From an uncultured Verrucomicrobia subdivision 3 bacterium (GTDB lineage Bacteria; Verrucomicrobiota; Verrucomicrobiia; Limisphaerales; UBA11358): a stretch of DNA of 38,519 bases. Of this stretch, positions 1-38,519 are shown in pieces (the stretch's first letter is position 1; every line of letters starts with the position of its first letter). The notes under the pieces are model-generated. The model worked only from the letters and a program-made list of their open reading frames with translations, ran no database searches and was not told where the DNA came from. Position numbers and translations under genes: made by a program. The stretch covers positions 1 to 38,519 of the forward strand of contig CAJAQO010000113.1 in NCBI GenBank assembly GCA_903944085.1. Direction: 5' to 3'.

Positions 1-555
1 CACCATGCCGGGCGGCGGCGGTTCGGGATACAGACAGCGGTAGCACGGTCCGCCGAGATGCGGCGCGAACACGCTGGCCTGGCCTTCGAAACGGAAAATC
101 GAGCCGTAAACATTCGGCTTCTTGAGCAGCACGCAGGCGTCGTTTGTCAGGTAGCGTGTCGGGAAATTATCCGTGCCGTCCACGACGATGTCGTAAGGGC
201 GGATCAAATCGAGCGCGTTTTCGGACGAGATGCGCGTGTTGTGGATGACAACTTCGCAATGCGGATTGATGCCGTGAATGGTTTCCTTCGCCGACTCGGC
301 TTTCGAGCGGCCGACGTCCGCATCAGTGTGGAGAATCTGGCGTTGCAGATTGGAATAATCCACGGTGTCGAAATCCACGATGCCGATTTTGCCGATGCCG
401 GCGGCGGCGAGATACATGGCGATGGGCGAGCCGAGGCCGCCCGCGCCGATGCACAGCACGCTGGTGCCTTTGATTTTCTTTTGCCCGGCCAGACCGACTT
501 CCGGCAAAATCAAGTGCCGGGAGTAACGACGGATTTCTTCATTATTTAATTCCAT
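1..555 (-). CDS. moeB: MoeB/ThiF-family sulfur-carrier adenylyltransferase, 3' end outside window
   Basis: Adenylates the C-terminal Gly-Gly of a small ubiquitin-like sulfur carrier (MoaD or ThiS type) in molybdopterin or thiamin synthesis; cytosolic. The 185 visible residues start MELNNEEIRRYSRHLILPEVG, the standard opening of MoeB/ThiF proteins. The nucleotide-binding loop GAGGLGSPIAMYLAAAGIG is near residues 38-56, then DFDTVDYSNLQRQ, which carries the Asp and the N-x2-R-Q motif of the ATP site, and DGTDNFPTRYLTND. The final visible segment CYRCLYPEPP has the first Cys-x2-Cys zinc pair. The reading frame is open to base 1, so the C-terminal part, including the catalytic Cys loop and any rhodanese domain, is missing. 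MoeB and ThiF cannot be separated from this half; the neighbours do not decide it. Start chosen at the first ATG, which gives the family's usual N-terminus. Confidence 0.85.
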   Translation of the reverse strand, partial: MELNNEEIRRYSRHLILPEVGLAGQKKIKGTSVLCIGAGGLGSPIAMYLAAAGIGKIGIVDFDTVDYSNLQRQILHTDADVGRSKAESAKETIHGINPHCEVVIHNTRISSENALDLIRPYDIVVDGTDNFPTRYLTNDACVLLKKPNVYGSIFRFEGQASVFAPHLGGPCYRCLYPEPPPPGMV

Positions 556-569
556 AATTCGAGTGGAAC

Positions 570-597
570 ACAATATGGCAGATGCGGAATAAATCAA
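570..597 (-). promoter_or_regulatory. Possible sigma-70-type promoter of the moeB-like gene
   Basis: On the minus strand a TTGATT box (592-597) and a TATTGT box (570-575) are separated by 16 bp, each matching four of six consensus bases. The second box ends 14 bp before the ATG at 555. Box similarity only; no clear Shine-Dalgarno precedes this ATG. Confidence 0.3.
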
Positions 598-635
598 GTC
601 GCACGATTGGAGGGCAGCGTCCGGATTTGGAATGT

Positions 636-679
636 GGCGACGCGTCGCCGCTTTCCGACTGGGAGACATGTCTCCCAGT
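636..679. repeat. Pair of perfect palindromes in the gap between two minus-strand genes
   Basis: Two perfect palindromes lie 8 bp apart: GGCGACGCGTCGCC (636-649) and a 22-bp one at 658-679 whose arm is ACTGGGAGACA. GCTTT and AAAGC flank the second palindrome and extend it as a stem. No T-tract follows on either strand, so it is not a canonical intrinsic terminator. It resembles a REP/BIME-like intergenic element or an mRNA 3'-end stabiliser for the pseudopilin transcript arriving from the right. The rest of 556-773 holds no supportable gene. Confidence 0.5.
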
Positions 680-773
680 TCCAAAGCGGGACCTGTCCGC
701 GCACTCCAGATCAGGACTTTGCCGATCCAACTCCGCATATAGCCAATGACGCGCGGCTGGCAGCGGATTCAAT

Positions 774-1541
774 TTATTGCAGATCGTAAAGAGAATTGTC
801 AGCCGATAAGAATCCCGTGCCGGTCGCCACACTGGCCGCGCCATCGGCATTGCTGGTGTAACACGCCGACCAGGTTTCAGCATGGCCGTCGCAGAAGGCG
901 ACGTTGCAGCGGTTTTGGTGGCGAAAGCCCTGCGTTCCCGCCGCCCGGAGGCCCGAACCACTGCCCCAATCATCGCCGCCGTTGGCCACGTCAGGCCACG
1001 GGGCACGCATGTATTTGTCCGCGCCCGCCGCATACTGACCGTCGCCGAACAAAGCGGTTTTGACCGGGCGATGAACGGCAGAAGTCTTGGCCGGTTGCAG
1101 GCAGGCTTCGCCGTCGCCGTGGCCGAGGTAGCTGGTGTTGTAATTGTAGCCGGTGTAGGGATTGTCCGGAGAATCCGCGCCGCCGGCGAACGACGGGCAT
1201 TGCTGGATTTGGGCGTTGCCCTGGCCTGCCCATAAAATGCCCGGTTTCACACTGGCGTTGCCGTGGTCGTCGTAAAGCACGTTCAAATCCCAGCAATAAA
1301 AATTGCCCGCGTCATCGGCGTATTGGGCGATGGGATAAAAATCGGCGTTGTCATCCACGTAAACGTGCGCGGCGATGGCCATCTGCCGCAGGTTGCTCGC
1401 ACATTGAATGCTCTTGGCTTTCGCCTTGGCTCTGGCCAAAGCCGGCAGGAGCATCGCCGCCAAAATGGCGATGATGGCGATGACGACGAGCAATTCGATG
1501 AGCGTGAATCCCCGTCGCAGAAATGGTCGTTGCCGTTGCAT
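774..1541 (-). CDS. Type II secretion/type IV pseudopilin-like protein with H-x9-DG motif
   Basis: 255 aa. The N-terminus [45 protein letters not shown] is a prepilin leader. Cleavage is expected after Gly11, leaving Phe+1 and Glu+5, followed by the single hydrophobic helix. Near the C-terminus [13 protein letters not shown] has the H-x9-DG motif typical of Planctomycetes/Verrucomicrobia pseudopilin-like proteins. These are probably membrane-anchored, exported proteins of unknown exact role. The ATG overlaps the TGA of the 709-aa gene by one base (TGATG at 1539-1543), implying translational coupling; the frame is open further upstream but that stretch lies antisense-free inside the preceding gene. 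The pair sits downstream of a cobalamin riboswitch, so this protein may help display or export the B12-regulated surface protein. That link is inference. Confidence 0.85.
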
Positions 1542-3670
1542 CACGGATTGAGTAGCACCCGGTAAAACGCCTTGCCGGCCGGGGCGTTGGAATCTTGCAA
1601 TGTCACCGGCTGCGCGCCGGTCGGGGCGTTGGTAAAGATGGGCGTCCAGGTTGCCAAATCGGTGGAGCGTTCCAAGATGTGCGCGCAATTCGCCACGGGC
1701 GTGAATTGGAACGCGAAACCGCTCGTGATTTTTTTGAGGCTCAACTGCGGCGGGATGATTTGCGAAACGACGAAGGCCGACAAATTCGTGACGCCCGCGA
1801 CCAGCACCTCGCGGTTCGCCGGATGGAACTGAAACGCCCGCGAAGCCCAGCCTGTGCCGGCCCATTGATACACCCGCAAATCGCCGCCGTTGCCGGCGTA
1901 ATTGCCCCCCGCGCGCAAGCCGATGTCCGCGACATAATTCACGGCATCGGTTCCCGTCATCGGCTTTAAGCTGATTTGATACGCGCTGGACATTTTGCCG
2001 ATGACCGGCGCAAACGCGGAAAACTCGCTCAAGCCCGCCGTGCTGACTTGGGCCACGCCGCTCAGGGAGTCAAAATTAACGGCGATGAGATTCTGACTGG
2101 GATTGCCGGGATTTTGGAAAAACAGATTCGTGATGCCGGCAGCCAGATTGTCCGGCGCGATGGACAGCGCATCGCCGACAACCACCGGATCAACCGCCGC
2201 AATCGCGTCCAAAACCGTGTAAGTGCCCGCGCCGGGCTGCACGCGAACGTATTGAATCCAAGGCAGGCCAGACGCTTTCAAATCAAAGCCCGTGCCGCCG
2301 GCGGCGCCGGAGAATTGGTCCAGCGCGCTGGCGACGGTCTGGCCGGCAAAATTATTTGTGCCAATAAATGGATTGAGCGGTTTCGTGGGATTCATTTGCT
2401 CATCCGTCCACGCATCGTTGGCGTCATCCCAGCGATAAGCGTTTTGCGGAAACAGGGCGGCAACCGGGTTGTAGGCAAACCAATTGGTGCCGTCCTGGCT
2501 GACGGAAACAAGGGTCGGATGACCGCCGGGCGCACTGTTTAACACGGCGGCGTTCAGATCGGTTGCGTCACTGACGGCGCCGCCGGAGTAGCCCGACGCG
2601 GTGAAAAATGAATTGCCATAAACAATCAGGTCAATGCCGTAAGGATTGTTCGGGTCATCATAAATTTTGCGGCCCAGATTGACCGTGATCTGCCCGCCGC
2701 TGCTGATTTCCGTAATCAGTTTGCTGCCGTCCGGCGCGACGTTGAACGGCGCTTCCACGATTTTTACCCGATGCGCATTGGTGCCGGCATTGATGAATTT
2801 CAAAGTCGGCCGGCCCAGCACGGCCGTCGGGTCGTCATACGGACTGCGGGTGTAAACATTGTTCGTGCTGACAATTTGCACCGCGAAATCATTTGGGTTG
2901 CCAACATAGGCCGTGTAAGTGCCGGCGGGCGATGGCGGCGCTTGCTCGTCGTTGTTGAAGGCGTTGTAGGCCGCATCATTCGTGTTGGAATCGTAACCGG
3001 CCGCCGCCACGGAAAATCCGATCCATGAACCATTCGTCACCGGCAAATCGTCAATGCCGAAGTTGGCATATGCCCACTGGCCATGGTTGTAGGTGTTTGG
3101 ATCGAAATACGGACTAGCTCCGCGGTTCGGCGAATTGGTAAAACCGCCGCCGTCGCCCAGCTCGGTCCAGATCTGCCAATACGGACCATTGTAATCGCTG
3201 CTCCAAAACAAATCACCGGCGTTCAAAGGATAAGTTGCGTCTGGATTCAGGCTGGGATTGGTCAAAATGCCATTGGTGAAAGTATTCGCGAGATTCGTAA
3301 CGGTTCCATCCGCGACACCGCTGAGTCCGCTGCCATCGAGATTGAACCCGATGGCCTGAATGCCGGTGCCCAAAAACGGGTCGGCGGTTTCCACCGTATA
3401 AAGCTGCGGATTTGCCGCCACGATGGCATTGAACATCTGCGTGCCCGTGGCCGAACCGTTGAAACGGTAGCCCCACACGAGCGTTTTGTTCGCGACCGGC
3501 GCGGGCACGGTGGTGCCGTTGAACACTTCCGGCGAGTTCCATTCAATGACCAGCGCGGCGCGATTGGTGCCGGAGCCGGTCCACAGCGGAATGTCATCCA
3601 GCGAAATCGCCGATGATTTGGAGACAAGAATCCAGCCGGCCAATGCCAGCGCGAAACGAACTTTTTTCAT
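1541..3670 (-). CDS. Secreted surface protein under cobalamin riboswitch control, unassigned family
   Basis: 709 aa, beginning with a Sec signal peptide ([21 protein letters not shown]). I do not recognise a named family with certainty. The first ~200 residues ([19 protein letters not shown]..., then [20 protein letters not shown]) resemble a domain I recall from extracellular proteins of Planctomycetes and Verrucomicrobia. The middle (about 270-500) has an all-beta look with [14 protein letters not shown] and LIVYGNSFF. The last ~60 residues ([15 protein letters not shown]...FYRVLLNP) are the C-terminal module common to secreted verrucomicrobial proteins. No TonB-dependent-receptor barrel and no BtuF/BtuG signature is seen. 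The riboswitch at 3895-4035 points to expression under low cobalamin, so a role in capturing or processing corrinoids at the surface is plausible but unproven. Confidence 0.8.
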
Positions 3671-3731
3671 TATGCTGATCTTTCAATTTTGTTCGGTGGA
3701 TAAAATTCACGGAACGTTTTTTTGCGATTGA

Positions 3732-3844
3732 GAGACCAGCGCGAGGCAGGGAGATTTTGAAAATAAAAAAACCTCCAGCTTCGCAAACGAGGAATGGAGG
3801 AAATTCGACGAGCCGCCCAAAAACAGTTTGGACGGACTGGTCTC
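3732..3844 (-). promoter_or_regulatory. Possible long-range alternative helix around the riboswitch terminator
   Basis: In the minus-strand transcript GAGACCAG (3844-3837) and CTGGTCTC (3739-3732) are exact complements lying either side of the terminator hairpin. Pairing would enclose the terminator rather than disrupt it, so its role in the switch is uncertain; it could be part of the expression platform or chance. Confidence 0.3.
3762..3800 (-). terminator. Rho-independent terminator in the riboswitch expression platform
   Basis: On the minus strand CCTCCA (3800-3795) pairs with TGGAGG (3777-3772), immediately followed by a run of seven T then ATTTT (3771-3760). It lies about 90 bp after the B12 box and about 90 bp before the ATG at 3670, the expected place for a transcription-terminating expression platform. 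Confidence 0.75.
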
Positions 3845-3866
3845 ATCCTTCTCTTTGCGGAGAAGT

Positions 3867-3887
3867 CGGCCGGGAAATTCCCGGCCG
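3867..3887 (-). promoter_or_regulatory. Hairpin just after the B12 box (candidate kissing-loop partner)
   Basis: CGGCCGGGA and TCCCGGCCG form a 9-bp stem with a very small loop, 18 bases downstream of the B12 box. Cobalamin riboswitches use a hairpin at this position to kiss loop L5; that this one does so is inferred from position. Confidence 0.45.
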
Positions 3888-3894
3888 CGACGAG

Positions 3895-4035
3895 CACAAT
3901 CAAACCGGTATCCTGACTTCGGCCTCAAACCTCACTCCCGCCTTCCCCAACTTTCGCTTGGTGGCATTGGGAGTTTGTAGCCGTTACAGTGGCGCAACCG
4001 TCCCGGATTCACACCGGGTTCCCAGACATTTGACT
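3895..4035 (-). promoter_or_regulatory. Cobalamin (B12) riboswitch aptamer
   Basis: The minus strand carries the conserved core CCGGTGTGAATCCGGGACGG (4017-3998), then GCGCCACTGTAA (3995-3984). The B12 box AGTCAGGATACCGG follows at 3918-3905. The order, spacing and sequences match the adenosyl-/methylcobalamin riboswitch family. A terminator follows at 3762-3800 and the next gene is the 709-aa secreted protein, so cobalamin binding should favour termination and lower expression of that protein and the coupled pseudopilin. A GGCGGAAGCG hairpin at 4043-4062 lies at the 5' side. The promoter is presumably in about 4065-4125. The divergent malate dehydrogenase lies on the other strand and is not controlled by this element. 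Confidence 0.93.
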
Positions 4036-4133
4036 GCGATGGTGGCGGAAACGCTTCCGCCAGTTTCAAAGAACGGTTCTTTTTTACGACAAAATAAATT
4101 TAAACCAAGACAATTTTTGCCAACGCGGAATAC

Positions 4134-4162
4134 TTGCATCAAAACGCCAATAAATTCATACT
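4134..4162 (+). promoter_or_regulatory. Possible promoter of malate dehydrogenase
   Basis: TTGCAT (4134-4139), a 17-bp spacer and CATACT (4157-4162) precede the ATG at 4181. Weak consensus match. No Shine-Dalgarno is visible in the short leader. Confidence 0.3.
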
Positions 4163-4180
4163 GGGCCACCAAAATATTTT

Positions 4181-5176
4181 ATGAGCAAAACTCCCATTCG
4201 CGTAGCCATCACCGGCGCGGCCGGCCAAATCGGTTATTCCCTCCTCTTCCGCATCGCCTCGGGCGCGGCCTTTGGCCCGGACCAACCGGTCATTCTTCAC
4301 CTGATCGAAATCCCCGACGAAAAAGCCATGGCGGCGCTGCAGGGCGTCTGCATGGAGCTCGACGATTGCGCGTTCCCGCTGCTCAAAGGCACCGTGCCGA
4401 CCTCCAGCCTCGACGAAGGTTTCAAAGGCGTGAACTGGGCGCTGCTCGTCGGCGCCGTGCCGCGCAAGGCCGGCATGGAGCGCAAAGATTTGCTCGGCAT
4501 CAACGGCAAGATTTTCACCGGCCAGGGCAACGCCATCGCCAAGCACGCCGCGAGCGATATTCGCGTGCTCGTCGTCGGCAACCCGTGCAACACCAATTCG
4601 CTTATCGCTGCGAACAACGCGCCCGGCGTGCCGAAGAACCGTTTCTTCGCCATGACCGCGCTGGACGAAAACCGCGCCAAGACGCAGCTCGCGCAAAAAG
4701 CCAGCGTGGATGTCACCGCCGTCACCAACCTCGCCATCTGGGGCAACCACAGCGCCACGATGTATCCGGATTTCTTCAACACGAAGATCAACGGCCGGCT
4801 CGTGCCGGAAGTCATCAGCCACCGCGAATGGCTGGAAAAAGATTTCATCACCACCGTGCAGCAGCGCGGCGCGGCCATCATTAAAGCGCGCGGTTTGAGC
4901 AGCGCCGCCAGCGCCGCCAACGCGGCATGCAACACCGTTTGCAAGCTCTCGCACCCGACGCCCGCCGGCGATTGGTTCAGCGTGGGCGTGCATTCCGACG
5001 GCAGCTACGGCATCGAGAAGGGTTTGATCTTCAGCTATCCGATCCGCAGCAACGGCACGGATTTTGAAATCGTCCAGGGCGTGCCACTCAACGATTTCAG
5101 CAAGGCTAAAATCGCCGTGACCGAAAATGAATTGAAAGAAGAGAAGTCGCTCGTCGCGGATTTGCTGCCGAAATAA
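4181..5176 (+). CDS. mdh: Malate dehydrogenase (NAD-dependent)
   Basis: Interconverts malate and oxaloacetate in the TCA cycle; cytosolic. The 331 aa match the cytosolic/plant-type MDH length. The Rossmann loop GAAGQIGY is at 12-19 and the mobile loop [12 protein letters not shown] at 94-105 carries the substrate-binding arginines. NPCNTN is at 134-139. LDENRAK holds the catalytic-pair Asp162 and Arg165, and the catalytic His190 lies in WGNHS. Nothing is missing. The gene is monocistronic, divergent from the riboswitch unit and followed by about 370 bp without a convincing gene. A long open frame on the opposite strand over this gene is only an antisense shadow. Confidence 0.96.
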
Positions 5177-5549
5177 ATCCCGACCAGCGCCGGCCGGCTC
5201 AAAGGCGAGCGACCCGACTCGGAAAAAGCCGGTCGCGTTGGTGGCGGCCTGGCCGCTGGCCTGCACCGTGGCGGTGCGGTGGATGTCCTGATCAATGGGG
5301 CCGCTAGTTTTTGATAATTCACCGACTGCACCGGCACGTTGTCGTCAATCGCGCACGCCGCCGCCGTGATTGTTGACGCAAATCAGCGCGAAGTTTTTGC
5401 CTGGCCGCGCCGCCACCGCCGCCGGGACAAAATAAACTCCGATAACCAGCACCAGGGCAAAAGCAATCCTCCTCATCGTCTTGCTCATGCTCATCCTCAA
5501 AATAAAGCACGAAGATGACGACGAGAAAAACGGGCTGCGGAACGACGTT
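5177..5549. other. Intergenic stretch between mdh and the FAD oxidoreductase, with gene remnants
   Basis: About 370 bp without a confident gene. It contains GC-rich inverted repeats (for example CACCG-TGG-CGGTG around 5265-5280) but no clear T-tract terminator. On the minus strand a 49-codon frame with a signal-peptide-like start (5345-5494) is followed, in shifting frames, by protein-like text such as DNVPVQSVNYQKLAAPL and QASGQAATNATGFFRVGS. The second resembles the ends of secreted verrucomicrobial proteins. A decayed secreted-protein gene is possible. Confidence 0.4.
5345..5494 (-). CDS. Small signal-peptide-bearing ORF or gene remnant
   Basis: 49 codons. MSMSKTMRRIAFALVLVIGV then YFVPAAVAARPGKN looks like a complete Sec signal peptide with an A-x-A site, followed by only about 20 residues (NFALICVNNHGGGVRD). 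ATG codons also lie two and six codons further in. The mature part is too short to classify, and similar-looking text continues past the stop in another frame, so a truncated or frameshifted secreted-protein gene is as likely as a real small protein. Confidence 0.25.
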   Translation of the reverse strand: MSMSKTMRRIAFALVLVIGVYFVPAAVAARPGKNFALICVNNHGGGVRD

Positions 5550-7277
5550 TCATTGCATCGCTGAATTTTCCGGCCATTCCAGCCGCACGCCATCGGCGCG
5601 CAACCGTTTTTGGAAATCGCCGAGCAATTCGGATTTTTGGCGCACTTCGCGCGGTGATTTTTTTTGCGCGACGCAAAACGCGGCGAGCGATCCAACCGCC
5701 TCGCCAATGTTCCATTCAATCGGATGCAGGCGGAAACAGCCGTTGGTGAGATGCGTCACGCCGATATTTTTGCACGCCGGCAGCAGATTTTCCACCCGGC
5801 GCGGAAGCAGCGCGCCGAGTGGGATTTGAAACGGTAGCGTGCCGCCAAAATGCGCGTGGTCGCCGCGCGTGGTGATGTGCAGATCCATCGCGTAGTGTCC
5901 GATACCGACGGAATCGGCGAATGGCGTCGCGCGCATAGCCTCTTTTTTTAGGCCAGTCTCCGCCGTGCGCGCGGCGAGCGTGACGTGCTGTTCCAGCACG
6001 GTGAACTCCGCCTTGATGCGCCGACCTTCGCGGATGTAGGGATATTTCGCGAGTCCGTCGCTGGTGCCCACGATGTCCGGACGCAAACGCAAGCCGGTCC
6101 AACCTGCCCCGCCGTCTGGGCGCGGTGCCTCCGTTTGCAGCCAGTAAAACAACGACAGACTCATCTGTTTGGCGCGCTCGATGTGTTTTTTGGCCTCGGC
6201 TTCGCGCACGTCGCAAATCCGGCCGAACGAATAATCATTTTGCGGCCAATTCACGAGGCTCACGTCGCCGCGATAAAATCCCGGCTGGAACAAATCGCGG
6301 TCGGCGATGCGACGGTAGGTCCAGAAACCTCTGCGCGCTGCGGGGTCAAATCCGATTTTTTGGGAATCGCGTTCTTCAAACGTCAGGACGTGATAATTTT
6401 TTTGCTCGCTGGTGGTCATCGTTAACGCGCGCCAGTAATCATAGTCGCGCGGCTGCTCAATGGGGTGGTCTTCGCCCGCGAGATAATCCATCGCGAAGCA
6501 CATCGTGAAGCCTTGCAAATTGTCCGGCTCGGCGCGCGCTTTTGCGTGCGGCTCGGCGGTTTCTGATTGGGCCTCGGCTCCGATGGCGTATTCCGTTTTC
6601 GTCAGCGGCAACAAATCGCCTTGTTCCGTGGCATCGGCAAAAAATGGCGCGCGCAAAATGATTTCGTGTCCGGACTCCAAATCCAAAACTTCGATGGCTT
6701 CGACGCGGTCGCCGTGGGTCGCGGCGGAAACCGGTTGGTGCCGCAGCAAAATTCTGATCTGCCCGTTGCCGAGAAACGGCGCGAGCATTTCGTAAAGCAC
6801 GGCCAGCGCCACGCGCGGGTCGCCGCCAATGCGCGTCACCCAGGAATTGCCGGGATTCAAAAATTTGTCGGCGCGGGCTTTTTCGGTCAGCGGATAATTG
6901 CGGCGGTAAAACTCGCGGATGCCCGTGCGAAATTGTTGATAGCTGGCGGTGCCACCAAAAGTTTCAATCCACTTGTTTTCATCCGGCGGCACGGCCTGCT
7001 GAGTGATTTGTCCGCCAATCCAGTCCGTTTCTTCGGTGACAATGACGTTCAAGCCGTTACGCGCGGCCGCCAGCGCCGCCGCACAGCCGCCCAAACCGCC
7101 GCCAATAATAACGAGATCGGTGGAAAATTCCCGTGCGCGCGGCGGCCGCGAATGACCGGCCACAGCGATTTTTTCGTTTGCGCTGACACACGCCGGCGCG
7201 GCGAGAATCAGCGGAACGGTGAGGCCAATGCCTTTTAAAAAATCGCGCCGGGCGATTTTGTTTTTTTGTTTTTTCAT
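5550..7277 (-). CDS. Tat-exported FAD-dependent oxidoreductase (FAD_oxidored family)
   Basis: 575 aa. A twin-arginine signal occupies the N-terminus (ARRDFLKGIGLTVPLILAAPACVSA, RR at 10-11), so the protein should be folded with its cofactor and exported. The dinucleotide-binding loop is GGGLGG at 59-64, followed about 18 residues later by an acidic TEE. DWIGGQITQQAVPPDE and ATEQGDLLPLT are typical of the FAD-dependent oxidoreductases (Pfam PF12831 type) abundant in Planctomycetes and Verrucomicrobia, often near sugar-degradation genes. The substrate is unknown. It is the last gene of a four-gene minus-strand unit; its ATG comes 1 bp after the stop of the DUF5009-type gene, so co-expression is near certain. 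Oxidation of a sugar or sugar acid in the periplasm is inferred from the neighbours. Confidence 0.85.
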   Translation of the reverse strand: MKKQKNKIARRDFLKGIGLTVPLILAAPACVSANEKIAVAGHSRPPRAREFSTDLVIIGGGLGGCAAALAAARNGLNVIVTEETDWIGGQITQQAVPPDENKWIETFGGTASYQQFRTGIREFYRRNYPLTEKARADKFLNPGNSWVTRIGGDPRVALAVLYEMLAPFLGNGQIRILLRHQPVSAATHGDRVEAIEVLDLESGHEIILRAPFFADATEQGDLLPLTKTEYAIGAEAQSETAEPHAKARAEPDNLQGFTMCFAMDYLAGEDHPIEQPRDYDYWRALTMTTSEQKNYHVLTFEERDSQKIGFDPAARRGFWTYRRIADRDLFQPGFYRGDVSLVNWPQNDYSFGRICDVREAEAKKHIERAKQMSLSLFYWLQTEAPRPDGGAGWTGLRLRPDIVGTSDGLAKYPYIREGRRIKAEFTVLEQHVTLAARTAETGLKKEAMRATPFADSVGIGHYAMDLHITTRGDHAHFGGTLPFQIPLGALLPRRVENLLPACKNIGVTHLTNGCFRLHPIEWNIGEAVGSLAAFCVAQKKSPREVRQKSELLGDFQKRLRADGVRLEWPENSAMQ

Positions 7278-7278
7278 T

Positions 7279-8721
7279 TCACGTTCGCCAGAAGATTTTG
7301 CGGCGGGTCAGAAAACTGACGGTCAATGCCAGGAGCAAAGTGATGATCGCGCCCTTCCAAAAGCCGCGCCACGGCGTCGTGGCAAACTGCGTGAGCAGCG
7401 CGCCGCCGCCGGTGAGCGCGAGGACGGGCGTGATGAAGTTGTTTATGCCGGCGTAGGCGATCATCGGATTCTGGCCGTTGTCAATCAGCAGCCGGAGCCA
7501 GCGTTTTTGCCGGAAGACATCAATCCAAATCGAAAACGCGACGAACGTGCAAATCGCCAGGCCGGACGTGACAAAATAATAGCTCAACGTGGGATGATCT
7601 TTTTTGATGCCCCCTTCCCACGGCTCAAAAATCAGACCGAGCACGAGCCAATAAATTCCCCAGTTGAAAAGCTTTTGAAATAACCGCTCGGTTTCGTTTA
7701 GCGGATTTTGCAGCAGCAACCAGCCGAGGAAGCAAAGCGTGAAAGCCAGCCAGGCGGTTTCCATCAGCCAGCGCGCCTTCAAGCCGATGAGCACGGCCAG
7801 CAGCAGCGAAATCATCGTGAGCAGAATCAAAAGATATTGCAGCAGCGGCCAGCTGCGCGCGGCGGAGATTTTTTCAGCCGAAACATCGCGGCGCGTCCAT
7901 TGCAGAATCAAATCACCCGCGATGGTGCCGGGGATGACGAGGCACAGATATTGCAGGTAATAAAGGTGGTAAATCCACGGCAGCGGCGAAAATTTCCAGA
8001 GGTCATGCACCCAGCCGTCAGTCGGTTGCGGCAGGTTCGAGAGGCGGAGAGCGAAAACGATGCCGATCACGCCAAGGCGCAGCAAAAGATTTTGCCGCGT
8101 GAACATCCAGACGAGCGAACCGAACACGGCCATGTTTGTGAGCACGATGATGATGATGTCGCTGCGCGCAAGTTGGAAGCCGGAGCCGTCGGGATATTTT
8201 ACCAACGCGCAAAATAAAATCGCCGCGAGCCAGCCGGCGGCGCGGATGGATATTTTCACCGGCGTTGGCCACGCTGCCGGCAGTCGCGTGAGGATGGGAA
8301 AGAAAATAAAAAATCCGAGCAACGCCAGCCACCAAATCCCAGTCGTCGGGGCTCGGCTTATTGTGGAAGGCCGGATGGCCTGGACAAACAAGGCAAAAAA
8401 GCCGAGCAGGAATCCGCGTTCCGTGACGAACAAAAACAATTTCCATGGCGCGGCTTTGTTTTCCATGCGCCGCGAAAGCGCCAGCGGAAATGCCGCGCCC
8501 ATGGCGAACAAAAAAAATGGAAACACCAGATCCACCCACGAAATGCCGGCCAGCGTGCCGATCCACTCGAAGTGTGGCGGCGGCTCCTGCGCGTGATACA
8601 TCCAGCTCGGCAGCGCGTTTTGATCGAAGGGCAACTGGCTAGACAGCAGCATGGCCAGAATCGCCAGGCCGCGCAATGCGTCGAGGGCGAGCGCGCGATT
8701 CTGGCCGGCGGCGGGATTCAC
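7279..8721 (-). CDS. DUF5009 / HGSNAT-like membrane acyltransferase
   Basis: 480 aa polytopic membrane protein with about 11-12 hydrophobic segments. It opens RALALDALRGLAILAMLLSSQLP, the LDALRG motif of the COG4299/YeiB/DUF5009 group related to heparan-alpha-glucosaminide N-acetyltransferase, and continues with WVDLVFPFFLFAMGAAFPLAL, also typical. Family members move an acetyl group across the membrane onto a terminal amino sugar or another acceptor; the acceptor here is unknown. The start codon overlaps the stop of the upstream isomerase gene by 4 bp (ATGA) and the downstream gene begins 1 bp after its stop. Its place between Tat-exported sugar enzymes suggests that it modifies a periplasmic sugar. 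Confidence 0.8.
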   Translation of the reverse strand: MNPAAGQNRALALDALRGLAILAMLLSSQLPFDQNALPSWMYHAQEPPPHFEWIGTLAGISWVDLVFPFFLFAMGAAFPLALSRRMENKAAPWKLFLFVTERGFLLGFFALFVQAIRPSTISRAPTTGIWWLALLGFFIFFPILTRLPAAWPTPVKISIRAAGWLAAILFCALVKYPDGSGFQLARSDIIIIVLTNMAVFGSLVWMFTRQNLLLRLGVIGIVFALRLSNLPQPTDGWVHDLWKFSPLPWIYHLYYLQYLCLVIPGTIAGDLILQWTRRDVSAEKISAARSWPLLQYLLILLTMISLLLAVLIGLKARWLMETAWLAFTLCFLGWLLLQNPLNETERLFQKLFNWGIYWLVLGLIFEPWEGGIKKDHPTLSYYFVTSGLAICTFVAFSIWIDVFRQKRWLRLLIDNGQNPMIAYAGINNFITPVLALTGGGALLTQFATTPWRGFWKGAIITLLLALTVSFLTRRKIFWRT

Positions 8722-9569
8722 ACTTTGCCGAGTTCTTTCAATTTCTCATACGTTCGCGCGACGGTCACCAGCGGCTGCTTGCTGGTTTCGTGCTCGACGA
8801 CATACCATTCGGTGTTGCCGCGGTGCTCGCAAAATTCAAACACGCCAGCCCAGTTGATTTTGTCCTCGCCGATGATGGCTTCGGGACCGCCGCCGTTGGG
8901 CTTGATATGAATGGTGCGGACGCGGCCGGGATATTTGTTGAGCACCACCACCGGATCAGCGCCGCCCTCGCGGCAGTTGCTCGTGTCGAGCTGCATGATG
9001 ACTTCCTTTTTCGTGTTGCCGAAGAAAATATCCCAGGCCGATTCGCCTTCAATGAGTTCGAAATCATGCTGGTGTGCGTGGTAGCCGGTGAACAGGCCCA
9101 GCGGCGCGAGTTTGTCGGCGAGCTCGTTGAACATCTGGGCATGCGCCAGCCATTCCGCGCGCGTCTTGCCCACCATCCACGGACAAATGATGAATTTGTT
9201 GCCGATGATCTGGTTGAACTCGATGGTCGCGTCAATTTTGGCCGGCATCAAATCATCCAGCGGCGTGTGCGAGCCGCAGGTGACAAGGCCATTGTCATCC
9301 ACCAGTTGGCGGATTTCCTTGGCGGAACGGCCCCAATAACCGGCGAACTCCACGCCTTTGTAACCGATCTTGGCCACGGCCGCGATGGTGCCAGGAAAAT
9401 CCGTCTTGCATTCGTTGCGGACGGAATACATTTCGAGGCCAATGGGAATTTTCTTTTTCATCGCGGAACCAGATTTGTCCGTGGCGCAACCGGCGAGGCC
9501 CAGCGACGCGCCGGCGAAACCGACTGCGGAGAGTTGAAGGAATTTACGACGAGGTAGATGGTTTTTCAT
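8718..9569 (-). CDS. Tat-exported lipoprotein of the sugar-phosphate isomerase/epimerase (xylose-isomerase-like TIM barrel) family
   Basis: 283 aa. LPRRKFLQLS (RR at 7-8) is a Tat motif, and LAGC ending at Cys28 is a lipobox, so the mature protein is probably a membrane-anchored lipoprotein. The barrel follows: IGLEMYSVRNE, GYKGVEFAGYWG, TGYHAHQHDFELIEG, VIMQLDTSNC and IHIKPNGGG contain the Glu, His and Asp residues that bind metal in AP-endonuclease-2/xylose-isomerase-like barrels. Such proteins isomerise or epimerise sugars or keto-sugars, and recent family work also assigns some of them to 3-keto-glycoside chemistry. It overlaps the next gene by 4 bp and lies 19 bp after the Gfo/Idh gene. 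Confidence 0.85.
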   Translation of the reverse strand: MKNHLPRRKFLQLSAVGFAGASLGLAGCATDKSGSAMKKKIPIGLEMYSVRNECKTDFPGTIAAVAKIGYKGVEFAGYWGRSAKEIRQLVDDNGLVTCGSHTPLDDLMPAKIDATIEFNQIIGNKFIICPWMVGKTRAEWLAHAQMFNELADKLAPLGLFTGYHAHQHDFELIEGESAWDIFFGNTKKEVIMQLDTSNCREGGADPVVVLNKYPGRVRTIHIKPNGGGPEAIIGEDKINWAGVFEFCEHRGNTEWYVVEHETSKQPLVTVARTYEKLKELGKV

Positions 9570-9588
9570 ATGGGATTTTTTTTATTGT

Positions 9589-10911
9589 TCACCCGCGCCG
9601 CAGGTAAGGCAAGTGCCAAGGCTTGCGGTATTTCACGCTGACCAGTTTGTCGGCCGCGTGGTCGCCGACCACTTTTTCGGCGACGTCGTCCCAGACAATT
9701 TTATGGCCGGTGCGATAGGCGATGTTGCCGAGGTGCGCGAGCGTGGAAACGCGGTGGCCGATTTCGAGATTGAGCGCGGGCTGCTGGCGCGATTTGCAGC
9801 AGTCGAGAAAATTGCGCACGTGCGCCGGCCGCGGATCGCCCTGGCCCTTTTTTTTCTGCGACGGAATATTCGCTTTTTTCGGTTCGGTGACGAGCTCAAA
9901 GCCGGCATCATTGAGAATGATGTTGCCTTCGGTGCCATGCCATTCCACGCCCCACGAGCGGTTGTTCAGGCCGTTGTTCAAACCGGCGCGATGCTCCCAA
10001 ATCACCTGGCAGCTCGCATAATCATAAACCGTCACCAGCGAATCCGGCGTTTCCGAATCGTCGTCCAAAATAAATTTGCCACCGGCTGCGGTCACTGATT
10101 TGGGATTTTCCGGCGGCAGGCCCATCGAAACCATGTTCAGCAGATGCACGCCCCAATCGGTCATCAGACCGCCGGCGTAATCCCAAAACCAGCGGAAGTT
10201 GAAATGAAACCGGTTTTGATTGAATGCGTGCAGCGGCGCGGGGCCGAGCCACAGGTCGTAATCCACACCCGCCGGCACCGGGCCGTTGGCGACGTGGCCG
10301 ATGCTCGGCAGCCAGTCGAGAAATGCCCACGCGCGCGCAAGGCTGACTTTGCCGAGCTTGCCGGACTTGATGATTTCCGCCGCCTCGATGATGTGCGGCG
10401 CGCTGCGCCATTGCGAACCCATCTGCACGACGCGATTGTATTTTTGCGCCGCCGTGAGCATCGCGCGGCCTTCGTCAATCGTTTTGGCGAGGGGCTTCTC
10501 GACGTAAATATCCTTGCCCGCTTGCGCCGCCATCACCATCGGCAGCGCGTGCCAGTGATCTGGCGTGGCAATGAGCACCACGTCCACATCCTTCCGGTCA
10601 AGAACGCGGCGAAAATCTTTGACCGTGTCCGGCTTGGGACGGTTGTTGTCGGCGCACAGCTCAATTCCTTTGGCCAAATGCGCGTCGTCCACGTCGGCGA
10701 TGACGGCGCAGTCAATTTCGGGATTGCCGAAAAAACATTTCAAATCCACCTGGCCCTGGCCGCCGCAGCCGATGAGGCCGAGGCGGATTTTATCATTCGC
10801 GCCCGGCTCGCCCGCGCGCGCGACGCGGATGAAGGGGGTTTGAATTGTTCCTGCCGCCAGCGCCGCCAGCGCCGTCTGGCCGAGGAATTTTCTGCGGGTG
10901 ATTTCAGACAT
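9589..10911 (-). CDS. Tat-exported Gfo/Idh/MocA-family oxidoreductase
   Basis: 440 aa, starting MSEITRRKFLGQTALAALAAG, a Tat signal with RR at 6-7. The frame is open 15 codons further, but this start gives a normal signal. The Rossmann motif LGLIGCGGQGQ is near 45-54 and the family's EKP motif is in YVEKPLAK. Then comes the segment characteristic of exported verrucomicrobial/planctomycetal members: DYDLWLGPAP...FHFNFRWFWDYAGGLMTDWGVHLLNM. The family uses NAD(P) to oxidise or reduce sugars. Exported members keep the cofactor bound and act as glycoside or sugar 3-dehydrogenases in some cases; the substrate here is unknown. First gene of the 10911-5550 unit, 82 bp after the pseudopilin stop, so it may also be read through from the operator-bearing promoter near 11970. 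Confidence 0.88.
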   Translation of the reverse strand: MSEITRRKFLGQTALAALAAGTIQTPFIRVARAGEPGANDKIRLGLIGCGGQGQVDLKCFFGNPEIDCAVIADVDDAHLAKGIELCADNNRPKPDTVKDFRRVLDRKDVDVVLIATPDHWHALPMVMAAQAGKDIYVEKPLAKTIDEGRAMLTAAQKYNRVVQMGSQWRSAPHIIEAAEIIKSGKLGKVSLARAWAFLDWLPSIGHVANGPVPAGVDYDLWLGPAPLHAFNQNRFHFNFRWFWDYAGGLMTDWGVHLLNMVSMGLPPENPKSVTAAGGKFILDDDSETPDSLVTVYDYASCQVIWEHRAGLNNGLNNRSWGVEWHGTEGNIILNDAGFELVTEPKKANIPSQKKKGQGDPRPAHVRNFLDCCKSRQQPALNLEIGHRVSTLAHLGNIAYRTGHKIVWDDVAEKVVGDHAADKLVSVKYRKPWHLPYLRRG

Positions 10912-10949
10912 AAAAGTTACCCGCGCCAGGGATTGGCCGGCGACGGGAT

Positions 10950-10984
10950 GCGTCAAGGTTCAACTCATGATTGGTGATTGACGC
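10950..10984. repeat. 7-bp inverted repeat ahead of the Gfo/Idh gene
   Basis: GCGTCAA (10950-10956) and TTGACGC (10978-10984) flank 21 bp in the 82-bp gap. It may be an operator or chance. No T-tract terminator is visible between the pseudopilin stop and the Gfo/Idh start. Confidence 0.25.
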
Positions 10985-10993
10985 GATAAATTT

Positions 10994-11887
10994 TTATTGG
11001 GGCACCGTCGTGGCCAGCCAAAGCAAATCCACGTCCGTGGCCGAGGCTTGAGCTAGATCGCCCGGACCGGGAGTGGTCGGCAGATCCGGAATGTTGTTGT
11101 CCTTGACGAGATACGCACCCTTCCATTTATGGTATTCAGCATGCCCATCGGCAAAGGTGATGTTGGCACCGCCGTTGTGCCGGCTGGCCGGCAAATTCCA
11201 AAACTGTGCGTTTTGTGCCGCTTCCGTGGGGTTATTGATTCCCAGCGCGTTGTTGTCAATGCTGTTGGCCGCCTCATCCAAAAACACCGAGGCCAGCACC
11301 GGCGAAGGATTATTGACCGCGGATAATTTTATGAAGCTGCCGCCGCCATCCAAATCCGGGCCGCTGCCGGAATAGTTCGTCCAGTTCATGCCCGTGCTCA
11401 TCGAATAACTCCGATTGCGCAAGACGGTGGTGAAGGCACCGCCGGCAATCGTGGTGGATTGGTCCACCGCGCAATGATAAATCTTTGAACTCGAATTATA
11501 CGGGTAAAGCACGCCGTTTTGGATGGCCAGATCATTTTGATCCTGCCGTGCATTGCCGGTGTAACTCGTCAGGCCAACGCCGCCCGCCTTGACCCAGGCA
11601 TTTGGACCGTTTTGCGCATTTCCCTGCGTGTGATTGTTGGTGATGCGGTCCTGGTTTTCCCCGGCATACATCGTCCAAGCGAGGGTCAACTGCCGTCCGT
11701 TGCTGAGGCATCCCATGGCTTGTGCGCGGCCCTTGGCGCTGGACAATGCCGGCAACAGCATCGCCGCCAGGATGGCGATGATGGCAATGACCACAAGCAG
11801 TTCAATCAAGGTGAACGCCGGATTTTTCCGGCGACTCCCGGCGGTTTTTATCCGGCGGTCCGCGCGTTGACAACTCATGGCTTTCAT
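10994..11887 (-). CDS. Pseudopilin-like protein with H-x9-DG motif
   Basis: 297 aa from the chosen start, [12 protein letters not shown]. The prepilin helix [34 protein letters not shown] follows KNPA, so the cleavage-site residue is Ala rather than Gly. The C-terminal region has [14 protein letters not shown] (H-x9-DG). The frame is open to a GTG at 11944 and an ATG at 11902. I prefer 11887 because GGAA lies 7 nt before it, while the other two have no Shine-Dalgarno and lie at or inside a strong hairpin (11904-11930). A copy of the four-fold 28-bp element at 11970-11997 lies upstream, linking this pseudopilin to the AraC/amino-sugar regulon. Probably an inner-membrane-anchored exported protein; exact role unknown. 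Confidence 0.82.
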
Positions 11888-11903
11888 CAATTTGTTCCGC
11901 ATC

Positions 11904-11930
11904 GAATCAGCAAGCTCAGCTTGCTGATTC
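11904..11930 (-). promoter_or_regulatory. Perfect 12-bp hairpin in the pseudopilin leader
   Basis: GAATCAGCAAGC and its exact reverse complement are separated by three bases. In the minus-strand mRNA the hairpin ends 1 nt before the ATG at 11902 and 16 nt before the preferred ATG at 11887. It could mask or shape the translation start or protect the 5' end. No T-tract follows, so it is not a terminator. Confidence 0.5.
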
Positions 11931-11950
11931 TCATTATTCTCCACCGTGAT

Positions 11951-12205
11951 TCATTGAATAGGATAAAGTTGTCGCTTTTGTTGTGAAAATGTAACATGCC
12001 CCGTGGTCGGACGCAAAAACCGGCTTCGCCGGAACGAGTTGGCGGCGCGGCGTCTGCGCGCTAACATCGGCGGGAAAAATGGCAGACGCTCATGTGGGCT
12101 GACCGCATCATCGAGCATGGCCGCGAGAATGGCGATGACCATGAGCAGTTCAATCAAGGTGAACTGCCAGAACGGTCCGCCGGTTTTTTAGGTTTTGGGG
12201 TTCAT
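11951..12205 (-). pseudogene. Decayed pseudopilin gene (N-terminal remnant)
   Basis: The minus strand reads MNPKT, an in-frame TAA at codon 6, then [28 protein letters not shown]. This is a prepilin N-terminus with a premature stop and a shortened helix: the usual [17 protein letters not shown] has lost IAI and LPAL-type residues. The rest (VSPHERLPFF...) no longer resembles a pseudopilin, and the frame ends 7 bp before the functional pseudopilin region begins. The four-fold regulatory element (11970-11997) lies inside this remnant, so it may be the relic of a duplicated neighbour whose tail was replaced by the present promoter. Confidence 0.65.
11970..11997 (-). promoter_or_regulatory. Copy 1 of a 28-bp direct-repeat operator, ahead of the pseudopilin gene
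   Basis: On the minus strand ATGTTACA is followed, 20 bp from half-site to half-site, by GCGACA. It is 26/28 identical to the copy at 18372-18399. It lies 82 bp before the preferred pseudopilin ATG (11887). Two GNNACA half-sites on the same helix face suit an AraC-type activator; the likely candidate is encoded at 27109-28005. Confidence 0.7.
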
Positions 12206-12330
12206 AAAATTCTTTGTCGGGTGCGGTAAAAACCGGCCGGGTTGCTGACATGGCTGTAATCCGCGCCGACTTGCCCGTGATTTTCCGACTCCTGCCAACC
12301 TCAAATCATTTGCGCCGCGAATCTTCGAGG

Positions 12331-12363
12331 AAAACGCCGCGCCCTCGCGGACGCGGCGTTTCG
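12331..12363 (-). terminator. Strong terminator hairpin after the 861-aa surface protein gene
   Basis: AAACGCCGCG and CGCGGCGTTT form a 10-bp stem with a 10-base loop, with TTTT at the 3' side on the minus strand, 27 bp after the stop at 12390. It can also act on the plus strand. The rest of 12206-12389 shows no gene. Confidence 0.7.
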
Positions 12364-12389
12364 TGTTTCAACAAGTTCGCCGAAGCTTT

Positions 12390-14975
12390 TCAGCGCGCGA
12401 CGCGGAAGAACATCCGGCTCGCCGCCGTGTTGGTGTATGAGTTGGTGGCGGCCACATTGATCCACGGCCCTGGCAAGACCGAGGCGGACTGCAAAGTGCC
12501 CGGGCCGGTCCAACTCAAGATCTCGCCATTTTGATATTTTGAGAAGTAAAGGTGTGGCGCATAAATCATCGCGTCAATGCCGCTGTTGGAACTCAACGCG
12601 AAGATGCGCCCGCCCGCCACGTCGAACGCCACCGCGCCGGTGCCGTTGCCGTTCGCGATGTTCGCCGGGAACAATTCGCGGTCCACCAGCGTGGTGAGGC
12701 TCGGCCCGTTCGCCGTGTTGAGGTCATAAATCGGCAGGTTTATCGGATTTTCCAGAACGCCGATGAGCGCCGCGTAGCCGTTGATGCTGTCCACTCCCAA
12801 CGGCGCTTCCGTGGCGGGCAACGGATAGCTGCCCATGACCCATGCATTTCCCGTCGGCGTGCCGGTGTTGTCCACTTCAAATCCGATCTGCCGCAGATTA
12901 TAAGAAGTGGATTTGGCCCAGAACGTGTTGCCCGCGCCGAAGGCGCAACCCAGCCCCAGCGGCGAAGCACCGGTGAACGGATCCGTGCCGCCGATGGAGG
13001 CGACGAGGTTGGTGACGTAAAGAATGTAAGGATTGAAATTAACCCCGTCTTGCGTGGTGAAAATCACGGCGTTGGTGCCGTTGCGGAACGTGCCAAGGAT
13101 TTGCGTGTTCGGGCCCGCGCCGCGCACAGCCAATGTATCGCCAAGTCGGCCAATCGCGCCACTGACGCCCACAGCACCCAACGGGTTGCCTGCGTAGGCT
13201 TGCCCCATCGTTGCCGTGACATCGGCGGCAGGCCAACTGTAAATCGCAAACGAATCGGAACTGGCGCTGGTGATCAAATTGGCGACATACACCACGCCGT
13301 CATCCGCCACGCCGCACATGTTCAGCGCAAACGTTCCCGGCGGCGTGATGGCCAGTAGCGGAGAAATGTCCAAATTGCCGATGTCCGCGCCGGTTTGCGC
13401 ATCCAGCAGCAGCACTCCGTTGGTGGGCGAACGCGTCACCACCACAAGCACATTTGAGGGTCCGCCCAAAGCATTGGTTGCCGCAAAGCCCAAGCCGCGC
13501 TGCGTATCGGTTCCCGCGCCGGTCAAATACGGGCGGCTGCCCGGAGCCAGCGACCAAAGGTTTGTGGCCAGCGCCGAGCCGCCGTTCGGCAGCACGGTGA
13601 TGCTGGCGACCGAGCTGGTGGCTTTGCCGTAGAGATTGGTCACGATCACAAAGTAGCCGCCGGCATTGGCCGTTTGCACGTTCGTCACCGTGTAGCTGTT
13701 GGTGATGGCGCCCGCAATCGGATTGGTGAACGTGGCGCTGTCGGTGAAATACCACTGATACCGCAACGGATTGGAGCCGGAAGCCGCGCCGCTAAAGACC
13801 GGACTCAGCCCAAAGCCCGCGACGAACGTTGACCCGGAAGCGCTGATGGTGACCGCCGGCGGAGAATTCGTGACAAAGCCGATGTTGAAAAAGCTCAAGC
13901 CGTGGCCGGGCGCGCCAAACACGAAATAGCCGTTCTTCACGTCCACGTTGCCGAGGCCGTTGCCATTAGCGCTGCCGGTCACGGCGGGAATGTTCGAGTT
14001 GAGAACCGACGCAAACGCCGCCGTGGGACTGGTTGGCACTTGAAACACCCGGGCGATTTGCGCCGCGCCGCTGGTGGTGCTGGCTTGGACGGTTGCCAAC
14101 AACTGCACGCCGTTGTTGGTGTAGTATTTCAGCCCCTGACAAACCGACTGATCCACCGTGTTGGTGCGGTCGCAGGTTGCCGTGAGCGTCGCGGGGTTAT
14201 ACACGATGTGGCGGGTGTTTTGCGACGAGGCCTGGCGAATCCAGATGGCGTTATTGTTTCCTTCAAACGCCACGCCCGCGCCGCACAGATTGTTCACGCC
14301 GCCCGGGATGGTGATGGAAAAATTCGTGAACGTCGTGCAGGTTGCGTCCGTCGGGCGGAAAATAACAAAGTTCGTGGTGATATTCGCACTACTGCCGCTG
14401 CCAACCGCCACAATTTCCGTGCTCAGGCCGCTGCCGCGCAAATCCATGTAATCACCAATGCGCCACTGGAACGAAGTGCCCGAACCGGAATCATAAACGA
14501 CAGTTGGCGTAACCCCGGGAGTTTCGCCCGGCCAACTGAAAATCAAGAAGCGGGATGTCGGCGAGCCGGACAGGTTGCAGGCATACACGGTGCCGTCATC
14601 CGCCACGCGCACGCCCTCCAGCGCCAGCGTGCCCGCCGAGACCGTCAGGGCATTTAACGAAGCCAGAAAATTGCTGCCACTGGCAAAGGAAACCACGCTC
14701 ACATGGTTTGAACCGGTCCCGCGACTGGCATACAGCACGTTCGTCGTCACCGGGTTGATGGCGATGCCGCGCACATAGTTGTTTCCATCCGCCGCCAAGT
14801 CGGCATAGGTTCCGGCGGGAACGACCCACACATTGGTGAACACCGGCGTAAAAGTAATTTGCGCCTGCGCGCCCGCCACGAGCAGCCCCAGGCAGGAGGC
14901 AAGCACGGCGGCTTTTTTTGAAAACCATTTTTCCTGACGTGGAACCGGAGGGTGGTTGTTAATACATGATTTCAT
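12390..14975 (-). CDS. Secreted beta-propeller-like surface protein with Ig-like domain and internal duplication
   Basis: 861 aa. A Sec signal peptide ends near residue 38 (SCLGLLVAGAQAQ). Two related halves follow. Both contain NNYVRGIAINP / DTQRGLGFAA, then GV(R)VADDGTVYACNL / CGVADDGVVYVANL, then FLIFSWP / FAIYSWP, then MDLRGSGLSTEI / LAVRGAGPNTQI. I recall a similar repeat as DUF4623-type but cannot confirm it. Between the halves (about 375-465) is an Ig-like segment ending TANAGGYFVIVTNLYGKATSSVASITV. The C-terminus ILSWTGPGTLQSASVLPGPW...MFFRVAR is the common verrucomicrobial secreted-protein module. The substrate is unknown; cell-surface binding is inferred. Copy 2 of the 28-bp operator lies 106 bp upstream of the start, and a terminator follows the gene. 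Confidence 0.82.
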   Translation of the reverse strand: MKSCINNHPPVPRQEKWFSKKAAVLASCLGLLVAGAQAQITFTPVFTNVWVVPAGTYADLAADGNNYVRGIAINPVTTNVLYASRGTGSNHVSVVSFASGSNFLASLNALTVSAGTLALEGVRVADDGTVYACNLSGSPTSRFLIFSWPGETPGVTPTVVYDSGSGTSFQWRIGDYMDLRGSGLSTEIVAVGSGSSANITTNFVIFRPTDATCTTFTNFSITIPGGVNNLCGAGVAFEGNNNAIWIRQASSQNTRHIVYNPATLTATCDRTNTVDQSVCQGLKYYTNNGVQLLATVQASTTSGAAQIARVFQVPTSPTAAFASVLNSNIPAVTGSANGNGLGNVDVKNGYFVFGAPGHGLSFFNIGFVTNSPPAVTISASGSTFVAGFGLSPVFSGAASGSNPLRYQWYFTDSATFTNPIAGAITNSYTVTNVQTANAGGYFVIVTNLYGKATSSVASITVLPNGGSALATNLWSLAPGSRPYLTGAGTDTQRGLGFAATNALGGPSNVLVVVTRSPTNGVLLLDAQTGADIGNLDISPLLAITPPGTFALNMCGVADDGVVYVANLITSASSDSFAIYSWPAADVTATMGQAYAGNPLGAVGVSGAIGRLGDTLAVRGAGPNTQILGTFRNGTNAVIFTTQDGVNFNPYILYVTNLVASIGGTDPFTGASPLGLGCAFGAGNTFWAKSTSYNLRQIGFEVDNTGTPTGNAWVMGSYPLPATEAPLGVDSINGYAALIGVLENPINLPIYDLNTANGPSLTTLVDRELFPANIANGNGTGAVAFDVAGGRIFALSSNSGIDAMIYAPHLYFSKYQNGEILSWTGPGTLQSASVLPGPWINVAATNSYTNTAASRMFFRVAR

Positions 14976-15056
14976 TGCTGTCCTTTTTGGTGATGTTGGT
15001 TGATTTTTGATTTTGCTAAAACCGAATCAGCTGAACTGCTTTCTACAATAAACCGG

Positions 15057-15078
15057 TTCGACTTCGCCAGAAGTCGAA
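15057..15078 (-). promoter_or_regulatory. 8-bp hairpin between operator copy 2 and the surface protein gene
   Basis: TTCGACTT and AAGTCGAA flank a 6-base loop, 3 bp downstream of the operator on the minus strand. It may be part of the promoter region or the 5' leader. Confidence 0.35.
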
Positions 15079-15081
15079 AAG

Positions 15082-15109
15082 TGTATCATTTACTGGGTTA
15101 ATGTAACAT
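15082..15109 (-). promoter_or_regulatory. Copy 2 of the 28-bp direct-repeat operator, ahead of the 861-aa surface protein
   Basis: The minus strand reads ATGTTACA, then GATACA with the same 20-bp half-site spacing. It is 20/28 identical to copy 1 and keeps every position shared by all copies: ATGTTACA, C13, A16, AAA at 19-21, G23 and the final ACA. It is the most diverged copy, which marks the invariant positions. Confidence 0.6.
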
Positions 15110-15116
15110 CGCTCCG

Positions 15117-15132
15117 GCGCGGGGGCCCGCGC
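15117..15132 (-). terminator. GC-rich hairpin after the ten-gene sugar operon
   Basis: GCGCGGG and CCCGCGC form a 7-bp stem 5 bp after the stop of the MFS permease gene. No T-tract follows, so termination here would be weak or Rho-dependent. Confidence 0.4.
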
Positions 15133-15137
15133 GGTTT

Positions 15138-16451
15138 TCAGTGTTTGATTTCGGCCGGGGCCGCCACTTTCGGCGGATGAAAAAACAGCGCCAGCGCCAC
15201 CGCCGCCGCGAGGCCGCAAATCATCGGCACCAAAAACAGGCTGTGGAAATCCGTCACGCCGTCGTGCAAGAAAATTTTCTGGCCGAGAAACGGGCAGATG
15301 GAATTCGCCAGCAGCGCGCCGAGGCCCAGCACCATCACGTTGAACAAGCCTTGCGCGCTCGCCCGCGCATCCTTCGGAAAATACGCGTCGGCAAAAATAT
15401 AAACCGTCGCGAAGAAAAACGCGTAGCAGATGCCGTGCAGAATCTGCACCGCGATGATGAGTTCCTTGTGCTGCGGAAAATACGCATACACCGCAAATCG
15501 CGCGACGTGGCCAAGAATTCCCACGATCATGGTCGTGCGCCAGCCGAGGCGCTTGAGCGTCGCGCCGAGGATGAACATCGTCAGCATTTCCGCAATCTGG
15601 CCGACGCTCATCACCGGCATGATCCAGTTGCCGGGAATACCCACGCCGCCCGCCGCCGTCGCCGCGCCGAGAAAGCCGCCGGTCCAGTTGAAATAGCAGT
15701 TATGCACAAATGAATCCACCAGCGTGACGAGCCACAGCACCAGCACAAATGGATGTTTCAATAATTTCAGCGCTTCGAGCCACGCAAATTTTTCGGCACC
15801 GTTGCCGGATTTGTTCGGCGGCGTGTGCGGCAAAAGAAAACTAAAAACTGCGAGCGCGAGCGAGGCGATGCCGGCCACGGCATAAGTCCACGCCGTCGCC
15901 GCTTTTAATTTGTCGCCGGTCAGGCCAGAGCCGAGCATCGCGCCGATCCAATCAACGATGCCGTGCGGATTGAGCTGATGCACTTTGTCCCAATCCACCA
16001 AAATAAAAGTGAACGGCCATGCGGCCAAAATCCAGCCGAGCGTGCCGCCGATGCGGACGAGGCCAAATTCTTTTTGCGCATCTTTCATGTGCGCGAACGC
16101 GATGGAATTCACGATGGACATCGTCGGCACAAACAGCAGGCAATGCACCAGCATCAGGCCAAAAAACGGCCAGAACATTTTCGTGAACGCGAGACCAAGC
16201 ATCGCCAGCCCGCCGACGCAATGGCTGAACGCGAGAAATTTTTCCGCCGCGAAATTGCGGTCGCAAAACTGATTGCTGAAAAACATGCCGACGACGGCCG
16301 CGAGGGGAAACGCGTTCAAAATCCAGGACTGTTCCGCCGGCGAAAAACCGAGGCTCGGCAGGTAGCTAAAAATCAGCGGCAGCCACGCGCCCCAGATGAA
16401 ATATTCCAGCAGCATCATGACGAACAGTTTGAAGCGAGTGCTCATTTGCAT
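15138..16451 (-). CDS. MFS permease, nucleoside:H+ symporter-like
   Basis: 437 aa with about 12 hydrophobic segments. The N-terminus STRFKLFVMMLLEYFIWGAWLPLIFSYLPSLGFS, the segment LLFVPTMSIVNSIAFAHMKDAQKEFGLVRIGGTLGWILAAW and the later FADAYFPKDARASAQGLFNVMVLGLGALLANSI match the NupG/XapB nucleoside:H+ symporter group. Verrucomicrobial members of this group usually sit beside Gfo/Idh and isomerase genes, so the real substrate may be a sugar or sugar derivative. It is the last gene of the 26960-15138 series, starting 1 bp after the Gfo/Idh stop. A second possible ATG (MSTRF) lies two codons in. Confidence 0.85.
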   Translation of the reverse strand: MQMSTRFKLFVMMLLEYFIWGAWLPLIFSYLPSLGFSPAEQSWILNAFPLAAVVGMFFSNQFCDRNFAAEKFLAFSHCVGGLAMLGLAFTKMFWPFFGLMLVHCLLFVPTMSIVNSIAFAHMKDAQKEFGLVRIGGTLGWILAAWPFTFILVDWDKVHQLNPHGIVDWIGAMLGSGLTGDKLKAATAWTYAVAGIASLALAVFSFLLPHTPPNKSGNGAEKFAWLEALKLLKHPFVLVLWLVTLVDSFVHNCYFNWTGGFLGAATAAGGVGIPGNWIMPVMSVGQIAEMLTMFILGATLKRLGWRTTMIVGILGHVARFAVYAYFPQHKELIIAVQILHGICYAFFFATVYIFADAYFPKDARASAQGLFNVMVLGLGALLANSICPFLGQKIFLHDGVTDFHSLFLVPMICGLAAAVALALFFHPPKVAAPAEIKH

Positions 16452-16452
16452 T

Positions 16453-17466
16453 TCAAAGTTTCACCACCGCGCCGGTGCGCACGGATTTTGCCTCCGCCGC
16501 GCAGATTTCCAGCGCCGTCGCGCCGTCTTCCGGCGTGACAACTGCGGGCCTTTGGTTGCGCGCCACGCAGTCCACGAAGTAGCGGATTTCCTCGCCATAG
16601 CCGTCAGTGTGCTTGAGCTTGATCGTGCGTGGTTTTTTGCCGGCTTCGTGCAGTCGCAGCGCCGCGCGGCCGCGCGACAAATCAAAATCAATTGTCGCCC
16701 GCTCGCAATGCACCGCGAAACTCATGTTGAAACCGTCGGGCAGCAGCCAGCTTCCTTCCGCGTGAACTGCCGGGCCGGACGGATAAAAATACTGCGTCAC
16801 GACGTGGTCCACGTTGCCCGCCGCATCGGTCACGCCGGTGGAAAAAACCGCCGCCGGGCGGCCAAACAGAAAATTAACGAAATCCGTGTCGTGGATGTGC
16901 AAATCCAGCAGCGCGCCGCCGCTGTGCGTGCCGGCCTTGCCCCACGCGGGTTTGGCCGTGACGCGCCGGAAGTTCGCCGCCCGCACCGCGCCGTAAGTTT
17001 TTTCAGCGACAATTTTTTTCAGCCAGCTCCAGCCGGGCCAAAACCGCATGCACATCGCCGGCATCAGAAATTTTTCCGAGGCGGCGGCGATTTTTAAAAT
17101 TTTCCGCGCGTCCGCAAAATTTTCCGCCAGCGGTTTCTCGCACAGCACATGTTTGCCGGCCTGGAGCGCGGCGATGACCTGCGCCGAGTGCAGCGCGGTC
17201 GGCGTGCAAATGTCCACCAGTTCCACGGCGCGGTCGGCGAGCAGTTCGGGAAATTCGCGATAAAGTTTCACCTGCGCGCCGAGGCGAATGGCGGCGGAAG
17301 CTTGGATGTTGCCGTTCACGCCGCCCAGCACGCCGTTGACCGGCAGCCGCAAGTTGTCGCACACCGCCACGATGCGCACCTGCGGGATTTTTTGATACGT
17401 GCGCAGGTGCGTGACGCCCATGAAACCCAGCCCTGCGACCGCGATGTTGATTTTTTTTGCGGCCAT
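16453..17466 (-). CDS. Gfo/Idh/MocA-family oxidoreductase, cytosolic
   Basis: 337 aa without a signal peptide. NAD(P)-binding motif VAGLGFMGVTHLR is at 10-22, the CEKPLAENF motif near 110-118, and the substrate-side segment GGALLDLHIHDTDFVNFLFG has the D-x3-H type residues of the active site. It oxidises or reduces a sugar or cyclitol. It lies between an isomerase/epimerase (7 bp upstream) and an MFS permease (1 bp downstream), an arrangement typical of an uptake and sugar-interconversion module. Confidence 0.88.
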   Translation of the reverse strand: MAAKKINIAVAGLGFMGVTHLRTYQKIPQVRIVAVCDNLRLPVNGVLGGVNGNIQASAAIRLGAQVKLYREFPELLADRAVELVDICTPTALHSAQVIAALQAGKHVLCEKPLAENFADARKILKIAAASEKFLMPAMCMRFWPGWSWLKKIVAEKTYGAVRAANFRRVTAKPAWGKAGTHSGGALLDLHIHDTDFVNFLFGRPAAVFSTGVTDAAGNVDHVVTQYFYPSGPAVHAEGSWLLPDGFNMSFAVHCERATIDFDLSRGRAALRLHEAGKKPRTIKLKHTDGYGEEIRYFVDCVARNQRPAVVTPEDGATALEICAAEAKSVRTGAVVKL

Positions 17467-17473
17467 GAATTTA

Positions 17474-18310
17474 TCAGATGAAAGTGCGTTCCATCACCTC
17501 GCGCGCGAGGCGGATGTCGCCGACGCGGTTGTTGCCGTATTCGCGTTCGATGGCGAGATTGACGTTGAACACCACATGTTTGAACGTGGAAAAAAACGCG
17601 CGCCAGTCCACCTCGCCGGTGCCGACGGGCACTTCCTGGCCCCAAGTGCCGGGAATTTTTGTGCGTCGAGCGTCTTTGATATGAACCTGCCGGATCCACG
17701 GCGCGAGGATGTGCAGCGCTTTCACCGGATCGCCCTTGTCATACATGATCATGTTCGCCGGATCAAAATTCACCCCGATGTTCGGATGATTCAGCTTGTG
17801 CAGCAGGCCCGCGAGTTCCGGCGCGGTTTCCTGCCCGGTTTCCAACCCAAGCAAAATATTTTGCACCATGAAAATGTCCGCCACCACGTCCAGCCGCTGC
17901 AACATTTTTGCAAACGTCGGATGCGATTCGTTCGGCGGCAAAAAGCCCGCGTGGAACGTCACGAGCTTCAGGCCCATTTTTTTGGCGATCGCGGCACAGG
18001 CGCTGATGTTTTTGACGTTCTGCTCCCACGTCGCGTCCGGCGCGATGCCGCCGGTGAGCCGGATGGAATCCAGCGTGGCATAATCTTCGCCCAGGCAACC
18101 GACCATGCCGGACACCACGGTGATGCCGCTGTCGCGGAAAATTTTCTCCGTGTCGCCCCAGATTTTTGGCGCTGCGCGGAGCGGGTCCAGCGCCAGTTGC
18201 ACGCGGCGGATGCCTGTTTGGCGAAGTTTTTCGACCAGTTCTTCGGGACTCGCTGGCTGCAGCGACCAACTGCAAACAGCCAAACGTTCGAGCATGGAGG
18301 GCGATTTCAT
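17474..18310 (-). CDS. Sugar-phosphate isomerase/epimerase (xylose-isomerase-like TIM barrel)
   Basis: 278 aa from MKSPSMLERLAVCSWSLQP; the longer frame upstream would run through the operator and hairpin and lacks family resemblance. Candidate metal ligands are Glu in LLGLETG, Asp in GVNFDPANM, His in RQVHIKDA and Glu in NLAIEREYG, the four-ligand set of the family. No signal peptide, so cytosolic, unlike the Tat lipoprotein paralogue at 8718. First gene of an isomerase-Gfo/Idh-permease trio that has its own operator copy (18372-18399), 61 bp upstream. Confidence 0.87.
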   Translation of the reverse strand: MKSPSMLERLAVCSWSLQPASPEELVEKLRQTGIRRVQLALDPLRAAPKIWGDTEKIFRDSGITVVSGMVGCLGEDYATLDSIRLTGGIAPDATWEQNVKNISACAAIAKKMGLKLVTFHAGFLPPNESHPTFAKMLQRLDVVADIFMVQNILLGLETGQETAPELAGLLHKLNHPNIGVNFDPANMIMYDKGDPVKALHILAPWIRQVHIKDARRTKIPGTWGQEVPVGTGEVDWRAFFSTFKHVVFNVNLAIEREYGNNRVGDIRLAREVMERTFI

Positions 18311-18339
18311 CGGGTTGCAAATTCCTACGCCAAAATCTA

Positions 18340-18357
18340 GCGGGCCGACCGGCCCGC
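18340..18357 (-). promoter_or_regulatory. GC-rich hairpin in the leader of the isomerase gene
   Basis: GCGGGCC and GGCCCGC form a perfect 7-bp stem with a 4-base loop, between operator copy 3 and the ATG at 18310. No T-tract follows. Leader structure or remnant terminator for upstream transcription. Confidence 0.4.
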
Positions 18358-18371
18358 GCACAGGCCAAAGT

Positions 18372-18399
18372 TGTCGCTTTTGTTGTGGAATTGTAACAT
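18372..18399 (-). promoter_or_regulatory. Copy 3 of the 28-bp direct-repeat operator, internal to the sugar gene series
   Basis: The minus strand reads ATGTTACA, then GCGACA at the same 20-bp spacing, and differs from copy 1 at only two of 28 positions. It begins at the last base of the amidase stop codon (18399-18401), so it marks an internal promoter that lets the isomerase/Gfo-Idh/permease trio be expressed with, but also separately from, the upstream seven genes. Confidence 0.7.
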
Positions 18400-19472
18400 C
18401 AACGCCGCAACTGGTCCTGCGCGCGCGGCGAGAGCAGCGACCGTCCGCGCGAAAATTGCGCCGCCGATTCAAGGCCCAAAATTCGCTGCGCGCCGCCGAT
18501 GACCCGCTCCCAGTCCAGCGCCGGCCCGGGATCGTTTTTGTTCGTCTGAATGTGATAATGCCCGAGCACGCCCGAATAATTTTTCAGCGCCGCATCCGGC
18601 AGTTTGTGCGGGATCAGTCTGCCATCCGCATCCACCGGATACTGGCATTTCAGTTTCGGGAAAACTTTGCACAGCGCCGCCGTCAGTTTCGTGAGCGCCG
18701 CGTATTGCTCCGGTGTGTAATCATATTGCACCAAATCTTCGCCCTGAATGCTGCCGCGGACCGGCTCGTTGCGCGCCGGATGGCCGACAAAATTGGTGGT
18801 GCGGATGCCGCTGTCGCCAAACCGTTTTGGCACGGTGATGAAAACGTGGCCGGTCGCGTTGGTCTGATACCACTGCGCGAACGGATTTTTGCCGGCCGCC
18901 GGATACGCGCCGATGTTGGCGATTTCCACGCCGATCGAGCGGTCGTTGGAAGTCGTCGCATGCCACGCGCGCTCTTTCAAATCGAGCGTCTGATAAATCG
19001 TGCCGTCGAGATCGAGCATGAAATGCACGCTCAAATCGCGGTCGTCCTGCAGCACGAGAAAACACGTCCGGCTCACGCCGCAGACGTCGAAATGCAGCAC
19101 GAACTGGTCAACCACGCTTTGCAGCAGCGGCAAATCCCAGCCGCCGCCGCGGACTTTTTCAATTTGTTCCGCCGTCAAAACTTTTTGGCGCAGACCGTAG
19201 CGATTCGGTGAGGTCAAAGATTCAACCTCCGCGCTGGAAGTTTTCCAATCGGATTTTTCAATGGGCGCGAACCGCCGCTCCACGCGATACGCGTCGTAGC
19301 CGCCGGGGTCCAGCCACAATACCACGCGCGTGCCGGTGTGGAAAAATTGTCCGGCGGCCACGATTTCGTCGCCCTGGCGCGATTCCAGTTTCCCCGCGCG
19401 CGGCAGCGTGCTGCAACCGCAGGCTACCAGCGCCAGTGCCAGGCCGGTTAAAAAACATTTTTTCAGTTTCAT
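18399..19472 (-). CDS. N-acetylmuramoyl-L-alanine amidase (amidase_2) lipoprotein
   Basis: 357 aa. A lipoprotein signal (CFLTGLALALVACGCS, lipobox VACG/ACGC near residue 20) places it in an envelope membrane. The amidase_2/AmpD-like fold has candidate zinc ligands in DQFVLHFD, AWHATTSNDRSIGVEIAN and GVLGHYHIQTNKNDPGPALDW; the last motif is highly characteristic. It should cleave the amide between MurNAc and L-Ala in peptidoglycan fragments. About 110 residues precede the catalytic domain and are unassigned. It is the seventh gene of the series, 1 bp after the esterase stop, and adds a peptidoglycan-derived source of amino sugars to the operon. Confidence 0.85.
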   Translation of the reverse strand: MKLKKCFLTGLALALVACGCSTLPRAGKLESRQGDEIVAAGQFFHTGTRVVLWLDPGGYDAYRVERRFAPIEKSDWKTSSAEVESLTSPNRYGLRQKVLTAEQIEKVRGGGWDLPLLQSVVDQFVLHFDVCGVSRTCFLVLQDDRDLSVHFMLDLDGTIYQTLDLKERAWHATTSNDRSIGVEIANIGAYPAAGKNPFAQWYQTNATGHVFITVPKRFGDSGIRTTNFVGHPARNEPVRGSIQGEDLVQYDYTPEQYAALTKLTAALCKVFPKLKCQYPVDADGRLIPHKLPDAALKNYSGVLGHYHIQTNKNDPGPALDWERVIGGAQRILGLESAAQFSRGRSLLSPRAQDQLRR

Positions 19473-19473
19473 A

Positions 19474-20550
19474 TCATTTGATGTCCGTGAGCGGACGGTT
19501 AAAAACCCATTCCAGCCCGCGCTGCAACCGTTCGCGGACGTGGTCGGAATGGTGGCCGGGCGGTTCGTAAAACGTGCAGCGCGCCGGCCGCGTTTTCAGC
19601 ACCTCGAAAATTTTCCGCGCGCCGATGTTGGCCGAGTATTCGTCCTGCGCCGCGCCTTCGAGATAAATGGCCTGGCTGGCGGCGAAGGCATCTTTATTTT
19701 TTCGCACGATGGTCAGCGGATCGTTGTCCAGCCAGCGCTGCCAGACATCCTCGCGAAATTTTCCCTGCGCGTCGTAAAGCCAGTCAATTTCGCCGTGATG
19801 CAAAAACCCGCGCGGCGCGTAGGCGGCGGACAAACCGAGCGCATAATTCAAATCGCCATTTTTCGGCGCCGGCGATTTTCCGGCGGCGATTTTTTTAATC
19901 TCCGCCAGCGGCACCATCGCAACGGCGGCGACTTTGACCAGCGGCAGATGGCTCGTTGGAAAATCCGAATCAGGACTCAGCGCGACCACGGCGTCAAAAA
20001 GTTTTTGCCGGTCGCCGCCGAGTCGCAAAGCGCCAAACCCGCCGCTCGAATGGCCAGCAATGATTCGGCGCACGCCCGTCGTCGGCGCGGAATATTTTGC
20101 TTCAACGGCCGAGACAATTTCGTCGCAGACAAAATCTTCGTAGTTGCCCTGCGCCGGCGAATTCAAATACTGGCTGCCGCCCCAGCGCGTCTTGCCATCG
20201 GCTACGACCAGCACCAGCGGCGTGATCTCATCCGCGATTTGCTGGGTGAATTTTAGCCAGACGTTGGAATTTTTAATGAAGTTGTCCGCCGAATTGCCAT
20301 AGCCGGGCAGATAATAAATCACCGGCAGCCGCGCGCCATTCGTGGCCTGCGCCGGCAAAAAAACCGGCACCGGGCGCGTGGCGGGATCGTGCAGCGGATT
20401 GTTTTTGAGCGCGCGGCTTTCCAGCCGAATGACCTCCAGCCTGGCTTCGGCGGCCGGCGTGTTTACGTTGGCGAAGGCGAGCAGCAGCCCGAGCAGCCAC
20501 GCGCCGCGAACGCCAAAATTAAATTTTCTGCCAGTCCGGTTTTTGCGCAT
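19474..20550 (-). CDS. Secreted alpha/beta-hydrolase esterase (FrmB / putative esterase family)
   Basis: 358 aa with a signal peptide (GAWLLGLLLAFANVNTPAAEA). The nucleophile elbow is GHSSGGFGALRLG, preceded by LPVIYYLPGYGNSADNF, which supplies the oxyanion side. The likely catalytic His is in EPPGHHSDHV. The family covers S-formylglutathione hydrolase-like and carbohydrate esterases. Removing acyl groups from wall or chitin-derived sugars is inferred from the operon. The first 32 bp overlap the end of nagB, an unusually long overlap. The overlap region encodes the basic part of the signal peptide, so the start is credible. Confidence 0.82.
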   Translation of the reverse strand: MRKNRTGRKFNFGVRGAWLLGLLLAFANVNTPAAEARLEVIRLESRALKNNPLHDPATRPVPVFLPAQATNGARLPVIYYLPGYGNSADNFIKNSNVWLKFTQQIADEITPLVLVVADGKTRWGGSQYLNSPAQGNYEDFVCDEIVSAVEAKYSAPTTGVRRIIAGHSSGGFGALRLGGDRQKLFDAVVALSPDSDFPTSHLPLVKVAAVAMVPLAEIKKIAAGKSPAPKNGDLNYALGLSAAYAPRGFLHHGEIDWLYDAQGKFREDVWQRWLDNDPLTIVRKNKDAFAASQAIYLEGAAQDEYSANIGARKIFEVLKTRPARCTFYEPPGHHSDHVRERLQRGLEWVFNRPLTDIK

Positions 20551-21289
20551 AAACCCAGCGGTAATAATCCGTCAGCTTCAATTCTCCGGCGGCTTCCTCG
20601 TCGAGAAACACCGTCACCTTGGGATGCAGTTGCAGCGCGCTCGCCGGGTTCATCGCGGTGATCGGACCTTCAACCGCCTCGGCGATGGCGCGGGCTTTTT
20701 TCTTGCCGAACGCCAGCAGCAGGCAGTGCCGCGATTCCAAAATGGTGCCGATGCCCATCGTGATGACGTGATGCGGCACCGCCTCCACGCTGCCAAAAAA
20801 ACGCGCGTTATCCTGGCGCGTCTGCGGCGTGAGTGTTTTGATGCGGGTGCGCGAAGCCAGCGACGAGGTTGGCTCGTTGAAACCGATGTGGCCGTGCGTG
20901 CCGATGCCAAGCAGTTGCAGATCAAGGCCGCCCGCCGAAAAAATTTTCCGCTCGTAATGTTCGCATGTGGCCGGCACATCTTGGGCGAGGCCGTCGGGCA
21001 GGTTCACGTTCTGGTCGGAAATGTTCACCTGCCCGAAAAGTTTTTCCCACATGAAGTGGTGATACGACTGCGGATGCTGCGGCGATATGCCGACGTATTC
21101 GTCCAGATTGAACGTCGTCAGCCGGCTCCAGTCCAGCTTCAGCGCCACGAGTTCGCGATACAGCGGTTCCATCGTGCCGCCGGTGGCCAAGCCGAGCACG
21201 GCGGCGGGCTTTTCGCGGATGAGCCGCGCCACCAGCCGCGCGGCGATGGTCGTCGCCGCTGCCGGCGTGGGTTGAATGATAATTTCCAT
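20519..21289 (-). CDS. nagB: Glucosamine-6-phosphate deaminase
   Basis: Converts glucosamine-6-phosphate to fructose-6-phosphate and ammonia, the committed step of amino-sugar use; cytosolic. 256 aa, close to the usual length. GLATGGTMEPLY is the phosphate loop, TFNLDEYVGI carries the catalytic Asp, and the family signature LLGIGTHGHIGFNEP carries the catalytic His. The C-terminal residues of the allosteric E. coli form are not clearly present. It lies 3 bp after the PIG-L deacetylase and overlaps the esterase gene by 32 bp. No nagA homologue is in the window; the deacetylase may fill that role. Confidence 0.95.
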   Translation of the reverse strand: MEIIIQPTPAAATTIAARLVARLIREKPAAVLGLATGGTMEPLYRELVALKLDWSRLTTFNLDEYVGISPQHPQSYHHFMWEKLFGQVNISDQNVNLPDGLAQDVPATCEHYERKIFSAGGLDLQLLGIGTHGHIGFNEPTSSLASRTRIKTLTPQTRQDNARFFGSVEAVPHHVITMGIGTILESRHCLLLAFGKKKARAIAEAVEGPITAMNPASALQLHPKVTVFLDEEAAGELKLTDYYRWVYAQKPDWQKI

Positions 21290-21292
21290 GGT

Positions 21293-22150
21293 TTAAATTT
21301 TTCCGAGCCGGCGGTTGAGTTTGCTATGCACGTCGGCGCGGAATTGGTCAATGAAATCAAGGGCAAACTCCGCAATGTCCAATGGCTCCGCCGATACCAG
21401 CGGCGTCAAATCCATGCCGAAAATCAACTGCGCTGCCGCGTCCGTGGCGTGCGATTCAAAAAACGTCGCATTCGCCGAGCGCCGGCCGAGCGTCGCTAGG
21501 TCGTAGCGCTTGCCGCCCGCGATTTGCGAGGCGAAAACGCCGTTCAGCTTCGCCGCCAATTTGTCGCGGCCGCTCACGTCCATCAAAACTTTTTGCTCGT
21601 CCGCCAGCCAGTCGAGATTGCGCCAGACTTCGCAGCCGATGACTTTTTTTGGGCGCTGCGCCCGCGGCAGTTCGCGCATCGCCTGCAGCGCGGCGACGAC
21701 CACGCCGATGTGCGTGTCGTGTTTGTCCGCCAGATTATGCGTGTAAATAATTTCCGGCTTCGTCGCGGCCAGAATTTTTTTCAAATCATTTTTGAGCGCG
21801 GCGTCGGTGGCGCTTTTCACCGCGCTGCTGGGATAATCCAGTTGAATCATCACGCCGTAGCCGCCCAGCTTCGCCGCCTGGTTTTGCTCGCGCCGCCGCA
21901 CAGCCATCATCTGCTCGTCGGAAAATTTTTTAAACTTGCCGGCGCGCGCGCTGCCGGCGCCGTTCGTGCAGGTGACGCCGCCGAACCATTTGGTCTGGCT
22001 CAAATAGCTTTCCAGAATTCCATGGAACGCCATGAACTCCAGATCGTCCTGATGCGCCCCGATGCCGAGATGCGTGATGCGTTTCAACGCCGCCGCCACC
22101 GGTTGGCCGTCCGGCACATAAATTTCCGCCGTGGAATGGTGCAGTTTCAT
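21293..22150 (-). CDS. PIG-L/LmbE-family deacetylase
   Basis: 285 aa from MKLHHSTAEIYVPDGQP; a longer frame exists but runs into the ROK gene. GIGAHQDDLEFMAFHG is the zinc-binding motif, with Gln in place of the usual Pro of AHPDD. The third metal-ligand region is HNLADKHDTHIGV (H-x2-H type). FMAFHGILESY and CTNGAGSARAG are also family-like. PIG-L enzymes remove N-acetyl groups from GlcNAc-containing substrates. Placed between a ROK protein and nagB, it probably makes glucosamine or GlcN-6-P for NagB instead of NagA; the exact substrate is open. Starts 4 bp after the ROK stop. Confidence 0.86.
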   Translation of the reverse strand: MKLHHSTAEIYVPDGQPVAAALKRITHLGIGAHQDDLEFMAFHGILESYLSQTKWFGGVTCTNGAGSARAGKFKKFSDEQMMAVRRREQNQAAKLGGYGVMIQLDYPSSAVKSATDAALKNDLKKILAATKPEIIYTHNLADKHDTHIGVVVAALQAMRELPRAQRPKKVIGCEVWRNLDWLADEQKVLMDVSGRDKLAAKLNGVFASQIAGGKRYDLATLGRRSANATFFESHATDAAAQLIFGMDLTPLVSAEPLDIAEFALDFIDQFRADVHSKLNRRLGKI

Positions 22151-22154
22151 AAGC

Positions 22155-23534
22155 TCATTTGCGCAGCGCGGGCAGGCTCGCCGCCGCCACCGCCTGGCCG
22201 ACGCGCCGCGATTTTTCATCCGGCACGCGCAGCTCCATCTGCCGCGCGACTTCGGGAAAACTCGTTTTCAAAACGTCGCGGGCCGTGGCGATCACGATGT
22301 CGCCGCCGCCACCGGTGGTGACGCGGCCCAGGATCAGCGCCTGCCGGAACTCGTAAAATTCCGCGTATTGCGCCAGCGCGCAGCCAAGATAAACGCCGAT
22401 GGTCTCGTAAATCTTTGCCGCGCGGGCATCGCCTTTGCTCATCAAATTCTGCACTTCCTTGAGCCGCTCCGGCAGCCCCAGTTTTTCCGGCAGCTCGATT
22501 TTGGCGGCGGGCAAAAGCTTGTTTACCGCCTGTTGCGAAAAATACAGCGCACCCACGCCTTTGTCGCCGGACCATTCATCCACCGCCGCCCGCGGCTGAA
22601 AATCCACCGGCGCAAACGCCAGCTCGTTCAGCCAGCCGAGGATGTGGCCCTGCGGGTCCATGTAGCCCGCCGCCTGGCTTGAGCCCATCGCGATGCCGAG
22701 CATTCCCCGGCTGCCGAGCGACAGCGCGCCCGCGAGCGCCGTCACATCGCCGTCGTTCATCACCACGACTGGCACGTTCCATTCTTTCTGGAGGCGCTTG
22801 AAAATGCCCGCCGCTTTCGAAAAATCTTTTTTGGGCACCGCGCGCAGCAGCGACGCCACGCGGATTTCATTGTCCACAATGATGCCCGCCGAGCTGCCGC
22901 CAATCGCATCCACCCGCGGCAGATGCGCGGCGGCGCGATGCAGCGCGGCGGCGATGTGGTGATAATGATAATCCGGATTAGCCTGCGACTTCGGATCCCA
23001 TGGCGATTCCTCGGTGAAAACCGCCTCGCCGTTGATCACGGCGGAAACTTTGTAATCGCTCGCGCCGAGGTCAAAACCGATGCGGCAGCCTTTCAAATGT
23101 CCGCCCGCCGCGACCTGCATTTCCTTCGCCGCCGGAACCTTTTCCGCCGTGGTCACGCCGACCTGGAATTTTTTCCCGTAGGCCGCCGCCATCATGGCGC
23201 AGTCAAATTTGCGCGCGCCGCGCGGCGCATATTTTTTCTGGATCAATTCGCCAATCGCCTTCGGCCCGCCAAAGTGCAGTTTCCAGCCGCCGCGCGCCCA
23301 CAGCAAAAATTTCACGAGTCGCTCGACGTAAAGCGCGGTGACTTCATCCGCCTGCGGCAGCACGACGGTTTCGTAGCGCGAGACCAGGCCGTGCTCGCGT
23401 TCCAGCCCGAGGATCAACGGCACCGCGCGACACGATTTTTTGGCGGCGTCAACGTAATGGCGGTTGAACCAAACCGCCGGCTGAAATTGCGGGTCCAGCG
23501 GCGCGGGAAAATTGGCGGCGGAGAAAAAGGTCAT
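22155..23534 (-). CDS. ROK-family protein, probable amino-sugar kinase, with N-terminal extension
   Basis: 459 aa, longer than the usual ~300-aa ROK kinase. Residues 1-150 form an extension with no family I recognise. The ROK core then begins with GFDLGASDYKVSAVINGE (phosphate-1 loop). IGGSSAGIIVDN follows, then VVVMNDGDVTALAGAL (catalytic Asp region) and GMLGIAMGSSQAAGYMDPQGHILGWLNELAF. No N-terminal helix-turn-helix is evident, arguing for a kinase over a NagC-like repressor. The Cys-rich zinc motif of classical ROK proteins is not seen. Phosphorylating GlcNAc or GlcN ahead of NagB would complete the pathway. Starts 1 bp after the GH20 stop. Confidence 0.8.
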   Translation of the reverse strand: MTFFSAANFPAPLDPQFQPAVWFNRHYVDAAKKSCRAVPLILGLEREHGLVSRYETVVLPQADEVTALYVERLVKFLLWARGGWKLHFGGPKAIGELIQKKYAPRGARKFDCAMMAAAYGKKFQVGVTTAEKVPAAKEMQVAAGGHLKGCRIGFDLGASDYKVSAVINGEAVFTEESPWDPKSQANPDYHYHHIAAALHRAAAHLPRVDAIGGSSAGIIVDNEIRVASLLRAVPKKDFSKAAGIFKRLQKEWNVPVVVMNDGDVTALAGALSLGSRGMLGIAMGSSQAAGYMDPQGHILGWLNELAFAPVDFQPRAAVDEWSGDKGVGALYFSQQAVNKLLPAAKIELPEKLGLPERLKEVQNLMSKGDARAAKIYETIGVYLGCALAQYAEFYEFRQALILGRVTTGGGGDIVIATARDVLKTSFPEVARQMELRVPDEKSRRVGQAVAAASLPALRK

Positions 23535-23535
23535 A

Positions 23536-25164
23536 TTAATCAGGCTTGGACAGCGCGCGATAATTCACCCCCAGCGCGGCCAGACGCATTTCATTCAAGG
23601 CGGTCCGGCTCTGAAAATTCTCCCAATCGCGCGCTGCCGGCGGCGACCAATCTACTTCCGCCAAGGCACCGAGACGAGGGAACATCATGTATTCCACCTG
23701 GCGGAAATTGGGAATATATTCCGTCCACAAATTCGCCTGGCCACCGAGCACATGGGCACGAAATTCCGGCGCGAGTTTTGCCGGCAGCGGCTCGAACTGG
23801 TAAACACGTTTCAACGGCAAGTAGCCGCCGATGGCCTTCGGCTCCGCCGTCTGATTTGTGGCTTGATAAAAATCGAAGTAGCAATACTTCGTCGGCGACA
23901 TCACCACATCATGGCCGCTCGCGGCGGATTCCGCGCCGCCGCCGATCCAGTCCATCAGCGCGGCGCTCGGGGCCAGCCCGCCTTCGCGGATTTCGCTCCA
24001 GCCGATGAGCGTTTTGCCGTGCGCGTTCACGATTTTCTCGATGCGCCGGGTGAAATAGGCCTGCAATTCTTTTTCATCCTTCAAATTTTCCGTCTTGATG
24101 CGCAACTGGCAGGCGTCGCAGTTTCTCCAATTGGCCTTGTCCACTTCATCGCCGCCAATGTGGAGGTATTTGCCCGGAAACAGCGTCACCACTTCCGACA
24201 AAATATTTTCAAGGAAATCAAACGTCGCCTCGTTGCCCGCGCAATAAACGCCTTTGAACACACCGCCTTTTTCCGGGAGGTCAATCCGGGCATTCGGGCA
24301 GCCGAATTGCGGATACGCCTTCAGCGCCGCGCTGGAGTGGCCGGGCATTTCAATTTCCGGCACGATCGTGATCTGCCGCGCCGCCGCGTAAGCCACGACT
24401 TCGCGGATGTCGCGCTGCGTGTAAAATCCGCCGTAACGTCCATTTTTGTCGTAAGCCGTGGTGGAGTTTGAAGCGAGACCGAAACCGACGCCGTCGCGCC
24501 ACGCGCCGACCGCGGTGAGCTTCGGATATTTTTTAATCTCGATGCGCCAGCCCTGATCGTCCACCAGATGCCAGTGAAAGGTATTGAGCTTGTAAAGCGC
24601 CATCAAATCCAAAACCTGTTCGACTTCCGGCTTGGTGAAAAAATGGCGGCTGACATCGAGCATGAAACCGCGCCACGCGAAACGCGGCGAATCGGAAATT
24701 GCCACGCACGGAATGGTCCACGCGACTGCCGGTGCGGGCTGGGCGGAAAAAATTTCCAGCGGCAGCAATTGCAGCAGCGACTGCGTGCCATAAAAAATCC
24801 CCGCCGGAGTTGCCGCGCGCACGACCGCGCCGGTGGTCGTGACGGACAATTCATAGCCTTCCGCACCGAGATTTGGGTTTGCGTCTTTCGTCGTCAGCAA
24901 AATGTCTCCCGCCGAGCCGATTGCCTCGGCGGATTTGATTTTGAATTTGAAGCCGGTGGCCGGGCGCAGTCGCGCGGCGAGCAGCTCCGCCGTGGCCCGC
25001 AAATCCGGCCCGGCGAGAATGCGCGTGTCCGCCCGCAGTTGGAAAGTTCCCGGCACCATTTCGACTTTGGCCGGCGCGGGAATGATGGCGGTCGGATTAG
25101 CGGCGCGGGCCAGGATGCAAACAGAGGCCAGGACGATTGCGGTCAGGATTTTTTTTGGTTTCAT
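23536..25164 (-). CDS. GH20 beta-N-acetylhexosaminidase, secreted
   Basis: 542 aa with a signal peptide (ILTAIVLASVCILARAA). The N-terminal GH20b domain (about 25-150) is followed by the catalytic barrel, with RGFMLDVSRHFFTKPEVEQ, FHWHLVDDQGWRIEIKKYP and PEIEMPGHSSAAL. The catalytic Asp-Glu pair lies in KYLHIGGDEVDKANW. It releases terminal GlcNAc or GalNAc from chitin oligomers, glycans or peptidoglycan outside the cytoplasm by substrate-assisted catalysis. It overlaps the sugar porter gene by 4 bp (ATGA), so hydrolase and importer are translationally coupled. Confidence 0.95.
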   Translation of the reverse strand: MKPKKILTAIVLASVCILARAANPTAIIPAPAKVEMVPGTFQLRADTRILAGPDLRATAELLAARLRPATGFKFKIKSAEAIGSAGDILLTTKDANPNLGAEGYELSVTTTGAVVRAATPAGIFYGTQSLLQLLPLEIFSAQPAPAVAWTIPCVAISDSPRFAWRGFMLDVSRHFFTKPEVEQVLDLMALYKLNTFHWHLVDDQGWRIEIKKYPKLTAVGAWRDGVGFGLASNSTTAYDKNGRYGGFYTQRDIREVVAYAAARQITIVPEIEMPGHSSAALKAYPQFGCPNARIDLPEKGGVFKGVYCAGNEATFDFLENILSEVVTLFPGKYLHIGGDEVDKANWRNCDACQLRIKTENLKDEKELQAYFTRRIEKIVNAHGKTLIGWSEIREGGLAPSAALMDWIGGGAESAASGHDVVMSPTKYCYFDFYQATNQTAEPKAIGGYLPLKRVYQFEPLPAKLAPEFRAHVLGGQANLWTEYIPNFRQVEYMMFPRLGALAEVDWSPPAARDWENFQSRTALNEMRLAALGVNYRALSKPD

Positions 25165-26960
25165 TTTTTTCCTTCAAAATGTTCTTCAATTTCTTCCAAG
25201 GTTTTGCCTTTGGTTTCGGGCAGGAAGAACGTCGCGGTGATGAAATAAACCACCGTGCAGCCGGCGAAAACAAAAAACATCGTCGAATACCCGAACTTGC
25301 CGACGGTCGGCAGAAACACCGCCGCGATGGTCGTGGAAATCGCGATGTTGATGAGCAGCGCGACGCTCATGCCGTTCGAGCGGATGCGCGTGGGCATCAG
25401 TTCGGACAGCGCCAGCCAGACGCAAACGCCGGGACCGATCGCAAACGAGGCCATGAAACAGTAAATCAACAGCGCGGTGAGCCAGCCGTTCTGCGCGGAC
25501 GGCACGGGCGTGATGAGCGCGTTCTCGATTTTCAGCGGCGCGACGCGCGCGGCGGCGAGGTCGGCAAACGGATTTTTGAAGAACGCGGCGACTTTGGTGG
25601 CCGGCACGCAACTGTCGCGGTCAATGGTGAGCTTGGCGCCGAGGTCGTCGGAGCGCACGACTTTGGTGGCGGCGTGAAAATCGCCGTAGGAATAAATCAC
25701 CACGAGCGTTTTGGGCTGCGCAATGGTTTTGCCGGACGGCACCAAAAAAATTGCCGCGGATACGTCGTTGAATTCAACGACGACCGTTTGGTTCGAGGAA
25801 TTCACCTGCGCCTGCATGGCGTCCTTCACATCCACGCGCTGCACTTCGGTCTGGTGAAAAATAATTCCCACCGCGAGCAGCGATACGATGACGCCCGCGC
25901 TGCCGACCGAGAGCAGAAATTTCCGGCCCTTGCGGTCCACCAGCGCGATGGCGCCGATGGTCATCAGAAAATTCACAACGGTGAGAATGACGTAGCCGAG
26001 ATGCGCCTGCTTGTCGCTCAAGCCGGCTTGGATGAGAATCGTGGCGTTGTAGCCGATGATGGAATTCACGCCGGTGGCCTGGTTGCACGCAAGGATGATG
26101 CACGCGAGCACGAATGGCAGAATATATTTGCGCTGGAACAGCGAGTCCGAATTTTTGCCGGCGGAATCTTTGCCGGCTTTTTCCGCCGTCGCGATGTCCT
26201 CCATTTCCTGCAATTCCATTTGCGCCTGTTCGTCGGAGCGCGAACGCAGCAGCGCGGCCAGCGCCGCTGTTTTTTTGCCGCACCGAAACAGCCAGCGCGG
26301 TGATTCGGAAACCAGGAACGCGCCGATGACAAACAAAATTCCCGGCGGCAGCGACACCCAGAAAATGCTGCGCCAGGCGGTGTCCTTGAACGCAAACAGC
26401 TTGTCCGCATCGCCGAGCTTGGCCACGGCTTCGACGCGGCCGCTGAAATAAAAACCAATCACCGCCGCCGCGACGATGCCGAGTGTGAGCAGCCATTGAA
26501 AAATGCCGGTGCCCTTGCCGCGCGCTGAGGCGGAAAGACATTCGGCGAGATATAGGGGCACCACCACGCCGATCAGCCCGCCGCTCACGCCTTGCAGGAG
26601 CCGTCCAAACACCAGCGCGCCGTAGCTGTGCGAGAGCGCGATGGCCGGCACGCTGACGACGAACAGCACGCCGCTGAAAATCATCATGTTCTTGCGGCCG
26701 AAAAAATCCGCGAGCGCGCCGGCAAACAAAGTTGAAATCACGCCGCCGAGCAACACGGCGGCGACGATGAAGGAAAGCTGGTTGGCGTTCAGCCCGGACG
26801 TGGCTTCCAGATACGGCAGCGCGCCGGCGATGATGCCGACATCCACGCCGAACAGCAGTCCGCCCAAACCGGCCACGAACAGCAGGAAGCGGTTGTAACC
26901 GGATTTGCCGGCCGCGCCCGAATGATTGGGAACCGAATTCATCATGTTGATCTTTACCAT
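25161..26960 (-). CDS. Sugar porter (MFS, XylE-like) with a large extracytoplasmic insert
   Basis: 599 aa against about 460-500 for the family. Sugar-porter motifs are GGLLFGVDVGIIAGALPYL (about 33-51), GALADFFGRK (81-90), GRLLQGVSGG, SESPRWLF (218-225), DRKGRK (342-347), a P-x2-W-like SELMPTRIRSNG, and PETKGKTLEEIEEHF at the end. Residues about 371-492 are an extra ~120-residue soluble segment between TM9 and TM10, facing the periplasm. It probably imports amino sugars released by the coupled GH20 enzyme; proton symport is typical of the family. First gene of the series; operator copy 4 lies 107 bp upstream. A second start (MMNSV) is possible five codons in. Confidence 0.88.
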   Translation of the reverse strand: MVKINMMNSVPNHSGAAGKSGYNRFLLFVAGLGGLLFGVDVGIIAGALPYLEATSGLNANQLSFIVAAVLLGGVISTLFAGALADFFGRKNMMIFSGVLFVVSVPAIALSHSYGALVFGRLLQGVSGGLIGVVVPLYLAECLSASARGKGTGIFQWLLTLGIVAAAVIGFYFSGRVEAVAKLGDADKLFAFKDTAWRSIFWVSLPPGILFVIGAFLVSESPRWLFRCGKKTAALAALLRSRSDEQAQMELQEMEDIATAEKAGKDSAGKNSDSLFQRKYILPFVLACIILACNQATGVNSIIGYNATILIQAGLSDKQAHLGYVILTVVNFLMTIGAIALVDRKGRKFLLSVGSAGVIVSLLAVGIIFHQTEVQRVDVKDAMQAQVNSSNQTVVVEFNDVSAAIFLVPSGKTIAQPKTLVVIYSYGDFHAATKVVRSDDLGAKLTIDRDSCVPATKVAAFFKNPFADLAAARVAPLKIENALITPVPSAQNGWLTALLIYCFMASFAIGPGVCVWLALSELMPTRIRSNGMSVALLINIAISTTIAAVFLPTVGKFGYSTMFFVFAGCTVVYFITATFFLPETKGKTLEEIEEHFEGKK

Positions 26961-27067
26961 CGCCGGTCAGCGACCTTGATTTTTCGGGTGCCGGTGGCGT
27001 GCCCGCTGGCGCTCATTATTTTGAGGGCCAAGTTTCGGGCATTCCCGCCGATACTAAAGCCGAAATA

Positions 27068-27095
27068 TGTCGCTTTTATTTCGTTTTTGTAACAT
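27068..27095 (-). promoter_or_regulatory. Copy 4 of the 28-bp direct-repeat operator, between the sugar porter and araC
   Basis: The minus strand reads ATGTTACA, then GCGACA at 20-bp spacing; 21/28 identical to copy 1. It lies in the divergent intergenic region, 107 bp before the porter ATG (26960) and 13 bp before the araC ATG (27109). Activation of the operon with repression of araC by the same bound dimer would be the usual AraC-family logic. Confidence 0.7.
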
Positions 27096-27108
27096 ATAAA
27101 TTCAGCGC

Positions 27109-28005
27109 ATGACCCAACCGACGAATCCGGACTGGTGGCCGTCTCGGCAGTTGCAGCGGCACCCGATCCAGACGGTGCTGGCTTGCGGTCGTCGCCTGAA
27201 CCCGCCGCTTTTCAGCCACGTCGTTAATTTTCCCCGCCTCGAAATTCCGCTGCACGGGCTGTATCGCAATCAAATCGAAAGTGGCGGCGAAATCGCCAAT
27301 GTCGTGCTGCGGCCCGGCATGGCGCTCCTCGCCGCGCCGAACTGCTGGAACCTGCCGGAGTGGCAGCCGGGGCTGGAGTTGCTGAGCATTTTTTTTGGCC
27401 GGACGCAGCTGGGCATCAGCCTGGTATCCGCGCGGTCCAAAAATTATCCGCAGCTTGCGTCCCAAAAATATTCCCTGCCGCGGCCGATCAGCGGCCCGGT
27501 GCCGCATCTGCTTATCGCGCTGGCTGAATTGCTGGCCGAGGACGTGGCCAGTCCGGCGCTCACCGATTTGGTGCGCGCGCTGGTCTGCTGCGTGGAAAAT
27601 CTGCTGCGGCAGCCCGTCACCCGGCACGGCAGCCGGGCGCAATCTTTGCTGGAGGAAATTCGTGTGTTTCTGCAAAGCCATTACCAATACGAAATCACCC
27701 GCGATTCCGTCGCCGACCAGTTCGGCATCACGCCCAATCATCTTTCGCGGCTGTTTCAGTCGCACGGCCGGATGACGTTCAGCAACTACCTGACGCACGT
27801 CCGCATTGACCGCGCGAAACATCTGCTGCGCAATTACAATCTCAAGCTCGACGACATCGCGGCGCGGTGCGGCTATCACGACACGCCGTATTTCTGGCAC
27901 GTCTTCAAAAAAATGACCAAGACCACGCCGATGGCCTATCGCCTGAAAAACCGGCGTGCCGGCCCGGCGCTGAAAGCTCCCGAAGACACCGGCGAGCCGG
28001 CCTGA
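27109..28005 (+). CDS. AraC-family transcriptional regulator
   Basis: 298 aa. An N-terminal sensing domain (about 1-180), with LHGLYRNQIESGG and VVLRPGMALLAAPNCWNLPEWQPG as the small-barrel part, is followed by the two-helix-turn-helix C-terminal domain. That domain runs from SLLEEIRVFLQSHYQYEITRDSVADQFGITPNHLSRLFQ to LKLDDIAARCGYHDTPYFWHVFKKMTKTTPMAYR, the AraC signature. It should respond to a sugar ligand, probably an amino sugar given the divergent operon. An operator copy ends 13 bp before its ATG. It converges on the lysine aminotransferase with no gap: the two stop codons abut as TGATCA. Confidence 0.93.
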   Translation: MTQPTNPDWWPSRQLQRHPIQTVLACGRRLNPPLFSHVVNFPRLEIPLHGLYRNQIESGGEIANVVLRPGMALLAAPNCWNLPEWQPGLELLSIFFGRTQLGISLVSARSKNYPQLASQKYSLPRPISGPVPHLLIALAELLAEDVASPALTDLVRALVCCVENLLRQPVTRHGSRAQSLLEEIRVFLQSHYQYEITRDSVADQFGITPNHLSRLFQSHGRMTFSNYLTHVRIDRAKHLLRNYNLKLDDIAARCGYHDTPYFWHVFKKMTKTTPMAYRLKNRRAGPALKAPEDTGEPA

Positions 28006-29334
28006 TCACGCCAGCCGGGCGAAACAGCGGTCGAGCATGGCCAGCAGGCGCTCGATGTCAGCGGCGGTCACGCTCAAATTCGGCCGCAGGCGGACGTTGT
28101 TTTTGCCCGCCGTCAGCAGCAGCAAACCTTCGTCGCGCAGCGCGGATTCCGCGAGCCGGTCGCACTGCTCCGGCGTGCGCGTGGAAAAACCCTGATACAA
28201 ACCCTGGCCGCGCACGTTGAAAATCACCTGCGGAAATTTGGCTTCCAGCGCGCGCAGGCCGGCGGCAAGTTTCTCGCCATTTTGTCTGGCCAGCGGAATC
28301 AGGTTTTCGCGCTCGACAATTTTCATTTCCTGCACGAACCGCACCATGTCGGCCAGCGAGCCGCCCCAGGTCGAATCCAGCACGCCGTGATCTTGCATCG
28401 GCTCCCGCATGTAAACCACGCCGCAGCCGAATTTTTTAGCCACGGCAATCGCCTGCGGCGGATGCGGCAAAGCCAGTTGATCGGCCATGAACATTTCGCC
28501 GGTCGGACCGCCGGCGGTTTGAACTTCGTCGAAGCCGAGAAAAATTTGGTGCTCATGCGCCAGCCGGCTGAGACCCTGGAAAAATTCCGGTTCCGCCGCG
28601 CGATGGCCGCCCGCGCCTTGCAGCGGCTCCACGATGATGCCGACGATTTCGCCCGCGAATTGCTTCAGCATTTTTTCCACGATGGCCAGCGACGCGTGGG
28701 TGCGGGCGCGATTTTCAATGGCGGAACCGGACTGGTTGATTTCCGGAAACGGCACGGAAAGATTGTGCGGCATCAGCCCGTGAAAATCTTTCGTGACGAC
28801 CGGATCGGCCGTCTGCGTGACGTTGAGCGCAAAAACCGTGCGACCGTGAAATGCCTTTTGAAAATAAATGAACCGCGCCTGTTCGCCGGGCCGTGCCTGG
28901 TGGCCGCGCGACTGATGAAACAGATTGATGAAATATTTCATCATGTTCTCGATGGCCTCCGCGCCGGAGTTCACGGCATAGACTTCGAGCCGGGGATTTT
29001 TCATGCAGCGCGGCGCGAGCCGGTAAATCGTGCGGTAATATTCGACACATTCCGGCGTGAGAAAATCCGGGTTGGCGGTCTTGATGTTCGCGGCCAGCAC
29101 GAGCCGTCGGACGTAATCCGGCTCCGCCATCGCGGGATGGTTGTAGCCGATCAGGCGCGACGCATAAAAGCCGGTCCAGTCGAAAATTTTGCCGCCGTCC
29201 ACGGTGGCCAGCCACATGCCGTCGCAGCGCGCGAGATCCAGCACGAACGGATGCACATCGGCGATGACATATTTGCCCAGCTCGGCGATGAAGGCGTCGC
29301 CGAGCGGTCCGGTAATGTGGCGGGAATTTTCCAT
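28006..29334 (-). CDS. lat: L-lysine 6-aminotransferase
   Basis: 442 aa class-III PLP aminotransferase. The opening GPLGDAFIAELGKYVIADVHPFVLDLARCDGMWLATVDG followed by IFDWTGFYASRLIGYNHPAM is typical of lysine epsilon-aminotransferase (Lat/LysA-type) and unlike ornithine or GABA aminotransferases. VNSGAEAIENMMK binds the phosphate. The PLP-ring Asp is in FLGFDEVQTAGGPTGEMFM and the Schiff-base Lys is in AIAVAKKFGCGVVYM. It transfers the epsilon-amino group of lysine to 2-oxoglutarate, giving 2-aminoadipate-6-semialdehyde and glutamate. It lies 68 bp after the alanine dehydrogenase gene, so the pair is probably one transcript. Confidence 0.9.
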   Translation of the reverse strand: MENSRHITGPLGDAFIAELGKYVIADVHPFVLDLARCDGMWLATVDGGKIFDWTGFYASRLIGYNHPAMAEPDYVRRLVLAANIKTANPDFLTPECVEYYRTIYRLAPRCMKNPRLEVYAVNSGAEAIENMMKYFINLFHQSRGHQARPGEQARFIYFQKAFHGRTVFALNVTQTADPVVTKDFHGLMPHNLSVPFPEINQSGSAIENRARTHASLAIVEKMLKQFAGEIVGIIVEPLQGAGGHRAAEPEFFQGLSRLAHEHQIFLGFDEVQTAGGPTGEMFMADQLALPHPPQAIAVAKKFGCGVVYMREPMQDHGVLDSTWGGSLADMVRFVQEMKIVERENLIPLARQNGEKLAAGLRALEAKFPQVIFNVRGQGLYQGFSTRTPEQCDRLAESALRDEGLLLLTAGKNNVRLRPNLSVTAADIERLLAMLDRCFARLA

Positions 29335-29402
29335 GTTAAAAAATCACGCGCCGACGCGGGCGCTGAAAATTTGCGGCCGCGCGTTCGTGACGGTTAAATG
29401 AT

Positions 29403-30491
29403 TTACGGCTTCGGCAGCCCGTGCGCTTCGGCCACGGCTTTGTAGATGACCTTGCCGTTTTTGATGTTGAGGCCGCCGATGAGCGCGGGAAATTTCTGGC
29501 AGGCTTCCTCGACGCCGTAATCCGCCAGCATTTCGAGATAGCGATACGTCACGTTGGTCAGCGCCTGCGTCGCGGTGCGCGCGTAGGCGCCGGGCATGTT
29601 GGCCACGCAATAATGCGTCACGCCTTCCTCGACATAAACCGGATCGTGATGGGTCGTGGCGCGCGAAGTCTCGGCGCAGCCGCCCTGGTCAATCGCGATG
29701 TCCACCAGCACGCTGCCGGGCCGCATTCGGCGCAGCATGTCGCGGGAAATCAATTTCGGCGCTTTCGCTCCGGGCACCAAAACCGCGCCGATGAGCAAAT
29801 CAACTGTCGGCAGCAAATCCAGCAAATGCGATTCGCTGGAAAACAGCGTGTGCGCCGTGTGCAGCGTGATGTCGAGAAAACGCATCCGCTCCAGATCCAC
29901 TTCCAAAATGGTGACGTCCGCGCCGAGGCCCTGCGCCATGCGCGCGGCGTTCACGCCCGCCGCGCCGCCGCCGAGCACCACCACTTTTCCCGGCAACACG
30001 CCCGGCACGCCGCCAAGCAAGGTGCCACTGCCGCCAAAATGTTTCTGCAAAAAATAGCCGCCGACGAGCACGCTCATGCGCCCGGCGATTTCGCTCATCG
30101 GTTCGAGCAGCGGCAGCCGGCGATTCACCTCGATCGTTTCATAAGCGATGCATGTCGCGCCGGATTTCATCAACGCTTCCGTGAGCGGCTTGCTCGCGGC
30201 CAGGTGCAGATAGGTGAAAAGAATTTGTCCCGGCCGCAGCAGCGGCAGTTCACTGGGCAGCGGCTCTTTGACTTTGATGATCAAATCCGCCTGTGCAAAC
30301 ACGTCGGCGTGCGCGTCCAAAAGTTTTGCGCCGGCCGAGGCATATTCCTCGTCCGGATAGCCCGCGCCGATGCCCGCGCCGCGCTCGACCACGACTTGAT
30401 GGCCGCGCTTGATAAGTTGATACGCGCCGCTGGGCAGCAAGGCAACGCGATATTCCTGTTCTTTAATTTCTTTTGGAACGCCAATGATCAT
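29403..30491 (-). CDS. ald: Alanine dehydrogenase
   Basis: Reversible NAD-dependent deamination of L-alanine to pyruvate and ammonia. 362 aa from [22 protein letters not shown]; the frame is open 73 codons upstream but that text is not family-like. Catalytic residues are visible: Arg15, Lys75 in IIKVKEP and His96 in TYLHLA. The NAD site is [30 protein letters not shown] near 168-197. [23 protein letters not shown] is the usual late motif. Transcribed with the lysine aminotransferase; together they suggest amino-acid nitrogen handling. Confidence 0.95.
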
Positions 30492-30858
30492 AAATAAAAA
30501 GTCTATTTTGGTTTTGATCCGGTCAACGCGGCGCGGGTCCTTTTTTTCGCGCCAGTCGCGCCACGCTAACACAGCGCGACGGCGTGTCAACCCATCTGGC
30601 TTCAAGCAATTCGAGTTGCCGCCTGGGCTGGCCCAATACCATTTCCCGCGCCAACGATAAAACGCAGCCAGCGTCTTGGCTGAAACCGCGCCTTCCGCAA
30701 GCCCGCGCATCCGTCTTGCAAATTTGTGCTTAAAAGCCTAACTCTTCTCCACCGAGTGGCCGTTTAAACCATGGCTTTGACGGGCGGAGAAATCGCGTTT
30801 CGTCAGCACGGCGGCGGCCACGCGGATGCGCCACCGGGCGCAAAATAAATCTGCAAAC
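30492..30858. other. Intergenic region between ald and the PD40 protein, no gene seen
   Basis: 367 bp between divergent genes. The minus strand has a TTGACA box (30585-30590) with a weak TAGCGT box (30563-30568) at 16-bp spacing that could drive ald-lat. The plus strand has TTGCAA (30716-30721) and TAACTC (30739-30744) at 17-bp spacing that could drive the secreted protein. An open minus frame upstream of ald shows no recognisable protein. Confidence 0.35.
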
Positions 30859-32400
30859 ATGAAAACCAAAACCTGTCGCCATAAAATCATCGTCATGACT
30901 TCACTGATTGCCGCTGCCATCCTTCCGGCCTGGTCGCAAGAAAATCCGCTCGGCGAATTTGCCGGCCAGACGGACATCGGCTCGCCCCAGCTTTCCGGCG
31001 CGGCCGACTACGCGACCGCCGATCAGTCCTACACGATTGCCGGTGCCGGCACCAACATGTGGTTCGGCAGCGATCAATGCCACTTCGTCTGGAAGAAGTT
31101 CGCCGGTGATTTTATTTTGCGCACCCGGATGGAGTTCGTCGGCAAAGGCGCGGTGGCACATCGCAAGGCCGGCTGGCTCGTGCGTCCGAGCCTGGACGCG
31201 GATGCGCCGTATGCGGACGGCGCGGAGCACGGCAGCGGCCTGACGTCGTTGCAGTTTCGGCGGACGAAAGGAGCCAACACGGAAGAAATCACTCTCGCCA
31301 TCACCAACGCCGACGTGCTCCAACTCGAACGGAAAGGCAGCACCTATATTTTTTCGGCGGCGCATTACGGCGAACCATTTGTCAGCGCCGAACTTTCCGA
31401 TTTGGATTTGGGCGCTGAGGTTTACGCCGGATTATTCGTTTGTTCGCACAACGCCGCGGTGGTTGAAAAAGCGGTTTTCCGCGACGTGCGGTTGATCCGC
31501 CCGGCCCGGGAAAACCTGGTGCCGTATCGCGATTATCTCGGCAGCGTTTTGGAAATCCTCGACGTCCACAGCGGCCGGCTGGAAAAAATCCACGCCTCCG
31601 CGCAGCCGTTCGAAGCGCCGAACTGGACGACGGATGGAACGGCGCTGATTTACAATCTCAGCGGTCGCGCCGAAGGCTGGGGCCGGTTGTGCCGGTTTGA
31701 ACTCGCCACCCGAAAAACCTCGCTGCTCGCCACTGAGCCGATTAACCGAAGTAATAATGACCATGTGCTGTCCTTCGATGGCACCATGCTGGGCATCAGC
31801 GACGCCAATCCGGGGCATGGCGGGCAATCCCGCATTTTCACCTGGCCGCTGCACGGCGGCACGCCCAAGCCGATCACGCCGTTGACACCCTCGTATCTTC
31901 ACGGCTGGTCGCCGGATGGAAAATTTCTGGTTTTCACCGGCGGCCGGACCAACAAGTTTGATATTTACAAAATTCTCGCCGATGGCAGCGGCGTAGAAAT
32001 CCGTTTGACCGACGCGGCCGGTTTGAATGACGGCCCGGAATACACGCCCGATGGCAAATATATTTACTTCAATTCCAGCCGCACCGGGAAAATGCAAATC
32101 TGGCGGATGCAGCCCGACGGCAGCGGGCAGGAACCGGTGACCGACGACGAGTTCAACAACTGGTTTCCGCACATCTCGCCCGATGGCAAATGGATTGTCT
32201 TCATCAGTTTTCCGGCCGCCATCAAGCCGACGGAACATCCTTACTATCAGCGCTGCTATCTGCGATTGTTGCCCATCGCGGGCGGTCAGCCCAAAGTCAT
32301 TGCTTATGTTTACGGCGGTCAGGGCACCATGAATGTTCCCTCCTGGTCGCCGGACAGCCAGCGCATTGCGTTTGTCAGCAACAGTGGCATGGCTGAATGA
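30859..32400 (+). CDS. Secreted PD40/TolB-like beta-propeller protein with N-terminal laminin-G-like domain
   Basis: 513 aa from MKTKTCRHKIIVMTSLIAAAILPAWSQ, a Sec signal; an in-frame ATG 11 codons earlier lacks that look. Residues about 30-215 (FVWKKFAGDFILRTRMEFVGKGAVAHRKAGWLVRPSLDAD... GLFVCSHN) resemble the beta-sandwich DUF1349/concanavalin-like domain. Residues about 225-510 form WD40-like PD40 repeats: FEAPNWTTDGTALIYNLSG, HGWSPDGKFLVFTGG, DGPEYTPDGKYIYFNSSRTGKMQIWRM, FPHISPDGKWIVFIS and VPSWSPDSQRIAFVS. It resembles TolB C-terminal propellers but lacks the TolB N-domain. The role is unknown, probably surface binding. Single gene; converges on rex2 with a terminator between. Confidence 0.84.
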   Translation: MKTKTCRHKIIVMTSLIAAAILPAWSQENPLGEFAGQTDIGSPQLSGAADYATADQSYTIAGAGTNMWFGSDQCHFVWKKFAGDFILRTRMEFVGKGAVAHRKAGWLVRPSLDADAPYADGAEHGSGLTSLQFRRTKGANTEEITLAITNADVLQLERKGSTYIFSAAHYGEPFVSAELSDLDLGAEVYAGLFVCSHNAAVVEKAVFRDVRLIRPARENLVPYRDYLGSVLEILDVHSGRLEKIHASAQPFEAPNWTTDGTALIYNLSGRAEGWGRLCRFELATRKTSLLATEPINRSNNDHVLSFDGTMLGISDANPGHGGQSRIFTWPLHGGTPKPITPLTPSYLHGWSPDGKFLVFTGGRTNKFDIYKILADGSGVEIRLTDAAGLNDGPEYTPDGKYIYFNSSRTGKMQIWRMQPDGSGQEPVTDDEFNNWFPHISPDGKWIVFISFPAAIKPTEHPYYQRCYLRLLPIAGGQPKVIAYVYGGQGTMNVPSWSPDSQRIAFVSNSGMAE

Positions 32401-32414
32401 TTTTTGCAGAACCT

Positions 32415-32438
32415 GCGCCGCCGCGCGGGGCTTTTTTT
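32415..32438 (+). terminator. Terminator after the PD40 protein gene
   Basis: A GCC-rich stem with one mismatch (around 32417-32431) is followed by seven T's (32432-32438), 17 bp after the stop at 32400 and between convergent genes. Confidence 0.55.
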
Positions 32439-32454
32439 CTTGCCCGGTTATGCG

Positions 32455-33219
32455 TCAGGATGCTGTCCCGATTCCAGAATCTGACAAATGATGCATACGG
32501 TGGGACAGCACCGCGAGGCCTTCCGCCAGATCTTCTTTCTGGTCCACCACGCCGGCGGGCAGTTGCAGTTTGCTGGGAGAAAAATTCCAAATGCCTTTGA
32601 TGCCGGCGCGCACCATCAGCGCGGCAGTTTCCTGCGCCGCCTGGGCCGGGACGGTCAAGACACCCAACTGGATTTTGCCGCGGCGGGCAAAGGGCATCAA
32701 CTGGTCAATCGCCTGCACCTTGCGGCCGTGAACCCATTTTCCAATGGTTCTCGGGTCGCGGTCGAAAGCCCCGATGATGCGAAAACCAAAATTTTGAAAA
32801 CCTTGGTAGCCCAGCAGCGCCGTGCCCAGGCTGCCCACGCCCACCAGCACCGCCGTGGTCTGGTTGTCCCAGCCCAAAAAGCGTTCGATGGCGGCAATTA
32901 ATTCGGTGATGCGAAAACCGATGCGCGGCGTGCCCACCGCGCCGGTCATGGCCAGATCCTTGCGCACAATCACCGGCTCCAGATGATGCACGCTGGCCAG
33001 CACCGTGCCGGAGACATGTTCCTGCCCGTCCGCCTGCAAGACGCGCAATAATTGCAGATAGGCGGGCATCCGTTTGACGCATGGCAGCCCGGCTTTGCGC
33101 GCGCCCGCCGCCTGGCGCAGCAGAGTTTCGGGAAAGGCGGATTTGTCACCGGCCGGAACCGCGGACCGGTTTGCCGGCGTCCGCGCGCGAAGATTCCGTG
33201 AGTGGCTTTGAGTCTTCAT
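32455..33219 (-). CDS. Rex-type redox-sensing repressor, paralogue 2
   Basis: 254 aa from MKTQSHSRNLRARTP, preceded by AAAGG at a good distance; the longer open frame would run through the operator at 33240. The winged-helix part is LPCVKRMPAYLQLLRVLQADGQEHVSGTVLAS...VIVRKDLAMTGAVGTPRIGF. The NAD(H)-binding Rossmann part follows: VLVGVGSLGTALLGYQGFQNFGFRIIGAFDRDP, LTVPAQAAQETAALMVRAGIKGIWNFSPSKLQLP and QKEDLAEGLAVLSH. Rex represses fermentation and hydrogenase genes when NADH is low. The N-terminal 40-residue tail is unusual, and the family Tyr after the wing (GxGY) is Phe here (RIGFRIT). Divergent from rex1. Confidence 0.87.
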   Translation of the reverse strand: MKTQSHSRNLRARTPANRSAVPAGDKSAFPETLLRQAAGARKAGLPCVKRMPAYLQLLRVLQADGQEHVSGTVLASVHHLEPVIVRKDLAMTGAVGTPRIGFRITELIAAIERFLGWDNQTTAVLVGVGSLGTALLGYQGFQNFGFRIIGAFDRDPRTIGKWVHGRKVQAIDQLMPFARRGKIQLGVLTVPAQAAQETAALMVRAGIKGIWNFSPSKLQLPAGVVDQKEDLAEGLAVLSHRMHHLSDSGIGTAS

Positions 33220-33239
33220 GTCGGCCTTTATGCTGATAC

Positions 33240-33255
33240 CGTTACCAAAATAACG
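33240..33255. promoter_or_regulatory. Candidate Rex operator ahead of rex2
   Basis: CGTTA-N6-TAACG is an inverted repeat close to the clostridial-type Rex consensus TTGTTA-N6-TAACAA. It lies 20 bp upstream of the rex2 ATG (33219), where a repressor would block its promoter. Confidence 0.5.
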
Positions 33256-33422
33256 ATATGAATTTAGCGGCTTCAACGCAACCCGCCTTTTAAACTCCGC
33301 CGCCACTCCACGTTGGGAACCAATATGGTTCGGCATTTAAACCCTCGTAAATATGGCAATTAAGCCGCATTTTACCGCCGCTAATCCAATCGAGATGCCA
33401 GACTACTACCTGCATTTTAAAT

Positions 33423-33448
33423 GACGCCAGCCGTTGACAAATGGCGTC
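33423..33448. promoter_or_regulatory. Inverted repeat over the rex1 promoter -35 box
   Basis: GACGCCA (33423-33429) and TGGCGTC (33442-33448) are exact complements flanking a TTGACA box (33434-33439). A TTAATA or TAATAG -10 candidate follows near 33457-33463 and the rex1 ATG is at 33494. A repressor binding this repeat would occlude the promoter; its sequence is not Rex-like. Confidence 0.4.
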
Positions 33449-33493
33449 CGTATGATTTAATAGAGAAAGTTTTATTGATATAACATTCACGAT

Positions 33494-34222
33494 ATGAATA
33501 TCAAAACCCAGTTTAATCGCGCCGACGGGACGAGTCCGAAGATCGTTTCGGAACCGACGCTCAAGCGGCTGCCGCTGTATCATCGCTTCCTGAAGGAATG
33601 GCAGGCGGCCGGGCATGAGACTGTTTCCTGCACGGATATCGGGCAAGATCTGGATTTGGACCCGACGCAGGTGCGCAAGGATTTGGAATCAGTCGGCGTG
33701 GCCGGCCGGCCGCGCATTGGCTATGTGCTTACGAATTTGACCGACGGATTGGAAAAATTCCTTGGCTGGAATAATGTGAACGACGCCTTCCTCGTCGGCG
33801 CGGGAAGCATGGGTTCGGCGTTGCTCGGCTATCGTAAATTCGAACAATGCGGTTTGAAGATTGTAAGTGCTTTTGATCTCGATCCTTCGAAAATCGGCAC
33901 GCGGATTCACGGTAAACATGTTTTGCCGCTGGAAAAACTGCCGAACCTCGCCCAGCGGATGCACATCCTCATCGGCATCATCACCGTGCCGGCGGCGGAG
34001 GCGCAGGCGGTGGCGGATTTGATGGTGGAAGGCGGTATTCGCGCGATCTGGAATTTTGCGCCAATTCGTTTGCACGCACCGGAACATGTAATCATCCACA
34101 ACGAGGATCTTTATTGTTCGCTGGCCGCCCTCTCACAAAAACTTTTCGCAACTCTCCAGAGTAAATCTGAAAAACCGGGACTCAAGCCCAAGGCCGCAAC
34201 GACTGCGGTGCCTTCAAATTAA
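33494..34222 (+). CDS. rex: Rex-type redox-sensing repressor, paralogue 1
   Basis: 242 aa. The N-terminal winged helix LKRLPLYHRFLKEWQAAGHETVSCTDIGQDLDLDPTQVRKDLESVGVAGRPRIGY matches Rex closely. The Rossmann domain has FLVGAGSMGSALLGYRKFEQCGLKIVSAFDLDP, IGIITVPAAEAQAVADLMVEGGIRAIWNFAPIRLHAPEHV and NEDLYCSLAALS, and retains the family Tyr (GY) and late Asp. It senses the NADH/NAD+ ratio. It lies 14 bp before the first hydrogenase gene and on the same strand, so it probably controls and is co-transcribed with the hydrogenase. Confidence 0.93.
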   Translation: MNIKTQFNRADGTSPKIVSEPTLKRLPLYHRFLKEWQAAGHETVSCTDIGQDLDLDPTQVRKDLESVGVAGRPRIGYVLTNLTDGLEKFLGWNNVNDAFLVGAGSMGSALLGYRKFEQCGLKIVSAFDLDPSKIGTRIHGKHVLPLEKLPNLAQRMHILIGIITVPAAEAQAVADLMVEGGIRAIWNFAPIRLHAPEHVIIHNEDLYCSLAALSQKLFATLQSKSEKPGLKPKAATTAVPSN

Positions 34223-34236
34223 CAACCAATTATTAA

Positions 34237-34740
34237 ATGCACGCTCAACCAAAGCCTGACTGCAATGGCAGAAAGTTTGTGAAAGTTTTCACAATCCTTG
34301 AAAAACACGGACGTAAACCCTCACGGCTGGTGCCGATTCTCCAGGCCGTGCAGGAGGAATACCGCTATTTGCCGAAGGAAGTTTTAACCTATGTCGCCAC
34401 GGCGCTGGATATTTCGCCGGCGCGCGTTTACGGCGTCGCCACGTTTTACTCGCACTTCGCGATTGAGCCCAAGGGCAAACACCTGGTCCGCCTGTGCGAC
34501 GGCACGGCGTGTCATGTGAAGGATTCCATCCCGATTCTCGATGCCATTCGCAAACGCCTCAAGCTCGAAGGCAAAAAAGTCACCACCGACGACATGCTGT
34601 TCACCGTCGAAACGGTCGCGTGCCTTGGCGCGTGCGGACTCGCGCCGGTCGTCGTGGTGGACGATCAGGTGCATGGCGCCATGACGCCCGCAACCGGCGT
34701 GAAACTCGTCGAAGAAATTATCGCCAGAGAACAATCGTAA
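34237..34740 (+). CDS. hydC: NuoE-like [2Fe-2S] subunit of an electron-bifurcating hydrogenase
   Basis: 167 aa thioredoxin-like [2Fe-2S] protein. KPSRLVPILQAVQEEYRYLPKEVLTYVATALDISPARVYGVATFYSHF is the family core. The cluster ligands are Cys87 and Cys92 (CDGTAC) and Cys129 and Cys133 (CLGAC). In HydABC and Hnd hydrogenases this small subunit (HydC/HndA) passes electrons to the NuoF-like flavoprotein. The stop overlaps the next start (TAATG). A perfect 18-bp Rex-type palindrome lies at codons 14-20. No Shine-Dalgarno precedes the ATG. A GTG start at codon 15 would lie inside the palindrome, so the ATG is kept. Confidence 0.92.
   Translation: MHAQPKPDCNGRKFVKVFTILEKHGRKPSRLVPILQAVQEEYRYLPKEVLTYVATALDISPARVYGVATFYSHFAIEPKGKHLVRLCDGTACHVKDSIPILDAIRKRLKLEGKKVTTDDMLFTVETVACLGACGLAPVVVVDDQVHGAMTPATGVKLVEEIIAREQS
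34277..34294. promoter_or_regulatory. Perfect Rex-type operator within the 5' end of hydC
   Basis: TTGTGAAAGTTTTCACAA is a perfect palindrome apart from the central GT and fits the Rex consensus TTGTGAA-N4-TTCACAA. It starts 40 bp inside the coding sequence and 55 bp after the rex1 stop. A bound repressor could block an internal promoter near the end of rex1 or act as a roadblock to the rex1-hyd transcript. Confidence 0.7.
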
Positions 34741-36623
34741 TGAATACTCAACTTATTTTGGATCCGGCCGCCGGCAATGGCGGGAAAACCCAGCGTCGCG
34801 TCATCGTCTGCGCCGGCACCGGCTGCGTGGCGAACGGCGCTTACAAAGTCATTGAAGCTTTCAATACGCAAATCGCAGCCGCCGGCATCAGCGTCACCAC
34901 GGAATTTAAAGCTGAAACCTCACAGCACGATTTGCGACTGAACAAGAGCGGCTGCCAGGGCTTCTGCCAGATGGGACCACTGGTCACGATTTTGCCGGAT
35001 GAAATTCTTTACAACAAAGTGAAAGTTGAGGACGTCGAGGAAATCGTTCGTGAAACGCTGGTCGGCGGCAAGGTGATTGACCGCTTACTTTATGTTGATC
35101 CGGCTACCAAGAAGCATTGCAAAGGCATTGATGATATTCCGTTTTACCAGCGCCAGCAGCGGTTTGTGCTGAAGGAATGCGGCACGATTGATCCCGAAAG
35201 CATTCAGGAATATTTGCATCACGGCGGTTACGCGGCGGCAAGAAAGGCGATTCTGAAAATGTCGCAGGAAGAGATCGTTCAGGAAATCACCAAGTCCGGC
35301 CTGCGCGGCCGTGGCGGTGGTGGCTTTCCGACCGGCCGCAAATGGGAGGCGGCGCGCACTCAGAAAAGCGTGAAGAAATATGTGATCTGCAACGCCGACG
35401 AAGGCGATCCCGGCGCGTTCATGAATCGCAGCGTGATGGAAGGCAATCCGCACAGCGTCATCGAAGGTTTGATGATTGCCGCGCGCGCCATCGGCGCGGA
35501 TGAGACGCTGGTTTATGTCCGCACGGAATATCCGCTCGCTGTCGCGCGCATGAAACGTGCTGTCGGAGACGCGCAGAAAATGGGTTTTCTCGGCGACCAT
35601 GTTTTTGGCTCCGGCCAGTCGCTGAACTGCGAGGTGATGGAAGGCGCGGGCGCGTTTGTCTGCGGCGAAGAAACCGCGATGATCGCCTCGATTGAAGGCC
35701 AGCGCGGGATGCCGCGGCCCAAGCCACCGTTCCCGGCGCAAAGCGGTTTGTGGGGCAAGCCCACGATCATCAATAACGTCGAGACGCTGGCGCACGTCGT
35801 CCGCATCATCAACCAAGGCGCGGATACGTTTCGCAAGCTTGGCTCAACCGCTTCGCCCGGCACGAAAACATTTGCGCTCACCGGCCACGTCGCCAACACC
35901 GGTCTGATCGAAGTTCCGTTCGGAACCACGCTGCGCGAAGTTGTTTTGAATATCGGCGGTGGCATCACCGACCGGCGCGGCAAAGTGAAGCCGAATGGTT
36001 TCAAGGCCGTGCAAATTGGCGGCCCATCGGGCGGTTGCCTGACGCAGGAACATCTGGATTTGCCGCTCGACTACGATTCGCTCCGCAGCGTTGGCGCGAT
36101 GGTCGGTTCCGGCGGACTCGTCGCGATGAATGAAAAAACGTGCATGGTCAGCATCGCGCGCTTCTTCATGGATTTCACCCAGCGCGAAAGCTGCGGCAAA
36201 TGCGTTTTGTGCCGCGAAGGAACGCGCCAGTTGCTCGCGATGTTGGACGACATCATCGAAGGCCGCGCCACCGGCGAAACGCTGGTGCTGATGGAGAAAC
36301 TCGCGATCGCCGTGCAAAAAGGTTCGCTCTGCGGCCTTGGAAAAACCGCGCCGAATCCGGTGCTCTCGACGCTGCGCTATTTCCGTGCGGAGTATGACGC
36401 GCACGTTTTCCACAAGCATTGTCCGACTGGCCAGTGCAAGGCGCTCGCCAAGCCGAGCATTGATCCCGCGAAATGCAAAGGCTGCATGGCTTGCGGCAAG
36501 AAATGTCCCGTCGGCGCGATCAGTGGCGAACGGAAACAAGCCCATGTGATTGATCAAATCAAGTGCATCGTCTGCGGCGTCTGCGCCGACACCTGCAAAC
36601 TCGATGCCGTCGTCGGTGTCTGA
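34740..36623 (+). CDS. hydB: NuoF-like FMN/NADH subunit of the bifurcating [FeFe] hydrogenase
   Basis: 627 aa. An N-terminal thioredoxin-like [2Fe-2S] domain has Cys24, Cys29, Cys72 and Cys76. The FMN/NADH core has GRGGGGFPTGRKW at 190-202 and NADEGDPGAFMNR at 218-230, followed by an SLBB segment. The NuoF-type [4Fe-4S] site is ESCGKCVLCREGT. Two C-terminal ferredoxin-like [4Fe-4S] clusters are CKGCMACGKKCPVGAI and CIVCGVCADTCKLDAV. This domain order is that of Thermotoga HydB / Desulfovibrio HndC, where flavin-based bifurcation links NADH, ferredoxin and H2. The ATG overlaps the hydC stop by one base; an earlier open frame belongs to antisense-free but out-of-frame text within hydC. Confidence 0.95.
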   Translation: MNTQLILDPAAGNGGKTQRRVIVCAGTGCVANGAYKVIEAFNTQIAAAGISVTTEFKAETSQHDLRLNKSGCQGFCQMGPLVTILPDEILYNKVKVEDVEEIVRETLVGGKVIDRLLYVDPATKKHCKGIDDIPFYQRQQRFVLKECGTIDPESIQEYLHHGGYAAARKAILKMSQEEIVQEITKSGLRGRGGGGFPTGRKWEAARTQKSVKKYVICNADEGDPGAFMNRSVMEGNPHSVIEGLMIAARAIGADETLVYVRTEYPLAVARMKRAVGDAQKMGFLGDHVFGSGQSLNCEVMEGAGAFVCGEETAMIASIEGQRGMPRPKPPFPAQSGLWGKPTIINNVETLAHVVRIINQGADTFRKLGSTASPGTKTFALTGHVANTGLIEVPFGTTLREVVLNIGGGITDRRGKVKPNGFKAVQIGGPSGGCLTQEHLDLPLDYDSLRSVGAMVGSGGLVAMNEKTCMVSIARFFMDFTQRESCGKCVLCREGTRQLLAMLDDIIEGRATGETLVLMEKLAIAVQKGSLCGLGKTAPNPVLSTLRYFRAEYDAHVFHKHCPTGQCKALAKPSIDPAKCKGCMACGKKCPVGAISGERKQAHVIDQIKCIVCGVCADTCKLDAVVGV

Positions 36624-36656
36624 AATCCAACCCCAAAAATTTGAACTGAAAAATTC

Positions 36657-38519
36657 ATGAGTGCTACAACAGCCACCGCAGTGAAAACCTTGAACATTGA
36701 CGGCATCGAAGTGCCCATCAACGGCGAGCGCAATTTGCTCGAACTGATCCGCAAGGCCGACATTGACCTGCCGACGTTTTGTTATCATTCCGACTTGAGC
36801 GTCTATGGCGCGTGCCGGTTGTGCCTGGTGGACATTGCCGGGCGCGGTATCCAAGGCGCATGTTCCACGCCGCCTGAACCGGGACTCAAAATCCGCACGC
36901 AGACTGCGGAAATCCGCGAGATCCGGAAAATTTCCGTCGAACTGCTGCTCGCCAATCACGAGCGTGAATGCACCACCTGCGGCAAGAGCGCCGCGTGCCA
37001 GTTGCAGGATGTCGCGCGCAAGCTCGGCATCGAGAAAGTCCGCTTCCAGCCCGTGCACAAGCAAATGCCGGTGGATCGCTCGTCGCCCTCGCTCGTGCGC
37101 GATCCGAACAAGTGCGTGCTGTGCGGCGACTGCGTGCGGTTCTGCTCGGAAATTCAGGGCATCGGCGCGATTGATTTCGCTTATCGCGGCCACGACGCGG
37201 CGGTGCTGCCGGCGTTCGGCAAGGATTTGGGCGAAGGCGAATGCATCAACTGCGGCCAGTGCGCCGCCGTGTGCCCGACCGGCGCGCTGACACCGAAGCA
37301 GGAAATTGACGAAGTCTGGAAGGCGCTCGGCGATCCGACCAAAACCGTCGTGGTGCAAATCGCGCCGGCGGTGCGTGTCGCCATCGGCGAACTTTTCGGA
37401 ATGCCGCCCGGCGAATCCACGCGCGGCCAGATGGTCGCGGCTTTGAAACGGCTCGGCTTCGACCGCGTTTATGACACGGCGTTCAGCGCCGACTTGACGG
37501 TGATTGAGGAAGCGAATGAATTTTTGGGTCGCAAAACCAAGGGCGGAAAGCTGCCGCTGTTCACCAGTTGCTGTCCGGGCTGGGTGAAATTCGCGGAACA
37601 GTATTTTCCCGAACTGCTGCCTAATTTGTCCACCTGCAAATCGCCGCAGCAGATGCTCGGCGCGCTGGTCAAGGAATTGTTGCCGGCGGAACTCGGCGTG
37701 GAGAAAAAGAATCTCGTGATGGTTTCCATCATGCCCTGCACGGCGAAAAAATTCGAAGCCAAGCGCCCGGAATTTGCGCAGGACGGCATTGCGGAAGTGG
37801 ATCACGTTTTGACGACGCAGGAACTGGCGCGCATGATCGAGGAAGCCGGTTTGCGCTTCACGAAATTGCAGCCGGAATCGTTCGACATGCCGATGGGTTT
37901 CAAGACGGGCGCGGGCGTGATTTTCGGAAATTCCGGCGGCGTGAGCGAAGCAGTGTTGCGTTACGCCTCGGAAAAAGTCACCGGCAAAAAATTGTTGAAT
38001 CCCGACATCCATGCCGTCCGCGGCGAGGATGGCTTGCGCATCGTCGAAGTGCCGGTGGGCGACATCACGTTGAAACTCGGCATCGTCCACGGTTTGAAAA
38101 ACGCCCGCACGCTCGCGGAAAAAGCGCGGCGCGGCAAGTGCGATCTCGACATTATCGAAGTGATGGCGTGTCCCGGCGGCTGCATCGGCGGCGCGGGCCA
38201 GCCGGTGTCGCGCGATCCCGACATCCGCAAGCTCCGCACGCGCGGACTTTACGACGTGGACAAAAATATGGAACTCCACAAGTCGCAGGAAAATCATTTC
38301 GTCACGGAATGCTACCAGCGGCATCTCGGCGAGATCGGCGGCAAGAACGCGCATCGTTTGCTGCACACGCATTATCACAACCGCCGCCGCATCGCCGGCG
38401 AAACCATCGAATTGGGCGACGGTCCGGCGGCGGAAAAGGTGAAGGTCAATGTCTGCACTGGCACAAATTGTTTTGTGAAAGGTTCGCAGCACATTTTGCA
38501 CGAGCTGCTCGACCAGGTG
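36657..38519 (+). CDS. hydA: [FeFe] hydrogenase catalytic subunit, 3' end outside window
   Basis: 621 codons are visible with no stop. The N-terminal [2Fe-2S] ligands are Cys42, 53, 56 and 69. The His-Cys3 [4Fe-4S] site is His101, Cys105, 108 and 114. Two [4Fe-4S] clusters use Cys153/156/159/163 and Cys196/199/202/206. The H-cluster motifs are complete: TSCCPGW (Cys305 for proton transfer, Cys306), IMPCTAKKFEAKR (Cys361) and MACPGGCIGGAGQP (Cys505, Cys509). The protein continues into a second thioredoxin-like [2Fe-2S] domain, KVNVCTGTNCFVKGSQHILHELL, with Cys600 and Cys605 before the edge. Such a C-terminal domain marks the HydA of trimeric bifurcating enzymes such as that of Thermotoga. It starts 33 bp after hydB. 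Confidence 0.96.
   Translation, partial: MSATTATAVKTLNIDGIEVPINGERNLLELIRKADIDLPTFCYHSDLSVYGACRLCLVDIAGRGIQGACSTPPEPGLKIRTQTAEIREIRKISVELLLANHERECTTCGKSAACQLQDVARKLGIEKVRFQPVHKQMPVDRSSPSLVRDPNKCVLCGDCVRFCSEIQGIGAIDFAYRGHDAAVLPAFGKDLGEGECINCGQCAAVCPTGALTPKQEIDEVWKALGDPTKTVVVQIAPAVRVAIGELFGMPPGESTRGQMVAALKRLGFDRVYDTAFSADLTVIEEANEFLGRKTKGGKLPLFTSCCPGWVKFAEQYFPELLPNLSTCKSPQQMLGALVKELLPAELGVEKKNLVMVSIMPCTAKKFEAKRPEFAQDGIAEVDHVLTTQELARMIEEAGLRFTKLQPESFDMPMGFKTGAGVIFGNSGGVSEAVLRYASEKVTGKKLLNPDIHAVRGEDGLRIVEVPVGDITLKLGIVHGLKNARTLAEKARRGKCDLDIIEVMACPGGCIGGAGQPVSRDPDIRKLRTRGLYDVDKNMELHKSQENHFVTECYQRHLGEIGGKNAHRLLHTHYHNRRRIAGETIELGDGPAAEKVKVNVCTGTNCFVKGSQHILHELLDQV

Follow-up and report, generated by a model that had tools for sequence, protein, structure and literature searches.

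A conserved head-to-head pair of Rex-family repressors next to a trimeric [FeFe] hydrogenase operon: a putative local redox switch in Limisphaerales

The window (the whole analysed stretch of 38,519 nucleotides, contig CAJAQO010000113.1) belongs to the 5.79 Mb draft genome, in 335 contigs, of an uncultured Verrucomicrobia subdivision 3 bacterium of the order Limisphaerales. Close to the right end of the window, two genes of the Rex family, rex1 and rex2, are encoded next to each other, and rex1 is followed by hydrogenase genes. The region contains the following features.

32455-33219, minus strand: rex2, Rex-family repressor, 254 aa from the ATG at 33219 (PF06971 and PF02629; NF003994, 255 bits)
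33237-33258, no strand assigned: predicted operator O2, TATCGTTATTTTGGTAACGGTA (given on the rex2 strand), second-best site in the window
33434-33461, plus strand: rex1-hyd promoter, TTGACA (33434-33439), 16 bp, TTTAAT (33456-33461), conserved in nine aligned divergent loci
33459-33480, no strand assigned: predicted operator O1', AATAGAGAAAGTTTTATTGATA, third-best site in the window
33473-33494, no strand assigned: predicted operator O1, TATTGATATAACATTCACGATA, best site in the window, conserved
33494-34222, plus strand: rex1, Rex-family repressor, 242 aa (PF06971 and PF02629; NF003994, 289 bits)
34237-34740, plus strand: HydC/NuoE-like [2Fe-2S] subunit with a thioredoxin fold (PF01257, E=4.8e-49)
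34277-34294, no strand assigned: predicted Rex operator of the canonical type, TTGTGAAAGTTTTCACAA, within codons 14-20 of nuoE/hydC, the first of the hydrogenase genes
34740-36623, plus strand: HydB/NuoF-like NADH-, FMN- and Fe-S-binding subunit (PF01512, PF10589, Fer4)
36657-38519, plus strand: HydA, catalytic subunit of a group A [FeFe] hydrogenase, ending at the contig edge (PF02906, E=3e-96; PF02256)

Judged by the defining protein tests, Rex1 and Rex2 are Rex repressors. The scores of both are far above the cut-off of the NCBIfam Rex model NF003994 (130 bits), both combine the winged-helix N-terminal domain with the Rossmann domain at scores exceeding the Pfam cut-offs, and both match solved Rex structures (E about 1e-33 to 1e-37). 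The NAD-binding loop GxGxxG and the acidic residue after beta-2 are intact in the two proteins (VGVGSLG/FDRD and VGAGSMG/FDLD), as is the VRKD recognition motif; the two domains, the loop and the recognition motif are features shared with the Rex proteins of T. aquaticus, T. maritima, T. ethanolicus and B. subtilis. At 46% identity over 197 aa, the two genes are the diverged paralogues that the preliminary description took them for. The open frame of rex2 extends to 33336 (ORF 32455-33336) but the start is likely the ATG at 33219 because the relatives align mostly from there and because of the operator at 33237-33258. The AlphaFold2 model of Rex2 (pLDDT 86.5) resembles the DNA-bound Rex structures 3wgi, 3ikt and 7wb3, with the winged helix-turn-helix and the Rossmann fold intact; given this match and the retained recognition motif, the possibility that Rex2 is a relic without DNA binding was rejected.

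Known Rex systems differ from this one in the wing, in the operator and in having no such paired layout. The wing of the subfamily to which Rex1 and Rex2 belong reads G-x-P-R/K-x-G-Y/F, compared with the usual G-T-R-G-x-G-Y; both proteins have Pro-Arg and lack Arg-Gly, and the Pro-Arg/Lys pair is common to nearly the whole wider subfamily. The wing residues Arg60 and Gly61 of T. maritima Rex touch the minor groove of the operator, and such Arg-Gly contacts are common, albeit not universal, among the solved Rex proteins (PMC8836258). A further difference is seen in the Arg16-Tyr98-Asp188 triad (T. aquaticus numbering), which is complete in Rex1 (Arg at the switch position in 11 of 13 rex1 genes), whereas at the Arg16 position all 15 rex2 genes encode Gln, with Tyr kept and Asp kept in 14 of 15. 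This substitution was considered as proof that Rex2 has lost NADH sensing, an idea that was dropped because the position is variable across the subfamily (H, T, N, P, S) and because T. maritima Rex, with Met at the equivalent position, switches nonetheless (PMC6125430). Rex2, with Gln at this position, may still sense NADH.

As had been noted in the preliminary description, the hydrogenase comes directly after rex1: the stop codon of rex1 is separated by 14 bp from the NuoE-like gene, which is followed by the NuoF-like gene and hydA, so that the trimeric HydABC set forms one operon. The HydA translation contains all three H-cluster motifs (TSCCPGW, MPCTAKK and ACPGGCIGG) and scores 494 bits with TIGR02512; with the group A6 model NF040763 it scores 755 bits against a cut-off of 765, the protein being truncated by the contig end. 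With NuoE-, NuoF- and HydA-type proteins encoded together, the operon resembles those of electron-bifurcating or otherwise NAD-linked trimeric HydABC enzymes. The 3' end of hydA lies beyond the contig, and A6 is a candidate subgroup, the NF040763 score being just under the cut-off.

The known Rex regulator binds the canonical operator TTGTGA-N6-TCACAA. At the own promoter of the rex pair this sequence was not found; instead, the variant TATCG-N12-CGATA, a predicted 22-bp operator, is present at both promoters. When the intergenic regions of the nine divergent loci are aligned, TTGAC of the -35 element is conserved in eight of them (with TGAC conserved), and a -10 element rich in T and A comes next. 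An inverted repeat follows immediately after this promoter. In the window, O1 lies just downstream of the -10 box and abuts the rex1 ATG, O1' overlaps both the -10 box and, by one octamer (a 14-bp offset), O1, and O2 sits 17 bp ahead of the rex2 ATG and has counterparts in four loci (L050, L052, L062 and L176). Thus, the two copies do face away from each other and share a promoter region, as originally described, with conserved operators between them. A site matrix trained solely on loci with one Rex gene, from which the window was left out, ranks O1 (33473), O2 (33237) and O1' (33459) first, second and third over the 38.5 kb, separated by a gap in score from all further sites, and in the held-out genome G659 the four top sites of 10 kb are all located between rex1 and rex2. 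Judged by these matrices, O2 favours the rex2-type half-site TATCGTTA, whereas O1 scores about equally with those derived from rex1 and rex2.

The same operator is predicted in most of the rex1 loci. Allowing at most one mismatch (at least 9 of 10 positions), TATCG-N12-CGATA was found upstream in all but one of the 12 non-redundant rex1 genes (11 of 12; mean of 0.03 for 59 permuted half-sites used as control), with a peak at spacer 12, and ahead of 6 of 15 rex2 genes (permuted mean 0.03). Part of the latter matches are the shared rex1 operator; rex2 has its own in L050, L052, L062 and the window, and none was seen in the rex2 loci L060 and L061. Among other genes of the subfamily, 7 of 49 have such a site within 420 bp (permuted mean 0.41). 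In loci with rex1 only, the site is a near-perfect inverted repeat of TATCGAGAAAT and ATTTCTCGATA, which differs from the canonical TTGTGAAAT and ATTTCACAA by TCGA in place of TTGT and by an outer TA. The nearest published half-site that was encountered is in the T. maritima TM0201 operator ATTTGAGAAATTTATCACAAAA (PMC8836258). A literature search, which did not extend to the principal comparative analysis of Rex regulons (Ravcheev 2012), returned nothing relevant on TATCGATA-type Rex sites, and the TATCG-type operator may have been described before.

The sites are often extended as TATCGATA-like octamers at 14-bp intervals, an offset that recurs across loci, such that neighbouring sites have one octamer in common. 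Because TCGA is self-complementary, part of the count at the 14-bp offset is automatic, and the flanking octamers were therefore scored directly: at offset -14, the mean match to TATCGATA is 4.76 of 8 positions in 17 loci (background 2.02, sd 0.70) and 4.5 in 6 loci that belong to other phyla or classes (background 2.26, sd 0.71). Arrays are common but not universal, as L047 has a lone single site. At 33459-33494 in the window, octamers resembling TATCGATA occur every 14 bp, and L057 contains up to five in a row. The 14-bp-spaced octamers may represent overlapping dimer sites.

A third Rex gene, rex3, is encoded on contig C279 of the same genome. It belongs to the housekeeping, canonical type that most Rex-bearing genomes of the order carry (about 180-206 bits to NF003994), and hence the rex1/rex2 pair comes on top of the housekeeping Rex. 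Rex3 retains the Arg-Gly wing pair and falls apart from rex1 and rex2 in the tree, and TATCG-N12-CGATA was found ahead of none of 17 rex3 genes. The canonical site inside nuoE is one of 5 perfect canonical matches in 5.8 Mb; others precede nuoABC and a cupredoxin-like/CtaA gene set. Six relatives conserve the nuoE site at the codon level, and it lies in a stretch of 8 identical codons, the longest of the gene (shuffle P=0.006). The pair loci L056-L058, which are more distant, lack it. Going by site predictions, the visible division is between Rex1 and Rex2, with local TATCG operators, and Rex3, whose canonical operators lie at respiratory genes and, in one case, within the hydrogenase operon.

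The expectation that Rex is usually single, voiced in the preliminary description, holds only in part: the genome of the window has three, and about thirty of 387 genomes of the phylum have at least two matches of the rex1/rex2 subfamily. Within the order, Rex genes of the rex1/rex2 type are present in 17 of 320 genomes; rex1 and rex2 are adjacent in nine of these 320, always divergently and in no other orientation, so that the arrangement is indeed conserved. In G181, both genes are present but unlinked; rex1 occurs alone in four genomes and rex2 alone in three. A tenth divergent pair was identified in L059, from a metagenome-assembled genome labelled Spartobacteria; the hydrogenase linked to this pair is of the NiFe Hox type, and its genes lie downstream of rex2. 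The rex1 gene of this locus (L059:6047-6697), with cbiM/cbiQ cobalt/nickel uptake genes alongside, has a broken recognition motif (VQED for VRKD) and looks degenerate by this sign. In another genome, G663 (UBA693; L060 and L062), there are two rex2-type genes and no rex1. In the rex-hydABC operons of Desulfobulbus, Phycisphaerae and Endomicrobium (L077, L086, L065 and L081), the NuoE-NuoF-HydA genes are likewise immediately preceded by a Rex gene of this subfamily, with the operator of the window in L077 and L065; these loci, in contrast to the window, have one Rex only and lack the divergent rex2. Two Rex paralogues, one of them linked to the trimeric hydrogenase, with a second Rex beside hydrogenase genes, are presumably found in Thermotoga maritima as well; to our knowledge, these have not been described as a head-to-head pair, and a literature search yielded nothing relevant on organisms with two Rex proteins or on TM1427.

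In a 116-row tree, within the limits set by long branches and a quick search, rex1 forms a clade with the Desulfobulbus and Granulicella Rexes that precede NuoE-NuoF-HydA (SH-aLRT 96), and rex2 comprises a 15-row clade (SH-aLRT 100) neighbouring Kiritimatiellota Rexes (88). When rex1 and rex2 are constrained to a single clade, the tree is worse by 39 log units (AU p=0.013). Because of this placement and the AU rejection, the pair is best seen, as far as the tree goes, as two lineages that were joined and then kept, not as a local duplicate; a recent duplication was rejected on the same grounds, and rex2 is not a recent, non-conserved copy.

Rex is a textbook sensor of NADH that represses in its NAD+-bound or apo form and is released by NADH. 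Known Rex systems place palindromic operators at the promoters of NADH-disposal genes and repress trimeric [FeFe] hydrogenase (PMC8579813, PMC8836258), as in Caldicellulosiruptor, where the repression is under NADH control (PMC8579813). Against this background, the locus is probably an autoregulatory switch through which the NAD(H) redox state locally controls a trimeric, NAD-linked [FeFe] hydrogenase, with two specialised Rex proteins and an input from the housekeeping Rex. The observed genes, fold, phylogeny and conserved positions of promoter and operators lead to an account in which DNA binding by Rex1 and Rex2, repression, release by NADH and the choice of site by each Rex would be as follows. 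The gene rex1 is the first of the rex1-hydCBA operon and rex2 a divergent one-gene unit. The Rex subfamily with the P-R/K wing would recognise TATCG-N12-CGATA rather than the canonical operator. At a low NADH/NAD+ ratio, dimers of Rex1, Rex2 or both would occupy O1/O1', covering the -10 box and the start of the rex1-hyd transcript, as well as O2 before rex2, so that both promoters are held down; a rise in NADH would release them, and the hydrogenase would be made and dispose of NADH as H2, relieving the excess as expected from established Rex biology. Because the same octamer core is expected for both proteins and O1 and O1' share an octamer, Rex1 and Rex2 could compete or substitute for each other at the operators. 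From its preferred half-site at O2, Rex2 would most likely set its own level and tune the hydrogenase promoter. Rex3, with canonical sites at complex I and haem-A/oxidase genes, could provide a second input via the site inside hydC. Points that count against this account are the Gln at the switch position of Rex2, the rex2 loci L060 and L061, where no operator was seen, and the small share (7 of 49) of other subfamily genes with the motif.

Several alternatives to such a switch have to be weighed. The adjacency and 46% identity of rex1 and rex2 would fit a tandem duplication followed by inversion beside the hydrogenase, an origin that is very unlikely given the different neighbours of the two genes in the tree and the AU test, with the long branches and quick search as limits. 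The view of Rex2 as a superfluous copy, or one in decay, that has no function can be regarded as extremely improbable: some genomes with rex1-hyd lack it (G119, G129 and G645), but its 15-member clade conserves the fold and the recognition motif, several loci provide it with an operator of its own, and in L059 the gene that looks degenerate is rex1, not rex2. Heterodimers of Rex1 and Rex2, in which operator preference or NADH affinity would be mixed, raised as an option in the preliminary description, would be consistent with the membership of both proteins in one subfamily, their co-inheritance around the same intergenic region and the even score of O1 under the two matrices. However, rex1 alone (L045, L047 and L049) and rex2 alone (L050, L055 and L062) keep intact palindromic operators, so that neither protein needs the other, and the separate ancestry of the two speaks against an obligate heterodimer; this reading seems distinctly unlikely.

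The other option raised originally, namely a division of NADH sensing in which Rex1 serves the hydrogenase and Rex2 fermentation genes located elsewhere (propionate, AdhE), draws on genomes with rex2 only. There, the motif precedes rex2 at the head of carboxyltransferase and methylmalonyl-CoA mutase genes (L062 and L050/L165), with MeaB additionally in L062; in L055, rex2 follows adhE opposite a NuoEF/HoxU-like operon, and a perfect 22-bp palindrome, TATCGTTATAAAAATAACGATA, lies between the two units (L055:2795-2816). In the genome of the window, such a division is not visible. By pattern alone, with one mismatch allowed across the 335-contig draft, the only clear promoter-proximal TATCG operator is in the rex1-rex2 intergenic region, nearly all other matches examined fall inside reading frames, and rex2 is monocistronic, facing a convergent gene. 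The division by target is, for this genome, unlikely, and the local switch with both Rex proteins on the shared promoter region is the preferred reading; altogether, the pair looks like a real, conserved local redox switch and not like a recent gene duplicate.

The motif recurs ahead of Rex genes of the same subfamily in other phyla. In Kiritimatiellota, it lies ahead of rex, of a small operon for an [FeFe] hydrogenase and of a gene set that includes a class II aldolase and an iron alcohol dehydrogenase; in Kiritimatiellota and relatives, the right spacer gives 9 matches in 4 of 7 genomes, compared with 3 scattered matches in 2 of 7 genomes when the spacer is one base short, a result that acts as a control for the spacing. 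In L110, the motif lies between rex2 and nuoEF, which face each other. By annotation, the genes linked to the motif in the rex2-only and Kiritimatiellota loci are NADH-disposal functions, as expected of Rex. The gene sets with rex2 in first position and predicted operators of their own (L062:6992-14630 and L165:12251-18912) are likely propionate (methylmalonyl-CoA) operons.

A broader proposal, which is tentative and somewhat doubtful, is that the P-R/K-wing subfamily reads its own code in several phyla, in the form of TATCGATA-like octamers every 14 bp with an octamer common to neighbouring dimers, and that, in Verrucomicrobiota of the Limisphaerales type, competition on one such array between two paralogues with different origins yields a graded NADH response of the hydrogenase, to which the canonical Rex adds a third input. 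Rex proteins are used in biosensors and in the engineering of hydrogen and ethanol production. A different wing with a matching different operator offers a clean specificity swap to test, and the right motif would permit regulon prediction in Verrucomicrobiota, Kiritimatiellota, Spirochaetota and Desulfobulbus. A genome with three Rex proteins and both operator types on one hydrogenase operon is, moreover, a natural test of layered redox sensors in bacteria.

The same genome encodes a second [FeFe] hydrogenase (L163:433-3648, contig C268), a 1072 aa fusion protein that includes a GltD-like NAD(P)H-oxidoreductase domain; in G084 (L054), rex1 is followed by a similar gene. A third [FeFe] hydrogenase-type protein of 585 aa (L162:3199-8727, contig C277) adjoins the HydF maturase and a SpoIIE-type phosphatase and looks like a regulatory hydrogenase module.
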